Shown one piece after another: positions 1 through 64,000 of a DNA stretch of 64,000 nt. Made by a program: the position numbers and the translations under genes. Each line of letters opens with the position of its first letter. The first letter of the stretch is position 1. Under the pieces are notes generated by a model. It saw only the letters and a list, made by a program, of their open reading frames with translations, was not told where the DNA came from and did not search any database. The DNA is from Natronorubrum thiooxidans (GTDB lineage: Archaea; Halobacteriota; Halobacteria; Halobacteriales; Natrialbaceae). The stretch spans positions 62,001-126,000 of the forward strand of contig NZ_FTNR01000011.1 of NCBI RefSeq assembly GCF_900156475.1. Direction: 5' to 3'.

Positions 1-926
1 AGCGAGACGATCAGATCGATCGGCGTCTCGACCATCCAGGGAAACGGGACGTACAGGAAGTAGATTGCGCCGACTGGGGCGAACGCGACCACGCCCGTGA
101 GTGTCTCCGGAAGGTGGTCGATGAGATAGCCTGTTCGTGCACCCCGTTCCTGTTCTCGGATTCGAGCCGCACGGGAGAAAATGATGAAGTCCAGGAACCC
201 CTCATTACCTCTATGACCACGATAAATCGTATCGACAAAAAAATCTAGCAGGTAGTTGAAGTATAGGTAGTACGAAGCGGGGACTGCCGCGACGATCAGG
301 GCGGCACATTCTCGCCGCCATTGGACGATATAAAAGGCCATACCGACGGCAAGCGTCGCCGCGTACACCGGTGAATTCTCAAAACGTAGGATTCCAGCAA
401 ACCCAACTGCTAAGAGTGCGACACCAACTCGGACTGTTGGATGCCCTTGTCCGGGGATGATTACCAGTCTAACCGATGTCGTAAGACCAACTATAATTGC
501 CGTATCGCGAAGAATGGTTGATTGGATCGCGACAAAACTGGGGAAGATGAGCAGTGGTATAGCTGCAAGCAACCCAGCAGTCGGGGAGTGGTAATGAGCA
601 GCAATTAGATAGACGTTGTAGACAGCTAATGCGCCCAGAGCAGCCGTAAAGAGCTGTGCATAGATTTCACTCGGCCCTGGCAGAAGCCAGAACGGGGAAA
701 GAAATACACCCCATGTTTCGTAAGCACCTAATGAAGTTAAGGCTTCAATTACCGGGATTTCACCGGTTGCAATCCGTTCTGCCCTCTTTGCATACCCTAC
801 CGTATCTGACCCATGATCAGGGTTCAGGTTAGTGAGGTTGGTTACTACAATCCCGCAGAGTCGGATAATAAAGGCGAGAATTAACACTGTAATTGATCCA
901 AGGGTTTTCTGGTCCCACGACATCAT
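1..926 (-). CDS. Partial multi-pass membrane protein, possibly a GT-C glycosyltransferase (N-terminal about 308 residues)
   Basis: The minus strand is open from an ATG at 924-926 (a second ATG follows at once) to the window edge, so the C-terminus is missing. The translation starts with one hydrophobic helix (SITVLILAFIIRLCGIVV), then a polar loop with PDHGSDTVGYAKRAERI, then at least six further hydrophobic segments. An acidic residue in the first external loop followed by an aromatic/charged helix is typical of lipid-phosphate-sugar-dependent GT-C enzymes (ArnT/PMT/GT39-like). That is known of the family; the assignment here is inference because only half the protein is visible. The AT-rich stretch TTAATTAAT near 974-982, about 50 bp upstream of the start, could be its TATA box. 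Setting among glycosyltransferases supports a role in glycan transfer or polymerisation. An O-antigen polymerase-like protein is the main alternative. Confidence 0.6.
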   Translation of the reverse strand, partial: MMSWDQKTLGSITVLILAFIIRLCGIVVTNLTNLNPDHGSDTVGYAKRAERIATGEIPVIEALTSLGAYETWGVFLSPFWLLPGPSEIYAQLFTAALGALAVYNVYLIAAHYHSPTAGLLAAIPLLIFPSFVAIQSTILRDTAIIVGLTTSVRLVIIPGQGHPTVRVGVALLAVGFAGILRFENSPVYAATLAVGMAFYIVQWRRECAALIVAAVPASYYLYFNYLLDFFVDTIYRGHRGNEGFLDFIIFSRAARIREQERGARTGYLIDHLPETLTGVVAFAPVGAIYFLYVPFPWMVETPIDLIVS

Positions 927-1234
927 TATGATACTACTGGAAAGAACCAACCATATGAACATTTGGATTTCGTTAATTAATCAAGGAGTATGGAATTCTC
1001 TGGGAGGCGCAATATCTCTCTGAATAACTACGTCTGGCCAGCTTAGTGTGCACGATTCATCCTACGTCGACACTGTTGGATGACTATCACAAAACGCTAT
1101 ACTATTCGGCGTTATTCGAACTGCTCAAATAATCATAACCACGATTAATGACACCAGACAACTTTTTTAAAGTATTCGAAAAAGATGGATGGAGTCATGA
1201 CATAATGCCGAAGGACCCATATTTGAATTTAACC
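927..1234. other. AT-rich intergenic region
   Basis: About 308 bp with no convincing reading frame on either strand. It separates the partial membrane protein from the next glycosyltransferase (both on the minus strand), so the promoter of the membrane protein should lie in its left part. Several short A/T runs are present (for example ACTTTTTTAAAG near 1160), but no repeat or RNA gene is recognisable. Confidence 0.5.
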
Positions 1235-2104
1235 CTACCGGTGGGAAGCGTATAATTCACTCAGTTCATCTCGAGCATTTCTTAATTGTTTGGTAACACC
1301 AAGTCTATCAGTTATGGGTTTCACAGGTAATTTTTTCTCAAATATATCAATTACAGGTAATCCTCTAAATCTTTTCTTTTTTCCTTTGTATGGATACCGA
1401 ATGTAATTCCCAACTACAGCACGGTCTCCGAGTTCTTCATTAATTATCGGTTCTAACCATTTTCGGTTGGTTGCATGGAGAATTTTCACCTCATATTTAG
1501 CGAAACCGCGTCCAAAGGTCCCAAAGTTATATTCTGGCGGAAGAATGGAAAATGCGACATCGGATCTGTACAGGGCTTCTCGAAAAGTTGTTTGTCCGTA
1601 TAAGTTCCCAAAACTTGTCAACTCTTCCAAATTCCCATTTTTGATCTGATCTATCTGTAATTCTTTCCATAGCGAAAAAAAGTTATCCACATTATCAGAA
1701 GCTGATTTATACGCGACTACCCCGGTGTTCAGTTCCGGCAAGGCATCCGGAATCTCTTCTGTACCGATTATGTCTCTGCCTGTTGCAAATGCAGCAGCAA
1801 TTTCAACTCGATCCAGTAAATCAAAGACAGGTGAAATATCACCTAGTATTAATGTATCTCCGTCTAGATATAGTGTCTTATCGTACGGTGTCTTGTTTAG
1901 ATTATATATTTTGTCACGAAGGTCATCGTAAGCATCAATCGTTATGACATCATCAAACAGACTTGTCTCTTTTTTGTCTTTTAATTTTGGAGTAGTAAGG
2001 ATAGAGGCAGGAAAGTCATTCGTTTCGCGTAACGACTCCGCTGATTCGACAGCTTCATCGAAAAACCGTTCACCAGTACCAACATACAGAACTCCTTTCG
2101 ACAC
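1235..2104 (-). CDS. GT8-like (GT-A fold) glycosyltransferase
   Basis: A 289-residue soluble protein. The N-terminus (GVLYVGTGERFFDEAVESA) resembles the nucleotide-binding strand and helix of GT-A enzymes that act on nucleotide sugars. The decisive motif is LYLDGDTLIL with DGD at about residues 81-83, the DxD type that binds the metal and the sugar nucleotide in GT8/glycogenin-like enzymes. PELNTGVVAY at about 127-136 matches the acceptor-side motif of the same fold. No membrane segment or signal is seen, so it should act on the cytoplasmic face of the membrane. It sits alone on the minus strand between the partial membrane protein and a divergent GT4 gene. Codon use is AT-richer than in the rml block. 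The sugar donor cannot be read from the sequence. Confidence 0.75.
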   Translation of the reverse strand: MSKGVLYVGTGERFFDEAVESAESLRETNDFPASILTTPKLKDKKETSLFDDVITIDAYDDLRDKIYNLNKTPYDKTLYLDGDTLILGDISPVFDLLDRVEIAAAFATGRDIIGTEEIPDALPELNTGVVAYKSASDNVDNFFSLWKELQIDQIKNGNLEELTSFGNLYGQTTFREALYRSDVAFSILPPEYNFGTFGRGFAKYEVKILHATNRKWLEPIINEELGDRAVVGNYIRYPYKGKKKRFRGLPVIDIFEKKLPVKPITDRLGVTKQLRNARDELSELYASHR

Positions 2105-2281
2105 AGTTGAGTCTATTTCACATGTTCTATATATATATATTTTCTGTTTGTGAGTTTCGACATCTGTTTTGTAATACTCCTATTTCTCATTTAATTATTT
2201 TTTCACTTGAAAACATGTCTGGTCTGCCACGTATATATACTGATTTATATCAGTAGTCGAGATGAGGTTACGTACCGAACG

Positions 2282-3490
2282 ATGGCACAGGAGAAATCGG
2301 TTGAGATCTTGTATATCTCATATACGGGACTGCTGGAACCGCTCGGACAGTCCCAGGTCTATCGCTATCTGGACCAACTCGCCGACCACCACGGGATCAC
2401 ATTGATCACGTACGAGAACTCGGAGGATCTCGAGAATACCGAGCGCTTCGAGGCCCTTCGTAAGGAGGTCGAAGCTGCCGGGATCGAGTGGCATCCGTTG
2501 CGGTATCATCGGTCGCCGTCGCTACCGGCCACGGTTTTGGATCTCGCCGTCGGGTTTGCTGTCAGTGTACGAGCGGTCAGGCGCAACGACATCGATGTCG
2601 TTCACACGCGTAGTTACGTGCCGTCGGTTCTCGGATTGCTGTGCAAGCGACTCTTCGGAACGCAGTTCGTCTTCGACATGCGCGGCTTCTGGGCTGACGA
2701 ACGCGTCGACGGCGGAATGTGGGACGAAGGGGGACGACTGTATCGGACAGCGAAATGGTTCGAGACACAGTTTCTGACCCACGCTGATGTGGTCGTCTCA
2801 CTGACTGAGGCCGGCATCGACGCGATGCAGGCGTTTGACCACGTCGACACCACGGAGACGCGGTTCGAGATGATCCCGACCTGTGCCGACCTCGAGCTGT
2901 TCACGCCCCAGCCCGAACACCGCGAGGAGGAGTTCGTCCTCGGGTACGTGGGTTCGGTTGGGACGTGGTATCTGTTCGACGATGTCCTCGAGTGTTTCGA
3001 ACTCCTCCGGGAGCTACGGCCTGACAGCCGGCTGAAGATCCTCAATCAGGGCGATCACGACTACGTGTACGATCGGCTCGCGGAATTCGATATCGACGAA
3101 TCAGCCGTGACGCTGAAAGCCGTCGAACACGACGAAGTCCCTGCTGAAATGAACCGGATGGACGCGGGGATCTTCTTTTATACGCCGACCTTTTCAAAGA
3201 AGGGGACCTCGCCGACGAAGATGGGCGAGTTCCTGGCGTGTGGTCTCCCGTGCCTGAGTAACGCGGCTGTCGGTGACGTCGAGTCGATCCTCGAGGACAA
3301 CGGCGTCGGCGTCGCGCTGGATTCGTTCGATCCCGAGGAGAAACGAGAGGCAGTCGAACGACTGGTCGACCTCAGTACTACGCCCGCGACCGCAGCACGG
3401 TGTCGACAGGTCGCCGAATCGTACTACTCCCTCGAGCGTGGCGTCCAGGCCTACGACGAGATCTACCGGACGGTGGTCGACGATGGGTGA
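2282..3490 (+). CDS. GT4-family glycosyltransferase
   Basis: I start this 402-residue protein at the ATG at 2282 (MAQEKSVEILYISYTG) because the 25 codons upstream do not look like a GT4 N-terminus. The first strand and the loop LEPLGQSQVYRYLDQLA form the acceptor-binding Rossmann domain. RGFWADERVD at about 145-155 is common in bacterial and archaeal EpsD-like GT4 enzymes. The C-terminal GT-B domain has KKGTSPTKMGEFLACGLPCL, where the conserved glutamate that contacts the donor nucleotide sits in GEFLACG. No transmembrane segment is evident. It overlaps the next gene by 8 bp (stop TGA inside ATGGGTGA), so the two are translationally coupled. GC is much higher than in the flanking genes, which suggests the pair entered the island separately. 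Confidence 0.85.
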   Translation: MAQEKSVEILYISYTGLLEPLGQSQVYRYLDQLADHHGITLITYENSEDLENTERFEALRKEVEAAGIEWHPLRYHRSPSLPATVLDLAVGFAVSVRAVRRNDIDVVHTRSYVPSVLGLLCKRLFGTQFVFDMRGFWADERVDGGMWDEGGRLYRTAKWFETQFLTHADVVVSLTEAGIDAMQAFDHVDTTETRFEMIPTCADLELFTPQPEHREEEFVLGYVGSVGTWYLFDDVLECFELLRELRPDSRLKILNQGDHDYVYDRLAEFDIDESAVTLKAVEHDEVPAEMNRMDAGIFFYTPTFSKKGTSPTKMGEFLACGLPCLSNAAVGDVESILEDNGVGVALDSFDPEEKREAVERLVDLSTTPATAARCRQVAESYYSLERGVQAYDEIYRTVVDDG

Positions 3491-4553
3491 GCTCGACGCG
3501 CTGTTCCTGACGAAGTACGACCGCAAGGGCGCAAGCAGCCGCTACCGCTCGCTACAGTACTTCCCGCACCTCGAGGAGGCCGGGATCAACTGTTCGCACG
3601 CGCCGCTGTTCTCGAACGCGTACCTCGAGACGCTGTACGAAACGGGCGAGCGGCCGCTGGCGGGCGTCGTCCGGAGTTACCTCCGACGGCTTCGTGATCT
3701 GTTGACCGTGCGTGAGTACGACGTGATCGTCCTCGAGAAGGAACTGCTGCCGTACGCGCCGGCGCTGTTCGAACGGCTGCTCGGGCGACTCGAGACGCCG
3801 TATATCGTCGACTACGACGACGCGATCTTCCACAACTACGACCGATCCGGGAACCCGCTGGTGCGGACGCTGCTCGGAACAAAGATTGACGTCGTAATGC
3901 GCGAGGCCGACGCCGCCGTCGCCGGCAACGAGTACCTGGCCTCGAGGGCGCGCAAGGCGGGGGCCTCCCGGGTGGAGATCGTACCGACGGTGATTGACCT
4001 CGAGAAATATCCCCACGTCCCGCCGAGCGAGGATGGGCCGTTCACGATCGGCTGGATCGGCTCGCCGACGACCGCCCAGTACGTCGAGGCGATCTCGCCT
4101 GCGCTTCGGGCGGTCTGTGATCGACGCGATGCCCGCGTCGTCCTCGTGGGATCGGGTGCGGTGGAGTTGCCCGGTGTTCCACTCGAGGTTCGGGAGTGGT
4201 CCGAAGAGACCGAAGTTGAGGACATCGCCGAGTTCGACGTGGGGATCATGCCGCTGGTGGATACGCCGTGGGAACGTGGGAAATGCGGGTTCAAGCTGAT
4301 CCAGTATATGGCGTGTGGGAAGCCCGTGGTTGCGTCACCTGTGGGAGTGAGCGCCGAGATAGCCGAAGAAGATATGAACGGATTACACGCCGAGTCACTC
4401 GAGGAGTGGACTGAGGGACTAATGGCACTCTGTGACGACTGGGAGCTAGCACAACGGATGGGTGAGCGCGGCCGGGAACGCGTGGAGACGGAGTACTGTC
4501 TGACTGTGACCGAACCGAAATGGACACAGGTGCTGCGGGAGGTCGCTGGTTAA
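3483..4553 (+). CDS. GT4-family glycosyltransferase, second of a coupled pair
   Basis: A 356-residue protein starting at the ATG that overlaps the previous stop. The open frame extends further 5', but that part is a shadow of the upstream gene. The start MGELDALFLTKYDRKGASS and the following SRYRSLQYFPHLEEAG resemble GT4 enzymes that bind a lipid-linked acceptor. YIVDYDDAIFHNYDRS lies in the first domain. FTIGWIGSPTTAQYV opens the nucleotide-sugar domain, and GKCGFKLIQYMACGKPVVAS carries the GT4 donor-binding loop, although the usual first Glu of the E-x7-E pair is replaced by Lys/Phe-Lys. The gene ends 4 bp inside the end of a convergent GT4 gene. It probably works in the same pathway as its partner; donor and linkage are unknown. 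Confidence 0.82.
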   Translation: MGELDALFLTKYDRKGASSRYRSLQYFPHLEEAGINCSHAPLFSNAYLETLYETGERPLAGVVRSYLRRLRDLLTVREYDVIVLEKELLPYAPALFERLLGRLETPYIVDYDDAIFHNYDRSGNPLVRTLLGTKIDVVMREADAAVAGNEYLASRARKAGASRVEIVPTVIDLEKYPHVPPSEDGPFTIGWIGSPTTAQYVEAISPALRAVCDRRDARVVLVGSGAVELPGVPLEVREWSEETEVEDIAEFDVGIMPLVDTPWERGKCGFKLIQYMACGKPVVASPVGVSAEIAEEDMNGLHAESLEEWTEGLMALCDDWELAQRMGERGRERVETEYCLTVTEPKWTQVLREVAG

Positions 4554-5674
4554 TCCTTCGCGACTGAAAGTAGCTCTTCCTCGTACTGATCGACTATCTT
4601 TTCGATCGTAAAGTCCTGTGCCCGCGAAACGAGTGGCTCGGTGTCTGTCGGATCGTCAAGCATCTCCTGGATCGCTTCTGCCATCGCTGCGTCGTCACCG
4701 ACAGGGACGAGGGGACCGTATGTGCCGTCGTCCAGAATCTCAGCAGGCCCACCTGGACAGTCGGTGCAGACAACCGGTGTTTCACAGGCCATCGCCTCGA
4801 CGATGACGTTCCCAAATCCTTCCCACGCTGAGGAGAGAGCGAACACGTCCGCTTTCGCCATGTAGGCATAGGGATTGTCGACGAAGCCAGGGAACGAGAT
4901 CCGGTCGCGGATTCCGAGCTCGTTCGCTTGCTGCACGAGGTCTTGCTTCAGATCTCCTTTACCCAGAATGATCAGATGGGAGTTGTCATTTTCTATTTGA
5001 TGTATTGCGTCGAGAAGCGTCGAGAAGTCTTTCTGTGGTTTCAGACTTCCGACGCCGATAACGACGTTTTTGTCGTCGTCGTTCAACCATTCGTGGTCAA
5101 CTGGTTCGCGAGAGTTTTCTGGAATCTCGGGATCGAATGCCGAATTGTAGATGGTTCGCATCCGTGTTTCATCAATATCGGTTATACCCGCTAGGTCATG
5201 GGCCACACCATCGGAAATCGTGACGATTGACTCGGCATATGAATAGGTGAGTCGTTTAAGTATAGGGATGAGTTGGTATTTGCCATGTCGTTCTTTCATT
5301 GAGTTTATATTCGCGATTCTGAGGACGACAGGAATTGAGAGTGGGCGAGTTGCGACCACGGAGACGATATTTGGAATCTCCATCGTAGAAAGAAGAACAT
5401 CTGTCTCGTTGTTACGGAGGTACTTCCAGAGGTTATATTGAATCTCGATAGTGTTGGATCCCCCAATTTCGGAAACGTCGATTTCTGGGTCAACCAGCGA
5501 CTTGTACGGTCCAGTAGCATCTACCAGCACAAGTTCGACCTGGTACTCGCGAGCGTGCAGTTCGTTGGCGACGTTGACCATCATCTTTTCTGCACCTCCG
5601 CCGGTGAAGGAGTAGACAAACAAGCAGATCCGACTAGATGATGGGTAGGATATTGCCATACTGGCACCAGTCAT
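4550..5674 (-). CDS. GT4-family glycosyltransferase (WaaG/RfaB-like)
   Basis: 374 residues, with two possible starts, at 5674 or five codons later at 5659 (MAISYPSSS); the second lies closer to the first beta strand ICLFVYSFTGGGAEKMM. The GGGAEKMMVNVANEL loop is diagnostic of GT4 enzymes that accept lipid-linked or core sugars. The C-terminal domain has GVGSLKPQKDFSTLL, then SSAWEGFGNVIVEAMACETP, with the classical E-x7-E pair that binds the donor. PGGPAEIL follows, as usual. The protein is convergent with the preceding gene, overlapping it by 4 bp, so the two transcripts run into each other. The gene is AT-richer than its neighbour, a sign of separate origin. The donor sugar is unknown. Confidence 0.87.
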   Translation of the reverse strand: MTGASMAISYPSSSRICLFVYSFTGGGAEKMMVNVANELHAREYQVELVLVDATGPYKSLVDPEIDVSEIGGSNTIEIQYNLWKYLRNNETDVLLSTMEIPNIVSVVATRPLSIPVVLRIANINSMKERHGKYQLIPILKRLTYSYAESIVTISDGVAHDLAGITDIDETRMRTIYNSAFDPEIPENSREPVDHEWLNDDDKNVVIGVGSLKPQKDFSTLLDAIHQIENDNSHLIILGKGDLKQDLVQQANELGIRDRISFPGFVDNPYAYMAKADVFALSSAWEGFGNVIVEAMACETPVVCTDCPGGPAEILDDGTYGPLVPVGDDAAMAEAIQEMLDDPTDTEPLVSRAQDFTIEKIVDQYEEELLSVAKD

Positions 5675-5773
5675 TGAGATTATTTAATAGTGGCGAGAAG
5701 AGTTCCCACTAAGCTGATGATTTGGTTGGTTATCTTCTGAGCAATAGTCAGTGACATCAGTAAGGCCTTCATC

Positions 5774-6652
5774 CTAACTTTGGAGTTTTTCGTAGATGTA
5801 CTGCTTAGTCACACCGGATGCACGAGCGAAGTTGGCTGCCCAATCAACTAGAAAGAGCCCAAGAATCCGCCTCCACGTCACTCCAATTTCTTCGCTCTGG
5901 AGCCGGGCCCTCATCTCACTTGGACCTCGTGGGAACAACATCCTCCCCCACCCGAGGACGGATGGGACTCGTCCACGCTGGACGCCACCCATACCGATTC
6001 GATGATTCTTCCGGAGTAGACTCCGGAATTCGCGGGCGGGGTGGTACACTGTTGCTTCGGGAGCGTAGTCCAATCGGAAGCCAGCGTCTGTCGCCGCCGA
6101 TGTCCATTCCGTGTCTCCACCTGAGATGATGTCGGTCTGGAACGGGCCGATGGATTCGATTATCTCCTGTCGACAAAACAGGTTCGCTGTCGGAGCATTT
6201 CCGCTGGCGACTGCCTGTTTCGTCCTGAGGTGCGACACAGAGTCGTAAAGCTCTGCAAGGCTTCGGTTGGACGGATCGGTTGGGAGAAATTCAACTCGCC
6301 CCGCTACGAGATCGGCTTCCTCGTTCACCAGCGGTTCCACGCCTGTTTGCAGCCAATCTGGTTCGGGGATGCAGTCGGAATCAATGAAGGCGATATAGTT
6401 TCCTGATGCCTCCTCTAACCCTCTGTTACGAGCGGCGTACGAACTCTGAACCTCCCGCTCAAACACAAGAGTAACAGAGTGATTCCTCGCTACCTCCGGT
6501 GTCCGGTCAGTTGAGCCGTTGTCAACGACAATCGTTTCGAACGTATCATCTTGGAGAGTCTGCTTTGCGATCGATTTCAACAACTGATCGAGACCTTCCT
6601 CATTGTTGTAGACGGGAATAATTATCGAGATATCTGGAGAGTTGGACCTCAT
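5774..6652 (-). CDS. GT2-family glycosyltransferase
   Basis: 292 residues. The N-terminal GT-A domain is complete: DISIIIPVYNNEEGLDQLL, VVDNGSTDRTPEVA (first Asp of the nucleotide site), YAARNRGLEEASGNYIAFID, and the metal-binding triad IDSDCIPEPDW with DSD at about residues 92-94. Further on, SGGDTEW is the catalytic-base ED/DTEW motif, and R-x-R-rich helices follow. The end lacks a clear membrane anchor, apart from a moderately hydrophobic stretch GLFLVDWAANFARAS near the C-terminus. This pattern fits enzymes that add a hexose or rhamnose to a lipid-linked glycan in the cytoplasm. The nearest neighbour upstream on the same strand is the dead ParB-like gene; spacing is 42 bp, so they may once have been one operon. 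Confidence 0.88.
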   Translation of the reverse strand: MRSNSPDISIIIPVYNNEEGLDQLLKSIAKQTLQDDTFETIVVDNGSTDRTPEVARNHSVTLVFEREVQSSYAARNRGLEEASGNYIAFIDSDCIPEPDWLQTGVEPLVNEEADLVAGRVEFLPTDPSNRSLAELYDSVSHLRTKQAVASGNAPTANLFCRQEIIESIGPFQTDIISGGDTEWTSAATDAGFRLDYAPEATVYHPAREFRSLLRKNHRIGMGGVQRGRVPSVLGWGRMLFPRGPSEMRARLQSEEIGVTWRRILGLFLVDWAANFARASGVTKQYIYEKLQS

Positions 6653-6694
6653 CTATAACAGCTGGGGTATGGAAAACTGTTAAAGATACTGTAA

Positions 6695-7417
6695 TTACTT
6701 GGACCGACGTAGCGCTGCAGCGATGTCGGGATGATCAATGTGTTGGCAGACATCATGGCTTAGCTCGTCTTTTGATCCGGCGTCCCAGGCCTCGTCTCTG
6801 AGAGTTTGCCACTTCTCGTGTCGGGCCCGAACATACACAGGCACGACATTCAATCCGATGGTCTTTGCGATAGCCACGCGATGATATCCACGTTCCACAG
6901 TCAGCTCCCCCTCTCTGCCAATTAATAAATATATATTATCCAATACATTCTCATCCCCTTCTAACTCGGATTGGGGCTGATAGCCATTCGACTGGATGTT
7001 CTGATAAAGCCGTTCAAAGTCCGCGAGATGGTTTTCAGACACGTCCCAGTTAACATTAGGAGACTGGGCATCCTCATTATTCACCGCATTATCATGGTAT
7101 TGCAAAATATATTTGTACTTGGGACTTTCCTCAAACGGTCTAGCTTTTCGATCCTAGGTTCCTCCAATAATACTGGTTTCTTCCGGTAGGGTGGTTTCGA
7201 GCCACGACTGGGATATCCGATGCGTAAGTTGTTCTACAGGGACGTCAAGTAACCTCGTGGGGTCGCCAAAGCCACGGTGCCCTCAAAGTCGGTAATACTG
7301 TGCTTTGAGCCGAATCCGTGTTTCGGGAGGGATTAAATGGCGTACCGATGCCACCAGAAGGGACCTGGGCCCTTCATCTCGAATGATTTTTAAAGCGCGT
7401 TTAGACCGTTTCTCCAT
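6695..7417 (-). pseudogene. Decayed ParB-like domain protein with two in-frame stops; paralogue of the gene at 14387
   Basis: One minus-strand frame can be read from an ATG at 7415-7417 to the TAA at 6695, but it is broken by TGA at 7283-7285 and TAG at 7154-7156. The conceptual product aligns along its length with the intact protein at 14387-15127. The N-terminal basic helix (EKRSKRALKIIRDEGPRSLL) corresponds to its arginine-rich start. RPFEES downstream of the TAG matches RPIEEY, and the TAG falls exactly where the paralogue has Trp (GGDWDE). The C-terminal part ERGYHRVAIAKTIGLNVVPV matches EGRHRLFIAKVLDFDQIPA, a ParB/sulfiredoxin-like nucleotide-handling motif. The longest remaining open piece begins with TTG at 7105 and codes for 136 residues; it might still be translated. 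Family function is unknown, but members recur in haloarchaeal glycan clusters. Confidence 0.8.
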
Positions 7418-7487
7418 TTCAGGAGAATAGAAAATCTCCCAAAGGAAACCATTTGCGGATAGAGCCTAATACTACCATAATCTATAT

Positions 7488-8651
7488 TTGACAAGAGTGA
7501 CCAGTACAATTGTGCGTATTTCAGTCCTCTGCCGAAACCTCACGAGTAATAGTCTCGGACGTGCTCATCTCTTAACAGAAGTTTTAGATCGCAATCACGA
7601 AGTAGAAATTGCCGGGATTGACTATGGTCAGGGCGTCTGGGAACCGCTTGAAGATAAGTGGGACTACAAAAGGCTTGGTACGACCGCTAGTATAGCAGAG
7701 TTCCCACGACGAGCGGCTTCCGTCACTGATCAACTTACTGGGGATGTTATCGTGGCATGCAAACCACGAACTACGAGCTACGGGCTTGCCTTGATTAAGC
7801 GGTATCGAGATGGAACCCCAGTCATACTTGATATCGATGATTGGGATACGGGTCTAATGCATACTGATAGTCGTCTCAAATCTCATGTCAAAAAAATAAG
7901 TCAACTAAACAATGTTAATAAAGGATACTACATTCAGTTACTCGAGAAAATCTCAAACCGTGCTGATGAGTTGATCGTTTCGAACACATTTCTTCAAGAT
8001 AAATTCGGAGGGACGGTCGTTCCTCACGTGAGAGATACTGATACATTTGACCCAGAAAAATTTGACAAGGAAGCGATTCGCGACGAGTTTGGTCTCCCAC
8101 AAGAGAAGACGATCGTTATGTTTAGCGGGACACCGAGAGAGCACAAGGGGGTAGACGATCTGATTCGCGCTATCAACAGTATAGAAAACGGCCAGATCAT
8201 CGGCGTTATCGTTGGTGTTCAAGACTCCCAGTACGCCCGGTATCTCCGCAAACTAGCGGGAGACCGTGTCATATTTGTCGGTCCCCAGCCGTTCGATCTG
8301 ATTCCAAAGTGGGTCGCAGCTGCAGATATCATTACGATTCCACAGAAGCGATCTCAGGCTACCCGTGGACAGCTTCCAGCGAAACTCTTCGATGCGATGG
8401 CTATGGGAAAACCAATCATTGGAACGAACGTCTCTGACATCCCAAAGATACTGGAGGGATGTGGTATCGTCGTTGAGCCAGACTCAAGTGACGCTATCGC
8501 CGAAGAGATTACGAGACTTCACGAAAACCCGGCGCTTCGAGAGGAGCTTGGTCGAAAAGCAAGAGAACGGTGTGTTGAAGAGTACAGTTATGATGCTTAT
8601 GAACCGGTGTTGGAAGAGATCATCACTGATGCAATTGAAAATCATAAATAG
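7488..8651 (+). CDS. GT4-family glycosyltransferase
   Basis: Up to 387 residues. There is no ATG at the front: a TTG at 7488 or a GTG at 7512 are the candidates. The GTG gives an N-terminus (MRISVLCRNLTSNSLGRAH) that begins directly with the first beta strand and is my preferred start. LDIDDWDTGLM lies in the acceptor domain. VMFSGTPREHKGVDDLI opens the donor domain, and AKLFDAMAMGKPIIGTNVSD carries the donor-binding loop; DIPKILEGCGIVVEPDSSDA completes the GT4 pattern. The gene is divergent from the dead ParB-like gene, with 70 bp between the two ATG/TTG starts, and is among the AT-richest in the window. No membrane segment is evident. Probably cytoplasmic transfer to a lipid carrier; donor unknown. 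Confidence 0.83.
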   Translation: MTRVTSTIVRISVLCRNLTSNSLGRAHLLTEVLDRNHEVEIAGIDYGQGVWEPLEDKWDYKRLGTTASIAEFPRRAASVTDQLTGDVIVACKPRTTSYGLALIKRYRDGTPVILDIDDWDTGLMHTDSRLKSHVKKISQLNNVNKGYYIQLLEKISNRADELIVSNTFLQDKFGGTVVPHVRDTDTFDPEKFDKEAIRDEFGLPQEKTIVMFSGTPREHKGVDDLIRAINSIENGQIIGVIVGVQDSQYARYLRKLAGDRVIFVGPQPFDLIPKWVAAADIITIPQKRSQATRGQLPAKLFDAMAMGKPIIGTNVSDIPKILEGCGIVVEPDSSDAIAEEITRLHENPALREELGRKARERCVEEYSYDAYEPVLEEIITDAIENHK

Positions 8652-8691
8652 AATCAAAATTTTCCAACCATATTATTTTAGGCGCGGTATG

Positions 8692-9501
8692 TCACCTCCT
8701 TATTAGTTTTCTCACAATCTTTTTTATTGTTCTAGTAAGTCCATGCATGCTCCATGAAATTATAAAATATCTAATTAATGAGGATTGGACTTTATTCTCT
8801 ACAACTCGCCATAGGCCATATTTTTTCGTTGCTGGCCACGACCCGCCAGTCGTATGGATACAATCGCACTCTGAATATTCTTGGATCAATCTCAAAAGTG
8901 TCTTATCGTGACTTATTCCCCGCCAACCCCCGTCTGATTGATGCCAAAGATCTATAGGCAAAACTACTACACTCTTTCCGAGGCGTTTCATCCTTAATGA
9001 ATATTCAACTCCATAGAGATGCCAGCCGGGGCAAAGCGATGGTGAAAATGGTTCTTCGTTGAAAACATCATTGGGAACAATCAATAACAGTTCGTCAAGA
9101 GAATCAACTTCTGTTGGGTCTAAAATTGGCATTCCACGCTCCCATTTACGTTGGGATTCACCATGATGGATTACATTCACGCCTTCGGCGCTACATTCGC
9201 CCGTCTCTCGAACTCCAGCAGCACCAGCGACGCCTAAGTCATCGATGGTATTCAAATGCTGACGAACCTTAGAAAGATAGGACGGCGGAAGTTTAACATC
9301 TTGGTGAATAAAGAAATAGTAGTCTCCACTTGCTTTTGTTGCACCTGCATTAAGTGCAGCAGCAGCCGAGTCATATACACCCTCTCGATTATCAATGAAA
9401 ATCCTCTCAAAACTCCTGTATTCTTGTTGATCTAACCCTCTTTCCAGAAAATTTTCCAATTTTCTTTTATCATTATACACAGAAATAATACTAAAGTCCA
9501 T
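8692..9501 (-). CDS. GT2-like glycosyltransferase with an HQD motif
   Basis: I place the start at the ATG at 9499-9501 (MDFSIISVYNDKRKLENFL), because the upstream extension overlaps the next gene and has no family character. The protein has 269 residues. The GT-A core is visible: IISVYND, FIDNREGVYDSAAAALNAG, and ASGDYYFFIHQDVKLPPSY at the position of the metal-binding DxD. In this subgroup the motif reads H-Q-D-V rather than D-x-D, which is seen in other GT2 enzymes of polysaccharide clusters. PGWHLYGVEYSLRMKRLG matches the region of the catalytic base in the same family. The gene lies 28 bp downstream of the sulfatase-like gene on the same strand and could be co-transcribed with it. Confidence 0.72.
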   Translation of the reverse strand: MDFSIISVYNDKRKLENFLERGLDQQEYRSFERIFIDNREGVYDSAAAALNAGATKASGDYYFFIHQDVKLPPSYLSKVRQHLNTIDDLGVAGAAGVRETGECSAEGVNVIHHGESQRKWERGMPILDPTEVDSLDELLLIVPNDVFNEEPFSPSLCPGWHLYGVEYSLRMKRLGKSVVVLPIDLWHQSDGGWRGISHDKTLLRLIQEYSECDCIHTTGGSWPATKKYGLWRVVENKVQSSLIRYFIISWSMHGLTRTIKKIVRKLIRR

Positions 9502-9529
9502 GGTATTAAATTTATTATAATTGTATAAT

Positions 9530-10471
9530 CTAAGTAGAATCTTCCAGATACCCTGTGGCAACGAGTCGTTCTCGCACTGACTCTGGAATATCATCACTAT
9601 ACTGTGTGTCGTCCTTTCTGACCGTGCTATTTCCTGTACCTTTCACCCATGATAATAGTGGCACCTCGAATAGTTTTTCATGAAACACAGCGGCGCGTTT
9701 ATAATTATGACCATACCCTCCATTTTCACCAAAGAGTTCCCCGTGGTCACTCGTTATGATAATATTTGTCTCTGGTGGGACAGTCTCCACTAGCCGCTGT
9801 ATCGAGTCAAGACAGTTACGACAAGCACTTATTTGCCAGTCATGTGCGGTCTCATAGTTAGGATCGCGTTCATCATCGGCCAATTTATTGATAAGATCGT
9901 CGTGTGAAAGATCACATCGTCCTCCATAGGGATAATGAGTTTCGCTAAGATTGACCAAACCAAACCACGAGCCATCCGCATCATCTACACATTGTATTGC
10001 TATATCAATTTTATTTTCAACCGGTGCATCTTCACCTGGCATCTCCCACCGATCAAAGTATCTATATGTCGGCGAATCAATATACCAGTTATTATGAAGA
10101 TAGCCCATAGAAACTACACCCCAGGATGTATTGTGATATCGTGTTAGTGGAACATAGGTCGATGGATAATCGTTTGCAAACCCTGTACCATCAGAAGCAT
10201 ATGGGATGCCACCACGTACAATCGCTTCATGAGAGGGAAGCGTCCACGGCGCGTGCGAATGTGCTCTCGTGGGTGACACTGGAAAATCATCGTTGTATGC
10301 CTCAACGAAGGAATCATACCGACAAGAATCAAGTACAATGACAAGCGTTGGATGAGGCTTCGTGGGCGTAGTCGCATACCAGTCTCGGATTCGTCTGGTT
10401 ATCTCCCTCGGTAGGCGAGGTTCCGCAAGCTTATATATTGACTTTAAGTGCTGGACAGCTCTTGAGATCAT
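9530..10471 (-). CDS. Sulfatase-like enzyme of the alkaline phosphatase superfamily
   Basis: 313 residues. The N-terminal metal site is LVIVLDSCRYDSFVEAY (Asp at about residue 47), the second site is IIITSDHGELFGENGGYGH (about 233-251), and the nucleophile region reads HAPWTLPSHEAIVRGG. Sulfatases have Cys or Ser in C/S-x-P-x-R; here the aligned residue is Thr (W-T-L-P-S-H), as in phosphoglycerol and phosphoethanolamine transferases such as LtaS. I therefore cannot say whether it cleaves or transfers a sulfate or phosphate group. No signal peptide or membrane segment is obvious; the first 30 residues form a basic amphipathic helix, so it may work at the inner face. It sits among glycosyltransferases, and probably decorates or trims the glycan. 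An AT-rich promoter lies just upstream (ATATATAAATCG). Confidence 0.78.
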   Translation of the reverse strand: MISRAVQHLKSIYKLAEPRLPREITRRIRDWYATTPTKPHPTLVIVLDSCRYDSFVEAYNDDFPVSPTRAHSHAPWTLPSHEAIVRGGIPYASDGTGFANDYPSTYVPLTRYHNTSWGVVSMGYLHNNWYIDSPTYRYFDRWEMPGEDAPVENKIDIAIQCVDDADGSWFGLVNLSETHYPYGGRCDLSHDDLINKLADDERDPNYETAHDWQISACRNCLDSIQRLVETVPPETNIIITSDHGELFGENGGYGHNYKRAAVFHEKLFEVPLLSWVKGTGNSTVRKDDTQYSDDIPESVRERLVATGYLEDST

Positions 10472-10557
10472 ATACTTACTAATTCGGAAACAAAGACAGT
10501 AAATATGTTTTTCGATTTATATATGTAATATCATCATATCTGACAACATATATGGTA

Positions 10558-12369
10558 TTAATCACTCGCAGATCCAGCAACGACTTGTCTGTCGTACAAG
10601 CCAGCATACTGGCCATTCTTAGAAATTAGTGTCCGATGATCACCACGTTCGACAATCTTCCCTTGATCCATCGCATAGATCCGATCTGCATTAGTTACCG
10701 TTGAAAGACGATGTGCCACGACGACCATTCCGTAGTCACGATCCATCGCTTCAATAGCCGAATGGACTTTCTCTTCGAGACCGGTATCCAGATCGCTAGT
10801 GGCTTCATCCAGGAGCAGGAAATCCGCGTCTTTCAACAGTGCGCGAGCGATAGCGATCCGCTGTTGCTGCCCACCTGACAACCGAACTCCGTCATCACCG
10901 AGCTCGGTATCGAAGCCGTTTGGTAGGTCGTTGAAGAACTCTGTCACCTGCGCGATCTCACAGACCTTCTCAATTTCTTCTTGAGTCGCATCGCGGTTCC
11001 CGACCGTCAGGTTGTATCGAAGCGTCTCATTGAAAATAAACGGATTCTGTCGCACGACAGAAACACGCTTTCGCCATTCCTGAATCGGGAATTCGTCGAT
11101 TGGAGTACTATCAGCTCGGATCTCACCCGCGTCAGGTTCGTACATCCGCGCGAACAGCGAGATGATCGTCGACTTCCCAGCGCCAGACTGCCCGACGAAT
11201 GCGACGAACTCGCCGCGTTCGACGTCGAAGGACACGCCACGGAGCACCTCATCGTCACTCGTCTCGTAGGAGAAGCGCACATCGTCGAACTCAACGCGTT
11301 CAATATCCGATGGAGCTTCATCTCGAACGGGTTCCGGCTCACTGTAGTCATCCATTTCATCGAGGAACCGCTGGGTGCGAATCAAGTGGGGGAGCTTGCT
11401 GTCGAGATCGTAAATAACGTTCGACAGGACGCTCACTTTCGGACCGAGACGGAAAATTGCGAAGAGAAAGACTGCTAGCGCTCCGAGTGAAAGGGATGTG
11501 AATGCGATCGCCACATAGATTAGCACAAAGACAGTAACCGCAATGACTAGTTGATAGAAGTTCTTGATAATCGCCTTATTACGACTGATTCTGATCGAAG
11601 ATCGAACCGCAGTTTCTACTGCATCGCTGAAACGGGTAAACAGTTCGCCGCGCATACCGAACGCTTTGACATCGCGGATTCCCTGCGTCCCCCCCTGTGC
11701 GGCTGTCTGAACCTCTTCGTTGGCTTCGGCAAGGCGACCCCCCACCGATGCGCCTGATTCTAGACCAAATTTGAATAGTAGCACTACTCCACCAAGGACG
11801 ACTCCTGTAACCAGAGTTAACCACGGAGCGATAAACAGTGCGATTCCGAAATACATGGCTGCGAGAAGACCCTGCTCAACCAGTCGGACAAGAATCTTGA
11901 TTACGCTACTGGCGTACCCTGACTCAGTAATAATGGCATTCAGAATCTCGTCAGATCCTTCTTGATCGAAATATGAAACCCGCGCGTCGAGAGCCTTATC
12001 GTACGCGTCAGTACGAATTTCCTGTTTGTAATATTGACTGAGAGCGGCCTGGAACCAAGCGACTAAGAAACTCGAACTGTAGCGTATCGTCATCACTGCA
12101 GCGACACCCGTCACGAGATATCCAAGCGTAAACGGAATACCGAGCGTCTGATACAGCGTAACGAACATTCCGAGTACTCCACTTGCTTCGTCGGGATCGA
12201 CCTCACCCTGAGCGAGTTCGAGAATCGGGAGAATAAAGCTCAGCCCCACGGCTTCGAGCCCCGCAGCAACCACACTGAGAATGATCACACCGAGCGTAAA
12301 CGCGGGGCGAAACGCAGCTACACGACGAACCGCGGCGGCTTTCTCGCGGTACGTGTAGTCGTCACTCAT
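10558..12369 (-). CDS. ABC exporter with fused membrane and ATPase domains, PglK/MsbA-like
   Basis: 603 residues from the ATG at 12367-12369, which has GGAGGGG 9-15 bp upstream; an ATG six codons earlier is less likely. Six membrane segments fill the first 310 residues or so. The ATPase domain has Walker A GQSGAGKST at about 393-401, a Q-loop (VVRQNPFIF), signature LSGGQQQR at about 497-504, Walker B FLLLDEA at about 517-523 and the H-loop AHRLS. One polypeptide therefore carries both halves of a homodimeric exporter. In Campylobacter, PglK of this type flips the lipid-linked oligosaccharide for N-glycosylation; the gene's place between the transferases and the rml genes makes a glycan flippase the most likely role, which is inference. 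Lipid or drug export cannot be excluded. Confidence 0.87.
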   Translation of the reverse strand: MSDDYTYREKAAAVRRVAAFRPAFTLGVIILSVVAAGLEAVGLSFILPILELAQGEVDPDEASGVLGMFVTLYQTLGIPFTLGYLVTGVAAVMTIRYSSSFLVAWFQAALSQYYKQEIRTDAYDKALDARVSYFDQEGSDEILNAIITESGYASSVIKILVRLVEQGLLAAMYFGIALFIAPWLTLVTGVVLGGVVLLFKFGLESGASVGGRLAEANEEVQTAAQGGTQGIRDVKAFGMRGELFTRFSDAVETAVRSSIRISRNKAIIKNFYQLVIAVTVFVLIYVAIAFTSLSLGALAVFLFAIFRLGPKVSVLSNVIYDLDSKLPHLIRTQRFLDEMDDYSEPEPVRDEAPSDIERVEFDDVRFSYETSDDEVLRGVSFDVERGEFVAFVGQSGAGKSTIISLFARMYEPDAGEIRADSTPIDEFPIQEWRKRVSVVRQNPFIFNETLRYNLTVGNRDATQEEIEKVCEIAQVTEFFNDLPNGFDTELGDDGVRLSGGQQQRIAIARALLKDADFLLLDEATSDLDTGLEEKVHSAIEAMDRDYGMVVVAHRLSTVTNADRIYAMDQGKIVERGDHRTLISKNGQYAGLYDRQVVAGSASD

Positions 12370-12546
12370 TGGGTACAGCCCCTCCACCGATGAGATGGTC
12401 GTTCGAGTCCCTGTCTCCCACAGACCGGGTCGAAAATGGAGAACGTCCAGTCCGTAATAGGTCGCCAGTCGTACATTAGTCTCTCAGAACAAATCTTGAA
12501 ACCCCACAAATTAGTCTTTGTGTTTCGCTGCTACTCCGCTGGCAGC

Positions 12547-12592
12547 GACAATTTTTAAGCGATCCGTCAGTACATGGAAATTGTTATATTGA
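12547..12592 (+). promoter_or_regulatory. Probable TATA region for the rml operon
   Basis: Between the divergent ABC exporter and rmlC the plus strand has CAATTTTTAAGCG (about 12549-12561) and GTTATATTGATCC (about 12580-12592). The second lies some 30-35 bp before the rmlC ATG, the usual distance for a leaderless haloarchaeal transcript. Which of the two is used cannot be settled by eye. Confidence 0.4.
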
Positions 12593-12617
12593 TCCATTGA
12601 CGACCACACACTATCTT

Positions 12618-13082
12618 ATGATACACGACCTCGAAGTACGCGAACTCCAGGTGAACGCCGACGAGCGCGGGCATCTGGTGGAGGTCTTCCGCGAGGACTG
12701 GGACGAGTACGACCCGGAACCCGCGATGAGCTACTACTCGATGACCTACCCGGGCGTCGTTCGCGCCTGGCACAAACACAATCGGGGACAGATCGACCAC
12801 TTCGTCTGTCCGAAAGGCCGCATCAAGGTGGGCGTCTACGACGACCGAGAAGACTCGCCGACACAAGACGAACTGAATACGTTCGTCATCGGCGAGCACA
12901 ACCAGCAGGTGATCCGGATCCCCGGTGACTGCTGGCACGGGTTCAAAGCGATCGGCGACGAGCCGGCAATTCTGCTCAACTACCCCACCAATCTCTACGA
13001 CTACGACGATCCTGACGAGGAACGGATTCCGTACGACACTGACAAAATCCCACTCGACTGGGAGGCACCCGTCCACGGATAA
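12618..13082 (+). CDS. rmlC: dTDP-4-dehydrorhamnose 3,5-epimerase family protein (RmlC-like cupin)
   Basis: 154 residues from the ATG at 12618 (MIHDLEVRELQVNADERGHL); a TTG seven codons upstream is also in frame. The start follows RmlC: a short strand, then DERGHLVEVFRED. VVRAWHKHNRGQIDHFVCP carries the cupin histidines and matches the R-x-x-H-x-Q region of the epimerase. KVGVYDDREDSPT and IRIPGDCWHGFKAIGD complete the double-stranded beta-helix. At 154 residues it is shorter than bacterial RmlC (about 180), as is common in archaeal homologues. It would convert dTDP-4-keto-6-deoxyglucose to dTDP-4-keto-rhamnose. Only 2 bp separate it from rmlA, so the two form an operon. A related sugar isomerase of the cupin group (FdtA/WbmF-like) is possible, but rmlA, rmlB and rmlD nearby favour the rhamnose route. 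Confidence 0.82.
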   Translation: MIHDLEVRELQVNADERGHLVEVFREDWDEYDPEPAMSYYSMTYPGVVRAWHKHNRGQIDHFVCPKGRIKVGVYDDREDSPTQDELNTFVIGEHNQQVIRIPGDCWHGFKAIGDEPAILLNYPTNLYDYDDPDEERIPYDTDKIPLDWEAPVHG

Positions 13083-13084
13083 CG

Positions 13085-14158
13085 ATGAAGGGACTCATCC
13101 TCGCCGGCGGTCGTGGCACCCGTCTTCGGCCGATCACCCACACCGGCCCGAAACAGCTCGTCCCGGTCGCAAACAAACCCGTCCTCGAGTACGCCATCGA
13201 AGACCTCAAGGAAGCAGGCATCACCGAGATCGGGATCGTCCTCGGCAATCTCGGCCGCGAAGCGATCCAGGAACACCTCGGTGACGGCACAGACTTCGGC
13301 GTCGAGATCACCTACATCATCCAGGGGAACCCGCTGGGGCTCGCCCACGCCGCCGGCTGTGCTGAGGAGTTCGTCGACGGCGACGACTTCGTGATGTACC
13401 TCGGGGACAACATCCTCGAGGGCGGCGTCACCGACCTCGTCGAGAGCTTCGAGACCGGCGACCACGCCGCGGGCATCGCTCTCCAGCGCGTGGAAAATCC
13501 CCAGCAGTTCGGTGTGGCCGACGTCGACGAAGACGGCACGGTCAAAGAACTCGTCGAGAAGCCTGACGACCCACCGAGCAATCTCGCACTCATCGGCATC
13601 TACGTCTTCTCGCCTGCGATCTTCGACGCTATCGAAACCCTCGAGCCCTCCTGGCGTGGCGAACTCGAGATCACCGACGCGATCCAGTCGTTACTCGACG
13701 ACGGCCGTTCGATCGACTCCGCGATCGTCGAGGGCTGGTGGAAAGACACAGGAAAGCCGGAGGACGTGCTTGAAGCGAATCGCCTCGTCCTCGAAGACGC
13801 CTTGGGTACGGTCAACGGAACCATTGAGGACGGCGCGGATATCACGGGACAGGTCGACGTCGCCGAAGGGGCGATCATCGAAGACGGCGCTGTCGTTCGT
13901 GGTCCCGTCAGTATCGGCGAAGATGTTCGGATCACCGCCGACACCTACCTCGGTCCCTACACCTCGATCGGCGCGGGTTCGACGATCGAGAGTGCACACG
14001 TTGAGAACACCGTCGTCGCCGGTGATGCGACGATCCGAACCAGCGTCAAGATCGTCGACAGCTTGATCGGCGAGAGCGCAACGATCGACACCGCTGACGA
14101 TCTCCTGCCGGAAGGCAAACGACTCGTCGTCGGTGAGAACTCACAGCTCAAACTCTAA
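13085..14158 (+). CDS. rmlA: Glucose-1-phosphate thymidylyltransferase, long form
   Basis: 357 residues. The nucleotide-binding signature GLILAGGRGTRLRPITH is at residues 3-19, followed by GPKQLVPVANKPVLEYAIED. FVMYLGDNILEGG carries the metal-binding Asp, and EKPDDPPSNLALIGIYVF and the conserved W-x-D-T-G (GWWKDTGKPEDV) close the catalytic domain. From about residue 240 a left-handed beta-helix of hexapeptide repeats follows (EDGADITGQVDVAEGAIIEDG region), as in archaeal and StrD-like long forms; bacterial RmlA lacks it. The enzyme makes dTDP-glucose from dTTP and glucose-1-phosphate, the first step of dTDP-rhamnose synthesis. It follows rmlC by 2 bp and is followed after 2 bp by a small zinc-ribbon gene, so one transcript is likely. 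Confidence 0.92.
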   Translation: MKGLILAGGRGTRLRPITHTGPKQLVPVANKPVLEYAIEDLKEAGITEIGIVLGNLGREAIQEHLGDGTDFGVEITYIIQGNPLGLAHAAGCAEEFVDGDDFVMYLGDNILEGGVTDLVESFETGDHAAGIALQRVENPQQFGVADVDEDGTVKELVEKPDDPPSNLALIGIYVFSPAIFDAIETLEPSWRGELEITDAIQSLLDDGRSIDSAIVEGWWKDTGKPEDVLEANRLVLEDALGTVNGTIEDGADITGQVDVAEGAIIEDGAVVRGPVSIGEDVRITADTYLGPYTSIGAGSTIESAHVENTVVAGDATIRTSVKIVDSLIGESATIDTADDLLPEGKRLVVGENSQLKL

Positions 14159-14160
14159 CC

Positions 14161-14340
14161 ATGCGCATCATCACCCACGCCTGTCCAGCCTGTGGAACCG
14201 TCGTCGCAGCCAACGAACTCGAGAGTCGCCGCGTGATGAAGTGTCCGGGACTGCACTGCGAGGAAGTCCATCGATTCGACGACCTCGAGGACGAGGAACG
14301 TGAGCACTTCCTCGAGAACAAAGACCAGTACCGAATTTGA
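14161..14340 (+). CDS. Small zinc-ribbon protein, 59 residues
   Basis: An ATG two bases after the rmlA stop opens a 59-codon frame ending in TGA at 14338-14340. The product begins MRIITHACPACGTVVAANEL and later has KCPGLHCEEVHRF, giving a CxxC pair (C8, C11) and a C-x4-C pair (C28, C33) that can bind one zinc. The rest is acidic and helical (DLEDEEREHFLENKDQY). Codon use (CTC-GAG pairs, GC-rich third positions) matches rmlA and argues that it is real. The spacing shows that it is part of the rmlC-rmlA operon. I do not recognise a named family. Such mini-proteins often act as adaptor or regulatory subunits; a link to dTDP-sugar synthesis is inference from position alone. Confidence 0.72.
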   Translation: MRIITHACPACGTVVAANELESRRVMKCPGLHCEEVHRFDDLEDEEREHFLENKDQYRI

Positions 14341-14386
14341 GTGTACGACTGGAGATAGACTGAGAAAGGCACAATTTTCTAATTTA

Positions 14387-15127
14387 ATGTCCAGCAGAAG
14401 TTGGCCGTCTCAAGTCCGATCCGGCTTCCGAAAGGTCAAAAATCACATGAGGAGGGTAGGACTGTACAGAACGCGTACGCTCCTCCGAACACTGAAATAC
14501 AGATATGTTCACGGCCATCATGTCGGTGGGGCATTCGACCTCTTGTCGATCGATCCCTCGAATGTCGACCACTATCTCTCGCCACGGTTCGGACCCCGGT
14601 CATACGTGTTCGACATCAAGGGTGGTGACTGGGACGAGACCAGACCGCGGCCAATCGAGGAGTACGACATGTACCGCGCGTTCGAACGCCACTTTACCGA
14701 CGGCATCTCGTGGACCCAAACGGAGTTCTACGAGCGAATCACTGACGAAATTGACCAAGGAAAGACGAAGTGGGGCTGTACATCCGAAGACGAGTTTTAC
14801 GAGGTCTGTGGGGAATTTGATTCACTCCACGACAGTATCGTTGAACACGGCTTTCTCTCGATGAAAGAACTTCACGACCGTGGCTTAGATACCACGAAAC
14901 CGATTCATGCACACGAAGTCTGTGTTGTGATCGGTCGTGATGGAACACTCTACAGCGATGAGGGACGGCACAGGCTGTTCATCGCGAAGGTTCTCGATTT
15001 CGATCAGATCCCTGCCAGGGTGTTGGTTCGTCACACTGAATGGCAACGGATCCGTGACCAAGCAGCGGCTAAGGGATCACCTCCATCGGAGTATACTTCA
15101 CACCCTGATCTCAAGGATATCAGATAG
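14387..15127 (+). CDS. ParB-like domain protein of haloarchaeal glycan clusters, function unknown
   Basis: 246 residues from ATG 14387; the frame is open further upstream, but that part overlaps the zinc-ribbon gene. The N-terminal 35 residues are basic and amphipathic (RSGFRKVKNHMRRVGLYRTR), which could bind the membrane surface. The middle contains DPSNVDHYLSPRFGP and DIKGGDWDETRPRPIEEYDM. The C-terminal 90 residues resemble the ParB N-terminal/sulfiredoxin fold: VVIGRDGTLYSDEGRHRLFI, then IPARVLVRHTEWQRIRD. Known ParB folds with G-x-x-R/H bind and hydrolyse CTP or similar nucleotides; whether this one does is unknown. It is a full-length version of the dead gene at 6695-7417. It lies 46 bp after the zinc ribbon and probably shares its transcript. 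Confidence 0.7.
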   Translation: MSSRSWPSQVRSGFRKVKNHMRRVGLYRTRTLLRTLKYRYVHGHHVGGAFDLLSIDPSNVDHYLSPRFGPRSYVFDIKGGDWDETRPRPIEEYDMYRAFERHFTDGISWTQTEFYERITDEIDQGKTKWGCTSEDEFYEVCGEFDSLHDSIVEHGFLSMKELHDRGLDTTKPIHAHEVCVVIGRDGTLYSDEGRHRLFIAKVLDFDQIPARVLVRHTEWQRIRDQAAAKGSPPSEYTSHPDLKDIR

Positions 15128-15195
15128 GTGTGACTGGACGCTCGGTACACACATCAACCCCCATTTATTTACAAGAGGTGAAAAATAGAAAATGT

Positions 15196-16080
15196 TTAGT
15201 CGTTTAGTATAATTTCAATCTCTGTCTCGAGCTCCGGTGGTTTGCTCTCCAGAATCTGTCCCAGCAGTGCTGTAGATAGACATGTGTCCTGTGGTCGGCA
15301 TGCGTCTCTATCGACATCCGTCGTCGACCCGCGCGTTAGCAAACTCTGATTCTCATTAGCTGTCTGGATGACCAACTGCCCGAATTTGTATGGTGTCACT
15401 TCATCGAGGCAGGCGACGTGAAACACCCCCTCTGAATCACGTTCAAGTAAATCCAACACAACCTCTGCAGCATACCCTGCTCTGGTCGGCGTCACCCACT
15501 GATCGGTAAACAACGGTACTGACTCTCCATCACGTGCGCGCCCCAGAACCCACGCGGGAAAGCCCTCGAGGTCACCGGTCGCCCCGTGTCGGCCCCAGAC
15601 GAACGACAGCCGACAGACGACCGTCTCCGAGTGGGTCTCGAGGACACGTCGTTCGCCCTCGAGTTTCGTCTCGCCGTAGACCTGGATCGGGTTCGGGTCG
15701 TCGTCCTCGGTATACGGCTCCTCGGCCTCGCCGTCGAAGACGTAGTCCGTCGAGAGGTGCACAAAAGAAATACCGCGTTCCGCACACTCCTCGGCCAGGA
15801 CGCCCGGCGCGTCGGCGTTGACGCCACGCGCGAGTTCCGGGTTCTCTTCACAGCCGTCGACGTCGGTGTACGCCGCACAGTTCACGACCGCGTCGGGCTC
15901 GACCTGCTCGATGACCGCCCGAACCCGCTGTGTATCACGAATGTCGAGCTCGAACAGGTCGACGTCGAACGCCGGCTGCTCAGTGTGGTAGGTCCCCGAA
16001 ACAGCTATCCCTCGGTCCAGACAGGTCCGGACCAGTGAACTCCCGACGAGGCCGTTCGCCCCGAGTACGAGTACTGACAT
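15196..16080 (-). CDS. rmlD: dTDP-4-dehydrorhamnose reductase
   Basis: 294 residues from the ATG at 16078-16080 (MSVLVLGANGLVGSSLV). The NADPH-binding loop GANGLVG is at residues 7-13. VVNCAAYTDVDGCEENPELA is the conserved AAYTxVDxAE stretch, and STDYVFDGEAEEPYTEDD plus YGETKLEGE supply the catalytic Ser/Thr-Tyr-Lys set of the short-chain dehydrogenase/reductase fold. RLSFVWGRHG and VTPTRAGYAAEVV follow as in RmlD. The enzyme reduces dTDP-4-keto-rhamnose to dTDP-L-rhamnose, the last step of the pathway. It is encoded opposite to rmlCA and rmlB, downstream of the Nudix remnant on the minus strand (63 bp apart). Confidence 0.9.
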   Translation of the reverse strand: MSVLVLGANGLVGSSLVRTCLDRGIAVSGTYHTEQPAFDVDLFELDIRDTQRVRAVIEQVEPDAVVNCAAYTDVDGCEENPELARGVNADAPGVLAEECAERGISFVHLSTDYVFDGEAEEPYTEDDDPNPIQVYGETKLEGERRVLETHSETVVCRLSFVWGRHGATGDLEGFPAWVLGRARDGESVPLFTDQWVTPTRAGYAAEVVLDLLERDSEGVFHVACLDEVTPYKFGQLVIQTANENQSLLTRGSTTDVDRDACRPQDTCLSTALLGQILESKPPELETEIEIILND

Positions 16081-16143
16081 ACACACGTGGTTACCAGTAC
16101 CGACCCAAATCAGTGCCGGAGGCGACCTGAGTCGCGATCGGCG

Positions 16144-16612
16144 TCAGTACTGGTAGCCACGCGCCTCGAGGTCGCGCAGATAGCGCTCCATATAGGGATG
16201 GAGGTCGGGGAACGGTTCGGTGAACGTCTCGAGCAACGCGTGCTGGTCGTCCGGTTCGAGACGCTCGTCGACGGGTGTGACGACGAACGCCGTCGCGAGG
16301 TAGTGTTTCGAGTCGACACCGTCGAATTCGGCGGTGTCGTACAGGTGCTCGTACGTGCCGAGCTCCTCGTCGATGACGACGTCCGTGCCGAGTTCAGACT
16401 CGGCAACCCGGTGGACGGCGTCCCGGCGCGTCTCCCCTTTGAAGACGGTTCCGCCGGGGGCCGAACCACTCCCCTTTGGCGGGTTCGTTCTCCCGTTTGC
16501 CGAGGACGAGGCCGCCATCGTGGTGGACGAGGAGGTCCACCGAGACGATCGGCACGTGTTCGACGATCGTCCGGAACGTCTCCGGTGGAACCCACCGTGA
16601 ATCGTCCGTCAT
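16144..16612 (-). pseudogene. Frameshifted Nudix hydrolase, GDP-mannose mannosyl hydrolase type
   Basis: Two minus-strand frames join into one protein. The first starts at the ATG at 16610-16612 (MTDDSRWVPPETF) and runs VPIVSVDLLVHH, LVLGKRENEPAKGEWF. The second continues PGGTVFKGETRRDAVHRVAE and ends at 16144. The joint is at about 16456-16462, in a run of five G on the plus strand followed by CC. The open span is 469 nt, one base more than a multiple of three, so a single inserted base explains it. Residue order (LVLGKR, GEWF, PGG, EARRDA-like box, ELG, HYLATAF) is that of GDP-mannose mannosyl hydrolases, which lack the full canonical Nudix box. The intact enzyme would hydrolyse GDP-sugars. 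It may be dead, or the base may be a sequencing error in the homopolymer. Confidence 0.78.
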
Positions 16613-16672
16613 CGTGCTTTCGTGCGTCGCCGGTGAAATAGCTCCACCGGTCTCCTGAACTGAACTGGGTGG

Positions 16673-16690
16673 CGAAACCAAATTTATTAG
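16673..16690 (+). promoter_or_regulatory. BRE and TATA box of rmlB
   Basis: CGAAACCA at 16673-16680 runs into AATTTATTAG at 16681-16690. This is the haloarchaeal BRE plus TATA pattern, centred about 30 bp before the rmlB ATG at 16716. The spacing predicts a transcript with almost no 5' leader. Confidence 0.6.
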
Positions 16691-16715
16691 ACCTATTGGT
16701 GTCTCGACGGGAAAT

Positions 16716-17639
16716 ATGAACGCACTCGTAACCGGCGGCGCTGGCTTCATCGGCTCGAACTTCGTCCACTGGGCACTCGAGGAGGACCGCTACGACGAAA
16801 TCACGACGGTCGATGCACTCACATATGCAGGGACGACCGCAAACCTCGAGGGAACCCTCGAGGACGACCGCCACGAGTTCGTCGAGGCGGACATTCGGGA
16901 CGAGGACACGATGGACGAACTCGTGGCGGACGCCAACGTCGTCTTCAACTTCGCCGCGGAATCACACGTCGATCGCTCGATCGAGGACGCGAGCGAGTTC
17001 GTTTCGACGAACGTCGACGGCACCCGCGTCCTGCTGGACGCCGCCGTCGAACACGACATCGACCGGTTCGTCCAGATCTCCACGGACGAGGTCTACGGCG
17101 AGATCCTCGAGGGCGAGTTCACGGAGGACGACCCACTCGAGCCGCGGAACCCATACTCGGCAACGAAAGCCAGTGCAGACCTGCTCGTTCGGAGCTATTA
17201 TGAGACCCACGACTTGCCGATCATCATCACGCGATCGTCGAACAACTTCGGCCCACATCAACACGCCGAGAAGCTGATTCCCAAGTTCATCACCCGCTCA
17301 CTCGCCGGGAAAGAGCTCCCCGTGTACGGTGACGGCTCGAACGTTCGCGAGTGGACCTATGTCGTCGACAACTGTCGTGGGATCGATCTTGCTGCCCACG
17401 AGGGCGAGCCCGGCGAGGTGTACAACGTCGGCGCGAGTGCAGAGCGAACCAACCTCGAGGTGACGGAAGCGATCCTCGAGGCAACTGGTGGTTCGGAGGA
17501 CCAGATCACGTTCGTCGAGGACCGACCGGGCCACGACCAGCGCTACGCGCTCGACACGAGCAAACTCGAGGCGCTTGGCTGGGAGCCGACGTGGTCGTTC
17601 GAACAGGGGCTGGAGAAAACAGTCAACGACCTGCGCTAA
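16716..17639 (+). CDS. rmlB: dTDP-glucose 4,6-dehydratase
   Basis: 307 residues. The NAD-binding motif TGGAGFIGSNF is at about residues 6-16, VDALTYAGTTANLEG follows, and NFAAESHVDRSIED is the RmlB-type stretch between strand and helix. STDEVYGE and PYSATKASADLLV hold the catalytic Thr-Asp-Glu and Tyr-x-x-x-Lys sets that distinguish dehydratases from plain epimerases. ITRSSNNFGPHQHAEKLIPK and GDGSNVREWTYVVDNCRGID are also family-specific. The enzyme makes dTDP-4-keto-6-deoxyglucose, the second step in dTDP-rhamnose synthesis. It has its own promoter, divergent from the Nudix remnant, and ends 45 bp before a membrane-protein pair that is probably unrelated. Confidence 0.93.
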   Translation: MNALVTGGAGFIGSNFVHWALEEDRYDEITTVDALTYAGTTANLEGTLEDDRHEFVEADIRDEDTMDELVADANVVFNFAAESHVDRSIEDASEFVSTNVDGTRVLLDAAVEHDIDRFVQISTDEVYGEILEGEFTEDDPLEPRNPYSATKASADLLVRSYYETHDLPIIITRSSNNFGPHQHAEKLIPKFITRSLAGKELPVYGDGSNVREWTYVVDNCRGIDLAAHEGEPGEVYNVGASAERTNLEVTEAILEATGGSEDQITFVEDRPGHDQRYALDTSKLEALGWEPTWSFEQGLEKTVNDLR

Positions 17640-17684
17640 CCGCCGTTGCCCAAGGTATAAGCAGTCCGACCAGTATCTTGGCAT

Positions 17685-18176
17685 ATGCGTTTGTCCGTTC
17701 GCCTTGCGATTGCCGTGGTTCTCTGCCTCGCGCTCGGCGGCCTCGGTGTTCACTACGCCGTCTCATACGACGATCGCTGGCCCTACCCGACCGAAAATAC
17801 ACTCGCGGACGACTACGGGGACCACATCGGCGAAGAAACACTCGTCTTTGGCCGCGTGACAGCTATCGACACCGCTGCCGACGAACTTACCCTCGAGGCC
17901 GAAGCGGATGACGGCACTCGACTCGAGTTCGTTGCCGACGACGTACCGACCGACGGCGGGCAACCGGCTGTCCAAGAAGGCGGATTCGTACAGGTGTACG
18001 GTACGCTCGAGCCCGATGGAGAGATTGCGACGTCAGAAACGGTCGTGGTCAACCCCAACGCAAGATCTGAGACCTACAAACTGGCCGTTTCTGCGATTGC
18101 CCTTCTCACTGGAACGGCCTACTTCTTCGTCCACTGGCGGCCCACACTAGCGGGGTGGGAGGTTCGCCGTGGCTGA
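17685..18176 (+). CDS. Membrane-anchored OB-fold-like protein, unknown function
   Basis: 163 residues. A hydrophobic helix spans about residues 5-25 (RLAIAVVLCLALGGLGVHYA). A soluble middle domain of about 100 residues is rich in beta strands: ETLVFGRVTAIDTAADELTL and GGFVQVYGTLEPDGEI look like the strands of an OB or CcmE-like barrel. A second hydrophobic helix (KLAVSAIALLTGTAYFFVHW) lies near the C-terminus, so the middle domain should face the outside. No catalytic motif is visible. The stop overlaps the GTG start of the next gene by 8 bp, so the two are translationally coupled. A role in membrane or envelope maintenance is plausible, but that is inference. Confidence 0.65.
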   Translation: MRLSVRLAIAVVLCLALGGLGVHYAVSYDDRWPYPTENTLADDYGDHIGEETLVFGRVTAIDTAADELTLEAEADDGTRLEFVADDVPTDGGQPAVQEGGFVQVYGTLEPDGEIATSETVVVNPNARSETYKLAVSAIALLTGTAYFFVHWRPTLAGWEVRRG

Positions 18177-18696
18177 ACTGCTCTCGCATCTGCTGCTCGT
18201 GTGGGCCGTCTTGACGATCGCAAGCTGGCGACTCGAGTGGCTCACGCCTCGCTGGGTCGCCGTCGGCGTTATCGGGGGGATCCTGCCGGATCTGAACCGG
18301 CTGGCGATCGGTGTCCCCGAACGGGCGATCGCCGATCTCCTCGGTGTCCCGTTCCAACTTGATGCAATCCACACGCTCGGCGGTGTCGTGATACTCGCCG
18401 GAATCGGGGCGATGACGTTCGCTCAAAACCAACGCCGGGCCTTCGGTCTCCTGTTCGCCGGTGCGTTCGTCCACCTCCTCACCGACGCTGTCAAAAGCTA
18501 CGCCGATGGACAGGCGGCGATGTGGCTCTATCCGTTGACCAGCTATCGACATCCGACGCCGAACCTGTACGTCTCGGCCGATCCGGAAGTGCTCGCTCTC
18601 TCGATCGGGGTTGCTGGGATCGTGTTCGTGGTTGATCGACGACGGCGTATCAGGCCCAACTCCACCCAACTCCGCGAGAAGAGACGCGACGCGTAA
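18169..18696 (+). CDS. YdjM-like membrane-bound metal-dependent hydrolase family protein
   Basis: 175 residues beginning with GTG at 18169, 8 bp inside the end of the upstream gene; no ATG alternative fits the family start MAELLSHLLLVWAVLTIASW. Four hydrophobic segments can be seen. The conserved polar pieces of the family are present: an early Ser-His in the first helix (LLSHLLL), GGILPDLNRL (Pro-Asp motif), AIHTLGG (His) and AFVHLLTDAVKSYADG (His-x-x-x-Asp), which together form the putative metal site. Homologues are annotated as membrane-bound metal-dependent hydrolases, but the substrate is unknown. Translational coupling to the OB-fold-like protein suggests that the two act together. Confidence 0.75.
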   Translation: MAELLSHLLLVWAVLTIASWRLEWLTPRWVAVGVIGGILPDLNRLAIGVPERAIADLLGVPFQLDAIHTLGGVVILAGIGAMTFAQNQRRAFGLLFAGAFVHLLTDAVKSYADGQAAMWLYPLTSYRHPTPNLYVSADPEVLALSIGVAGIVFVVDRRRRIRPNSTQLREKRRDA

Positions 18697-18723
18697 TCAA
18701 GCTTTTCAGCTGGAAGAGACACG

Positions 18724-18984
18724 CTACCGCGAGGAGGAGACGACCTCTTCGGGTCCGTGCTGTCTCGGATACTCGATTAGTGCCTGGTGAGCCCCCTGTT
18801 GGGAGAGCTGTGTGAGTTTGTCGACGAACACGCGCCATTCCTGTGCACAGCAGTCGTGAAGCTCCCACTGGTGACGGGACGCTGAGAGGGATGGTGGAGG
18901 ACCAACCGACACGGTCTCATCGTCATCCTCGATGGGTTCGGTACACCAGGGACAAGTCGTCTGGGACGTAAGCTGCTCAGCCAT
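18724..18984 (-). CDS. Small Cys-containing, putative zinc-binding protein
   Basis: 86 residues from the ATG at 18982-18984 (MAEQLTSQTTCPWCTEPIED); an ATG three codons upstream is also possible. A CPWC pair near residue 11 and a HDCC pair near residue 47 can form one zinc site. The remaining sequence is acidic and polar, ending GPEEVVSSSR. Small haloarchaeal zinc-finger proteins of this size are common, and their roles are mostly unknown. It stands alone between the convergent membrane pair and the PAP2 gene. Nothing in its sequence points to DNA binding, and I leave the function open. Confidence 0.6.
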   Translation of the reverse strand: MAEQLTSQTTCPWCTEPIEDDDETVSVGPPPSLSASRHQWELHDCCAQEWRVFVDKLTQLSQQGAHQALIEYPRQHGPEEVVSSSR

Positions 18985-19067
18985 ACTCCACACTGGTGGC
19001 GATCAAACGGTTTGTTATGCCTGCCGTACCCACGGCAGTAGAACCACCACAGATTGGTACGAATGGG

Positions 19068-19796
19068 CTACCGATAACGTGAGTACCGGTGTCCGAACAG
19101 ATCGAACAGCCGTTTTCGAATCGAACGAAGTTCGACGACCCACCAGCCGGCCGCCGCGCCAACAGTCCCAACGAGAGCCAGTACCGCGCGTCCACTTCCT
19201 TGGGTCACAACTGCGCCCAGCACTGCGACGGCAATCGCAACACCAAACGCTCGCTCGGGCCGTCCTTGCGTGAGCCAGGCGATCACCGCGAGGTAAGCCG
19301 CGCCGAAGGCCATCGATGCGAGGATATCGACGAGGTAGTGGACTCCAAGCGCGAGTCGTGAGATACCGACGAGTGGAACGATGACACCAGCAACGGCGAG
19401 TCGAACTGAGCGTTGACTGACTGGCAGCCATAGCACGAGCGCTCCCCAAAAGATCGTCGCGGCCATCGTGTGTCCACTCGGGAACCCGTGTTCGCTCGGT
19501 TCGATGACGTGGAACTCGGCGGGCGGCCGCGGAAGTGCGAATATCGCCTTCAGTAAGACGACGAGTGCGAGGCCACCGAAGACGGCCGCCACGAGGAACG
19601 CTGTCTGATCGGAACACAGCGGTCGGTCCCGGTTGCCCTGTGTGAGACTTCGCCCGATATCTACGAGGTAAAGCAATCCCAGAACGGGCACGATCATGAG
19701 GAGATCGCCAAGCAGTGTAAGGGTGGCAAATCCCTCGAGTGTCCACTTGGGAACGCCGTCACGAAGCAGTTCCATGACACCGACACCTCGACTCAT
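19068..19796 (-). CDS. PAP2-family membrane phosphatase
   Basis: Up to 242 residues. The first ATG is at 19796; a second, seven codons on, has GAGGTG in front and may be the true start. The three PAP2 signatures are present in order: KAIFALPRPP (K-x6-RP), FPSGHTMAATIFWGAL (PSGH), and SRLALGVHYLVDILAS (SR-x5-H-x3-D). About six hydrophobic helices surround them. Enzymes of this type remove phosphate from lipid pyrophosphates or phosphatidic acid; in a glycan cluster a dolichyl-pyrophosphate phosphatase that recycles the lipid carrier is attractive, though only by context. AT-rich sequence ATATATCAAAAAATAC just upstream probably holds the promoter. Confidence 0.85.
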   Translation of the reverse strand: MSRGVGVMELLRDGVPKWTLEGFATLTLLGDLLMIVPVLGLLYLVDIGRSLTQGNRDRPLCSDQTAFLVAAVFGGLALVVLLKAIFALPRPPAEFHVIEPSEHGFPSGHTMAATIFWGALVLWLPVSQRSVRLAVAGVIVPLVGISRLALGVHYLVDILASMAFGAAYLAVIAWLTQGRPERAFGVAIAVAVLGAVVTQGSGRAVLALVGTVGAAAGWWVVELRSIRKRLFDLFGHRYSRYR

Positions 19797-20157
19797 GGAC
19801 GTATCGGAACTCCCACAGTATTTTTTGATATATTCATTCTCTTACCTTACGAGCGCGATACTAGCGACGTCCCCTTCACCAGATCGTGTCCCTTCGAGGT
19901 GGTCTGTTGCCTGACATCGAAGTACGGATCAAATTCGTTCAGACTCTCAACAAAGTCTCTTTCGCGAAGAAATGACCTCACAGGATGTCCGTCGATAACC
20001 TCCGGACAACCCCTGAAGTAACTGCTCATCGATATAATGAGTTCCGTAGAGTAGTGAAAAAGCCTGTCGATTCAGCCAACTGTACCACGACTGTCTTTCC
20101 CAACACTGATCCTCAGAATAGAACATCTTTTGTAACTGCCACGTAACGATGCTCTCA
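19797..20157. other. Intergenic region with a possible gene remnant
   Basis: About 360 bp. The right edge holds the promoter of the epimerase gene at 20158 and the left edge that of the PAP2 gene. On the minus strand a frame open from about 20075 to the TAA at 19847 reads HYSTELIISM, then VRSFLRERDFVESLNEFDPY and ends TTSKGHDLVKGTSLVSRS. The residue mix looks like a real protein C-terminus, but it has no strong start and a stop just upstream. I read it as a likely degraded fragment of a larger gene and do not recognise the family. Confidence 0.35.
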
Positions 20158-21144
20158 ATGAACGTTCTCGTCACTGGCGGGGCAGGATTCATTGGCGGTC
20201 ACATCGCCGAACAACTTGCGGCGAACGGCCACCAGATTACAGTCATCGATAAGTTCGTCCCGTACTACGATCTCGGGATCAAAGATCGAAACGTCGAAGC
20301 GACACGTCGTGCTGCCGAACAGGGCGACGGCTCCTACACTCTCGTCGAGGGGTCGATCACTGACACAGACCTCGTTGACGAACTCGTCGCCGAGACAGAC
20401 GTCGTCTACCACCAAGCCGCCCAAGCCGGTGTTCGGGAAAGTGTTGAACAACCAGAAACAGTAAACGAATATAACGTCGACGGCACGGTCACCATCCTCG
20501 AGGCCGCACGCAAACACGACGTCGACCGCGTCGTCGTCGCTTCCTCGTCGTCGGTATACGGCAAGCCAGAGTACCTCCCGTACGACGAGGACCACCCGAC
20601 GATGCCGGTCTCACCCTACGGGGTCTCTAAACTTGCCACCGAACAGTATGCTCGCGTCTACAACGAAATCTACGGCCTGCCGACGGTTTCGCTGCGCTAT
20701 TTCACTGTCTATGGACCTCGGATGCGTCCAAACATGGCGATGACCAACTTCGTCTCGCGCTGTCTCCACGATGAGCCACCAGTCATCTATGGCACAGGCG
20801 AGCAGACCCGTGATTTCACCTACGTCGATGACATCCGGCGAGTGAACGAGCAGTTGCTCACCGACGACAGTGCAGACGGTGAGATCATGAACGTCGGCTC
20901 GACGGACAACATCGACATTCAAACACTTGCGGAGGTCATCCGTGACGAGATCGATCCGTCTCTCGAGATCGTCTACGATGACGCTCGGACGGGTGACGCC
21001 GAGCACACGCACTCGGACGTCTCCAAAGCGAACGAGCTGCTTGGTTACGAGCCGACAGTCGACATTCGCGAGGGCGTTCGAAAGTTCATCGACTGGTACC
21101 ACGAGAACCGGGAATGGTACGACCCGCTGGTTTGCAACTCCTGA
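20158..21144 (+). CDS. NAD-dependent sugar epimerase/dehydratase (GalE-like)
   Basis: 328 residues from the ATG at 20158; an ATG three codons earlier is also in frame. The start MNVLVTGGAGFIGGHIAEQL contains the Rossmann G-x-x-G-x-x-G. VVASSSSVYGKPEYLPYDED and PYGVSKLATEQYARVYNE provide the catalytic Ser and Tyr-x-x-x-Lys. TVYGPRMRPNMAMTNFVSRC and GTGEQTRDFTYVDDIRR are usual for UDP-sugar 4-epimerases of the GalE/WbpP and UDP-glucuronate epimerase groups. It runs toward the convergent aglF-like gene (17 bp apart). Together with that gene and the UDP-glucose dehydrogenase it fits a UDP-sugar route; the exact substrate is not decidable here. Confidence 0.85.
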   Translation: MNVLVTGGAGFIGGHIAEQLAANGHQITVIDKFVPYYDLGIKDRNVEATRRAAEQGDGSYTLVEGSITDTDLVDELVAETDVVYHQAAQAGVRESVEQPETVNEYNVDGTVTILEAARKHDVDRVVVASSSSVYGKPEYLPYDEDHPTMPVSPYGVSKLATEQYARVYNEIYGLPTVSLRYFTVYGPRMRPNMAMTNFVSRCLHDEPPVIYGTGEQTRDFTYVDDIRRVNEQLLTDDSADGEIMNVGSTDNIDIQTLAEVIRDEIDPSLEIVYDDARTGDAEHTHSDVSKANELLGYEPTVDIREGVRKFIDWYHENREWYDPLVCNS

Positions 21145-21161
21145 AAACGAAACTCGAGCGG

Positions 21162-21905
21162 TTAGTCGCTCGTTGCTTCTGCGACGTCTCCGTCGGCAGA
21201 CTGTAGACGACGCTCTGCTTCGTCGCGATCCTCGGGGTAGCCGACGTCGATCCGCCAGCCGTCGAGGCCGATCGCGTCGATCGTTCGCCCGGACTGAATC
21301 AGCAGGTCGATCGCCTCACTGATCTCGTACTCGCCGCGGTTCGACGGCTGAACGAGATGACAGGCGTTGAAGATCGCCGGCGAGAACGTGTAGAATCCAG
21401 TCATCACGAGATTGGATGGTGGCTCTTCGGGCTTCTCGACGACGTCCGTGATCTCGCCGTACTTGTTGGTGTCACAGACCCCGTATCGCGACGCTTCCTC
21501 CCACGGCACCTCTTCGACGAGGAACGCAGCATCCGCACGTTCTTCTTCCTGACGGCGGACAACGTCCTCGAGGTTCGCCTGGAAGATGTTGTCGCCGAGA
21601 ATCAGCATGAAGTCGTCGTCGATGTGTTGCTCGACGGTCAACAGCGCGTGGGCGAGCCCCTTCTGTTCGCGCTGGTGGGTGTACGTGATCGGAACACCGC
21701 GGTACTCATCACCGTAGTGATCGATAACCTTCTCTTTGAGGTAGCCAACGACGAGAACGAACTCCTCCGCGCCGAGATCGACGAGCTGATCGAGACAGTG
21801 TGTCAGAATCGGTTTCCCGTCAACCTCGACCATCCCTTTGGGTTTGTCTTCCGTCAGCGGCCGAAGGCGTGTTCCTTCTCCTGCAGCAAGGACGACTGCT
21901 TTCAT
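21162..21905 (-). CDS. Sugar-1-phosphate nucleotidyltransferase, AglF-like
   Basis: 247 residues. MKAVVLAAGEGTRLRPLTED is the nucleotide-binding start, and DKPKGMVEVDGKPILTHCLD the next conserved block. FMLILGDNIFQANLEDVV carries the metal-binding Asp, VEKPEEPPSNLVMTGFYTFS and GWRIDVGYPEDRDEAE finish the catalytic domain. There is no beta-helix extension, unlike the long RmlA at 13085. Size and sequence resemble Haloferax AglF, a glucose-1-phosphate uridylyltransferase of the N-glycosylation pathway. Its place beside the disrupted UDP-glucose dehydrogenase, which would use its UDP-glucose, supports this. A possible TATA box AGAATTTACGATC lies about 30 bp upstream of the start on the minus strand. 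Other NTP or sugar use is possible. Confidence 0.83.
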   Translation of the reverse strand: MKAVVLAAGEGTRLRPLTEDKPKGMVEVDGKPILTHCLDQLVDLGAEEFVLVVGYLKEKVIDHYGDEYRGVPITYTHQREQKGLAHALLTVEQHIDDDFMLILGDNIFQANLEDVVRRQEEERADAAFLVEEVPWEEASRYGVCDTNKYGEITDVVEKPEEPPSNLVMTGFYTFSPAIFNACHLVQPSNRGEYEISEAIDLLIQSGRTIDAIGLDGWRIDVGYPEDRDEAERRLQSADGDVAEATSD

Positions 21906-22016
21906 TGGAACGATACTATCATTATGATCGTAAATTCTTTTTGGTAACCTTGTGGTTCGGGATAGTTGTCACTTCGATCACAAGGATAATCCGTTCGCAC
22001 TGAGCGACATCAGACA

Positions 22017-22997
22017 ATGCACATCACGGTCATCGGCAGCGGCTACGTGGGGACGACGATTGCAGCCTGTTTTGCGGACCTCGGGCACGACGTGACGGCG
22101 ATCGATATCGACGAGGAAATCGTCGAGACGCTCAACGACGGAAAGTCACCGATCTCCGAACCCGGACTGGACGAGCTTCTCGAGACCCACGCCGGAAATC
22201 GACTCAAGGCCACCACGTCCTACGACGCGGTCCCCGAGTCTGACGTCACCTTCTTGGCGATCGGGACGCCATCCAACGACGACGGCAGTATCGACCTTGG
22301 GGCGTTGGAAGCAGCCGCCGAAGCAACTGGCGAAGCCGTCGCGGACAAAGACGAGCGCCATCTGGTCGTCATCAAGAGTACGGTGACGCCGCCGAGCATC
22401 GAGACCGTGCTCGAGCCAGCAGTTCACCGAGGGGCAAACGAAAACGAGAATATCGAGGTCGGGATGAATCCTGAGTTCCTCCGGGAAGGCAGTGCCGTCT
22501 CGGATTTCCTGAGTCCGGACAAGCTCGTCTTCGGAGCGAGTTCCGAGTGGGGGACGGACCGACTGCACACGGTGTTCGAACCACTGCTGGAAGGTCACGA
22601 CACCAACGTCGTCGAAACGGATCCACAAACAGCTGCGATGATCAAGTACGCCAACAACGCCTTTCTCGCCTCGAAGATCAGTCTGGTCAACGATCTCGGG
22701 AACATCTGCAAGGAGTTCGATCTCGATGCCTACGAAGTGATGGACGCGATCGGGCTCGATGATCGTATCTCGGAGCAGTTCCTCCGTAGCGGCGTCGGCT
22801 GGGGTGGCTCCTGTTTTCCGAAAGACGTCAACGCGATCATCGCGGCTGCACGCGAGGAGGACTACGATCCAGCTGTGCTCGAGGCGACTGTCGAAGTCAA
22901 CGACCGCCAGCCCGAACGCATGCTCGAGTTGCTCGAAGACCATGTTGACCTCGAGGGATCTCGAATCGCGGTTCTTGGACTCGCATTGCCTTGTTGA
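22017..22997 (+). pseudogene. aglM: UDP-glucose 6-dehydrogenase, 5' part, cut by an insertion sequence
   Basis: The frame begins at ATG 22017 and stops at 22995-22997 shortly after entering the insertion element, giving 326 residues of which the first 323 are native. The NAD-binding start HITVIGSGYVGTTIAACFAD, VIKSTVTPPSIETVLEP, GMNPEFLREGSA, and the catalytic-cysteine loop GVGWGGSCFPKDVNA (Cys at about 266) are complete. The UDP-binding C-terminal domain is lost. If the element (22987-24106) and one copy of the duplicated 8 bp are removed, the frame joins to 24115-24431 in phase and gives a 428-residue protein with the expected [15 protein letters not shown] junction. The whole enzyme would oxidise UDP-glucose to UDP-glucuronate, as AglM does in Haloferax N-glycosylation. 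Confidence 0.92.
22979..22986 (+). repeat. Left copy of the 8-bp target-site duplication
   Basis: ACTCGCAT lies directly before the left end of the insertion element and is repeated exactly at 24107-24114. An 8-bp duplication is the size known for ISH1-type elements. Confidence 0.9.
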
Positions 22998-23184
22998 ACG
23001 CAAGACGGCATCGGGGTGGGGTTGCTGATCTACAATTTTACGGCGTTAGAGACGACTTTTCGACCTCAGAAGATGCAGTAGCTGTCAGTCACAGCGATTG
23101 CTGATGAGTCAAAATTATGGTACCTTGCTCCGTTGTTCCGGTGACGACGGCGATGCCTCTCCCGGATACGTCCGGAAAAGGGGA

Positions 23185-23214
23185 GCAGGCGGCGAGCTCT
23201 AACTCGCCGCCTGC
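23185..23214 (-). terminator. Perfect 12-bp hairpin at the transposase 3' end
   Basis: GCAGGCGGCGAG at 23185-23196 pairs with CTCGCCGCCTGC at 23203-23214 around a 6-nt loop. The transposase stop codon lies in the loop. Read on the transposase strand, the stem is followed by TCCCCTTTTCC, which could stop transcription. It may instead be a structural part of the element. Confidence 0.45.
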
Positions 23215-24014
23215 GTTAGGTTATGCACGATGCACTTGCGAGTTAGCTCCCGGAACTGGCCGTGCCAGCTCCGGGAGCGGAGCTTCTCGCCGTCGTCTTG
23301 CTTCAACTGCGAGAAGCCGGTTTCACTCATCCAGCGCTGGTTGTAGTCATCGTTCATTCGTGCGTTGTGGGCCTTCTGCAACGGTGTCTGCTCCCTGTGC
23401 TTAATCAACGGTCGCGTTGACTCGGAGCGACACTCCTTACGGAGGTCGCTCCACGAGTAGTTCGCGTCAGCAGACAACACACGCAGGTCTTCCGCGTTCC
23501 GGCGGAAGACCTGCATCCCGATGTGGCCGTCCCAGGCCTTCTGCGTCGTAAAATGAACGTCCTTGATCGCCAGTGAGTTCACGTCGATCAAGATCGTTGT
23601 CTTCATCGACTGGAATGAGTAGTTCGCTCGGTCGCGGTAGTGGTAGCTGGTTTGATCACGCTGGAAGCCACTTGCATCAATCGCAGCTTCACCACTCCAG
23701 CCCGCCTGCTCCGCGCTTCGGCGGAGCAGGCGGCGGAGTTCACGCATTCGATACTCGTCTTCCCACCGGCAGAACGAACTGTAGTGTGGTGCCTCGTCGA
23801 GATCGAATACAGCAAGAACACCTGGCATCTCGTTGAGGTAGTCTTCAGTTTCACGGAGGCTCTTCTCCAGTTCGACGCGGAACAGAATTAACGCGATCTG
23901 TGTCCACTTGGCGTACCCGTCCGCGCCGTCCGGCGCGGCGGGTACGTCCTGATCGTCAACGTGCTGTTTGGCAAGGTCTCGACACATTTGCGCTAGCCGT
24001 CTGAGCGATGCCAT
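23199..24014 (-). CDS. IS5-family (ISH1-like) transposase
   Basis: 271 residues, intact. The DDE catalytic triad can be placed at D113 (AAIDASGFQRD), D183 (LSADANYSWSDLRK) and E231 (RWMSETGFSQLKQDDG); the last segment has the Y/R-x-x-E-x-x-F-x-x-L-K form of IS5 enzymes. The N-terminal part is helical and basic, with TQIALILFRVELEKSLRE resembling the DNA-binding region of the family. The stop codon lies inside the 12-bp hairpin. The gene is complete, so the element may still move. Its coding strand is opposite to that of the gene it interrupts. Confidence 0.93.
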   Translation of the reverse strand: MASLRRLAQMCRDLAKQHVDDQDVPAAPDGADGYAKWTQIALILFRVELEKSLRETEDYLNEMPGVLAVFDLDEAPHYSSFCRWEDEYRMRELRRLLRRSAEQAGWSGEAAIDASGFQRDQTSYHYRDRANYSFQSMKTTILIDVNSLAIKDVHFTTQKAWDGHIGMQVFRRNAEDLRVLSADANYSWSDLRKECRSESTRPLIKHREQTPLQKAHNARMNDDYNQRWMSETGFSQLKQDDGEKLRSRSWHGQFRELTRKCIVHNLTQAAS

Positions 24015-24106
24015 ATCGCCAGACGGCGTCCATTTCCCGGTTAATCTGACGGAAGATAACCGTGAGAGCGTCTGAAACTGTCGTCATTCGGCGGCAAAAC
24101 AAGGCA

Positions 24107-24114
24107 ACTCGCAT
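24107..24114 (+). repeat. Right copy of the 8-bp target-site duplication
   Basis: ACTCGCAT follows the right end of the insertion element (AACAAGGCA) and restores the sequence of the interrupted dehydrogenase gene, which continues TCAAGCCCC. Confidence 0.9.
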
Positions 24115-24431
24115 TCAAGCCCCAGACAGACGACATTCGGAACTCACGAGCGATTCCGATGATCGAACTCCTCAAAGAACGGGGTGCCGAGATCGTTGCA
24201 TACGACCCTGTGGCAGTCGCTCCGATGCAAGAGCGATTCCCTGACATCGAGTATGTGTCCTCAGCAGCGGCTGCCCTCGATAGCGCTGACGGGACTGTGG
24301 TCGTCACGGACTGGGACGAGTTCGCAACGCTCGACGAGGAGTTTGACACGATGGCGACGCCGGTGGTCGTTGATGGTCGACGGATCATCGAGCCTCGAGA
24401 TGAAATTACGTACGTAGGACTGACTTGGTAA
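24115..24431 (+). pseudogene. aglM: UDP-glucose 6-dehydrogenase, 3' part
   Basis: The frame continues from the break with [20 protein letters not shown], a conserved stretch of the UDP-binding domain, and then the second Rossmann domain [20 protein letters not shown] and [18 protein letters not shown]. It ends in a TAA-free frame at TGGTAA (stop at 24429-24431) after [13 protein letters not shown]. No start codon is needed to read it as the end of the gene, but an ATG at 24159 (MIELLKERG) could give a 90-residue fragment. The fragment alone has no catalytic residue. Together with the 5' part it forms the 428-residue enzyme. Confidence 0.9.
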
Positions 24432-24544
24432 GAAGGGCAGACCAGATAGCTGTCACCCAAGTCAATTTGCTTCTCAAGGCTTGAGCAATCGGTGTCAACC
24501 AAAAGACCAGCAGACTCATGTATTCCCCTCCGACACTGTCTTGC

Positions 24545-25483
24545 ATGACCACTGATCGGCCAACTGACAAAACCATTCTTATTACGGGTGGAGCAGGCTT
24601 CATCGGAAGCCATCTTTCGACAGCGCTCGTCGACGACAACGATATTCGGGTCCTTGATTCGTTGACCACGGGGAGTCGAGAGAACGTTCCCACCGGCGCC
24701 ACACTCATCGAGGGCGACCTCCGAGACGAGGACGCACTCGCCCGCGCGACCGACGGTGTCGACCTAATCTTTCACGAGGCCGCCCTTGTCAGTGTCCAGG
24801 GTTCGGTGGAGGCCCCCCTGACGAGCCACGAAATCAACGTCGACGCGACGCTTGACGTACTCGAGGCTGCCCGCAATGAAGACGCGCGTGTCGTGCTCGC
24901 CTCGAGTGCGGCAATCTATGGTCATCCAGAGCAGGTTCCCATCACGGAGACCGATCCCAAATCACCGACCTCCCCCTATGGGCTCGACAAACTCACGATC
25001 GATCACTACGCCCACCAGTATCACGATCTCTATGACCTTGAGACGGTCGCTCTCCGCTATTTCAACGCCTATGGTCCAGGACAAGTTGCCGGTGACTACA
25101 GTGGCGTAATCAGCGTGTTCATCGATCAGGCACTCTCGGATGAAGAGATCACCGTCTACGGTGAGGGTGACCAGACACGCGATTTCGTCTACATCGACGA
25201 TATTGTCCGAGCCAATCAAAAAGCTGCAACTACTGATGCGGTCGGTGACGCCTACAATATTGGCACCGGGGAGTCGGTCACAATCCGCGAACTGGCTGAA
25301 TTGATCCAGGAAATCACGGACACGGACTCAGATATTGTCCATATGGATGCTCGAACAGGCGACATCGAACACTCCGAGGCAAATATCTCGAAAGCCCAAA
25401 ACCAACTTGATTACGAACCAACGGTCTCGCTGCGGGAGGGACTTGAGCAAACCGTCACGTGGTATCGCAGTCAGCGTGACTAA
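24545..25483 (+). CDS. NAD-dependent sugar epimerase (UDP-glucose 4-epimerase-like)
   Basis: 312 residues from the ATG at 24545 (MTTDRPTDKTILITGGAG); the ATG nine codons upstream lies in poor context. The Rossmann loop GGAGFIGSHLSTALVDD, VLASSAAIYGHPEQVPITET, and SPYGLDKLTIDHYAHQYH provide the catalytic Ser and the Tyr-x-x-x-Lys pair. AYGPGQVAGDYSGVISVF and YGEGDQTRDFVYIDDIV follow. It is a paralogue of the protein at 20158, with about the same length. The gene follows the broken dehydrogenase by 113 bp on the same strand and may have been its operon partner. Substrate is probably a UDP-hexose or UDP-uronate; not decidable by eye. Confidence 0.85.
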   Translation: MTTDRPTDKTILITGGAGFIGSHLSTALVDDNDIRVLDSLTTGSRENVPTGATLIEGDLRDEDALARATDGVDLIFHEAALVSVQGSVEAPLTSHEINVDATLDVLEAARNEDARVVLASSAAIYGHPEQVPITETDPKSPTSPYGLDKLTIDHYAHQYHDLYDLETVALRYFNAYGPGQVAGDYSGVISVFIDQALSDEEITVYGEGDQTRDFVYIDDIVRANQKAATTDAVGDAYNIGTGESVTIRELAELIQEITDTDSDIVHMDARTGDIEHSEANISKAQNQLDYEPTVSLREGLEQTVTWYRSQRD

Positions 25484-25743
25484 CGCTCGTACTGCAACTA
25501 TCTCAGCACAGGATTGCAATTCAAGCCTCTCTTTCGACTGGCTTGGAACCACTAACCTCGAACTCTACACTGTGTCAGACGTGTCTGTTATCCGTGAGTG
25601 TTTTGTCTTCGCTGATTCTTGCAGCATGAACTTACGTTCCAAAACCCCGATAGCGACACTCTAGCGGTTCCAGTTGCTTGTTCAACCTGTGTTGTCCTTG
25701 GCCACCTCGCGGTTCCTCTCTCTGATATAGTCTCTTAGCTTGA
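25484..25743. other. Non-coding stretch before a gene remnant
   Basis: No convincing reading frame. The plus-strand words GHLAVPLSDIV (about 25703-25735, in another frame from the remnant that follows) might be an eroded start of the same gene, but this is weak. Confidence 0.35.
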
Positions 25744-26046
25744 GTCCGATTCAACACCGTTCCAGCACACGTCCCTGTACTCATCGTCCTCGTCGCGAGT
25801 CTCGTTCGGGACCTGCTCGACAAATCGCTGGTATGGGGGCTTGGCATTCTTCCACCGGGACGAACGCTCGGTCATTCACTGCTCTTTCTCATCCCACTCC
25901 CGATCGGGCTCTACGTGCTCACTCGTCAGTACGCTTCGAAGCTCGGTTTCGCAGCGCTGGCCTTCATCCTCCGGTCGTTCGATGGCTTTCCTGGGGTCGA
26001 GTTACTCCGTGCTGGCTTCGAACAGGAAACGCGCACCGCTAAATGA
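25744..26046 (+). pseudogene. Remnant of a membrane-bound metal-dependent hydrolase family gene
   Basis: A plus-strand frame of 100 codons, bounded by TGA at 25741-25743 and 26044-26046, has no usable start codon. It reads VPVLIVLVASLVRDLLDK, then SLVWGLGILPPGRTLGHSLL and LIPLPIGLYVLTRQYASKLG. The string D-L-x-D-K-x-L-x-W, followed by LP-x-GR-x-LGHSLL, is that of a haloarchaeal membrane protein family with similarity to metal-dependent hydrolases; in intact members a His-x-x-x-Asp helix follows, and that part is lost here. Two hydrophobic helices remain. It therefore looks like a decayed gene, not a functional one. The family assignment is from memory of the motif order and should be checked. 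Confidence 0.5.
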
Positions 26047-26187
26047 GACGCAAAGCGACACGTAGTGAGCTTTTTCGCCGCAGTCAAATAGATTCGCTCA
26101 ACCCGCCTGATATGGCCCTACTTGTCGACGTCTCACCACGTGCTGTATCCCGTGTTGTTTACTGTCTAGAACCACCATTATCATCGT
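26047..26187. other. Spacer with a partial copy of a GC-rich repeat
   Basis: TGAGACGCAAAGCG followed by CGTAGTGAGC (26044-26074) resembles words found in the inverted-repeat element at 27129-27180. The rest is spacer that must include the promoter of the PRC-barrel gene. Confidence 0.35.
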
Positions 26188-26430
26188 ATGGGTGATGTCA
26201 TGGCTCGAGATCTCCGAGGGAAGTCCATCGTCGAGACTGACGGCACGACTCTTGGAACGCTGTACAATGTCACGATAGACCCTGACTCCGGCATGCTCTG
26301 TGACCTCGTTGTCGAGCCGCGCGAAGAGCCCTCGTCAATGGTTACTGACGAAACCGACGACGACCGACTCCGGATTCCCGTTGGTCTGGTCAAAACGGTG
26401 AACGACCGGATCATCATTGACACCGACTAG
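26188..26430 (+). CDS. PRC-barrel domain protein
   Basis: 80 residues. I keep the first ATG (MGDVMARDLRGKSIVETDG), because haloarchaeal relatives also have three or four residues before the ARDL/AKNL block; the ATG four codons on is the alternative. The PRC-barrel pattern is plain: GKSIVETDGTTLGTLYNVTI, SGMLCDLVVEPREEP, RLRIPVGLVKTVNDRIIIDT. The fold occurs in photosynthetic reaction-centre H subunits, RimM and many small archaeal proteins. In archaea, PRC-barrel proteins such as CdpB1/CdpB2 take part in cell division; this one is a stand-alone single domain and could belong to that group, which is inference. It is flanked by a pseudogene and a regulator, and not in an obvious operon. Confidence 0.83.
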   Translation: MGDVMARDLRGKSIVETDGTTLGTLYNVTIDPDSGMLCDLVVEPREEPSSMVTDETDDDRLRIPVGLVKTVNDRIIIDTD

Positions 26431-26499
26431 GCGTCCAGCTAGAACTGCGAGTCGTTCAATCGGACTATGTATGTGCACAGCCCGTACGTTCTGGAGAAC

Positions 26500-27009
26500 T
26501 CAAGCGGAACCATCGAATTTGCTCAGCCGAATTTGTCGAGCCTGTTCGTAGCGTCGGAGTTCCGCACGGGCACCGATCCACTCAGTCATGTCTGCTTCAG
26601 CAGGGTCCGCCGTTGAGCTGGTGACGGCATCTGGCGTCTCTGCATCGTATCGTTCTTGATACGTCTGGACTTGCTCGAGCAGCATCTGGATATGATCCTC
26701 GAGTTCGGCAAGCGAGTGCTCGCGAGCGAGGGTTTTGACGGTGTCCCAGTCGAAGTACGCGTCGTTGCGTTCGTAGGCAGGTGGGTTGTCACGGTGTTCG
26801 ATGACGACGCCAAGACTGACGAACGACTGAAGATACTCGCGGACGGTCTGAGGCTCGCAGTCGGCGCGGACTGCAATCTCGGATACCGTGCTCGGTGACT
26901 GCATCCGTGCTATTGTCTCATACAGACGTGCTTCTATGGACTCCGCTGTAAATGGATTCTCGACTAGTTGCAACTCGCAACTCGAACCGGACCCCATCAT
27001 TTCTGTCAC
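26500..27009 (-). CDS. Winged-helix transcriptional regulator
   Basis: 169 residues. The HTH lies at about residues 20-75: SIEARLYETIARMQSPSTVS, then EIAVRADCEPQTVREYLQSF with the recognition helix, and LGVVIEHRDNPPAYERNDAY as the wing. A long helical region follows (ELEDHIQMLLEQVQTYQERY), probably for dimerisation, with RAELRRYEQARQIRLSKF at the end. Similar proteins are frequent in haloarchaea, often with several copies, and are usually annotated as HTH proteins. Start codon choice between the three Met at the front (residues 1, 4, 5) is open. The regulated target is unknown; no gene is divergent within an obvious operator distance. Confidence 0.72.
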   Translation of the reverse strand: MTEMMGSGSSCELQLVENPFTAESIEARLYETIARMQSPSTVSEIAVRADCEPQTVREYLQSFVSLGVVIEHRDNPPAYERNDAYFDWDTVKTLAREHSLAELEDHIQMLLEQVQTYQERYDAETPDAVTSSTADPAEADMTEWIGARAELRRYEQARQIRLSKFDGSA

Positions 27010-27056
27010 GTTCCAGATAGCCCATAAGTCTTCTCAGATGATGACGATTCCAAGAT

Positions 27057-27260
27057 GTGTGCGCTCCCAACCAAACCACGTGGGCGGGGCTGAAAGGGGC
27101 TGGCGCGGTCGGGGACGGCGGGCGACGTCCTCGCGAACGTAGTGAGCGAGGGATCAGCGAGACGCTTTGCGTCTCGCGGAGTAAGCACCGCAACGCAGTG
27201 AGGAGCGCAGCGAGCCCCCCGACTCGAGCGCGCCAGGGGCTTTCTAAGGAGTGACAGCCA
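27057..27260. repeat. GC-rich element with inverted repeats
   Basis: This intergenic segment carries GCGAGACGC-TTT-GCGTCTCGC, a perfect 9-bp inverted repeat with a 3-nt loop (27157-27177), and CCTCGC...GCGAGG (27129-27151). It also has CGCAACGCAGTGAGGAGCGC and GGGGCTGAAAGGGGC-like words typical of dispersed haloarchaeal intergenic sequence. Similar words occur at 26044-26074. I do not read it as coding. It may be a dispersed repeat, an RNA structure or a terminator for the two minus-strand regulators. Confidence 0.45.
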
Positions 27261-27291
27261 GATCGAGCAGCACACCCCGCCCGAGGAAAAC

Positions 27292-27552
27292 TTACTCGTC
27301 GACCTCGAGTTCGCTCACATCTAACTCGCCCTCGAGATATTCCCGTCCAGTTTCCGTAAGCTCATAGAGCCCAGTATCGACTGCGACCAACAATCCTGCC
27401 TCAGAAAGTGTCCGACACCGCTTGCTCACGTACTGACGATCGTACTCGATATTCGCTGCGAGTACTCTCGGGGAGACGAGGATCGGATGGTCGTCAAAAA
27501 AGAGCATGATCTCGTAATCGACAGGAGCCATCCAGGGAACCCGCTCTACCAT
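27292..27552 (-). CDS. Winged-helix repressor, phiH1-repressor-like
   Basis: 86 residues. APVDYEIMLFFDDHPILVSP is the first helix and turn, RVLAANIEYDRQYVSKRCRT the HTH, LSEAGLLVAVDTGLYELTET the wing, and GREYLEGELDVSELEVDE the acidic end. This form is common for the small haloarchaeal regulators related to the repressor of phage phiH, usually encoded in plasmids, proviruses and integrated elements. It stands divergent (233 bp) from a two-gene operon of unknown function (27786-29124), which is its likely target. Sequence at 27615-27660 with GATTTGATAAAACC could hold operator and promoter. No catalytic or metal site is seen. Confidence 0.75.
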   Translation of the reverse strand: MVERVPWMAPVDYEIMLFFDDHPILVSPRVLAANIEYDRQYVSKRCRTLSEAGLLVAVDTGLYELTETGREYLEGELDVSELEVDE

Positions 27553-27785
27553 CTATTCGCGATATCCCGCTAGCAAAACGGAAAAATCAGTACTATCCAC
27601 TGGAAGTCGAACCACTTACGTAGATTTGATAAAACCACGCTCGTAGTCAAGATTTATGTCAGAGGAGTACATTGTCGCGATTACGGAAGCTACACGTGGC
27701 TCTCTCGGTTACAGAGTCGCAGAATAGCGGACCGGTGTTAGCGGCACCGACCCGCACCAGCTCCCGTAACCACACTACGGAAGCC

Positions 27786-28166
27786 ATGTCAAACGACGAT
27801 TCACGGGATAGTAAAACTCCCGACCGACACGCACAGCCGACGACGAACTACCGACCGCTCCTCGAGACCCTCGACACCCACACAACAACCCTCCTCGAGA
27901 CGGTCACCACCGACGACACACTCGAGCCGGACACCCGTCGAACAGCGAAACGCCACTGCCGCGAGCTCCGGGCAGAACTCGAGTACCTGCGACGCCACCT
28001 CCCCGAGGCGGACGAGTGGAGCGCCCCATCACGAACAGGCGCGAGCACGGTGATCACGGGGCCCTTCGAGGCGGAGTTCGAAGCGCTGCGGCGACAGAAC
28101 GCCGAAGCAACCACACAGACCAACCGCTCACCAGCCACTGAAGACGAGGGTGAGACCGATGAGTGA
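27786..28166 (+). CDS. Hypothetical acidic helical protein, first of an overlapping pair
   Basis: 126 residues from the ATG at 27786 (MSNDDSRDSKTPDRH); the open frame upstream is a poor start. The product has a disordered polar N-terminus of about 35 residues, then two helices (LLETLDTHTTTLLETVTT and RRTAKRHCRELRAELEYLRR), and an end rich in Gln, Thr and Glu. I do not recognise a named family. The stop overlaps the ATG of the next gene (ATGAGTGA), so the two are translationally coupled. The gene is divergent from the phiH1-like repressor, which suggests that it belongs to a plasmid-type or integrated module. Confidence 0.6.
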   Translation: MSNDDSRDSKTPDRHAQPTTNYRPLLETLDTHTTTLLETVTTDDTLEPDTRRTAKRHCRELRAELEYLRRHLPEADEWSAPSRTGASTVITGPFEAEFEALRRQNAEATTQTNRSPATEDEGETDE

Positions 28167-29124
28167 GTCGATAGTCGAGTCACTCGAGGATCACTGCGAC
28201 GACCGAACGGAGGACGCTCCGCTTCTCGAGACGATCGTCGACGAACTCCGCACGCTTCGAGCCGATAACGACCGTCTGAAAAACCGCGTCGCGGATCTCG
28301 AGAACACTGTCGACACCCTCGAGTCCCAACTCACCGACCTCGAATCTCAGACCGACGACCTCGAGTCCAAAACCAACACCCTCGAGTCCACGACAACCGA
28401 CCTCGAGACCCGAGTCGACACGACTGAAACCGACCTCGAGCGCCTCGACGCACTCACAGATGCAACCCGAAACCGAACGGGAGCCACCAAAGCCCGCCTC
28501 GAGGAACTCCAGGCACGCGAACTCGAGAAGGGAGCCCACCTCCGCGCCGAGCACGTCGACGAACACGAGATCGACGTCCCCGACGGCAGACTCGAGAAAC
28601 TCACCAAAGACGACGGCAACGCCTACTATCGCCTGCCCAATCAAGACGACCCGCTCGACCGAAACCACAACACTACGCTTGCCCACGGCGACCTGCTCCC
28701 GATCCAGCAACTCGCCCGCATGGACGAGGACATGCGCCGGTCGACCACGAACGCCCTCCCGACACGACTCGCCGCGAAACTCTGGCAAGCCCGCACCGAC
28801 TCGAGTGTCGGCGACGATCCCTGGAAGACGGGCTGTCAGTCCATCCAAGAGTACGTCACCGCGAGCGACCTGAAACACTGGATCCGCCGCCAGGAACCCG
28901 GCACGAGCGACACCTACGCCAAAAAGCTCGTCTCGAGGACGATCGACGCGATTCTCGACCTCTCGAAAAACCGACTCGCAGTCCGCAAACGGACCGAACG
29001 AAAGAACGGCCTCGAGTACACCGAACGCCGACTCGTCCTCCCCGCGGATGCCGAGGTTCCGGGCGAGACCGACCGCTCGAGTCAATCCGCCGAGCCACCG
29101 GAGACAGTTGACGTCCGCGGGTGA
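28159..29124 (+). CDS. Long coiled-coil protein of unknown function
   Basis: 321 residues from the ATG at 28159, inside the stop of the upstream gene. Residues about 30-110 form a strong coiled coil with repeated TLES/DLES heptads (LENTVDTLESQLTDLESQTD, and on). A short AR-rich segment follows, then a folded C-terminal part: RAEHVDEHEIDVPDGRLEKL, then LPIQQLARMDEDMRRSTTNA and LSKNRLAVRKRTERKNGLEY, basic enough to touch nucleic acid. The order coiled coil plus basic HTH-like end recalls DNA-segregation or replication-accessory proteins, but I cannot assign it. It is coupled to the 126-residue protein and faces a phiH1-like repressor. The pair may be cargo of a mobile element. Confidence 0.6.
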   Translation: MSESIVESLEDHCDDRTEDAPLLETIVDELRTLRADNDRLKNRVADLENTVDTLESQLTDLESQTDDLESKTNTLESTTTDLETRVDTTETDLERLDALTDATRNRTGATKARLEELQARELEKGAHLRAEHVDEHEIDVPDGRLEKLTKDDGNAYYRLPNQDDPLDRNHNTTLAHGDLLPIQQLARMDEDMRRSTTNALPTRLAAKLWQARTDSSVGDDPWKTGCQSIQEYVTASDLKHWIRRQEPGTSDTYAKKLVSRTIDAILDLSKNRLAVRKRTERKNGLEYTERRLVLPADAEVPGETDRSSQSAEPPETVDVRG

Positions 29125-29913
29125 CTGTGGACAGCCTCTAGTAACCCTCCCTCGAGAGAGCACCTCCCCTCAGGACGACACCCCCTCGACACGACGAACG
29201 CGGTTGGCTAGTGGGTTCGGTAGTCGTCGGTCTCCCTCCTCGAGCAGTCTCGGCAGTCGCCTCGAAAGACGCCCGCGAGTGGCTGTCCGAAGACGACGAC
29301 TGTCCACGGGCTGTCTCGAGCAGTGTTTGCACCGCGCTCGAGAACAGAATCTCGAGAGCGGGACGTGGCCGCGAGCAGCCCGCCACCGAACTCTCCGGCT
29401 CTTGGGTTTACCACGTACCGCTCGAGCGGCCCTCGAGACTGACGAACATACCTCGAGCGCGCTCGCAGTGGTGAAGCGAGCAGCGGAGTCGCGGTAACAG
29501 CGATGCGGTCATCGTCCGCCGTCACGGGGCGCATTCGACGCGCTCGAGCGAAACGACGAGTACGTCTGTACATGACCAACGGCGTTGCCGCCTCGTTTAC
29601 GGGACCGCTCTTGCGAGCGTGCGGAGTTCAGCGAAGGTGCTGCCAGTGATCCACGCGATTATCGCCGATGCCTCGAAGCGCTCACGAACCCGCGGCCACG
29701 CCGCCTGCGTCGCCCTCGTTTCGCCTCGAGGCGGACGCCGCTCTCATGACACGCGGGACACAGACGGCTGCTACTGCGGTGAGTCGCTGTGAGTGTCCCT
29801 GCTGAGCGGTTTCGGCGTCGAACGAGCGCCGCTCCTGAGCGGGTCCGAAGACGACGGATATCCCCGAGACTATAAAACAGAACGACTTTATTGTAATCGA
29901 GACATAATCGATT
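29125..29913. other. Non-coding region of about 790 bp
   Basis: No frame on either strand looks like protein. Several open stretches exist only because stop codons are rare at this GC content, and their residue composition (Arg/Ser/Pro-rich) is that of shadow frames. CTCGAG hexamers are dense. The right end holds the promoter of the surface protein. No tRNA, repeat or IS end is recognisable. Confidence 0.5.
29869..29878 (+). promoter_or_regulatory. TATA box of the surface protein at 29914
   Basis: ACTATAAAAC lies about 40 bp before the ATG. This predicts a short leader of some 10-15 nt. Confidence 0.55.
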
Positions 29914-31056
29914 ATGTCAACTCGCGTCACTGGTGTTGCAATCACCACCCTCCTCCTTCTCGGGGTTGTCTCCACTGGATTGGTCGTGACCGCGGATTCC
30001 ACGTACGAACTAACAGCGACCGATGCAGTCGAGACACCGGAGACGTCGATCGACATCCGAGGCAGTGAGTACGCTGTTGATCATATCGCTGTCATCGAAC
30101 CGGGCGACTCGATTACCGTGAACGTCGTCTCGGATTCGAACTATTTCCTGTATCTCTATAACGAGGACGGACACTCGGAGTACGGAGAGTATCATAGCGA
30201 CAGTGTACGGAGCCTCGAGATCGGAACCACGGACGATGAGCTCGACACGAACAATCTCACTGCAGGGACTTACATGCTGTCGCTTGAACCGAATAGCGAA
30301 CGCGAAGCGGTTGTTCCGGTTGTCGTTCAAGGGTACGATCTTTCGCTCGAGTATCAGCAGCCGGCAACGGTCGATAGCGAACTCGAGATCACTGCAACGG
30401 TCGAACCGAAGGACGGCCTCGACAGGCCTGACGCTGTTGAGGTGGCGATCTGGGATGGCGATGACGTGACGGAACTCACACTTGATCACGTTGGTGGTGT
30501 GGACTACGAAAAAACGGTGCCGGCCTCAGCGCTTGGTGTCGGTGAGTATAGCGTCTACGGCGCGATCATGGGCGAGGATGAAGTCGAGGGCTATCCAACT
30601 GCTCTTGCTGTTGCGGAGGGCGAATCGATAGCTATCGTTGAAAACGACGATGACTCCGATACGAGTGGCGGGTCGGATCAAGCGAGCGACGATGATGGGA
30701 CGGTCACTGACGATGAAGCCGACGGGACGAGCGATGACGATGGGACGGACACTGACGATGAGGCCGACGAGACGAGCGATGACGGCACCGAAGCGGACCT
30801 CGATACCAACGGAGAGGAGACCGAAGACGATGGTGATGACGGGTCTGCTGGCGACGGTGACGACGCTACCGAACACACTGACGACGCTGCTAGCAATGAA
30901 TCAACGGCTGATGAGAGTTCAGTGTTGCAACCGACTGCGGATGAACAACCGGATGAGTCATCCGATGATGACGAACTCGGAATCGGTGGAACCGCAGTAC
31001 TCGCGATCGCTCTGGTAGTGCTGGCTCTTGGACACCGAGCTCGAAACGACGCGTAG
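29914..31056 (+). CDS. Secreted, membrane-anchored acidic surface protein
   Basis: 380 residues. A signal peptide fits residues 1-27 (MSTRVTGVAITTLLLLGVVS then STGLVVTADS). The next 215 residues form a beta-rich ectodomain: SEYAVDHIAVIEPGDSITVN, NNLTAGTYMLSLEPNSE and LEYQQPATVDSELEITATV look like two immunoglobulin-like domains of 90-100 residues. A low-complexity Asp/Thr/Ser/Glu linker covers about residues 245-350 and contains repeats of DGTDTDDEADETSDD type. A last helix LGIGGTAVLAIALVVLAL with basic end RARNDA anchors it. N-x-S/T sequons (NLT, NES) suggest glycosylation. There is no PGF motif, unlike its neighbour. The gene ends 102 bp before another surface protein. Confidence 0.72.
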   Translation: MSTRVTGVAITTLLLLGVVSTGLVVTADSTYELTATDAVETPETSIDIRGSEYAVDHIAVIEPGDSITVNVVSDSNYFLYLYNEDGHSEYGEYHSDSVRSLEIGTTDDELDTNNLTAGTYMLSLEPNSEREAVVPVVVQGYDLSLEYQQPATVDSELEITATVEPKDGLDRPDAVEVAIWDGDDVTELTLDHVGGVDYEKTVPASALGVGEYSVYGAIMGEDEVEGYPTALAVAEGESIAIVENDDDSDTSGGSDQASDDDGTVTDDEADGTSDDDGTDTDDEADETSDDGTEADLDTNGEETEDDGDDGSAGDGDDATEHTDDAASNESTADESSVLQPTADEQPDESSDDDELGIGGTAVLAIALVVLALGHRARNDA

Positions 31057-31125
31057 AGACGCCGTTTATCGCTCTCGAAAAAACGGGCACCCCAACGCGA
31101 ACCGGTATCAGTACATCACTCGCAA

Positions 31126-31133
31126 CTATTAGG
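31126..31133 (+). promoter_or_regulatory. TATA box of the PKD surface protein
   Basis: ACTATTAG is centred about 29 bp before the ATG at 31159, as expected for a leaderless haloarchaeal transcript. Confidence 0.5.
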
Positions 31134-31158
31134 TTGCTTGACTTAGACGAACTAATAT

Positions 31159-32910
31159 ATGAAGCGACATGAAGAACTCGTTACTGTGACATTCCTTGTC
31201 ACAATCATGCTCCTCGCTCCGATTGCCGGAGTCGTCGGGACTGCTGGCGCGACAAATACCTCGGGCCAGCAGGCTGACGATCCCGAGAATTACATCGAAC
31301 TCAACGATGATGTTTCCGTCTGGAAACAGGCTGCACTTCCGTTCCGGACGGCCACTGAAACGGACACGACCATCACTGAACTCCCCGGACTTTCAGTCCA
31401 GACAACGGGAGAGGGAGACAGCCCGCTAAACCGTGAGTCACTTTCAGTTTACAAGACTGGTGACACCGTTGGCTTCTCCTACGATCATTCGAACGCCGAT
31501 ACAGCCCAGTTCTCCGAGGCACAGGTCCTCATCGGACATCTCGATGAGAACGTCACCGAAGACGACGTCGACATGGATTCGTTCCCAACAACCGGTGACG
31601 AACTACTGACCGAACTGGCACAGAATAACCTCGAGGACCTCAACAATAACGTGTCGTTCGAACTGGAATCGGTCGATGACGTCACCGCCGAAGATTTCGA
31701 ATACACGCCAACGGACTCTGGCTTCTATACGTTTGTGATGGTGGAGGGTCAGGATAACCTCGACCTCGATGGCGACGATGTAACGATTGACGAATCGGTT
31801 AGCGTCATCGGGATCGAACAGCTCGTCGCTCACGACAAGCCGTCCGAGGTCAGTGTTTCCGCCGGCGAACCCGGTGATGACGTCACCTTTGATATCGAGA
31901 CCACCCTCGGTGACGATGTCAACCACGCCGTTGTGCTGTACAATGCAGACGACTTCGATGACAGTTCGATGACGTTCAACGTCACCGATGAGTTGACCAC
32001 TGATCTCTCGGTCGAGGACGTCATCATCGAACACTCGGTTGAGGAGGTCAACGGGGTGCAGAACCTCGAGGACGACGTTGAGTTCCTCGGCGAGTCGATC
32101 GAGAATCGAACGGCCAGCGGCTTCACGCAGTTCGGCGACATTATCACGTTCCTCGGCAACGACGCCGATTTCGAGACACCCGACACCGAGGCGACTGGCG
32201 AGGATACGATTGATGCATCGTCGACCGCGACCGTGGCCGGCGAGAACGCCACACTCGTTGTCGAAACTCACGGAAACTGGTCCGAAGGCGACTACCGTTG
32301 GATCCACGTCGCGATGGGATCCTCGAGCGATCAAATTCAGGCTGCAACGGGGCTCGAGACAATCGAGAAAGACGATCCTCCCGGTGGTGGCGGTGGCGGT
32401 GGCGGCATCGTTATGCCTCCGGGTGATGACGATGACGAACCGGAACTGCCAGCACCGACTGCAGTGATATCGATCGATCCTGATCCAGCAACGGTCGGTG
32501 AAGAGGTTACGTTCTCTGGTGCAGACTCAACCGATGACGAACGCAACATCATCTCCTACGACTGGACGATCGATGGCGACAGTTTAGAAGGTGAGACGAT
32601 CACGAAGACGTTCAAAGAGCCGGGAACGTACGATGTTGAACTTACTGTGACGAACGACTTCGCACAGTCGGATACCGAAACAACGAAGCTGACCGTGAAG
32701 AAGGGTCACAAGCCGGATGACGATGACGATGATGGACCTGCCACTGATGACGATGGAGGCGTTGACGACGGCGACACCGATGCGGATGATGGTGAGCCAG
32801 CCGATGATGGTGATGATGAAGACGGTGACAGCATTCCTGGCTTCGGTCTGACTGCAACACTCGTTGCACTCCTCTCGATCGCACTGCTGGCACTTCGAAA
32901 ACAGGAATAG
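31159..32910 (+). CDS. PKD-domain surface protein with PGF-CTERM anchor
   Basis: 583 residues. A signal peptide is visible (VTFLVTIMLLAPIAGVVGTA). The ectodomain of about 350 residues has many Asp and Val, beta-strand patterns and sequons (NVT, NLT, NRT, NAT). A Gly-rich hinge PPGGGGGGGGIVMPPG separates it from one PKD domain: PTAVISIDPDPATVGEEVTF, SYDWTIDGDSLEGETITKTF and GTYDVELTVTNDFAQSDTET. Then an acidic linker (DDDDDDGPATDDDGGVDDGD and on) leads to the sorting signal SIPGFGLTATLVALLSIALL with basic end RKQE. PGF-CTERM is known to be cut by archaeosortase A and replaced by a lipid. The mature protein should be a glycosylated lipoprotein-like surface molecule. It follows the other surface protein on the same strand but has its own promoter. 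Confidence 0.83.
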   Translation: MKRHEELVTVTFLVTIMLLAPIAGVVGTAGATNTSGQQADDPENYIELNDDVSVWKQAALPFRTATETDTTITELPGLSVQTTGEGDSPLNRESLSVYKTGDTVGFSYDHSNADTAQFSEAQVLIGHLDENVTEDDVDMDSFPTTGDELLTELAQNNLEDLNNNVSFELESVDDVTAEDFEYTPTDSGFYTFVMVEGQDNLDLDGDDVTIDESVSVIGIEQLVAHDKPSEVSVSAGEPGDDVTFDIETTLGDDVNHAVVLYNADDFDDSSMTFNVTDELTTDLSVEDVIIEHSVEEVNGVQNLEDDVEFLGESIENRTASGFTQFGDIITFLGNDADFETPDTEATGEDTIDASSTATVAGENATLVVETHGNWSEGDYRWIHVAMGSSSDQIQAATGLETIEKDDPPGGGGGGGGIVMPPGDDDDEPELPAPTAVISIDPDPATVGEEVTFSGADSTDDERNIISYDWTIDGDSLEGETITKTFKEPGTYDVELTVTNDFAQSDTETTKLTVKKGHKPDDDDDDGPATDDDGGVDDGDTDADDGEPADDGDDEDGDSIPGFGLTATLVALLSIALLALRKQE

Positions 32911-33410
32911 CGACGCCGAATCGTTTTTTGCTATTCTATTTATTACTAGCAATACTGTATTATTTGGGTATTGTGTCCCGGCTATCAGATGCCGTGACTC
33001 TTTGAGGGAGTGTATGATTCGGATTTTAATAGAGGATGAACTGAGCGAAGGTCTGTCGAATATCGACGAACATGATTCGATCGCTTGATCTGCTTACGGC
33101 TCCACCCATAACCGAGACGTAGATGTAGTATCTACTTCTGACCAAACACAAGCTCGCTCCTCGAACAGGCGCTGTCTCCATCGGAGCGACACTGTGTGTA
33201 TGGACGTCTACAGCGCACCGCATTGCTGTGAACACGCTACAGCGTGTACCTTGGGCGTCCTTTGTTTTGGGCTGTTGCTCGATAACGCGTCCGAGGACGT
33301 TGCGCTCGGCTAACATGATCTGCGACCGGTGGCACTGCTCTCGGAGCGACAGCGAAAGAAATTGATGGTGGTTCGGTTCGGAAACCGCGCACAACGCGTG
33401 TCTGCGTTGT
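32911..33410. other. Intergenic region of about 500 bp
   Basis: A T-run near the left end ends the surface-protein transcript. No coding frame is convincing; open frames on the minus strand (around 33026-33470) are Arg/Ser/Cys-rich and extend into the ferredoxin gene in a wrong frame. No RNA gene or repeat seen. Confidence 0.5.
32922..32945 (+). terminator. T-rich terminator after the surface protein
   Basis: CGTTTTTTGCTATTCTATT lies 12 bp beyond the stop codon. Oligo-T runs without a strong hairpin are the usual archaeal terminator. Confidence 0.45.
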
Positions 33411-33800
33411 TTAAATGACGCGGTTCTGCAGGTAGTCGAGGTGTTTTGCGTTGTAGACGATCTGCACCTCATCGGTCTCTGCGGACCCGATGCAGGTCAG
33501 ACGAACGTCCTTCTCCTCGACTTCCTCGTCCGAGAGGATCTGCTGCATGTCCATGTCGATCTCGCCCTCGTAGACGATCGCGGCACAGTTTGCACAGGCA
33601 CCTGCACGGCAGGAGAAGGGCCAGTCGTAGCCCTGGGCCTCGGCGGCCTCGAGGATGTATTCGCCTTCGGCGACGTCAAGGGAGCCGTAGTCCTCGCTGT
33701 CGAGGCCGGCGTCAGCAGCTTGCTCGAAGAGGTCGTCGTCGTCCATCTCCCAGCCCTGGTCGTCCAGTACTTCGTAGTTGAGGTATTCTACCGTGGGCAT
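33411..33800 (-). CDS. Halobacterial-type [2Fe-2S] ferredoxin
   Basis: 129 residues from the ATG at 33798-33800 ([20 protein letters not shown]); the frame is open well upstream, but only this start matches the family. The cluster ligands are plain: C64, C69 and C72 in [20 protein letters not shown], and C103 in [10 protein letters not shown]. The N-terminal acidic insertion of about 25 residues ([20 protein letters not shown]) is the known signature of halophilic ferredoxins, where it adds surface charge. The protein passes electrons to and from 2-oxoacid:ferredoxin oxidoreductases and other enzymes. The promoter probably includes CAATTTAGGATCG on the minus strand, about 50 bp upstream. The gene is monocistronic. 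Confidence 0.95.
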
Positions 33801-34171
33801 CAGTCTTTGGTTCGAGTCCCGTACTGGTATAGCTTGCTGTTCGATCCTAAATTGACTTTGAGTCAAAATGTGAATGTCTGGGTGAAAGAAAGTATCGTTT
33901 ATCGACCAATAGGGTACAATTCGGCGAAGAAACCAGGGAATTGGAAAGAACATGCGGATACGCCGCCCCAGTTGACGCCTTTCGTACGGATTTCGGTCTC
34001 CCACCGCTGATGGTCCCGCGTGGCTTGTCGCTGTGGCGAGTGAAATCGATTGTAGACCGACGGTGCGGGTGCTTGCGTTTCCCTCGATTATCGATTCGGT
34101 TTGGTGTCTCGATGTCCCGGTGCAACCACGACCGTCCGACGAGACCACTGGTATATAACGACAACTCCCTT
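33801..34171. other. Intergenic region before the ferredoxin gene
   Basis: 370 bp with no convincing gene. It should contain the ferredoxin promoter at its left end and the terminator of the PiT gene at its right end. Open frames here are shadows with Arg/Pro/Ser-rich composition. Confidence 0.5.
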
Positions 34172-35392
34172 TCAGAAGCCAAAGATCGGCACGAATCGGA
34201 AGGTGAGGAAGGCACTGACCGTCGACAAGATTGGGACGACGTTTTGCATCAAGACGACACGGGCCGTCGTCGAGGGGTCGAAGAGGTCGGAGGCCTTCGG
34301 GATGTCTTGGGGTTCTTCCTCACCGATGCTGGGTGAGCGTTCGCCTTCCTCTTCGGCGGTCAAAGCACCGACGGAGACTCTGGTTTCTTCGCCGGCTTTG
34401 GCTTCCGCCAGCGTCGTCGTCCGGGTCGCTCGTCCCCAGCCCAGCCCGATGATGCTCATCGTTGCGATGACGACGAAACTCGCGGGAATGCCGATCCACG
34501 AGAGCCCGATAACGATCCCCGAACTGATGATTGCGACGACGATCGCCGCGGTCAGTGGGAGGTTCGTGATGTCGTTCCCGAGCGTATCGAGTGTCCGACG
34601 GGCGATCGTGAAACAGCCGATCGTGACGGCCACAGAGCCGATCAGGATCAGGGGCACCATCTCGACGTCGCCGGTGCCGTAGATCGGAGCGATGGCGTTG
34701 GCAATGTTGCTTGTCCCCGACGAAAAGGCCATCAGACAGCCGATCCCGATGACGACGAGCGCACCCGAAATCTCGCGTCGATCGGCGTTCTCGCCGAACT
34801 GGAGTCGCGGAGCGAGACCCGAGCGGTCGATCGTGACCATCTCGCGTCCCTCTCGGTTGCCCTCGATGGCGACCCACGCGTTGATCCGCGGATAGAAATA
34901 GCGGCCGACGATGCCAGCCACCCAGAAGCCGATGATCGGGGCGACGATCCACCAGATAACGATCTCGCCCAGGATCGCGAGATTGAGTTCACCGGTCGCG
35001 AGTCCGAGTGCGGCGATCGCCCCCACAGCTGTCATCGAGGTCGAGGCGGGGACCCCGGCGTAGTTGCCCACGAACAGCGCGCCGCCGATGAAAAAGAGGA
35101 CGGCGACGTTCGAACGCATCGTGAAGATGGCGGTGTCGGTGACGAGTTCGCCGCCGAGGGTTTCGACGACCTGCGGACCGATGGTGATCGCGCCGAGGAA
35201 GAAAAAGATCGACATCAATGCTGCGGCCATCAGTTTCGTGATCACGTTGGCACCGACAGCCGGCCCGAACGCGGGTCCAGTTGTTGCGCCGCCGATATTA
35301 TAGCCAACGAACACCGCAACGAGAAGCCCCACGATAAGCAGTACTTCTGTCACACCCGTACGCACATCCTCTGCCCCTAAAAACACGCCCAT
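34172..35392 (-). CDS. PiT-family anion (phosphate) permease, paralogue 1
   Basis: 406 residues, with about ten hydrophobic segments. The family's two inverted halves can be seen: [20 protein letters not shown] near residue 30 and [19 protein letters not shown] near residue 240. In characterised PiT carriers the repeated motif is GANDVANA; here the Asp is replaced in both halves (GATTGPAF and GTSNIANA), so the usual cation-binding residue is absent. [11 protein letters not shown] and [19 protein letters not shown] (short form) are other conserved pieces. A cytosolic loop of about 45 residues ([20 protein letters not shown]) lies near the C-terminus. Phosphate uptake is the family expectation; another anion is possible. 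It is divergent from the repeat-protein gene at 35692. Confidence 0.8.
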
Positions 35393-35691
35393 TTGCGGTT
35401 ACGACTGCCGTCCGCGGACGGTCGGCCCGCCGCTCGAGTCACTCGCCGTCTCGCCGGGGTCGTCCCGGAGACGTGTCCGTCGGGCGAGGGCTCACGCGAG
35501 GGCTCGATCCTAAATGACTTCAACAGTCACACCTTGGATTACAGTATCATGTACTCCGACTGGACACTCGTCTCGAGGAACTGTCAGGGGCGACCCGGAT
35601 CGTCACGCCAGTGTGCAGGAACGATCCCCGCCGATGAACGCTTAGGGACCGCCCGAACAGTACGATCCGCGCGTGCCGGTGGCGATCATTC
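35393..35691. other. Divergent promoter region between the permease and the repeat protein
   Basis: Just under 300 bp. It separates the start of the PiT gene from the GTG start of the repeat protein and must hold both promoters. ATTACAGTATCATG at 35538-35551 is the only AT-rich word. No further feature is recognised. Confidence 0.4.
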
Positions 35692-36591
35692 GTGCTGAAT
35701 CCGGTCCGGGTCGACGCAGCCGTTGACCTCGCGTACGGGGCGTTGATCGCCCTCTCGATCGTGTTGATTATGATGGTCGGAACGAACGTCGGGATCGCGT
35801 TCGGGGTCGGCGTGTTCGCCTCGTACGTCATCCACGTCGTCTGGAAGATGGCGCGCTTCGATCCCGACTGGATGACCAGAGCCGTCCAAGAATCGGTCGA
35901 GGAAAGCGTGGGTGAGACGGTCGAGAAGAGCGTGGGCGAGACGGTCGAAGAGAAGGTCGGCGAAACAGTCGAGAAAAGCGTTGGCGAGACAGTCGAAGAG
36001 AAGGTCGGCGAGACGGTCGAGAAGAGCGTCAGCGAGACAGTCGAAGAGAAGGTCGGCGAGACGGTCGAGAAGAGCGTGGGCGAGACGGTCGAAGAGAAGG
36101 TCGGCGAAACAGTCGAGGAGAGCGTCAGCGAGACGGTCGAGAAGACGGTCGGCGAAACCGTCGAGGAAAGCGTGGGCGAGACGGTCGAAGAGAAGGTCGG
36201 CGAAACCGTCGAGGAAAGCGTTGGCGAGACGGTCGAAGAGAAGGTCGGCGAAACCGTCGAGGAGACGGTCAGCGAGACGGTCGAAGAGAAGGTCGGCGAA
36301 ACCGTCGAGGAGACGGTCAGCGAGACAGTCGAAAAGAAGGTCGGCGAAACCGTCGAAGAGGCCGTCGAACGAACCGTCGGCAAACACCTCGACGAAATGC
36401 AAGCGGAGGTCGAAGCCGTCGACGAGCGGATCGATCGCCGTCCTCGAGAGGACGAAGTCGAGGAGTTAATTAACCGATCCACTGACGACGAGGAAGCGGA
36501 TCGCACCGACGACGAGGAAGCGGATCGCACCGCCGACAAGGAAGCGGATCGCACCGCCGACAAGGAAGCGGATCGCACCGCCGACAACTGA
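35692..36591 (+). CDS. Membrane protein with 8-residue tandem repeats
   Basis: 299 residues, starting GTG at 35692; no in-frame ATG precedes the membrane segments. Two hydrophobic helices (LAYGALIALSIVLIMMVGTN and VGIAFGVGVFASYVIHVV) come first. From about residue 69 to 223 there are about 19 tandem copies of an octapeptide V(G/S)ETVE(E/K)(K/S/T), so the encoding DNA is a 24-bp repeat. The tail (KHLDEMQAEVEAVDERIDRR) is helical, and a second short set of octapeptides EADRT(A/D)D(K/E) ends the protein. An 8-residue period does not give a classical coiled coil; it could form a long rigid helix or 8/3 bundle in the cytoplasm. Function is unknown. It lies between two permease genes and UspA. Confidence 0.75.
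   Translation: MLNPVRVDAAVDLAYGALIALSIVLIMMVGTNVGIAFGVGVFASYVIHVVWKMARFDPDWMTRAVQESVEESVGETVEKSVGETVEEKVGETVEKSVGETVEEKVGETVEKSVSETVEEKVGETVEKSVGETVEEKVGETVEESVSETVEKTVGETVEESVGETVEEKVGETVEESVGETVEEKVGETVEETVSETVEEKVGETVEETVSETVEKKVGETVEEAVERTVGKHLDEMQAEVEAVDERIDRRPREDEVEELINRSTDDEEADRTDDEEADRTADKEADRTADKEADRTADN
35898..36370 (+). repeat. 24-bp tandem repeat array, about 19 copies
   Basis: Units of the type GTCGGCGAGACGGTCGAGAAG repeat with a 24-bp period, with changes mainly at third codon positions and at two coding positions. The array is entirely within the coding frame of the membrane protein. It is a candidate for copy-number change by slippage. Confidence 0.85.
36486..36590 (+). repeat. 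Second 24-bp tandem repeat, four copies
   Basis: GAAGCGGATCGCACCGCCGA recurs every 24 bp, the last three copies being almost identical. It encodes the EADRT octapeptides at the C-terminus of the same protein. The near-identity shows a very recent expansion. Confidence 0.85.
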
Positions 36592-36767
36592 GACGGGTTG
36601 CTGTTCCCATGTGCCGGTGGCCCCGCAGGGCCCCGCAGGGAGGGTCGCGGGTGCCTCGTCACTGACTGCTAGCGGTCCGTCTGAGTGATCGCGATCCCGG
36701 TAGTGTCAGACCGATGCGCTACCATCCCTGATATTGGTCGCCAATCCACCGTTTTTTGCGGTATCGG

Positions 36768-37193
36768 TCACCGAACGACCACGACCGGAACCGGCGACTG
36801 ATGGACGACCTTCTTGGCAACGTTACCGACGTAGAGGTTATCTGCGACGGTCCCGCCGTGACTCCCGACCACAACCGTATCGTAGTCGTCGGCTCGGTTG
36901 ATGATCGCCCGAACGGGATGCCCGAGTTCGATGACGGTCTCGAGGTCCGCATCGCCCTCGGCGTCAGCGACGAGTTCATGTGCACGCTCGAACGTCGGTG
37001 CTGCAAGGTCCTGTGCGGCCTCCTCGAAGTCCTCAGCAAGTGCGAGGCCCGACGCCTCTCCCCACAGCGGAGACGGCTCGCCGACGACGCGCAAGACAGT
37101 GATCTCGGCTGTTGGATAGGCCTCAAGGGCGTACTCGAGGGCGTGTTCGCTCATCTCGGAGCCGTCCATCGGAACGAGAACGCGTGAAATCAT
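36768..37193 (-). CDS. Universal stress protein, UspA family
   Basis: 141 residues from the ATG at 37191-37193 (MISRVLVPMDGSEMSEHALE). The ATP-type UspA core is complete: VLVPMDGSEMSEHALEYAL with the first Asp, ELGHPVRAIINRADDYDT, and VVVGSHGGTVADNLYVGNVA, which corresponds to the nucleotide-binding G-x2-G-x9-G motif, with Asn where Ser/Thr is usual. Binding of ATP is therefore likely but not certain. VVHQSPVPVVVVR ends the protein as in the family. The gene is on the same strand as, and about 40 bp after, a PiT-family permease. UspA proteins are often next to transporters in archaea and may regulate them; that is inference. Confidence 0.9.
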   Translation of the reverse strand: MISRVLVPMDGSEMSEHALEYALEAYPTAEITVLRVVGEPSPLWGEASGLALAEDFEEAAQDLAAPTFERAHELVADAEGDADLETVIELGHPVRAIINRADDYDTVVVGSHGGTVADNLYVGNVAKKVVHQSPVPVVVVR

Positions 37194-37234
37194 ACGATAG
37201 CTACGACGCGGGCGTGAATAAACGCGGTGGACTA

Positions 37235-38398
37235 TCAGACGAATGGGACCGCAATAAAGAATCCATAGGCGAGCAGCGTCGACATCGACGGGCCGATGAT
37301 CCACATCGAGACGTACTTCATGATCGCTCGTGGGTTGAACAGGTTCTCCGCACTCAGGGCCTCGTCGGACTCTTCTTCACCGATCGGTGTGATTGGCGCG
37401 TCCGGTTCTGCCTTCAGTGCCCCCATCGTCATCTCCCTGTCGACGTCCCCACGAACGGCCTCTCGAGCCGTCACGGGACGGGTGGCCCGCCCCCAGCCCA
37501 GGCCGACGATCGTCATCACCGACGCCATCACGAGACTGATCGGAATGCCGGCCCACGAGAGTGCGGTTGTGATCGTCGAGGCGGTGATCATGACGACCAG
37601 TGCCGCCAGCAGCGGGATATCGCTGAGTTCGCTGCCGACGGATTCCATCGTCCGGCGAGCGATGGTAAAGCCGCCGAGTCCGATCGCGACCGTCGCGACG
37701 ATGATGGCGGTGTTGACCTCGAGTGCGCCGCTGCTGACCAGCGGGGCGACCGCGTTCGGGACGTTGCTCGCACCGGCGCTAAACGCCATGTAACAGCCGA
37801 TGACGAGGACGGTTATCGTCCCGCCGAGTTCCTGGTACGTGGTGTTCGGTCCGAGCGCCGGTTTCGGAACCGAGCCGCTGCGATCCAGCCCGAGCAACGG
37901 GCCCTCCGAGGAGCTGATCTCGAACCGGCGGTTGAGTTCGGGATAGATGTACCGTCCGACGGTCGCACCGATCCAGAGCGCGAGGATCGGGGTGACGATC
38001 CACCACGAGACGATCCACCCGATCGTCTCGAAGTTGAGCGTGCCCGTCGCCAGCCCCAGTCCCGCGATCGCCCCGACAGTCGTCATCGACGTCGGGACGG
38101 GCACGCCGAAGACGTTCGCGATGAGAATACCCAACCCGATGAAAAAGAGGACGGCGACGCCAGCCGCAAGCGAGATTTCGATCGCGATGATGTCGCCGCT
38201 GAGGGTGTCCATTACGTTTCGGCCAACGGTCCAGCCGCCGAGAAAGACGAAGAACGTCATCAGTGCGGCGGCCGTGGCTTTCCCGAGGAGCCCGGCTCCC
38301 ACGGCTGGACCCCACGCGATCCCGGTCGACGAACCGCCGATATTGAATCCAACGAAAATCGACGCGATAACTCCAACGAGTAGAACGGTTTCGACCAT
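37235..38398 (-). CDS. PiT-family anion (phosphate) permease, paralogue 2
   Basis: 387 residues with about ten hydrophobic segments. It is a clear paralogue of the protein at 34172 and has the same order of blocks: FVGFNIGGSSTGIAWGPAVG near the N-terminus, VPVPTSMTTVGAIAGLGLAT, SWWIVTPILALW, and MAFSAGASNVPNAVAPLVSS near residue 210. As in that protein, the Asp of the canonical GANDVANA motif is missing in both halves. GWGRATRPVTAREAVRGDVD marks the cytosolic loop. The upstream spacer (38399-38537) is AT-rich; TTATTTTACAAAT on the minus strand is a likely TATA element. It is followed by UspA, probably in one transcript. Confidence 0.8.
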   Translation of the reverse strand: MVETVLLVGVIASIFVGFNIGGSSTGIAWGPAVGAGLLGKATAAALMTFFVFLGGWTVGRNVMDTLSGDIIAIEISLAAGVAVLFFIGLGILIANVFGVPVPTSMTTVGAIAGLGLATGTLNFETIGWIVSWWIVTPILALWIGATVGRYIYPELNRRFEISSSEGPLLGLDRSGSVPKPALGPNTTYQELGGTITVLVIGCYMAFSAGASNVPNAVAPLVSSGALEVNTAIIVATVAIGLGGFTIARRTMESVGSELSDIPLLAALVVMITASTITTALSWAGIPISLVMASVMTIVGLGWGRATRPVTAREAVRGDVDREMTMGALKAEPDAPITPIGEEESDEALSAENLFNPRAIMKYVSMWIIGPSMSTLLAYGFFIAVPFV

Positions 38399-38537
38399 TG
38401 CTGAAGAATATGGGTGTATTTGTAAAATAAGTATTGGAATGTATTGATACGTTTTCTATATTATATGTGTATTATATGGTACGAGTACACAGATGTTGCC
38501 GTTTTTGTTCGGTTGCTCACATTTATTGTCGCCCATC

Positions 38538-40394
38538 TTACACACCCCAGAAGAACGCGATGCCGAGCACGGTCACGACCGAGAGCAGCAACTGCAGCGG
38601 CGCGCCGACACGGAAGTAGTCGCTAAAGCGGTAGCCACCGGGGCCGTAGACGAACAAGTTCGTCTGGTAACCGATCGGCCCCAAAAACGAGGTGCTCGCG
38701 GCGAACATGACCGCAAAGACGAACGCGAGCGGATTTGCACCGATCCCCGACGCTGCGGCCGCTGCAACCGGAATCAACAAGATGACACTGGCATTGTTGC
38801 TGATCAGCTCCGTGACCAACCCCGTCACGATATAGAACACCCACAACACGACGAGCGTCGGGAGGAACCCGGCTGTCGAAACGACCAGAAACGCGAGGTA
38901 GGCGGCCGCACCCGATTCCTCGAGGGCGATCCCGAGCGGGATCACGCCCGCGAGCAGGAAGATGATGTCCCACTCGACGGCGTCGTACAGTTCGTTGGGG
39001 TCGAGGACGCCACTGACGACCATCGCAACGACACCGGCAAGCGCCGAGAGCAGGATTGGATAGAGATCCAGCGCGGCAACGGCGACGACGCCGATCATGA
39101 TGGCGACGGCGATCGGCGCTTTATCAGCTCGGTACTCGGGCTGGGGTGGCTCGCGGGCGACGATCACGTCGTTGCGTCGCGACAGTTGATCGAGTGTGTC
39201 TGGCGGGGCCTGAACGAGGAGTGTGTCGCCGACGTCGAGTCGTTTGCCGACGATGCGCTCGCTGATGAGCGCTCCGTGGTGGCGAAGCCCAAGGACAGCG
39301 GCGTTGAACTCCTGGCGAAACGCTTCGGGATCGAGTCGCTCGCCGACCAGTCGAGAGTCAAGCGAGATGACGAGTTCCGTGATAATCCCCGCCTCGTCGT
39401 CGGTCGATAGCTCTGCGTCGGATTGAGGGTTGCCGACCAGTTCGACACCCGGGGCATCCTCGAGCATCGTGATCGCGTCCCTGTTCGTCCGGACGACGAG
39501 CACGTCGCCCTCGCTGAGTCGGGTCTCCTGTCGCGGGGCAACCGACCGATCCTCGTCGTGGACGACCTGCACGACGTCGATCTCGGGGCCGAGTTCGTCG
39601 GTCGCGGTCCCGACCGTCTCGTCGACGTACGGCGATCCGGGGACGACGGCGACTTCGACGATGTAGTCACCGACGTCGTACTCCTCGACGTAGTCCGCCC
39701 GCGCCGGGACCCGCTCGGGCAGGAGGTAGTGGCCGATGAAGATCAGATACAGGGCCCCGACGATGACAACGATGGCACCCAGTTGGGTAAACTCGAACAT
39801 CGAGAACCGATGGAGTTCGGGGTAGTCTGCCCCAAGTCGGGCGCTGATGTCGCTTGCGAGGATGTTTGTCGAGGTGCCGATGAGCGTGAGCATGCCGCCG
39901 ACCTGTGAGGCATAGGACAGCGGGATCAACAGCTTCGACGGCGATGTGTTCCCGCGGTTGGCGACGTCGGTGACGACCGGCACCAGCAACGCGACGACGG
40001 GCGTGTTGTTCAAAAAGCCGGAGACAGGACTGGTCGCAAGCACCGTCGCGAACAGCTGTTTCCGAACGCTGTCACCCGCATACGCGGCCATTCGTCGGCC
40101 GAGTTCCTGTACGAGCCCCGTTCGGGCAATACCGCCACTAAGGATCAACATCGCGAGCACCGTGATCGTCGCGTCGTTGGCGAACCCGGAGATCCCCGTG
40201 CTCGAATCGATCCCCGTCCAGGGCTCTAAGACGACCAGCACAACGATCAGCAAGATCGCCGTGACGTCGATCGGCAGCCGCTCGGTGACGAACAGCACGA
40301 GCGCGAACGCGACAACGCCGAAGACGACGAGCATCTCGGTCGTCAGCGCTGGCTGTGTCACCGGCTGCTGGGCGAGCGCCAGACTGTCTGCCAT
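38538..40394 (-). CDS. SLC13-type transporter with two RCK-C (TrkA-C) domains
   Basis: 618 residues from the second ATG at 40392-40394 (MADSLALAQQP), or one more if the first is used. The first half has about five membrane helices, with VVLEPWTGIDSSTGISGFAN, ATSPVSGFLNNTPVVALLVP and QVGGMLTLIGTSTNILASDI, the S-N-T-P and GTSTN motifs that bind substrate and Na+ in the DASS/SLC13 family. Two cytosolic RCK-C domains follow at about residues 220-300 and 315-395 (EVAVVPGSPYVDETVGTAT and VISLDSRLVGERLDPEAF regions). The second membrane half ends with LISNNASVILLIPVAAAAAS, LAFVFAVMFAASTSFLGPIG and QTNLFVYGPGGY. Such proteins are annotated as sulfate, phosphate or dicarboxylate carriers; the substrate is not readable. 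Confidence 0.85.
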   Translation of the reverse strand: MADSLALAQQPVTQPALTTEMLVVFGVVAFALVLFVTERLPIDVTAILLIVVLVVLEPWTGIDSSTGISGFANDATITVLAMLILSGGIARTGLVQELGRRMAAYAGDSVRKQLFATVLATSPVSGFLNNTPVVALLVPVVTDVANRGNTSPSKLLIPLSYASQVGGMLTLIGTSTNILASDISARLGADYPELHRFSMFEFTQLGAIVVIVGALYLIFIGHYLLPERVPARADYVEEYDVGDYIVEVAVVPGSPYVDETVGTATDELGPEIDVVQVVHDEDRSVAPRQETRLSEGDVLVVRTNRDAITMLEDAPGVELVGNPQSDAELSTDDEAGIITELVISLDSRLVGERLDPEAFRQEFNAAVLGLRHHGALISERIVGKRLDVGDTLLVQAPPDTLDQLSRRNDVIVAREPPQPEYRADKAPIAVAIMIGVVAVAALDLYPILLSALAGVVAMVVSGVLDPNELYDAVEWDIIFLLAGVIPLGIALEESGAAAYLAFLVVSTAGFLPTLVVLWVFYIVTGLVTELISNNASVILLIPVAAAAASGIGANPLAFVFAVMFAASTSFLGPIGYQTNLFVYGPGGYRFSDYFRVGAPLQLLLSVVTVLGIAFFWGV

Positions 40395-40514
40395 CAACGT
40401 TCATCTGTGGCCACACCGACAGGACATGTAACGATTCTGCACGGAATTCGAACAGTGTCGGGGTGATGGTTGTTGCCCGAAACCGTCGCCTTTACTCGAG
40501 TTCGACGCGCGCAC

Positions 40515-41258
40515 ATGAGTATGCGCACCAACACACACAACGGGTTCGAAGTAATCCCCGCAGTCGACGTACAAGATGGCGAGGTCGTCCAACTCGTCCA
40601 GGGCGAACGCGGCACCGAGAAGACCTACGGCGACCCGGTCGAAGCCGCACAGCGGTGGATCGACGCCGGGGCACAGTCGCTCCACCTCGTCGACCTCGAT
40701 GGAGCATTCGAGGGCGAACGACAGAACGCAGCGGCCATCGACGCCGTCCTCGAGACCGTCGACGTCCCCACCCAACTCGGCGGCGGCATTCGAACCGCCG
40801 AGGGCGCGATCGATCTCCTCGAGCGCGGCCTCGACCGCGTTATCCTCGGGACGGCGGCCGTCGAGAACCCCGAGATCGTCGCCGAGATCAGTAAGACCCA
40901 CCCCGACAGCGTCGTCGTCAGTCTCGACGCAAAAGACGGTGAGGTCGTCGTCGAGGGCTGGACCGAGGGAGCGGGGATTTCCCCGGTCGAGGCCGCCGAA
41001 CGCTACGAGGAACTCGGCGCGGCTGCCATTCTCTTTACGAACGTTGACGTCGAGGGGCAACTCGAGGGCGTCGCAACGGAGCCGGTTCGGGAGTTAGTTG
41101 AGGCGACCGACATCCCGGTCATCGCGAGCGGCGGCGTGGCAACCCTCGAAGACGTTCGGGCGCTGGCAGAGACGGGCGCGGCGGCGGTGGTCGTCGGCAG
41201 TGCGCTGTACGAGGGGAACTTCACGCTCGAGGAGGCACAGACGGCCATCGACGCCTAA
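40515..41258 (+). CDS. hisA: Phosphoribosylformimino-AICAR-phosphate isomerase (HisA)
   Basis: 247 residues from ATG 40515 (MSMRTNTHNGFEVIPAVDVQ); a second ATG follows two codons later. The (beta-alpha)8 barrel is plain. IPAVDVQDGEVVQLVQGERG holds the first catalytic Asp, HLVDLDGAFEGERQN and PTQLGGGIRTAEGAIDLL the first phosphate-binding loop, RVILGTAAVENPEIV the middle, SLDAKDGEVVVEGWTEGAG the second catalytic Asp, LFTNVDVEGQLEGV, and PVIASGGVATLEDVRAL the second phosphate loop. It catalyses the fourth step of histidine synthesis. hisB lies 3.3 kb downstream on the same strand, separated by the pyrophosphatase and trkH genes on the other strand. The gene is divergent from the SLC13-type transporter gene. 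Confidence 0.95.
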   Translation: MSMRTNTHNGFEVIPAVDVQDGEVVQLVQGERGTEKTYGDPVEAAQRWIDAGAQSLHLVDLDGAFEGERQNAAAIDAVLETVDVPTQLGGGIRTAEGAIDLLERGLDRVILGTAAVENPEIVAEISKTHPDSVVVSLDAKDGEVVVEGWTEGAGISPVEAAERYEELGAAAILFTNVDVEGQLEGVATEPVRELVEATDIPVIASGGVATLEDVRALAETGAAAVVVGSALYEGNFTLEEAQTAIDA

Positions 41259-41336
41259 GAAAACGAAATCCGGTTTGCCGTCACGCGCTCGGACGATCGC
41301 GCGATCGACACGAAATTCGAGTTCTACCTGACTGCG

Positions 41337-42257
41337 TTAGAACGCGTCCTCGAGCGGCGGGACGACCTGCTTTTTGCGGGACATGACGCCAGGCAGGAAC
41401 GCCTCGCGGTCCTCGACGGTGGTCTCGAGGGCGTCTTCGACGGTCTCAGTGTGGTCGCCGGCGATCAGCGCGGTCGATTCCTCCTCGAGGAGGTCCGTGA
41501 CGAGCAAGACGAGCAGGTCGTACTCGCGTTCGGCGACGACTGCGTCCATCGCCTCGAGGACGGCGTCGCGCTGCTCGAGCACCGGGGCCGGTTCGACGGT
41601 TTCGATCTGGCCGATGCCGACGTCGGAGTCGCCGAACTCGAACTCCTTGAAGTCGCCGAGCACCATCTCTCGAGGCTCTTTCTCGCCGAGCTTGCTCTTC
41701 TGTTTGAGCAGGTCCTTCCCGTACGCCTCATAGTCGACGCCGGCGAGTTCCGCGAGTCGCTCAGCGACGACCTCGTCGGTCTCGGTGGTCGTCGGCGAGC
41801 GGAGCACGACAGTGTCGCTCAGCAGACCGCTGAGCAGCAGGCCGGCGGTTTGTTCGTCGATCTCGACGTCTGCCTCGTCGTAGAGGCCCGTGAGGATCGT
41901 GGCGGTCGAGCCGACTGGCTCGTTCCGGAAGCGAATCGGGTTGCTCGTCTCGACGTCACCGATTCGGTGGTGGTCGACGATCTCGACGACGTCAGCGTCC
42001 CGCGCCCCCTCGACGGTCTGGCTGTGCTCGTTGTGGTCGACGAGAATCAGCTGTTCGTCCGTCGCGTCTTCGAGCAGCGTCGGCGCTTCGACGTCCCAGC
42101 GCTCGAGGACGAACTGCGTTTCCGGGTTCAGGTCGCCGGCTCGCGCGGCGACGGCGTCCTCGCCCTGGGCCTGCTTCAGGCGTGCGTGGGCGATAGCGGA
42201 GATGATCGTGTCCGTGTCCGGTTGCTGGTGTCCGATGACGTACCTGGTCTGTGACAT
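41337..42257 (-). CDS. ppaC: Manganese-dependent inorganic pyrophosphatase (family II)
   Basis: 306 residues. The DHH-family motifs are in order: VIGHQQPDTDTIISAIAHAR with the metal-binding His and two Asp, ILVDHNEHSQTVEGARDADV, VEIVDHHRIGDVETSNPIRF with the D-H-H that names the family, GSTATILTGLYDEADVEIDE, and the substrate-binding end domain (DALETTVEDREAFLPGVMSR, then KKQVVPPLEDAF with the family-specific S-R-K-K-Q). It hydrolyses pyrophosphate and pulls biosynthetic reactions forward, including sugar-nucleotide and histidine synthesis. It is convergent with hisA (78 bp). Nothing unusual in the sequence. Confidence 0.95.
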   Translation of the reverse strand: MSQTRYVIGHQQPDTDTIISAIAHARLKQAQGEDAVAARAGDLNPETQFVLERWDVEAPTLLEDATDEQLILVDHNEHSQTVEGARDADVVEIVDHHRIGDVETSNPIRFRNEPVGSTATILTGLYDEADVEIDEQTAGLLLSGLLSDTVVLRSPTTTETDEVVAERLAELAGVDYEAYGKDLLKQKSKLGEKEPREMVLGDFKEFEFGDSDVGIGQIETVEPAPVLEQRDAVLEAMDAVVAEREYDLLVLLVTDLLEEESTALIAGDHTETVEDALETTVEDREAFLPGVMSRKKQVVPPLEDAF

Positions 42258-42360
42258 GGTCGCTATCTCGTGCTACAGTTTTAAAAAGTGAGGTCTTTTC
42301 GGTCGCCAGTTGAAACCGGATCTGCGCCCTCGAGCCGCCCTGTGCGTATGGTTTTCACAC

Positions 42361-43890
42361 TCATGATTTCCAGAACGCTGGCGTCAAAAGGACGAGCACG
42401 GGGATGATCTCGATGCGGCCGACCCACATCATGACAACCATGACGGCGCGCGTGGTGGTCGGGAAGCCGGCGTAGTTGTCCATCGGGCCGGCCATCCCGA
42501 ACGCGGGGCCGATGTTGAGGAAGATCGAGGCGGCGGCTCCGAGCGCTTCGAACTCCGTGACGGCTGTGCCGGCGCGGGCGGCGTCGACGACGACGAAAAT
42601 CGTCAGCAGGAAGAAGATCATGATCGCCAGCAGGACGTAGGCGTAGATGTCTCGAACCGTCTCCTCGTCGACTACGGTGTCACCCAGGCGCAGCGGCCGA
42701 ACCGCCTCCGGGTGGATCGACGTAAACAGGTTGCGCCGGAACGCCTTGAGCGTGACCAGCCAGCGGAGGGACTTGATCGAGCAGGTCGTCGAGCCGGCCA
42801 TCCCGCCGATGAACATGCTGAGAAACAGCATGTGTGTCGCGCCCGGTGACCAGAGCGAGAAGTCAGTCGAGGCGTAGCCCGTCGTCGTCACCATCGAGAC
42901 CACGTTGAACAGCGCGTGTCTCATCGTCGGCTCGAGACCCGTACTGATCTCCGAATCGACCCAGAGGACCGCCGCAACGATCGCGCTAAAGCCTGCGAGG
43001 ATACTGATGTAGAACCGGAACTCCTCGGATTCGAAGGGGTGGCGGAACTCCCCCTGTGTGATATAATACAGCAGGACGAAGTTGGTCGCCCCGAGAATCA
43101 TGAAGGGGATGACAGCCCACTGGACGATCGGGGTGAACGCCCCGACGCTTTCCGGTTCCGGTGAGAAGCCGGCAGTCGCAACACTGGTCAACGCGTGTGA
43201 GACGGCGTTGAAAAAGTCCATGTTGGGGGCCAACCCGAGCAGGTGAAGCGCATAGAAGGTCGCCGTCGCGAGTATCGTCAGGCCGACGTACAACCCCCAG
43301 ATGAGTCGGGCCGTCTCGTCGATATGCGGGCGGAGTTTGCGGACGTTTCTGGTCTGGCTTTCGGTCTCCATGAGCTGGGCCCCACCGACCATCAGGTTCG
43401 ACAGCAGGCCGATGGCGACGATCAGGATTCCGAGTCCGCCGAGCCACTGGAGGAGCTGTCGCCAGAGCAAGATCGAACGCGGCTGATTGGTGAAGTCCCA
43501 GCCGCTCATCACCGTCGCACCGGTCGTCGTCAGGCCGCTCATGCTCTCGAAGACGGCGTTGACCAACCCGCCGACCGAGACGGTAAACGCGGAGTTCGGA
43601 TCGCTCCCGACACCCGCAAGCGCGAACGGAATCGCGCCGATGACACCGACGCCGAGCCACGTCACGGCCACCATCAGGAACGCCTCGCGTTGCTCAAGGT
43701 CTCGATCGTCGCTCAATCGCTCGAGTGCGACGCCGACGACAATTGTCGTTGCGACTGCAGCGACGAACGGGAGTGGAGCGTCACCGTCGAGGATCGCCAG
43801 GACGAGCGGTACCGCAAGCGGGACGGCGAGCCATTTCAGGACCGTCCCGGCGAGGCTACAACTCGAGCGCCAGTCGACGCGAATCGTCAT
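42361..43890 (-). CDS. trkH: Potassium uptake protein TrkH
   Basis: 509 residues. The M1-P-M2 repeats with their selectivity-filter glycines are visible: ESMSGLTTTGATVMSGWDFT, SHALTSVATAGFSPEPES, NVVSMVTTTGYASTDFSLWS and LGAAASIFLNIGPAFGMAGP. Together they form the four pore loops of the Trk/Ktr superfamily. FLSMFIGGMAGSTTCSIKSL is a further conserved block of TrkH. The end (WVGRIEIIPVLVLLTPAFWK) is typical. It brings in K+, which haloarchaea accumulate to molar levels. A TrkA partner is not in the immediate neighbourhood, but the pool of RCK proteins in haloarchaea is large. The gene is on its own, with 103 bp to the pyrophosphatase gene. Confidence 0.93.
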   Translation of the reverse strand: MTIRVDWRSSCSLAGTVLKWLAVPLAVPLVLAILDGDAPLPFVAAVATTIVVGVALERLSDDRDLEQREAFLMVAVTWLGVGVIGAIPFALAGVGSDPNSAFTVSVGGLVNAVFESMSGLTTTGATVMSGWDFTNQPRSILLWRQLLQWLGGLGILIVAIGLLSNLMVGGAQLMETESQTRNVRKLRPHIDETARLIWGLYVGLTILATATFYALHLLGLAPNMDFFNAVSHALTSVATAGFSPEPESVGAFTPIVQWAVIPFMILGATNFVLLYYITQGEFRHPFESEEFRFYISILAGFSAIVAAVLWVDSEISTGLEPTMRHALFNVVSMVTTTGYASTDFSLWSPGATHMLFLSMFIGGMAGSTTCSIKSLRWLVTLKAFRRNLFTSIHPEAVRPLRLGDTVVDEETVRDIYAYVLLAIMIFFLLTIFVVVDAARAGTAVTEFEALGAAASIFLNIGPAFGMAGPMDNYAGFPTTTRAVMVVMMWVGRIEIIPVLVLLTPAFWKS

Positions 43891-43987
43891 CGAATACCCC
43901 TACCTGTGACTGGAAGGGCATTAATCCGTTCGAAAATCAGAGGCCCGAAGCGGCCATTCGAGGACCGTCGTCTGTCGCCGCTGATTC

Positions 43988-44257
43988 TCACTCACCGTAC
44001 CCGTGACCGATGTAGAGCGCGAAGACGTTGAGGGCGAGCAACAGGAGGAAGGTGAGCGTGACTTGCGGATCGCCAAGCCCCCGTGTGAGAAGCGGGAGAT
44101 AGACGAACGGAAGGGCGATTGCGATCCAAAACGACAGAAACTGCGTTGGTTCTTTCAGCGAGCAAACAACTCTGCGAGCGCACTGCTCTTGGTCCCGGTC
44201 CGCTTCCGGGCTGGACGGCGCGACCGAGTCGTTCGAAAGCGGCGTGTGATTGGACAT
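43988..44257 (-). CDS. Small membrane protein, two helices
   Basis: 89 residues from the ATG at 44255-44257 (MSNHTPLSNDSVAPSSPEAD); the longer frame upstream is unlikely. After an acidic polar start, two hydrophobic segments appear: FLSFWIAIALPFVYLPLLTR and QVTLTFLLLLALNVFALYIG. The C-terminus is short (HGYGE). No catalytic residue is visible. Similar two-helix proteins occur upstream of TrkH or transporters in haloarchaea, and a small accessory subunit is possible, but I have no evidence for it. It lies between trkH and hisB, 97 bp upstream of the former on the same strand. Confidence 0.6.
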   Translation of the reverse strand: MSNHTPLSNDSVAPSSPEADRDQEQCARRVVCSLKEPTQFLSFWIAIALPFVYLPLLTRGLGDPQVTLTFLLLLALNVFALYIGHGYGE

Positions 44258-44545
44258 CGATTCTGGTCTCCTCTCGTACTCACACCACTCGTTCCAGACG
44301 TCATATAACGGGTCGAATATTGGCTCCGTTTCGGTCCGTTTCAGCCCCTTCAAGACACTCGAGACGACGTTTCGAAACGGCTCGAGAAGCTTGGAGAAAT
44401 TTTATACACGATTTTAAGACAGTATCCATACCTGACTGAATACCTTGCTCACGGGATCGTCCCGCCCCGCTCCGGTCGTCGGTTCACGCCTCGAGCCGTG
44501 GCGACGAGCGCAATCGCCTTGTACCGGCGGCGATACCGATCCGAC

Positions 44546-45133
44546 ATGAGCGAGCGAACCGCGACAATCACGCGCGAGACGGCCGAGACGTCGATCGAGT
44601 GTACGGTCGCGATCGACGGCCACGGCGATGCCGACGTCGATACCGGGATCGGCTTTTTCGATCACATGCTGACGGCGTTTGCCAAACACGGACTGTTCGA
44701 CCTCGAGGTCGACTGCGATGGCGACCTCGAGATCGACGACCACCACACGGTCGAGGACGTCGCCATCGTCCTCGGAGACGCGCTCGACGAGGCGCTTGGC
44801 GATCGGTCGGGTATCGTCCGCTATGCCGACCGAAAGGTCCCACTGGACGAGGCCGTCGCCGGTGCCGTCGTCGACGTCAGCGGCCGGCCCCGGTTCTACT
44901 TCGACGGCGAGTTCTCACAGGCGCAGATCGGCGAGTTCACGAGCGACATGGCCCGTCACTTCGGGGAATCGCTGGCGATGCACGCCGGGCTGACGGTTCA
45001 TCTCGAGGTCAGCGGCGAGAACGCCCACCACGAGGTCGAGGCGCTGTTCAAAACGCTCGCGCGGACGCTCGATGACGCGACGCGGGTCGACGACCGACGG
45101 ACGGGCACGCCGAGTACGAAAGGCACGCTGTAG
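44546..45133 (+). CDS. hisB: Imidazoleglycerol-phosphate dehydratase (HisB)
   Basis: 195 residues from the ATG at 44546 ([20 protein letters not shown]). The two HisB half-repeats show their metal-binding histidines: [20 protein letters not shown] and [20 protein letters not shown] in the first, [20 protein letters not shown] and [20 protein letters not shown] in the second. [20 protein letters not shown] joins them. The end TPSTKGTL is typical. This is the single-function archaeal form without the phosphatase domain of enteric HisB. It catalyses the dehydration step of histidine synthesis. It ends exactly where the convergent zinc-finger gene ends. Part of the region upstream (near 44400) is AT-rich, but at 140 bp it is rather far for a promoter. 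Confidence 0.95.
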
Positions 45134-45868
45134 CTACGGCCGTTGCAGTTCACCGCGGCGTTCGACGAACTCCTCCGTCTCGAGGGCGTGGTCGATGATC
45201 GCGTCGACTTCGTGGGACTCGAGGTCGTAGGCCCCGGCGGCCAGCCCTTCGACGGCACTGCGCTGCATGGGGAACTCCCGGTTTTGCAGCAAGCGGATGA
45301 CCTTGCCGTACCCCTTCGGGGGGCGACTGCCGGTGGTTTTGCTCGGTGACGCCCCGATTGTGCTGTCGCTCGCACCGGTGTCGTCCGTCGACTCGTTCGT
45401 TTCGTCTTCAGCCACCGCCTCGCTGTTGTCGTCCGTTCCGGTGGATTCGAACGTGATCCCCTCCTCGAGTCTCGGTGTGGCTCGTGCGTCGGCGTCGGTG
45501 GCTTCGGCGTCCGAACTCGTCGTGTCCGGGCTGGATGTGGACGTGTGGTTCTGGACTGAGCTAGCTGCAGTGGCGACAGCTCCGGGTTCGGCGTCGACCG
45601 CCTCGGGTTCACCGTCCTCGTCACGCCCGCTCGCTTGTGACGGCTGGTCGTCACTGTGATCTACAGCCGTGTCGGCCCCCGGGACATCACGGTCGCTGTC
45701 GAGACGGGCAAAAAGCGGCTCGAGGACTCCCTCGAGTCGAGCTTTGCAGTCGGGACAGAGCACGACACGACGCTGTTCGGTGTCCGTCGGCTCGAGTTCG
45801 GGTGGGATAACCTCGAAGGTGCCGGCGGCATCGTCGCCACAGAAGTCACAGGTTCGGAGTGCGCGCAT
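45134..45868 (-). CDS. Haloarchaeal zinc-finger protein with a long disordered linker
   Basis: 244 residues from the ATG at 45866-45868 (MRALRTCDFCGDDAAGTFEV); an ATG two codons upstream is the alternative. The start has CDFCG and then VVLCPDCKARLEGVLEP, a four-Cys zinc finger of the kind found in many archaeal regulators. About 110 residues of Ser, Thr, Asp and Glu follow with no structure. The C-terminus is folded: PPKGYGKVIRLLQNREFPMQ, RSAVEGLAAGAYDLESHEVD and AIIDHALETEEFVERRGELQ, a helical domain that recurs in haloarchaeal proteins. Role is unknown; DNA or protein binding is possible. It is convergent with hisB, with no spacer. Confidence 0.7.
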   Translation of the reverse strand: MRALRTCDFCGDDAAGTFEVIPPELEPTDTEQRRVVLCPDCKARLEGVLEPLFARLDSDRDVPGADTAVDHSDDQPSQASGRDEDGEPEAVDAEPGAVATAASSVQNHTSTSSPDTTSSDAEATDADARATPRLEEGITFESTGTDDNSEAVAEDETNESTDDTGASDSTIGASPSKTTGSRPPKGYGKVIRLLQNREFPMQRSAVEGLAAGAYDLESHEVDAIIDHALETEEFVERRGELQRP

Positions 45869-46026
45869 AGGCAATGTACTGGCTGGTCCCTCAAAAACAG
45901 TCCGTCAGACGGACTGTCCGCCATCCACGACCGAGTCACGCCCGGTCGTCGCCGCTACGCGAATCGAACCATCGCTGTGGCCGATCACCGACAATTATAC
46001 GATAGCCCGCATACGTTGGACAACGA

Positions 46027-46530
46027 ATGTTCGACGAGATTATGGACAAATTCGAGGGATCGCCGAGCCAGCAGGCCGTGATTCGGCTCTTACTCGAGCG
46101 TGGGTTCTCGGTCAACGACGACGGCCGCGTCGTCTCGGGTGGGATTGAAATTCCGAACACGGGGATCGCCCGCGAGATCGGCGTCGACCGACGAGTCGTC
46201 GACTCGACGACGGACGTCATTCTCGAGGATCCCGAACTGCGGCGGATCTTTCAGAACATCTCGCAGGTGCCGAGTCTGATGGATCTCGCCCCGGTGCTCG
46301 ATCTGACGGTGCTCACGATCACGCCCGCCGACGCCGAACGAAAGGGGATCGTCGCGGGAATCACTGGCACGCTGGCCGATCACGACATCTCGATTCGCCA
46401 GACGATCAGCGAGGACCCGGAGTTCACCGACGAACCGCGCCTCTACTTGATCACGGATCAGGAACTCCCCGGTGAGGTGATCACCGCGATTCGCGACCTC
46501 GAGTTCGTCCGGAAGATCGAGATTCAGTAG
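46027..46530 (+). CDS. HTH and ACT domain regulator of amino-acid metabolism
   Basis: 167 residues. The first 80 carry an HTH: GSPSQQAVIRLLLERGFSVN, IPNTGIAREIGVDRRVVDST. The C-terminal 85 form an ACT domain, VLTITPADAERKGIVAGITG, TLADHDISIRQTISEDPEFT and RLYLITDQELPGEVITAIRD, with the Gly and Asp at the ligand-binding turn. ACT domains bind amino acids and control enzymes or regulators. Archaeal proteins of this build are annotated as regulators of amino-acid metabolism. It is close to hisA and hisB, so histidine control is possible but only by proximity. It converges on the next gene (3 bp). Confidence 0.85.
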   Translation: MFDEIMDKFEGSPSQQAVIRLLLERGFSVNDDGRVVSGGIEIPNTGIAREIGVDRRVVDSTTDVILEDPELRRIFQNISQVPSLMDLAPVLDLTVLTITPADAERKGIVAGITGTLADHDISIRQTISEDPEFTDEPRLYLITDQELPGEVITAIRDLEFVRKIEIQ

Positions 46531-46533
46531 CGA

Positions 46534-46935
46534 TTACGCCGACGGCGCGACGTCGTCTGCGAACTCCTCGAGGACCACCTCGAGTGCGCTCGTGAGTTCC
46601 TCGAATCGCTCCATCGACATGGGGTCGGTCGTTACCCAGACGCCGTGGGGGCCACGGATTACCCGCGAGAGATAGCCGTTCTCGAACATGCGAATCGTGG
46701 CCTGGTACTCGCCGAGTTGGGTGTTTCGATACGCCGACTGGGCGTGAAAGCCGAGCCGTTCGTGGTCGGCGAACCCGACCAGATCGGCCGTTCGATCGAG
46801 ATCAGACCGGAGATACACCTGTGTGACGTCGTCGTCGGTGAAGTAGGTGATACTGCGCAGTTCGTCGCCGACGGTCGTTCGACAGACGCTGCCCAGTTCG
46901 TCCGCGAGCGTTGGGTCGATCGGCTCGTCTCCCAT
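46534..46935 (-). CDS. Conserved haloarchaeal protein of unknown function
   Basis: 133 residues from the ATG at 46933-46935 (MGDEPIDPTLADELGSVCRT). The sequence alternates helix and strand: LRSITYFTDDDVTQVYLRSD, TADLVGFADHERLGFHAQSA, YQATIRMFENGYLSRVIRGP and VWVTTDPMSMERFEELTSAL. This is a one-domain family common in haloarchaea (I recall it as a DUF of the 7522 type, not verified). There is no membrane segment or signal. No catalytic signature is visible. It is convergent with the ACT regulator and 208 bp from the divergent IMPACT-family gene. Confidence 0.65.
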   Translation of the reverse strand: MGDEPIDPTLADELGSVCRTTVGDELRSITYFTDDDVTQVYLRSDLDRTADLVGFADHERLGFHAQSAYRNTQLGEYQATIRMFENGYLSRVIRGPHGVWVTTDPMSMERFEELTSALEVVLEEFADDVAPSA

Positions 46936-47143
46936 ACGGATTGATAGCACACTCCATGCTAATAACGTACTGATCGCCGTAGTTTTGGCCGCCATCGTTT
47001 AACGCAATCGACACTCGAGATCGTCTTCGAGCCCGCTTGATGGGGACCGATGGGCTCTTTTCGGCCGCGACCGCAGTGCCCGCCATGAGCAAGCGACAGC
47101 GATGGGGGCGCCGTCACGCTCGAGACCGACGGGGTGAGGACGG

Positions 47144-47764
47144 GTGAGCCGAACCTACCGGACCGTCGCGGAGCCGGCCACCGCGGAGTTCGTCGTGCAG
47201 GGCTCGGAGTTTCTCGGCCACATCCGCCCCGTCGACTCCGTCGCGGCCGCCGAGTCGTTCATCGACGCCGTCAGCGAGGAGTACGCCGACGCGACTCACA
47301 ACGTCCCTGCCTACCGGGTGCGGACCGGCGACGAGGGCGACCCCGACAGCCAGTTCCTCCGGGAGTACTCGAGCGACGAGGGCGAACCCTCCGGCTCGGC
47401 GGGCAAACCCGCGCTGAACGTCCTCACCCAGCAGGACATCGAGAACATTGCCGTCGTCGTCACACGCTACTACGGCGGGACGAACCTCGGCGTCGGCGGG
47501 CTCGTCCGGGCGTACTCGAAGGCCGTGAAAGACGCCGTCGAGGCGGCGGGCGTCGTCGAGCAGCGCCCCCACGAGCGCGTTGCGATCACCGTCGCCTACG
47601 ACGACTCAGGAACGGTGCGCGGCATCGTCGAGAGCGAGGGGTACGAGTTCGAGGCCGACTATCAGGCCGACGTCTCCTTCGACGTGCGGGTGCCACTTGA
47701 GGAAGCCGACGCGTTCCGGGACCGCCTCCGGAGTGCGACAAGCGGGCGCGTCGACCTTGAGTGA
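47144..47764 (+). CDS. IMPACT/YigZ family protein
   Basis: 206 residues. GTG at 47144 (MSRTYRTVAEPATAEFVVQG) is the only start that suits the family. The N-terminal UPF0029 domain has QGSEFLGHIRPVDSVAAAES, VPAYRVRTGDEGDPDSQFLR, YSSDEGEPSGSAGKPALNVL and VAVVVTRYYGGTNLGVGGLV, all conserved in YigZ/IMPACT. The C-terminal ferredoxin-like domain (VAITVAYDDSGTVRGIVESE) is normal. Eukaryotic IMPACT controls the GCN2 kinase; the bacterial and archaeal role is unknown, though an RNA or translation link is likely. A 20-codon frame at 47085-47147 ends across the start codon. The neighbouring membrane gene converges (20 bp). Confidence 0.87.
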   Translation: MSRTYRTVAEPATAEFVVQGSEFLGHIRPVDSVAAAESFIDAVSEEYADATHNVPAYRVRTGDEGDPDSQFLREYSSDEGEPSGSAGKPALNVLTQQDIENIAVVVTRYYGGTNLGVGGLVRAYSKAVKDAVEAAGVVEQRPHERVAITVAYDDSGTVRGIVESEGYEFEADYQADVSFDVRVPLEEADAFRDRLRSATSGRVDLE

Positions 47765-47784
47765 GCCGGTGCGTCTCCGGCGGC

Positions 47785-48645
47785 CTACGACGCCTCCTGC
47801 GCTGCCAGCCGTCGATCGATCGCCTCGAGGAACGCGTCCGGATCCTCGAGTTCGCCGCGGCCGAAGCGAACGTCGCGGAGCCGGCGGTCGACGACGACGT
47901 CGCCGCGTTGCATGCGCACGTGGTTGATCTCGTCCCAGCAGACGAGCGACCGGGTGTACGGTCGTCGTTTGACGAGTCCTGCGTCGTAAAATCGGATCTC
48001 GGTGCGGTCGACACCGGGCCCGATCTGCCACCGGCCGTCGACGAGACAGTTTCCGACCCAGAGCCCGCCGAGGCTCACCCACAAAAGCGCTTGCAGCCAG
48101 TTGCCGACGACAGCGTTGCCCGCCGCCAAGAGCAGATACAGGCCGACGAGAATCCCGTCCGTTTTCAGCGAGCCGGGTGGCTCCCACGCCCATGTGGCAT
48201 CGGGGTCGCCGTCGATGGCCCGACCGACGTACCGGTTTTCGGCCAGTTGCGAGAGCATGTGCCCCGTCACGAACACGAGGATCGCCGACGGGAGCGCCAC
48301 GGCGTCGACGTACGACTCGAGGCCAGCGAGCCACGCGCCGACGACGACCAACCCCAGCGGCACGACGGGGCCGACGAGCGCGAGTCGTCGAGCGAACGTG
48401 CGACCGAGACGGGTCGGGAGCTGTCGATCGACGCTCGCAAGCGCGAGTCCACCGCCGGCGCCGCCGACGAAGCCGCCCGCGTACGTCGTGGCGAGGACGG
48501 TCGGCGAGTCACTCGCCAGCGCGGCGGCTGTCGTCACGACGCCCGCGAGGAGCGCCCCGCCGTAGACGGCGGCGACAAGCTGGAACGCGACGTCCGGTGC
48601 GTCGTCACGTCCGTCGATCGAATCCGCTGCGTTACTGACGGCCAC
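47785..48645 (-). CDS. Membrane protein with a C-terminal PH-like domain
   Basis: 286 residues. Six or so hydrophobic segments fill about residues 18-210, for example FQLVAAVYGGALLAGVVTTA, LVGPVVPLGLVVVGAWLAGL and LVGLYLLLAAGNAVVGNWLQ. The C-terminal 70 residues look like a small beta domain of the PH or bacterial PH type: RWQIGPGVDRTEIRFYDAGL, VCWDEINHVRMQRGDVVVDR. This architecture is common in haloarchaeal proteins of unknown role. Membrane-lipid sensing or anchoring is possible but unproven. It is convergent with the IMPACT-family gene and faces away from the TRAP operon end. Confidence 0.65.
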   Translation of the reverse strand: MAVSNAADSIDGRDDAPDVAFQLVAAVYGGALLAGVVTTAAALASDSPTVLATTYAGGFVGGAGGGLALASVDRQLPTRLGRTFARRLALVGPVVPLGLVVVGAWLAGLESYVDAVALPSAILVFVTGHMLSQLAENRYVGRAIDGDPDATWAWEPPGSLKTDGILVGLYLLLAAGNAVVGNWLQALLWVSLGGLWVGNCLVDGRWQIGPGVDRTEIRFYDAGLVKRRPYTRSLVCWDEINHVRMQRGDVVVDRRLRDVRFGRGELEDPDAFLEAIDRRLAAQEAS

Positions 48646-48788
48646 TACCGGACAATCGCCGTGCTCGAGTCATAATAGTTGCTCAATGCGGTGTCTCGAA
48701 CCGGTGGTTGACGGCTGGCGGTCATGTCTGATACTCGAAGACGAACTAGCTGGCGCAAAAAACGGACGAGCGGAGACTGGCGACGGTC

Positions 48789-51491
48789 TCAGGCGTCGCC
48801 CGCAGTCGGGGAGGTGACAGCGGACTCGGCCGTCTCATCGCGTTTCCCACCCTTCCGTGCGCGCGAGCGGTTGCTGTAGCTCAGGCCGGCGAGCAACACC
48901 AGCCCGACGGCGCGAAGCGGGAAGGTCACCGCGAAGGTGGTCAGCGAGAGGTTGACTCCGGCGACGGCCGCCAGCCCTTCGACGACGAGCAAGAGCAGTT
49001 CCGGCACCATCAACAACACCGAGGCGAGCGAGTAGGCGATCCGCTCGACGGACGAAACGCTCGAGTACTGGTGTCCGATGATCGTCACGCCGAGGGCGTA
49101 GACGCCGAGGAACATCCCGACGACGGGGATCACGACTGCGGGGAGGAAGAAGCCGAGGTCGGTAACGTCGGCCCAGCCGATGACGTTCCAGCCCTCCGTT
49201 CCCTGTCGGAGCATGAGGATGCCGGGCGAGAAGACGAACGCAAACGGCACCAGGATCTTGTTCAGCGAGAGCAAGAACGCGGTGATCGCCGTCTTGAGTT
49301 CGTCGGCCTTGGCGACGCCAGCGCCAGCGAACGCCGCGACGGCGACCGGCGGCGTGACGTCGGCCATGAGCCCGAAGTAGAGGATAAAGAGGTGGCCGGC
49401 CAGCACCGCGATGCCGACGTCTCGAATCGGCGTCTCGAGCATCGCGACGAGGATGATATACATCGCGGTCGTCGGCATCCCCATGCCGAAGATGATCGCG
49501 GCGAAGCCAGTCAACACGAGCAGGATCAGGGTCGACCCGCCGCTGACGGCGTTGATGAGCGCCGCGAGGTTGGGCCCAAGGCCGGAGACGCTGATGACCC
49601 CCGGCACGACGCCGGCGGCGGCGACGGCGACGACGACAGTTGTCGCGGTTCGCGCGCCGGATTCCATCGATTTGCCGATGAACATCGCGTACCGGTAGGC
49701 TCGGTTTGAGGCCAGTTTCGGCCGCCCGATTGTCGTCGCGGTCCGCGTGGCGGCCGTCTCGACGTCGTCTTGGAACTCGAGCAGCGGCGCGTCACCGTGC
49801 GGTCGAGCGAGCAAGAACGCGACGCTGACGAGGATCACGATCGTTCCGAGATCCGACACCGCTGCGGTCGCGGCCGCACCAATCGTGTACGCGTCGGCGG
49901 CCGTGCCAGCGCCGGCGAGCGTCTGCAGTGCCGAGACGAGGCCGCCGCCGGCGACCGCGTAGGCTGCGGTCTGTGCTAGATACAGCGCCCCGATCGTGCC
50001 GAACAGCGGGACACGCGTTCGGTCGTTGTAAGCGGCGACGACAGCGAGCAAGGCGACAACGGCGACGATCGTATACCAGCCGGCCCGATTGATCGAGAAT
50101 CGGGCAATGACGAGGAAGTACAACAGGAGGACGATCGGGAGCAGATAGAACCAGCCGGACCGAAGTTCCGCGATCGGATTCGGGAGGTCATCTTTCGAGA
50201 GGCCGCCGATACTACCCCGAACGGCTTCGAAGTGGACCATGATCCACATCCCGAAGAAGAAGGCAATCGCGGGCAGCGTCGCGGCGATGATGACGTCCCC
50301 GTAGGCCGTCCCCGTGAACTCGACGATGAGGAACGCAGCGGCCCCCATTACCGGCGGGAGCATCTGGCCGCCGGATGACGACGACGACTCGACGGCCCCG
50401 GAGAACTCGGGGGAGTACCCGGCTCGCTTCATCAGCGGGATCGTGAACGCGCCCGTCGTGACGGTGTTCGCGATCGACGATCCGGAGAGCATCCCCATGA
50501 AGCCACTCGAGACGACGCTCGCTTTGGCCGGGCCGCCGCGTTTCGTCCCGGTTAGCGAGTACGCGAGATCGATGAACCACTTACCCGCGCCGCTCATCTC
50601 GAGGAACGCCCCGAAGAGGATGAAGATGTAGATGAAACGAACGCTGACGGTGACGGGCGTGCTCATCATCCCCGCTTCCGTGATGTACCAGAGGTTGTAG
50701 ACGATGTTCCCCCAGCTTTCGGGCTGGATCGCCAGCGCCCCGATGGCCGAATCGCTCGGGATAACATACCCCCAGCGAGCGTAGACGATGAACGACGCGA
50801 TCAGCGACATGAGCACGATGCCGAGCGTTCGTCGGGTCGCCTCGAGTACCAGCAGGATGCCGACGATGCCGAGCAGGTAGCCATAGGAGACGCCGTCGAG
50901 CGGAATTCCGACCGCAGCGAGGGTCGTCACGACCGGCTCGAGCGTCGGGTAGAGCTCGTGGATCGGACGGACGCCCTGAATGCCGAAAAGGGACATTCGC
51001 TGGATCTCGTCGTACTCGGTGACGGTGTAATAGACGGGAAGCAACGAGAGACCGATAAGCACGACGTCGAGCGGTGTCACCCGACGAAGGTCCCGATCGA
51101 CCGCCGCCCAGCGAACGCCGTCGCCGAGTCGCTCGACGACGCTGGTTACCGCACTCTCCGTTCCGAATCGGTCACGGACGGCGGCCTCGAGTGCGCCGAG
51201 CCGTCTGGCGACGAAGCCGTCGCCCCGACTCGCCGGGAACAACAGGAGCGCAAGCACCAGCGCGAACGTTACGTGGATCGTGTTGACTTGCAGTTGCTGG
51301 AGCGATCCGAACGGGCCGAACTGATAGCTTTGGGCGGCGATCCAGAGCTGAAACGCCGAGAACCCAATCGCGATCAGCGCGACGAGCGCAGCGATAGTGC
51401 CGCGGTGGGTTCGACTCCGCTCGATCTCCTGTAATACGTCGTCCTGTTCGTCGTCCGAGAGGGTCTCCGTCTCGCGGTTGTCTACGCTCAT
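48789..51491 (-). CDS. TRAP transporter permease, fused small and large subunits (TAXI type)
   Basis: 900 residues from the ATG at 51489-51491 (MSVDNRETETLSDDEQDD); an ATG three codons upstream is also in frame. About 20 hydrophobic helices are visible. The TRAP large-subunit signatures are present: SGSSIANTVTTGAFTIPLMK, GYSPEFSGAVESSSSSGGQM (position about 340), LPPVMGAAAFLIVEF and, in the second half, GMGMPTTAMYIILVAMLETP. The 4TM small-subunit part lies at the N-terminus (HVTFALVLALLLFPASRGDG), so both membrane subunits are one chain, as usual for TAXI-TRAP systems. The transporter uses an ion gradient, probably Na+, to take up a small organic acid. It follows the DUF1850 gene by 9 bp on the same strand: one operon. 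Confidence 0.92.
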   Translation of the reverse strand: MSVDNRETETLSDDEQDDVLQEIERSRTHRGTIAALVALIAIGFSAFQLWIAAQSYQFGPFGSLQQLQVNTIHVTFALVLALLLFPASRGDGFVARRLGALEAAVRDRFGTESAVTSVVERLGDGVRWAAVDRDLRRVTPLDVVLIGLSLLPVYYTVTEYDEIQRMSLFGIQGVRPIHELYPTLEPVVTTLAAVGIPLDGVSYGYLLGIVGILLVLEATRRTLGIVLMSLIASFIVYARWGYVIPSDSAIGALAIQPESWGNIVYNLWYITEAGMMSTPVTVSVRFIYIFILFGAFLEMSGAGKWFIDLAYSLTGTKRGGPAKASVVSSGFMGMLSGSSIANTVTTGAFTIPLMKRAGYSPEFSGAVESSSSSGGQMLPPVMGAAAFLIVEFTGTAYGDVIIAATLPAIAFFFGMWIMVHFEAVRGSIGGLSKDDLPNPIAELRSGWFYLLPIVLLLYFLVIARFSINRAGWYTIVAVVALLAVVAAYNDRTRVPLFGTIGALYLAQTAAYAVAGGGLVSALQTLAGAGTAADAYTIGAAATAAVSDLGTIVILVSVAFLLARPHGDAPLLEFQDDVETAATRTATTIGRPKLASNRAYRYAMFIGKSMESGARTATTVVVAVAAAGVVPGVISVSGLGPNLAALINAVSGGSTLILLVLTGFAAIIFGMGMPTTAMYIILVAMLETPIRDVGIAVLAGHLFILYFGLMADVTPPVAVAAFAGAGVAKADELKTAITAFLLSLNKILVPFAFVFSPGILMLRQGTEGWNVIGWADVTDLGFFLPAVVIPVVGMFLGVYALGVTIIGHQYSSVSSVERIAYSLASVLLMVPELLLLVVEGLAAVAGVNLSLTTFAVTFPLRAVGLVLLAGLSYSNRSRARKGGKRDETAESAVTSPTAGDA

Positions 51492-51500
51492 AGCTAGCAA

Positions 51501-52031
51501 TCAATGAATCAGTTGTGAGGACCGATCGTCGACCTGGAGGTCCAGCGGCAACTGGCCCGGGAGTCGCTGCTCGGTCACCGAAATGACGACCGAGCCATCG
51601 GTCATTGCGACCAGATCGTGTCGCTCGTCGTCGACGACGAGCTCGTGACCGGGAACGGGCCGCGGTGCGACGACGACGTCGTCGTAGGATTCGTTTATCC
51701 AGAGCTCGAATCCGTCCCCGTCCGCAGTCCGCGTGATATTTTCGTCCGTCGGTAATCCAGCGCCGTGTGAGTGGAAGACCGTCCGCTCCATGCGAAGCGT
51801 TGGGCCGTCCACGACGTAGATATCATCGACCGGCGTTTTCTCGACGCTGTGTGTGTAGGTGAGGGTTACGTTCGTGCCGTCGTCGACCGGTTCTTCGAGC
51901 AGCGTCTCCCCGGAGTCGGCGTCGGTGACGACGAGCGTCTGCTCCGGCGGGACCGCAGCGAGGACGACTCCAGTTGCTATCAGAACGGCGACAACGACGA
52001 CGACAACGTATCGGTGAATCGGGAAATGCAC
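51501..52031 (-). CDS. DUF1850 protein of the TRAP operon
   Basis: 176 residues. A hydrophobic helix at residues 8-27 (YVVVVVVAVLIATGVVLAAV) is a signal or anchor. The rest is a beta domain: LVVTDADSGETLLEEPVDDG, VTLTYTHSVEKTPVDDIYVV with the conserved T-H-S-V-E-K, VFHSHGAGLPTDENITRTAD with F-x-S-x-G-A-G, and VAMTDGSVVISVTEQRLPG (short). These are the hallmarks of DUF1850, a small extracytoplasmic protein found with TAXI-TRAP operons. Its task is unknown; it may help docking of the binding protein to the permease. The gene is between the binding protein and the permease (33 and 9 bp), consistent with one transcript. Confidence 0.88.
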   Translation of the reverse strand: MHFPIHRYVVVVVVAVLIATGVVLAAVPPEQTLVVTDADSGETLLEEPVDDGTNVTLTYTHSVEKTPVDDIYVVDGPTLRMERTVFHSHGAGLPTDENITRTADGDGFELWINESYDDVVVAPRPVPGHELVVDDERHDLVAMTDGSVVISVTEQRLPGQLPLDLQVDDRSSQLIH

Positions 52032-52064
52032 GACTGTGAACTGTCGGCTGTGCCGAGCCGATGG

Positions 52065-53006
52065 TTAGTTGAAGTACGCTTCTGCACCGGGGTGGAGGTC
52101 GATCGGCATCCCGTCCTGTGCCGTCTCAACGTCGATGAACTCCGTTTTCCGCGACACGTCGTCGAGGTTCTCGAAGATCGCTTCCGTCACCGCTTCGACG
52201 ACGTCCTCGTCGACACCCTCGTGTGTGGCGATCATCGCCTGCACCGAGACCGTTTCGACGTCTTCTTCGACACCGTCGTAGCTGTCTGCCGGAATCGTGT
52301 CCTCGGCGAACCACTCGGCTTCGCCCATGACTGCGTCGCGCGTGTCGCCGCTGATCTCGACCAGCGAGATGTCGTTGGTCGTCGCGAGGTTCTCGACGGA
52401 GCCGGCGGGCCAGCCCGCGACGACGAACGCAGCGTCGATGTCGCCGTCACTGATCTGGTCGGTCGCCGTATCGAAGTCGGCGTTCTGTTCGTCGAAGTCG
52501 CCCTCGCTGATGCCAGCGGACTCGAGGATCTGCAGGGCGTTGACCTGCGTGCCGCTGCCGGCGTCGCCGGTGTTGACCGTCTGTCCCTCGAGGTCGTCGA
52601 TCGTCTCGATGCCCGAGTCGGCCTGCGTGATGACGTGGATCGTCTCGGGGTACAGCGACGCGACCCCGCGGAGGTTCGTCATCTCGGTGCCCTGAAGCTC
52701 CTCGATGCCGGTGCCAGTGTACGCGAAGTGGGCGACGTCGTTTTGAATCAGCGCGAAGTCGGCTTCCTCGCGGTTGAGACTCCCGACGTTTGCGGTACTT
52801 GCGCCGGTCGACTGGACCTGCAGCGAGTAATCCGTCTCCGCGTCGACGATCGTCTTGAAGTCACCGGACAGCGGGTAGTAGGTCCCGCCCTGACCGCCGG
52901 CGTGCCACGAAAGCTGGTTGCTGTTGTCACCGTCGCCACCGAGACAGCCGGCCAGCCCGGCGAGTCCCGCGGCACCGCTCAGTGCGATGAAATTCCGCCT
53001 CTTCAT
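52065..53006 (-). CDS. TAXI-family TRAP solute-binding lipoprotein
   Basis: 313 residues from the ATG at 53004-53006 (MKRRNFIALSGAAGLAGLAG), four codons after another ATG. The start is a Tat signal (K-R-R-N-F) with a lipobox LAGC and Cys at residue 21, so it should be folded before export and anchored by a lipid on the outside. TAXI features follow: WHAGGQGGTYYPLSGDFKTI, LQVQSTGASTANVGSLNREE, FALIQNDVAHFAYTG, LYPETIHVITQADSGIETID and AGSGTQVNALQILESAG. The domain IDDAAFVVAGWPAGSVENLA (motif approximate) places the hinge. It captures the solute for the fused permease downstream. It is the first gene of the operon; promoter somewhere in 53007-53120. Confidence 0.92.
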   Translation of the reverse strand: MKRRNFIALSGAAGLAGLAGCLGGDGDNSNQLSWHAGGQGGTYYPLSGDFKTIVDAETDYSLQVQSTGASTANVGSLNREEADFALIQNDVAHFAYTGTGIEELQGTEMTNLRGVASLYPETIHVITQADSGIETIDDLEGQTVNTGDAGSGTQVNALQILESAGISEGDFDEQNADFDTATDQISDGDIDAAFVVAGWPAGSVENLATTNDISLVEISGDTRDAVMGEAEWFAEDTIPADSYDGVEEDVETVSVQAMIATHEGVDEDVVEAVTEAIFENLDDVSRKTEFIDVETAQDGMPIDLHPGAEAYFN

Positions 53007-53445
53007 ATGTCCAACCATACTCGTTTTTATCTATAGTCTGTTAATAGCTGCTTCGATCTCCCTTATCATTGTGAACAATTCACTGTTTTCATCTGAAATA
53101 TGCTTGTTCACTCACGAGTCAATGAACTATCGTATTCGGATACCCGTCCGCCCCTTCAAGTCGCGCTACGGCCTCATATCGTCCCAACAGAACGAATTTG
53201 CACACCCATTGCATAGCCGGTATGCGATAGCGTCTACATTGACGTTCGGTGACTGCGAAACCGTCGTTCCATGGACACCGCGTTCGCGAAAATCCGGTAG
53301 CCGATGGCGGTCGGAAAGGTCCGTTTCGGTTGGACTCGAACGCTGTCCAACCGGCTGTAACCGCCGCTGGATCCGAGTTCGACCGGAAACGAGGGGGTTC
53401 GGGTGCGGGGAAACCACTACAATCGCGCCACTCGTGTGAACGTGT
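53007..53445. other. Intergenic region with the TRAP-operon promoter
   Basis: 440 bp. Near the TRAP end it is AT-rich (GTTTTTATCTATAGTCTG, and GTTAATAGCTGC), as expected for a promoter on the minus strand. The rest has only shadow frames rich in Arg, Ser and Pro. No RNA gene recognised. Confidence 0.45.
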
Positions 53446-53646
53446 ATGGACAAGAACGTCGGTGGATTCGATCGCATGCTGCGAATCGGCCTCGGAATCG
53501 TGCTGCTGGTGGTTGGCTACCGGAATCGAGACCGAACGGGTGGAACGCTCGCGTTCATCGCCGGCAGTGATATTATCGGGACCGCGATCATCCAGCGCTG
53601 TCCAGTGAACGCGCTCGTCGGGCTCGATACCTCGAGTACCAATTGA
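53446..53646 (+). CDS. DUF2892 (YgaP-like) small membrane protein
   Basis: 66 residues. DKNVGGFDRMLRIGLGIVLL is the typical start of DUF2892: a short amphipathic piece then the first membrane helix. A second helix (TLAFIAGSDIIGTAIIQRCP) ends in a conserved Cys-Pro, and NALVGLDTS (with N and GL) finishes it. The same two-helix unit is the C-terminal half of bacterial YgaP rhodanese. The function of stand-alone copies is unknown. The gene is alone on its strand; a terminator-like sequence is not obvious. Confidence 0.85.
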   Translation: MDKNVGGFDRMLRIGLGIVLLVVGYRNRDRTGGTLAFIAGSDIIGTAIIQRCPVNALVGLDTSSTN

Positions 53647-53737
53647 TAACGAGCACCGCCCGTGGGTCAGCGCTGCCAGCTATCGGTAGTCGAGATTAGG
53701 GTTGTCGACCAGCATCTTACACAGCGATCAGTACAAG

Positions 53738-54139
53738 TCATGCAGATATCAGGGTGTCCATCGAACTTTCAAGCCACTGGGAAACTCTTTCTCGGTAGAC
53801 TGCTTCGGGGTCAAGAGCTACGCAGTGAACCGTCCAGCAGTCACCCCGCTCAATGCCGATCTTGTAATCGTTCCGACAGTTCGTATTGGGTCCCTGCCTT
53901 CCGTCAGGGCCACAACAGTCACAGGAGACGTCCTTATCTAGTGTCGTTTCGACCATGCCCTCCGGATTTAGCAGGGGCCAGCCGTCTGCCCCCGGAACGG
54001 GGTTATCATCAGGATTCTCTAAATAGAATCCCTCCGGTAGGTAATCCGGCTCACCAGCGCCCAATTTTGCGAGCTCTATCCCGCTTTCTCTCTCGTTGAG
54101 TAGTGTCTCGTCAGTGAGCTTGGTTACCAGCTGAGTCAC
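53738..54139 (-). CDS. Hypothetical Cys-rich protein
   Basis: 133 residues. The N-terminal half is acidic with many Pro and Gly (LPEGFYLENPDDNPVPGADG). The C-terminal half carries six Cys, KDVSCDCCGPDGRQGPNTNC and then IERGDCWTVHCVALDPEAVY, enough for one or two metal sites. I do not recognise the family. Codon use is AT-richer and less halophilic than that of the neighbours, a possible sign of transfer. The reading frame is clean and ends in a normal stop. The gene stands alone, 91 bp from the DUF2892 gene and 221 bp from the cupin gene, and an AT-rich TATATATTTG upstream (about 54205) may be its promoter. Confidence 0.5.
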   Translation of the reverse strand: MTQLVTKLTDETLLNERESGIELAKLGAGEPDYLPEGFYLENPDDNPVPGADGWPLLNPEGMVETTLDKDVSCDCCGPDGRQGPNTNCRNDYKIGIERGDCWTVHCVALDPEAVYRERVSQWLESSMDTLISA

Positions 54140-54360
54140 AGCTGCACCACATTCCTGTCACCGATAGACGGTCATGATTCTAGTTTGAACCTACCTGATG
54201 ATATATATTTGTCCGATTCTTGCTTGTCTCCTACCCGGCGGAGAGAGAAGTTGTCCTATCTGGTAGATTGACCAACAGTACATCCGCACGTGTAATGAAT
54301 GGATCCGGTAGCGTGGTCCCACCTCGAGGCACCATCCTGAACCCGTCCGCCCACTGATTA

Positions 54361-54735
54361 CTACTCGTCGGGCTCGTATGCGACCGCGTCGTCGGACGGC
54401 GGTGCACCGATTGCGATGACTTCGACCGCTTCGTCGGCACTGTCGGGATTGTACGCTCGATGGGGTGCTTCGGTATCGGCTGCGAACACCTCGCCCTCGA
54501 GCACCTCGAACTCGCCGTCGGGCGTCTCGACGTGCAACGTGCCCGAGACCACGACGAACGCTTCCTCTTGATGCTCGTGGTAGTGATACGCCAGTGGAAG
54601 CTGTTCGCCCGGCTCGGCGCGGAAGCGGTTAATCGCGACGGTCGTCAGCCCCGCCGCCTCGCTCAGCCGGCGCAGCTCACAGGGTCGGTCTTCGACTGGC
54701 TCGAGGTCGTCGGGATCGACGACGCGGTAGTTCAT
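54361..54735 (-). CDS. Cupin-domain protein
   Basis: 124 residues. The cupin motifs are EQLPLAYHYHEHQEEAFVVV (G-x5-H-x-H-x4-E, with three His and Glu) and FEVLEGEVFAADTEAPHRAY (G-x5-P/A-x3-H). Together these can hold one metal ion. VSGTLHVETPDGE links them. Single-domain cupins of this size act as dioxygenases, isomerases or sugar-binding regulators; the substrate cannot be told. No signal peptide. It is on the same strand as, and 77 bp downstream of, upp, so it could be co-transcribed with it. Confidence 0.85.
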   Translation of the reverse strand: MNYRVVDPDDLEPVEDRPCELRRLSEAAGLTTVAINRFRAEPGEQLPLAYHYHEHQEEAFVVVSGTLHVETPDGEFEVLEGEVFAADTEAPHRAYNPDSADEAVEVIAIGAPPSDDAVAYEPDE

Positions 54736-54812
54736 ACCGGCGAGTCACGGCCGACCGATAAAAAGGCGACGGCACCTCGAGTGCGCGCAAGTCAGACGGA
54801 CAGCCGACCGTC

Positions 54813-55490
54813 TCAGGTCGTTCGGAACGCTCGGTCGCCAGCGTCGCCCAGTCCGGGGACGATGAAGCCGTTGTCGTCGAGTCGGTCGTCGATCGAGACC
54901 GTCAACAGGTCGGCTTCGGGATGTTCCTCACCGACACGGAGCAGCCCTTCGGGTGCCGACACCGCAGAGAGGACGATCAGGTTCTCGGGTTCGGGCGAGT
55001 TCTCGATGACGTGCTCAAGGACGGTACACATCGTACTCCCGGTTGCGAGCATCGGGTCGGCAATGATGACGGTGTCGTCCTCGGTGATCTCGGGCAGTTT
55101 CACGTAGTCGACGGTGATCGGGAACGAGCCGTCCTCGTCGCGGCCCGCCTCCTCGTCGCGGCTCGCGCTGATGACGCCCTGTCGGGCACGGGGGAACGCC
55201 TTCAGCAGGCCTTCGACAAAGGGCGTCGCCGCGCGCAAGACGTTGATAATCACGACGTCATCGAGGCCGCGGACGCGCTCGCCCATCGTCGGCTCGAGGG
55301 GCGTCTCGATCTCGACGTACTCGGTTTCCATCCGGCCGTCGATAATCTCGTAGCCACTGATGCGGCCGAGTTTGACCAGCCCCTTCCGGAAACTGACCTG
55401 CTCGGTCTCGACGTCCCGAAGCCGTGAGAGCGTGTCTTTTGCCAGTGCGTGGGTAATGAGATGTGCGTTGTCCCGGTCTTCGATCGGCAT
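54813..55490 (-). CDS. upp: Uracil phosphoribosyltransferase
   Basis: 225 residues from the ATG at 55488-55490 ([20 protein letters not shown]). The frame is open 27 codons further up, but this start is the one that fits the family. [20 protein letters not shown]-like block (positions about 75-95), [20 protein letters not shown], and the PRPP loop [20 protein letters not shown] (DPMLATG) are complete. [23 protein letters not shown] closes with the uracil-binding G-x-G-D-A-G-D-R. The enzyme salvages uracil to UMP. Gene neighbours: cupin downstream and the divergent helical protein upstream, with no operon link visible. Confidence 0.95.
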
Positions 55491-55706
55491 ACCCGTAAGG
55501 GCAGTCGCCGGATAGTTCACGTTATCGATCAGCGCCCGCTGTGTGAACGTGTTCTCACTCTCAGTCTCCATGACGGTCGAGGTGACGCTCGAGACTGCCC
55601 CAGAACCGCACCATCGACCGATGCTCGAGCGATCACACGCGCCGATGCAGTCGCTCGCCAGCGAAGAAGTTTATACCAGTCCACCTCCTACCACTCGGCC
55701 AGCCGA

Positions 55707-56429
55707 ATGGAAGAGAGCATTTCGGGATTCAAGGTTCGCGGTGACTGGGGCGACGTCGTCGAGCACGGTGAACGGATCACGCGTGCGCTCCGAGACGCGG
55801 GGGTCCATGATCCAGCGCAGGATTATGGCGCCCGCCTTACCCGCGCGTTCAACGATTGGGAGGAGTGGCGGCCGAAAGCCCACGAGACCCTCGAGTCGGA
55901 CGTCAGCGAGAAGACGGCCGACCAGGCAAGCGTCGAGGAGGGCAAAGGTGAGAAAGCCGGAAAAAACCCGGACGAAGACATCAAGACCGCCGGCGAAAAG
56001 CTCTCGGAGTCCTACGAGCAACTCGAGGAAGACGACGCCGGGGCTGCGATGGACAACTGGAAGGAGTCGATCGACTACGTCGCGCGGGCGGCCGACTCCG
56101 CCGGGCGCAAGGCCTTACGCCGGGTCGAGGACACGGTTTACCAGAACGTGATGACCCAGCTCGCGCCGTACTACTTCGACAACGAACTCATCAGCGCCAA
56201 CATTCAACAGTCGACTCGCGGCGTCGATAACGGCGAGCAGTTCGTCTTCGAGGTCAACATCAACGACGACGCCCTCAAAGACGACGTCTCCGACCGACTC
56301 GCCGAGATGGACGAGGAGATCGACCGCTGGCACGTCGAAGTCGAAAAAGACACCGACGCAGCCGAAGCGATCGAGGGTGCGGAACCGCCGCCGGAGCCCG
56401 AGGACAACTCGAAGTCGACGACGAACTGA
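55707..56429 (+). CDS. Conserved haloarchaeal helical protein, unknown function
   Basis: 240 residues from the ATG at 55707 (MEESISGFKVRGDWGDVVEH). The front is a mixed domain with RITRALRDAGVHDPAQDYGA and RLTRAFNDWEEWRPKAHETL. A charged linker (EEGKGEKAGKNPDEDIKTAG) and helices follow, then a small beta domain, YYFDNELISANIQQSTRGVD and FVFEVNINDDALKDDVSDRL. I recall this as a haloarchaeal family (DUF5828-like), not verified. No signature of an enzyme. The gene is divergent from upp (216 bp) and followed after 100 bp by a PiT-family gene on the same strand. It is a normal chromosomal gene by codon use. Confidence 0.65.
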   Translation: MEESISGFKVRGDWGDVVEHGERITRALRDAGVHDPAQDYGARLTRAFNDWEEWRPKAHETLESDVSEKTADQASVEEGKGEKAGKNPDEDIKTAGEKLSESYEQLEEDDAGAAMDNWKESIDYVARAADSAGRKALRRVEDTVYQNVMTQLAPYYFDNELISANIQQSTRGVDNGEQFVFEVNINDDALKDDVSDRLAEMDEEIDRWHVEVEKDTDAAEAIEGAEPPPEPEDNSKSTTN

Positions 56430-56529
56430 TCGACGGACTGCGACCGATCGCTACGACGCATATTTGCGCCTGAACTGGCAATCGAAGGTCGGCACACACT
56501 TGTAGGGCTAGCTGGAAAGGGCGGGATAG

Positions 56530-57720
56530 ATGGTCGAGCTCGTGACGATCGGGACGTTTCTGGTGGCTGCACTGGCCAGTCTCTTTATGGCCTGGGCGAT
56601 CGGTGCTGGCTCGAGCGGATCGACGCCGTTTGCGCCGGCAGTCGGTGCGAACGCGATCTCGGTAATGCGAGCCGGGTTTCTCGTCGGAATTCTTGGCTTT
56701 TCTGGGGCCGTTTTGCAGGGGGCAAACGTCTCGGAAGCCGTCGGTGCTGACCTGATCGGCGGCGTGACGCTGTCGCCGATGGCGGCGACGATCGCACTCA
56801 TTATTGCGGCCGGACTGGTCGCGACCGGCGTCTTCGCCGGGTATCCGATCGCGACTGCCTTTACCGTCACCGGCGCGGTCATCGGTGTCGGACTCGCAAT
56901 GGGCGGGGACCCAGCGTGGGCGAAATACCAGGAAATCGCCACGCTCTGGGTTCTGACACCGTTTGTCGGCGGTGGACTCGCCTACGGAATCGCTCGCCTG
57001 CTGCGGAGTAAACCGATCCGCGAATCGACGCTGATCATGATCTGTGCAGCGCTGATCGGCGTCATCGTCGCCAACATCGAGTTCGCGATCCTCGGCTCGG
57101 GAGCTGGCGGGGCCTCGATCGCCCAGGCCGCGAGTGGCTGGCTGCCTGGCTCGGACCTCGCCGGTACCGCCGCCGTAACGGGCATTATCGCGGCGCTCTG
57201 GGCAGGGATGATCGGCTTCGATCTCCGGGGCAACATTGAACGCGGCGAGCGCCACTTTTTGCTCATCCTCGGTGGATTGGTCGCATTTTCGGCGGGTGGG
57301 AGCCAGGTCGGTCTGGCAGTCGGCCCGCTGATCCCGCTGTCGGGTGACGTCGGTCTTCCCCTCATCGCGTTGCTCGTCGGTGGCGGCTTCGGGCTCCTGT
57401 TGGGGTCGTGGACCGGCGCGCCGCGGATGATCAAGGCGATCTCACAGGACTACTCCTCGCTCGGGCCACGCCGGTCGATCGCTGCGCTCATCCCCTCGTT
57501 TATGATCGCACAGACGGCCGTGCTTTACGGCATTCCGGTTTCGTTCAACGAGATTATCGTCAGCGCGATCATCGGCAGTGGGTACGCCGCAGCCGGCGCT
57601 GGCGGCGGCGTCAGCGCCCGGAAAATGGGGTACACTGTTCTTGCATGGATTGGCTCGCTCGCCGGCTCGGTCATCGTTTCCTACGTCGGCTTTACCGTGA
57701 TCGCAGCCGTACTGGGGTAG
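56530..57720 (+). CDS. PiT-family anion permease, paralogue 3
   Basis: 396 residues, about ten hydrophobic segments, starting MVELVTIGTFLVAALASLFM. The inverted-repeat motifs are AIGAGSSGSTPFAPAVGANA near residue 25 and AFSAGGSQVGLAVGPLIPLS near residue 255. As in the other two copies in this window, the Asp of GANDVANA is missing (GSSGSTPF and GGSQVGLA), and here the change goes further because the second Asn-Ala is also lost. YPIATAFTVTGAVIGVGLAM and PFVGGGLAYGIARLL (helix) are conserved. It may carry a different anion from phosphate. The upstream helical gene is 100 bp away; the next membrane gene is 70 bp downstream and could be in the same transcript. Confidence 0.78.
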   Translation: MVELVTIGTFLVAALASLFMAWAIGAGSSGSTPFAPAVGANAISVMRAGFLVGILGFSGAVLQGANVSEAVGADLIGGVTLSPMAATIALIIAAGLVATGVFAGYPIATAFTVTGAVIGVGLAMGGDPAWAKYQEIATLWVLTPFVGGGLAYGIARLLRSKPIRESTLIMICAALIGVIVANIEFAILGSGAGGASIAQAASGWLPGSDLAGTAAVTGIIAALWAGMIGFDLRGNIERGERHFLLILGGLVAFSAGGSQVGLAVGPLIPLSGDVGLPLIALLVGGGFGLLLGSWTGAPRMIKAISQDYSSLGPRRSIAALIPSFMIAQTAVLYGIPVSFNEIIVSAIIGSGYAAAGAGGGVSARKMGYTVLAWIGSLAGSVIVSYVGFTVIAAVLG

Positions 57721-57790
57721 CCGTTCCCAAGCGTTGAGTGGGTTTGTTCGACATCGAACAGGCTTTACACCGTGCGTCGTGAGTCAATCT

Positions 57791-58519
57791 ATGGACGAGG
57801 ACGCCGTGGATTCACCCGACTCCGAAATGATCCAGTGGCGACGCGACGCCTCGACGTCTCGAACCGTTCGTCTCCTGTGGTCGTTCGGTGTCGGCACGTT
57901 CTTCGCCGCGATCGGAATCATCGTCTTCTGGCGACTGTACGATCTTGCCAGCCAGATCGGGACCGGATCGATCGTCATCGCCTTCTTCGCCGCACTCGTC
58001 GTGACCGTGTTCGCCTTCGCCGCGACCAGCAACACCGACCAACGAGTCGCAGCCCTCTCTCGTCGGCTGCCGGTCGACCTGCCAACGGGGCCGGGGCTCC
58101 AGCGCGCGGCAGACGCAGCCCTCGGAACCATCGCGATGATAGCCATCATTGGCGCGCTGATGATCGTTGGTCGAATCGTCTCCCAACGGGAGCTATTAGC
58201 GGTCGGTGCCGGTCCGTTTACCGGGCTGGCCGCGTTATCGATCCCGCTCGCGCTTCTCGCGCTTGCCCTCGCCTCGTTTCTGCGCTCCGTCGGCGCACTC
58301 GACCGCGAGGAGCGGACGATCTATCTCTACGAACCGGAGCAGGCAATCGATCTCGAGTTGATCGAGGGGATCTCTGCGCGCCGACTCGGCGACACCACGA
58401 TCCTGACACTCGAGTACGCCCAGCCGGACGGTCAGTACGTCGCCGGCCCGCGGCGGCTCATCGTTCCGCCGAACGTCGCTCACGAACTGCAGTCACTCGT
58501 CGAGAAGAGCGCCGCCTAA
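57791..58519 (+). CDS. Membrane protein with C-terminal PH-like domain
   Basis: 242 residues from the ATG at 57791 (MDEDAVDSPDSEMIQWRRDA). Four hydrophobic helices can be seen: VRLLWSFGVGTFFAAIGIIV, TGSIVIAFFAALVVTVFAFA, LGTIAMIAIIGALMIVGRIV and FTGLAALSIPLALLALALAS. The C-terminal 75 residues are beta-rich (ERTIYLYEPEQAIDLELIEG, then GDTTILTLEYAQPDGQYVAG) and resemble a bacterial PH domain. The architecture matches the protein at 47785 in a loose way. Function unknown. The gene follows a PiT permease and faces the convergent trpS gene. Confidence 0.65.
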   Translation: MDEDAVDSPDSEMIQWRRDASTSRTVRLLWSFGVGTFFAAIGIIVFWRLYDLASQIGTGSIVIAFFAALVVTVFAFAATSNTDQRVAALSRRLPVDLPTGPGLQRAADAALGTIAMIAIIGALMIVGRIVSQRELLAVGAGPFTGLAALSIPLALLALALASFLRSVGALDREERTIYLYEPEQAIDLELIEGISARRLGDTTILTLEYAQPDGQYVAGPRRLIVPPNVAHELQSLVEKSAA

Positions 58520-58540
58520 TCACGAAAACCGCCGCCCCTG

Positions 58541-60121
58541 TTATTGTCGCCGCGGCGACTCGAGTTCGATCTCGGCCGCCTCGAGCAGGTCCGCCACGTC
58601 CTCGCGTTTCTCTTGATGCTCCTCGAGGAATTCCTTCATCAACTGCGCCGCTTGCTCCTTACAGTCGCCACAGAGTCGCTCGCCCCCGACACACTCGTCG
58701 TAGACGCGTTTGGCGAACTCGTCGTCGTCACCGGCGAGCAGGTAGGCGTACAGCTCGTAGACGGGACACTCGTCGGCTTTCCCGCCTTTTTCGCGCTGTT
58801 CTGCGGCCGTCTCGCGACCGCCCGTGGTCGCCGATTTCACCTTGTTGTAGCCGTCTTCGGGGTCGTCGAGCAGGGAGATGTGGCTCGCTGGAATCGAGGA
58901 GGACATTTTGCCGCCGGTCAACCCGGTCATGAATCGGTGATAGATCGACGACGGCGGGCGGAAGCCGTAGCCGCCGGTGTCGACTTCGACCTGTCGGGCG
59001 AGTTCTTCGGCCTCGTCGCGGTCGATCTCGAAGGCGTCGATATGGTTCTCGTAGACGCGTTTTTCGCCGTCGATGGCGTCGATCAGCGCATCGAACGCTT
59101 CTTCGGTCGCCCGTCGGTCGGAAAACCGGGTCCGTGGCCGAATCGGCTCCATCCCGGCCTCGGTCAGCTTCGTCAGCACCGAACGCAGGACGTCCGCGGC
59201 GATGCCGAGTTCCGACAGTGGTGCCTCCTCGAGCGCCTCGGCGACGTGCACACAGCGCAGCGTGTCGTCGTCGAACTCGGCGGGCTCGAGTCGCTCGTGG
59301 AACTCCGCGACGAGGTCGCGTTCGACGGGCTCGAGTTCGAAGCTGGCGTAGGCCTCCGAGACCTTGAAAAAGCGCATCCGTTCGGCGAGGTCTCGAGCCA
59401 GCCGAACATGGGGGTCCTGGTCCGGGCCGACGGGGATCACAGTCGGCTTGGGCTCCTCGAGTTGCGGATAGAGGATGTCGGCCATCTGGGTGACGACCGA
59501 CTGCATGTGCGAGACGTCGGTCTCGCCGTCGAAGCCGTAGATTGCCTGGAGCTCCGAGAAGTTGGCCTCAGCACCGAGTTCGAACGCGAGATCCTGCACC
59601 TCTCGGTTTGCCGACTGGCGGTAGAGTTCGCCCGCTTCGGGGTCGAAGCCGAGTGCCAACAGCGAGAGGAGATAGTTGCGTGCGTGCTCGTCGATCTCAT
59701 CCCAGCTCATCCCGCGGGCAGAGTTGGCCTCTAAGTCGGCGATCAGCGCGTAGGCGTCGGCCCCCTGCTGTTGGTGCCAGATGATCTCGTCGAAGACGAG
59801 TTTGTGGCCGATGTGGGGATCGCCGGTCGGCATAAAGCCCGAGAGGACCGCCGCGGGCTCGTCGTTTTGCAGTGCCCGTGCGACGGGTCGGTAATCTCGG
59901 TGGCCGAAGATGACGCCGCGGCGCATCAGATAGTGGGGGTTCGGAACCTCCTCGAGCACCGCGTCGAACTCCTCGATACCGAACTCCTCGAACAGCTTCC
60001 GGTAGTCGGAGACGCTCGAGGATCCCCAGGGATCGAGCGCAACGTCATCAGCACCTGCAGCGCCGCCGTCGGGCAACGGTTCCCCCTGCTCTGACTCCTC
60101 GAGTTGATCGTCTCCGGTCAT
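58541..60121 (-). CDS. trpS: Tryptophanyl-tRNA synthetase
   Basis: 526 residues from the ATG at 60119-60121 (MTGDDQLEESEQGEPLPDGG); a longer frame upstream is a shadow. Class I signatures: PTGDPHIGHKLVFDEIIWHQ with HIGH, and MTGLTGGKMSSSIPASHISL with K-M-S-S-S. LPDGGAAGADDVALDPWGSS is a haloarchaeal N-terminal extension; the archaeal catalytic domain starts near residue 40. IPVGPDQDPHVRLARDLAER and GDCKEQAAQLMKEFLEEHQE are family blocks. It charges tRNA-Trp. The protein is longer than bacterial TrpS (about 330), in line with the archaeal-eukaryotic type. The gene is divergent from ogt and within 3 kb of endA, a linkage also known in other haloarchaea. Confidence 0.95.
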   Translation of the reverse strand: MTGDDQLEESEQGEPLPDGGAAGADDVALDPWGSSSVSDYRKLFEEFGIEEFDAVLEEVPNPHYLMRRGVIFGHRDYRPVARALQNDEPAAVLSGFMPTGDPHIGHKLVFDEIIWHQQQGADAYALIADLEANSARGMSWDEIDEHARNYLLSLLALGFDPEAGELYRQSANREVQDLAFELGAEANFSELQAIYGFDGETDVSHMQSVVTQMADILYPQLEEPKPTVIPVGPDQDPHVRLARDLAERMRFFKVSEAYASFELEPVERDLVAEFHERLEPAEFDDDTLRCVHVAEALEEAPLSELGIAADVLRSVLTKLTEAGMEPIRPRTRFSDRRATEEAFDALIDAIDGEKRVYENHIDAFEIDRDEAEELARQVEVDTGGYGFRPPSSIYHRFMTGLTGGKMSSSIPASHISLLDDPEDGYNKVKSATTGGRETAAEQREKGGKADECPVYELYAYLLAGDDDEFAKRVYDECVGGERLCGDCKEQAAQLMKEFLEEHQEKREDVADLLEAAEIELESPRRQ

Positions 60122-60233
60122 TACTGACTGCTTTGGCGCGCCAGCGCGCAAAAGGCTTCGGCTTCGCTGCGAGATCGACTCTCGCCAGCCGCGCCGAGAG
60201 CGTAAAGCACCTGGCCGACGAACGATGCGACCG

Positions 60234-60635
60234 ATGCAGATTCGATTGTTCGGCCACGAACGCGAGATCGACGACTCGAGGACCGACGCAGCGCCGGCGA
60301 CGATCGACGAGCAACTCGGCGAGTACGAAGCCGGTGAGCGGACGGCGTTCGATCTCGAGATCGAGTATCCGGACGACTTCACGGGGGCCGTCATGCAGGC
60401 GATGATGCGTATTCCCGCCGGCGAGACACGAACGTACGGCGACATCGCAGCTGCCCTCGAAACGGCCCCGGTCGCTGTCGGCCAGGCCTGCGGTCGAAAC
60501 CCCGTCCCCGTGATCGTCCCCTGTCACCGAGTCGTCGGCGTCGATTCGCTCACCGGCTACGGCGGCGGGCTGGACCTGAAACGGCAACTGCTCGAGCACG
60601 AGGGGGCGGCGATTCCCGGCTCGTCGGAGTCCTGA
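60234..60635 (+). CDS. ogt: Methylated-DNA-protein cysteine methyltransferase, short form
   Basis: 133 residues from the ATG at 60234 (MQIRLFGHEREIDDSRTDAA); an ATG three codons earlier is the alternative. The active-site block VIVPCHRVVGVDSLTGYGGG has the Pro-Cys-His-Arg of MGMT with the alkyl-accepting Cys. MRIPAGETRTYGDIAAALET is the usual Y-G-x-I/L region that enters the DNA minor groove, and AVGQACGRNPVPVIVPCHR fits as well. The N-terminal domain is short. The protein removes methyl groups from O6-methylguanine in DNA. Cys presence rules out the Trp-bearing alkyltransferase-like subgroup. It is divergent from trpS (112 bp) and followed by the OCD-family gene on the same strand. Confidence 0.9.
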   Translation: MQIRLFGHEREIDDSRTDAAPATIDEQLGEYEAGERTAFDLEIEYPDDFTGAVMQAMMRIPAGETRTYGDIAAALETAPVAVGQACGRNPVPVIVPCHRVVGVDSLTGYGGGLDLKRQLLEHEGAAIPGSSES

Positions 60636-60688
60636 CCCGCTCGAACCCCTGTCAAACTGTTATACCGTTCCTGTGTGAGTGGTCGACT

Positions 60689-61618
60689 ATGGCTGGTTTC
60701 CCCATCCTGACGGACGATGCCGTCTACGCGCAGTTCAACTACGAGACCGTCGTCGACGCGATGCGTGACGCATTCGCCGAACGCGCCGCGGGAACGCTCG
60801 AGGCCCCGCCGCGCTGGTACGTCAACGCCGGCGCGGGCGAGCTGGTGTTCACCGTCGGAGCCGCAACCGGCCCGACGAACGCGTCCGGATTCCGCGTCTA
60901 CGGCAACTATCCCGACACTGGCGACGAACAGACGCAACTGGTGGCGGTCTTCGACGCGACCAGCGGCGCGTTCGAGGGCCTGCTCGTCGGCCACGCTACC
61001 GGTGGCCTGCGAACCGGCGGGATCGGCGGCGTCGCAATCGACGCGCTCGCTCCCGCCGACAGCGCAACACTCGGGGTTCTCGGCAGCGGCTTCCAGGCCC
61101 GAACGCAGGTCGGCGCGGCCTGTGCAGTCCGCGAGTTCGAGGAGGTACTGGTCTACAGCCCGACGGTCGAGAGCCGGACGACGTTCGCGGAGACGGTCGG
61201 CGAGGACGTCGACCTGCCGGTTCGGGCGGTCGACGATTCCAAATCCGTCGTCCACGCGGCCGACGTGCTGGTCTGTGCGACCAACAGCGAGACTCCCGTC
61301 TTCGATCCCGCCTGGCTCGAGCCCGGTATGCACGTGACGACGATCGGCCCGCGGTTCGAAGACGCCCACGAACTCCCGCTCGAGGTGGTCGACCGCGCCG
61401 ACGTCATCGCCACCGACTCGCTGCCGCAAGTCGACGACTACGACCGCTCGTACATCGCCTCCGGCACGGACCGCGAGCGGATGGTCGAACTCGCCACCGT
61501 GCTCGAAACGCCCGACTTGGGGCGGACATCCGACGACGAGGTCACGCTGTTTTGCTCGGTCGGGCTGGCCGGGACGGAGGTCGTCCTCGGGCGGCGGTTC
61601 CTCGAGGAGTTCGTCTAA
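60689..61618 (+). CDS. Ornithine cyclodeaminase/mu-crystallin family dehydrogenase
   Basis: 309 residues. ILTDDAVYAQFNYETVVDAM and FAERAAGTLEAPPRWYVNAG are the usual start. LVGHATGGLRTGGIGGVAID (R-T-G) is the substrate-binding Arg-Thr-Gly stretch, LGVLGSGFQARTQVGAACAV the NAD(P)-binding loop G-x-G-x-x-A, and VLVCATNSETPVFDPAWLEP the next conserved block. IGPRFEDAHELPLEVVDRAD and FCSVGLAGTEVVLGRRFL (end) complete the fold. Family members reduce or oxidise imino acids (ornithine, alanine, proline) or thiazoline compounds; the archaeal alanine dehydrogenase is a relative. The substrate is uncertain. It is convergent with the tubulin-like gene (28 bp). Confidence 0.88.
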   Translation: MAGFPILTDDAVYAQFNYETVVDAMRDAFAERAAGTLEAPPRWYVNAGAGELVFTVGAATGPTNASGFRVYGNYPDTGDEQTQLVAVFDATSGAFEGLLVGHATGGLRTGGIGGVAIDALAPADSATLGVLGSGFQARTQVGAACAVREFEEVLVYSPTVESRTTFAETVGEDVDLPVRAVDDSKSVVHAADVLVCATNSETPVFDPAWLEPGMHVTTIGPRFEDAHELPLEVVDRADVIATDSLPQVDDYDRSYIASGTDRERMVELATVLETPDLGRTSDDEVTLFCSVGLAGTEVVLGRRFLEEFV

Positions 61619-61646
61619 GCGGGTCGTGGCTGCGTAGCCGTTAGTT

Positions 61647-62798
61647 TCAGTCAGCCAGCGCCCGCAGCTCCTCGAGTCGTCCTGACTCGACGCCGGCCAG
61701 TACGACCGCGGCGAAGACCGTCTCGCCGTTGGATCGCGGTGCGTCCCCGCCCAGCACGCCGGTGCCGCCGACGGTCGACTGGAGCGTCCGGCGGCCCTCG
61801 GCGATCGCCTGCCGGTTGAGCCAGGCTGGCGGCCCACCGACGATCAGCAGGCCGCGCTCGGCCGTCTCGGGGTCGCACTCCAAAGAGAGTTTTCCGCGAA
61901 TCCCCTTACGAACGACGGTCTCGACGGCGCTGACGGCCTCGCTCGTCTCGACCTCTCGCTCCGTCGGCAGGAGGCCGAGGCCGAACCGTGAACTGGTCGT
62001 CTCGACCGCCTGCTCGCCATAGCCGAGGCTGACGACGGCCGACTCGGTACCGAGGATCCGCTCGATGTCGCTTGCATCGATGACGTTCTGCGCGACAGCC
62101 CCAGTCGACTCGCCGTCACCGCCGGCGAAGATGGCTGCGACTCGAGTCGCCAGCTCGCGGTTAGACCGATTCCTCGCGTCTGCGACCGTCTCGCCGGGCC
62201 GAAGCCACGTCTCGTTGTCGAACAGCATGATCGCGCTCGCGACGCCCTCGAGGGCCTCGAGTGTCCGGATCGCGTGCGACGCGGCGGCCGGCCGCGGTGG
62301 CTCATCGCTTTCGGTGGTCGCGGTCATCCCCGCGTGTGGCCCGCGGTCGGCCGCCACAACGTCGGGATCGAACTCCCGGTCGGCCGGCAGCGTCGCGAGG
62401 ACGTACACCGGCGCGTCGACGGCCCGCTGAAGTGCGGCGACCAGCGCGGGTGCCGTCGGCCCGCCGGTCGTGCCGCCGAGGCCGACCGTAACGAGAACGG
62501 CGTCGGGAGCCGTCGACCCGCTTCGTTCGCGTACCGCGAGGAGGTCGTCGACGACGTTCTGGCCGCTTTCGAAGCCCTGCTCGAGGTCGCCCTCGAGCCC
62601 AGCCGATTCCTCGAGGGCAGTCCCCTGTCCGTACTTGGCACGGTGTGACTCCGGGATGACGGTTCCCTGGAGGGACGCTTCGTCCGTATCGAACGCGAAG
62701 ACGTCAGTGAGAAACGGGTGATCCGCCGGCTCTGCGGCCCGAATCGCGTCGGCGAGTCGACAGCCCGCGCCGCCGAGTCCGACTACCTCGAGTTGCAT
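61647..62798 (-). CDS. Divergent tubulin/FtsZ-superfamily protein
   Basis: 383 residues from the ATG at 62796-62798 (MQLEVVGLGGAGCRLADAIR); an earlier frame is less likely. The N-terminal Rossmann loop GLGGAGCRLADAI is FtsZ-like. The family signature GGGTGTG is altered to GLGGTTGGPTAPAL at about residues 106-119, so GTP binding is uncertain. VTVGLGGTTGG is followed by PVYVLATLPADREFDPDVVA (T4/T5 region), then MLFDNETWLRPGETVADARN (R-N near the T6 position) and NRSNRELATRVAAIFAGGDG, typical of the superfamily. The C-terminal domain is present (GLGLLPTEREVETSEAVSAV). Haloarchaea have several such proteins (CetZ, FtsZ3-type) that control cell shape. I cannot place it more exactly. It is 85 bp downstream of endA, on the same strand. 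Confidence 0.8.
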   Translation of the reverse strand: MQLEVVGLGGAGCRLADAIRAAEPADHPFLTDVFAFDTDEASLQGTVIPESHRAKYGQGTALEESAGLEGDLEQGFESGQNVVDDLLAVRERSGSTAPDAVLVTVGLGGTTGGPTAPALVAALQRAVDAPVYVLATLPADREFDPDVVAADRGPHAGMTATTESDEPPRPAAASHAIRTLEALEGVASAIMLFDNETWLRPGETVADARNRSNRELATRVAAIFAGGDGESTGAVAQNVIDASDIERILGTESAVVSLGYGEQAVETTSSRFGLGLLPTEREVETSEAVSAVETVVRKGIRGKLSLECDPETAERGLLIVGGPPAWLNRQAIAEGRRTLQSTVGGTGVLGGDAPRSNGETVFAAVVLAGVESGRLEELRALAD

Positions 62799-62883
62799 GC
62801 TGGAATCCTCGTTCGTGGAGACTTTTATAATTCCGTTCACAAGGGAGCGAGACGAAGCCGACTCGACAGCGACGCCGGTCTTT

Positions 62884-63939
62884 TCAGGGTGTCAGCCGCT
62901 CGATCGACCACCAGTCGATTGCGCCGTCGTCGGCGACGAGGGCGAACACCATCGTCTTGCGCACGCCGTGGGCCAGGCGCACGTCGAGGGCGAGGTCGCG
63001 TGGCTCGAAGACGTGGTCGTCGGGATGGACCCGAATCAGCAACTCGGAGTGACCGAGATTCTCGACGGACTCGACGTTCGCATACGTTCGGAAGTCCGCG
63101 CCGAACTTGTAGCCCGTCTTGGGGACGACGTCGCGCTCGCGCAGGGCAGTGTAGACCGCCAGCCGGCGGGTAAAGCGCTCGCCTTCGACTTCGCGGCCCC
63201 GTTTTCGGACTGTCTCCGGCTCGAGGTCGATCACGCCGCGTTCGGCGAGAGACGCCGCCTCGAGCAGCGAACACTGGAGCGTCGGCTCGTCGTACTCCCG
63301 CCCCTCGAGCGGCTGGCCGTAGAAGCCGCGCTCGTAGAGGTCGAGCGGGGGCTCCCAGACGACAACGCGGTCCTCGAGCAGGTCGGCGTTACAGCCCTCG
63401 GGCAGCGCCGCCGTCGACGAGCCCGAGGGATCGCGCTCCGAGACCTCGAAGTAGGTAATCTCGCTCTCCTCGTCGACGACGGCGAGCACGCCGGCCTCGA
63501 GTTCGGCCGTCGGCACGTCGGTTCGCTCGCCAAGTACCCGCAGGGCGTACTCGATCTCGCCGTCGCTGGGGCCTTTGCCGCGCGGGAACACCGCGAAATC
63601 GGTCTCGCCTTCGGGCGGGTCGGCGATCCAGGGTTCGCGGGCCGGCGAAAGGTAAAAGCCACGCTCTCGTAGGTCAGCGTAGACGAGGAATCGGACGCCG
63701 AACTTTTCGCCGGGTTCGCGGGCCATAAATGAGCGGAACTCGAGTCGCTCGCCCGACTCGGTGACGACGGCCGCGAGGTCGCCCCGATAGAGCAGGTGGG
63801 CCGCCTCGACGGGTCCGAGCGCGATCTCGTTTCCCTCGAGCGGATAGCCATACCCCCGTGAATCGTGATAGCGCTGGCGTGCGTCGCCGCCCACGCGGAT
63901 GACGCCTGCCGCTTCGTCGAACCGCCCCTCGAGTGTCAT
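62884..63939 (-). CDS. endA: tRNA-splicing endonuclease, fused two-repeat form
   Basis: 351 residues. Two endonuclease repeats are fused: the first, about residues 1-165 (GYGYPLEGNEIALGPVEAAH, KFGVRFLVYADLRERGFYLS), is degenerate, and the second, 166-351, is catalytic. The catalytic triad can be placed at Tyr286 (GADFRTYANVES), His297 (NLGHSELLIRV) and Lys328 (AHGVRKTMVFALV). This length and layout is the euryarchaeal homodimer of double units. It cuts tRNA introns at bulge-helix-bulge structures; in haloarchaea the tRNA-Trp and tRNA-Met genes have such introns. It is the first gene of a probable operon with the tubulin-like protein, and is located a short way from trpS. Start ATG at 63937-63939. 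Confidence 0.95.
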   Translation of the reverse strand: MTLEGRFDEAAGVIRVGGDARQRYHDSRGYGYPLEGNEIALGPVEAAHLLYRGDLAAVVTESGERLEFRSFMAREPGEKFGVRFLVYADLRERGFYLSPAREPWIADPPEGETDFAVFPRGKGPSDGEIEYALRVLGERTDVPTAELEAGVLAVVDEESEITYFEVSERDPSGSSTAALPEGCNADLLEDRVVVWEPPLDLYERGFYGQPLEGREYDEPTLQCSLLEAASLAERGVIDLEPETVRKRGREVEGERFTRRLAVYTALRERDVVPKTGYKFGADFRTYANVESVENLGHSELLIRVHPDDHVFEPRDLALDVRLAHGVRKTMVFALVADDGAIDWWSIERLTP

Positions 63940-64000
63940 ACCCGGGCGTTGGCTGTCCGGAACTAAGTGACTGCGGATCGGTTCTCACTCGATTTTGTGA
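63940..64000. other. Window end, upstream region of endA
   Basis: Only 61 bp. Nothing further can be recognised beyond the likely start of the endA promoter region. Confidence 0.4.

Follow-up and report, generated by a model that had tools for sequence, protein, structure and literature searches.

A tetrad-repeat membrane protein of haloarchaea as a candidate accessory subunit of a CysP-like permease

In a window of 64,000 nucleotides from Natronorubrum thiooxidans (positions 62,001 to 126,000 of contig NZ_FTNR01000011.1, the whole stretch analysed; coordinates below are counted from its first letter) we found a gene coding for a two-helix membrane protein with a long repetitive tail. Judged from sequence and genome context, we lean moderately towards the view that it serves a CysP-like anion permease of the PiT superfamily as a dedicated accessory subunit, with its long tail in the cytoplasm. 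Gene order and co-occurrence across haloarchaea are the evidence from which the partnership is inferred.

The repeat gene and its membrane module

35692..36591, + strand: tetrad-repeat membrane protein gene, 299 aa, GTG start (family alignment, codon-position test)
35692..35874, + strand: conserved membrane module, aa 1-61, with a short N-terminus, two helices, a short loop and WKMARFDPDWM
35731..35781, + strand: predicted membrane helix 1, about aa 14-30 by hydropathy (helix 4-29 in the AlphaFold model)
35794..35844, + strand: predicted membrane helix 2, about aa 35-51 by hydropathy (helix 31-55 in the AlphaFold model)
35884..36399, + strand: tetrad-repeat tail, 43 consecutive hydrophobic residues 4 apart (DNA array 35894-36367)
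36421..36468, + strand: C-terminal motif DERIDRRPREDEVEEL, typical of Natrialbaceae members in the sequence lists
36486..36587, + strand: acidic C-terminal octads EADRTxDx, a second 24-bp array with 4.2 near-identical copies (97% match)

Comparison of the N-terminal module with 38 relatives displayed 299, 134 and 672 differences at codon positions 1, 2 and 3, respectively. This divergence pattern together with the invariant module demonstrates that the + frame 35692-36591 is coding, and on the same grounds a repetitive long open reading frame on the reverse strand (35547-36662) was ruled out as an antisense gene. Among repeat units compared inside the gene, 529 of 801 differences fell at third codon positions, as under amino-acid selection. 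Tandem Repeats Finder detected a 24-bp array of 19.8 copies at 35894-36367, which is better described by a 48-bp unit (9.9 copies, 89% match, score 645). A search of the whole genome with a tetrad probe found the repeat in this gene only.

The module of 61 residues is nearly invariant throughout the family and ends in WKMxRFDPxWM. In an alignment of 78 sequences, residues D8, D12, Y15, G16, I19, F37, G38, G40, V41, H48, W51, K52, M53, R55, F56, D57, P58, W60 and M61 were invariant. Hydropathy and the helices of the AlphaFold model support the two membrane helices described in a first-pass annotation of this DNA, and a turn of four residues joins them by hydropathy. If both termini of the hairpin are inside the cell, the positive charges R6, K52, R55 and R63 lie next to the ends that should then face the cytoplasm, and because of these K/R flanks the tail is predicted to be cytoplasmic. 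In Natrialbaceae members the usual C-terminal end is a motif resembling DERIDRRPREDEVEEL together with an acidic tract. Close relatives carry other short acidic repeats where the window has EADRTxDx; these octads are a local expansion of the C-terminal acidic tract, and their array arose by recent expansion.

Of the 125 genomes in the home family, 114 gave a match to the full protein, and with the N-terminal 80 residues as query a family member was found in 270 of 391 genomes of the class. A profile search matched 41 class genomes and none of the 243 from elsewhere in the phylum, class membership being assigned by kinship. Natronorubrum bangense, Natronoglomus, Natronococcus and Halovivax are among the nearest named relatives. 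Plasmid copies of the family gene are annotated as 'hypothetical protein' or carry no annotation. At the Halogranum rubrum loci L086 and L161 the repeat reading frame has a shifted-frame end, with unread bases (X) in L086, and this interruption is probably an assembly gap or a frame error inside the repeat.

Searches of curated Pfam and NCBIfam families with the repeat protein gave no match that reached a cut-off. Matches to Cornifin and DUF445 (Pfam), ser_rich and GvpQ (NCBIfam) and PHROG were weak or below cut-off and driven by composition; the match to phrog_36210 at 3e-13 contained no stretch that passed on its own. The only solved structures matching the repeat, a designed helical protein and ribosomal L17, did so by composition. 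A viral origin was rejected, as none of 2.9 million viral contigs encodes a relative. The archaeal division protein CdpA was the first candidate for the identity of the protein and was dropped; the literature found on it gives no sequence detail. PARCEL palindromic amphipathic repeats were dropped because the Pfam and NCBIfam searches returned no DUF285/TIGR02167-type match; the PARCEL paper reports no such repeats in Archaea. Literature searches turned up no paper describing the family.

Elsewhere in the window, the reading frame 31159-32910 (+) codes for a secreted protein that combines a PGF-CTERM sorting signal (TIGR04126, 7e-8) with a PKD-like stretch and an acidic linker, and a 45-bp repeat at 30683-30784 (+) gives a putative surface protein (reading frame 29914-31056) its acidic TSDDDGTDTDDEADE linker.

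Periodicity and predicted structure of the tail

The tail had been annotated as about 19 octapeptides and four EADRTxDx units. A recount agreed with these numbers, giving exactly 19 matches to V(G/S/D)ETVE(E/K/R/Q/A) and four EADRTxDx units. The repeats are thus real; the octad as their unit did not hold up. The real unit is the tetrad V-(E/G)-(E/K)-T, and the octad consists of two tetrads: in the window octad VGETVEEx, residues 1 and 5 are valine, and relatives lose the octad phase (VEETVEETVGETVEKTV) while keeping the four-residue phase. In the window, 43 hydrophobic residues follow one another at a spacing of exactly four, which excludes a chance origin of the periodicity. Among 2787 tetrads, 97.7% have V at position a, 78% have E or G at b, 86% have E or K at c, and 70% have T at d. 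Fourier power averaged over the members was 28 at a period of 4.0 and below 0.75 at 3.5, 3.6 and 3.66 (0.6 at 3.6). Most members have their hydrophobic period peak at 3.96-4.00, and a minority with inserted three-residue steps average 3.76-3.9. The longest unbroken runs comprise 56 tetrads (up to 224 residues) in the family and 43 in the window.

Tail length ranges from 53 to 287 residues across the family, with a median net charge of -44 (-56 in the window), and some members of 114-118 aa are almost free of repeats. The protein has 299 aa in the window, 259 aa in Natronorubrum bangense and 229-267 aa in other members of the same genus. The expected variation in copy number between strains is therefore seen as a difference in repeat number among species, the level at which the comparison was made. 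Length varies while the spacing is fixed, suggesting that the period of the tail matters and its exact length does not.

According to Hartmann and colleagues, alpha-helical coiled coils can access periods from 3.33 to about 3.9; 4.0 is stated to be inaccessible, and the most extreme period cited is 3.8, in YadA (PMC4786415). With most members at 3.96-4.00, the tail lies beyond this range. For this reason neither a heptad coil, whose mismatch to the repeat had already been pointed out (power below 0.75 at 3.5), nor the '8/3' superhelical bundle offered in its place fits the tail, as the hydrophobic period is 4.0 (8/2). Non-heptad coiled coils (hendecad 11/3, pentadecad 15/4, YadA 19/5) resemble it in their long periodicity, hydrophobic stripe and right-handed sense; in contrast, their periods reach 3.8 (PMC4786415), whereas the tetrad tail keeps to 4.0 for as many as 224 residues. 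Alpha/beta coiled coils (beta-layers) share a repeat period that strains the helix, and they include membrane-linked prokaryotic proteins; they arise from 2- or 6-residue insertions (hexads, nonads) and carry an aliphatic-A-T-K motif (PMC4786415). Neither such insertions nor this motif occur in the repeat protein, and no strand was predicted. By its period, the tail is outside the known coiled-coil classes. A neighbouring reading frame, 28281-28450 (+), encodes a textbook heptad coiled coil (LESQLTDLESQTDDLESKTNTLESTTTDLETRVDT) in 21-bp units, in contrast to the 4.0-residue period.

AlphaFold prediction with an alignment of 78 members gave a mean pLDDT of 57, with values mostly of 72-82 in the hairpin region and below 60 in most of the tail; the full model is helix or coil throughout. 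The repeat alone, predicted without an alignment, yielded two helices at a mean pLDDT of 62. These low-confidence models, with pLDDT mostly below 70, support a helical tendency of the tail, not an ordered fold. A rigid charged helix, the other form proposed earlier, may apply, both models being helical at low confidence. The composition of the tail, rich in V, T and G, costs on average 0.54 kcal/mol per residue for helix formation. Were the alpha-helix straight, the stripe of valines would make one circuit per 36-39 residues. We consider it quite unlikely that the tails assemble in an ordered way at four residues per turn (8/2) and in this form serve an anion-permease subunit as its rod in the cytoplasm; possible routes to such order are an extreme right-handed superhelix, a mixed alpha/pi helix or a lattice other than a coiled coil.

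Linkage to PiT-superfamily permeases

34172..35392, - strand: partner permease, PiT superfamily (PF01384), CysP-like, divergent from the repeat gene
36768..37193, - strand: UspA-type universal stress protein (PF00582), convergent neighbour
37235..38398, - strand: second PiT-superfamily permease (PF01384)

The repeat gene of the window is convergent with the genes for UspA and the second permease, and this arrangement, with a divergent first permease, is found in most Natrialbaceae examined. In about ten genera, the repeat gene is located immediately 5' of a PiT-superfamily permease gene on the same strand, frequently with overlapping stop and start codons. The overlaps measure 1 or 4 bp (ATGA, TGATG, TAATG) and occur in Halorussus, Halegenticoccus, Haladaptatus, Halobaculum, Haloarchaeobius, Halorientalis, Halosimplex, Haloglomus, an unnamed Haloarculaceae and others. 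The repeat gene lies 67 bp upstream of the permease gene in Halapricum; it is also upstream in Halogranum, with an assembly gap within the repeat. We counted 32 operon-type instances and 50 more in divergent or convergent orientation to a PiT gene, with some loci sampled twice. The first-pass annotation had taken the position beside two PiT-type permeases as a hint of a role in transport; operons, overlaps and co-occurrence bear out the association and make it far stronger than suggested.

Four Natrialbaceae loci (L068, L079, L080, L123) carry a shorter paralogue 175-265 bp upstream of a second permease gene. This permease is 64-66% identical to the first, with which the long member stays, and duplication of repeat gene and permease as a pair is the simplest reading. 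In the permease tree, the operon-type permeases fall on one side of a branch (1 change) with weak support (38); in the module tree the operon label needs 2 changes, and shuffled labels never approached the result of either tree.

Halorubrum, several Natrinema, Salinarchaeum and Halovenus have no PiT gene within about 8 kb of the repeat gene. Operon structure or translational coupling, as looked for in a permease accessory subunit, was found except in Halorubrum and some others. Given the unlinked loci, the repeat protein might work by itself or have partners other than the permease. At the Halorubrum loci (L125-L127, L139, L141, L148, L153 and others), in the region about 1 kb downstream of its start, the family gene has a Trm1-like neighbour, and it often precedes an amino-acid permease-like gene, not PiT, by about 100-140 bp.

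Since all 382 genomes searched contain some PiT-superfamily protein, co-occurrence was tested on close homologues of this permease. For genomes from other families than the home one, the best permease E-value had a median of 1e-159 with the repeat gene versus 1e-121 without it. A close homologue (E <= 1e-139) was present in 159 of 177 such genomes with the repeat gene and in 10 of 107 without it (Fisher 8e-45); 18 genomes had the repeat gene and no close homologue. Within 19 mixed genera (threshold 1e-145), permease presence to absence was 99:16 with the repeat gene and 6:65 without, which is the fairer table, as genomes are not independent; all these co-occurrence values were taken by hand from listings. 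In genus g33, which is likely Halorubrum and whose sampled loci are unlinked, the permease was found in 44 of 45 genomes having the repeat gene. Joint gain and loss, as expected of a permease accessory subunit, was therefore observed, also within genera.

Alignment of the window permease (34172-35392) with the phosphate transporter 6l85 revealed that the Asp of both GANDVANA motifs is replaced, D to T and D to N, which sets it apart from PiT phosphate transporters; altered motifs were found in nearly all partner permeases. Both signature aspartates are also replaced in CysP, D to G and D to N (PMC5840216). The NCBIfam CysP model was by far the best match of the permease. Partner permease and Bacillus subtilis CysP sulfate permease belong to one fold family, PiT, and each lacks the two aspartates, although the score of 133 bits is below the CysP cut-off of 400. 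Because the signature aspartates are missing, sulfate or another oxyanion is a likelier substrate than phosphate. A CitMHS/DASS-type permease with two TrkA_C domains, 38538-40397 (-), adjoins both PiT-superfamily permeases, which makes the region an anion-permease cluster, possibly for sulfate.

Possible roles of the repeat protein

In the accessory-subunit model, the two-helix hairpin would bind the permease in the membrane, with the short N-terminus and the long tail both cytoplasmic, as the K/R flanks suggest. The tail would be a regular, strongly acidic rod assembled from V-(E/G)-(E/K)-T tetrads, and in the high-salt cytoplasm of the cell it is most likely a helix. Through the valine stripe, tails may associate with one another or with the permease, and such contacts might cluster, stabilise or gate the permease, as a regulator or scaffold would.

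Proteins of the PhoU/DUF47 type form soluble bundles of helices, whereas the repeat protein combines a membrane hairpin with a repeat tail, and no PhoU-type profile in Pfam or NCBIfam matched it, nothing scoring above any cut-off. The likeness to PhoU-like DUF47 regulators (PhoU2/PitR) lies in the operon: bacterial pit operons pair a PhoU2/PitR gene with a PiT-superfamily permease gene, so that a small accessory gene shares one operon with the permease (PMC7326077).

The hairpin might instead only anchor a general membrane scaffold or skeleton whose tails form a cytoplasmic mesh, the permease linkage being a regulatory convenience. Very long tails of up to 287 aa with 56 tetrads would suit such a mesh, as would the lack of permease linkage in some lineages and a valine stripe that, circling a straight helix, exposes contacts on every side. 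We nevertheless consider a scaffold unlikely, since it predicts neither the overlap of stop and start codons, nor one-to-one paired duplicates, nor joint gain and loss with one permease subfamily, and would leave the members nearly devoid of repeats (114-118 aa) unaccounted for. The low AlphaFold confidence, the net charge of -56 in the window and the helix cost of the V/T/G-rich composition are what one would expect if the tail were an intrinsically disordered acidic brush or spacer, born by slippage under little structural constraint, that hydrates the membrane surface in molar salt. However, the four-residue phase is stricter than slippage or disorder needs: valine occupies position a almost throughout, Fourier power at 4.0 far exceeds that at 3.6, and the unit differences, mostly at third codon positions, have the pattern of amino-acid selection. 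A brush is thus rather unlikely.

A role in stress, proposed earlier from the adjacent UspA gene, could draw on the convergent UspA located 54-241 bp downstream in most Natrialbaceae loci. The two genes are convergent and not co-transcribed, though, and in Halorubrum as well as at most operon-type loci UspA is either missing or placed on another side. As the linkage is local, mainly to Natrialbaceae, the stress role is left without evidence and appears highly improbable.

By its kind the family would be a permease accessory protein, possibly with a new architecture. If the accessory-subunit reading is right, most haloarchaea carry an undescribed permease partner, which would give the family its first role and provide a test case for the regulation of CysP-like permeases. 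In the tail, a natural sequence keeps a period of 4.0 residues unbroken for 100-220 residues, which puts the claimed upper limit of coiled-coil periods directly to the test; 8/2 order, if true, would be a regular architecture now held inaccessible to coiled coils.
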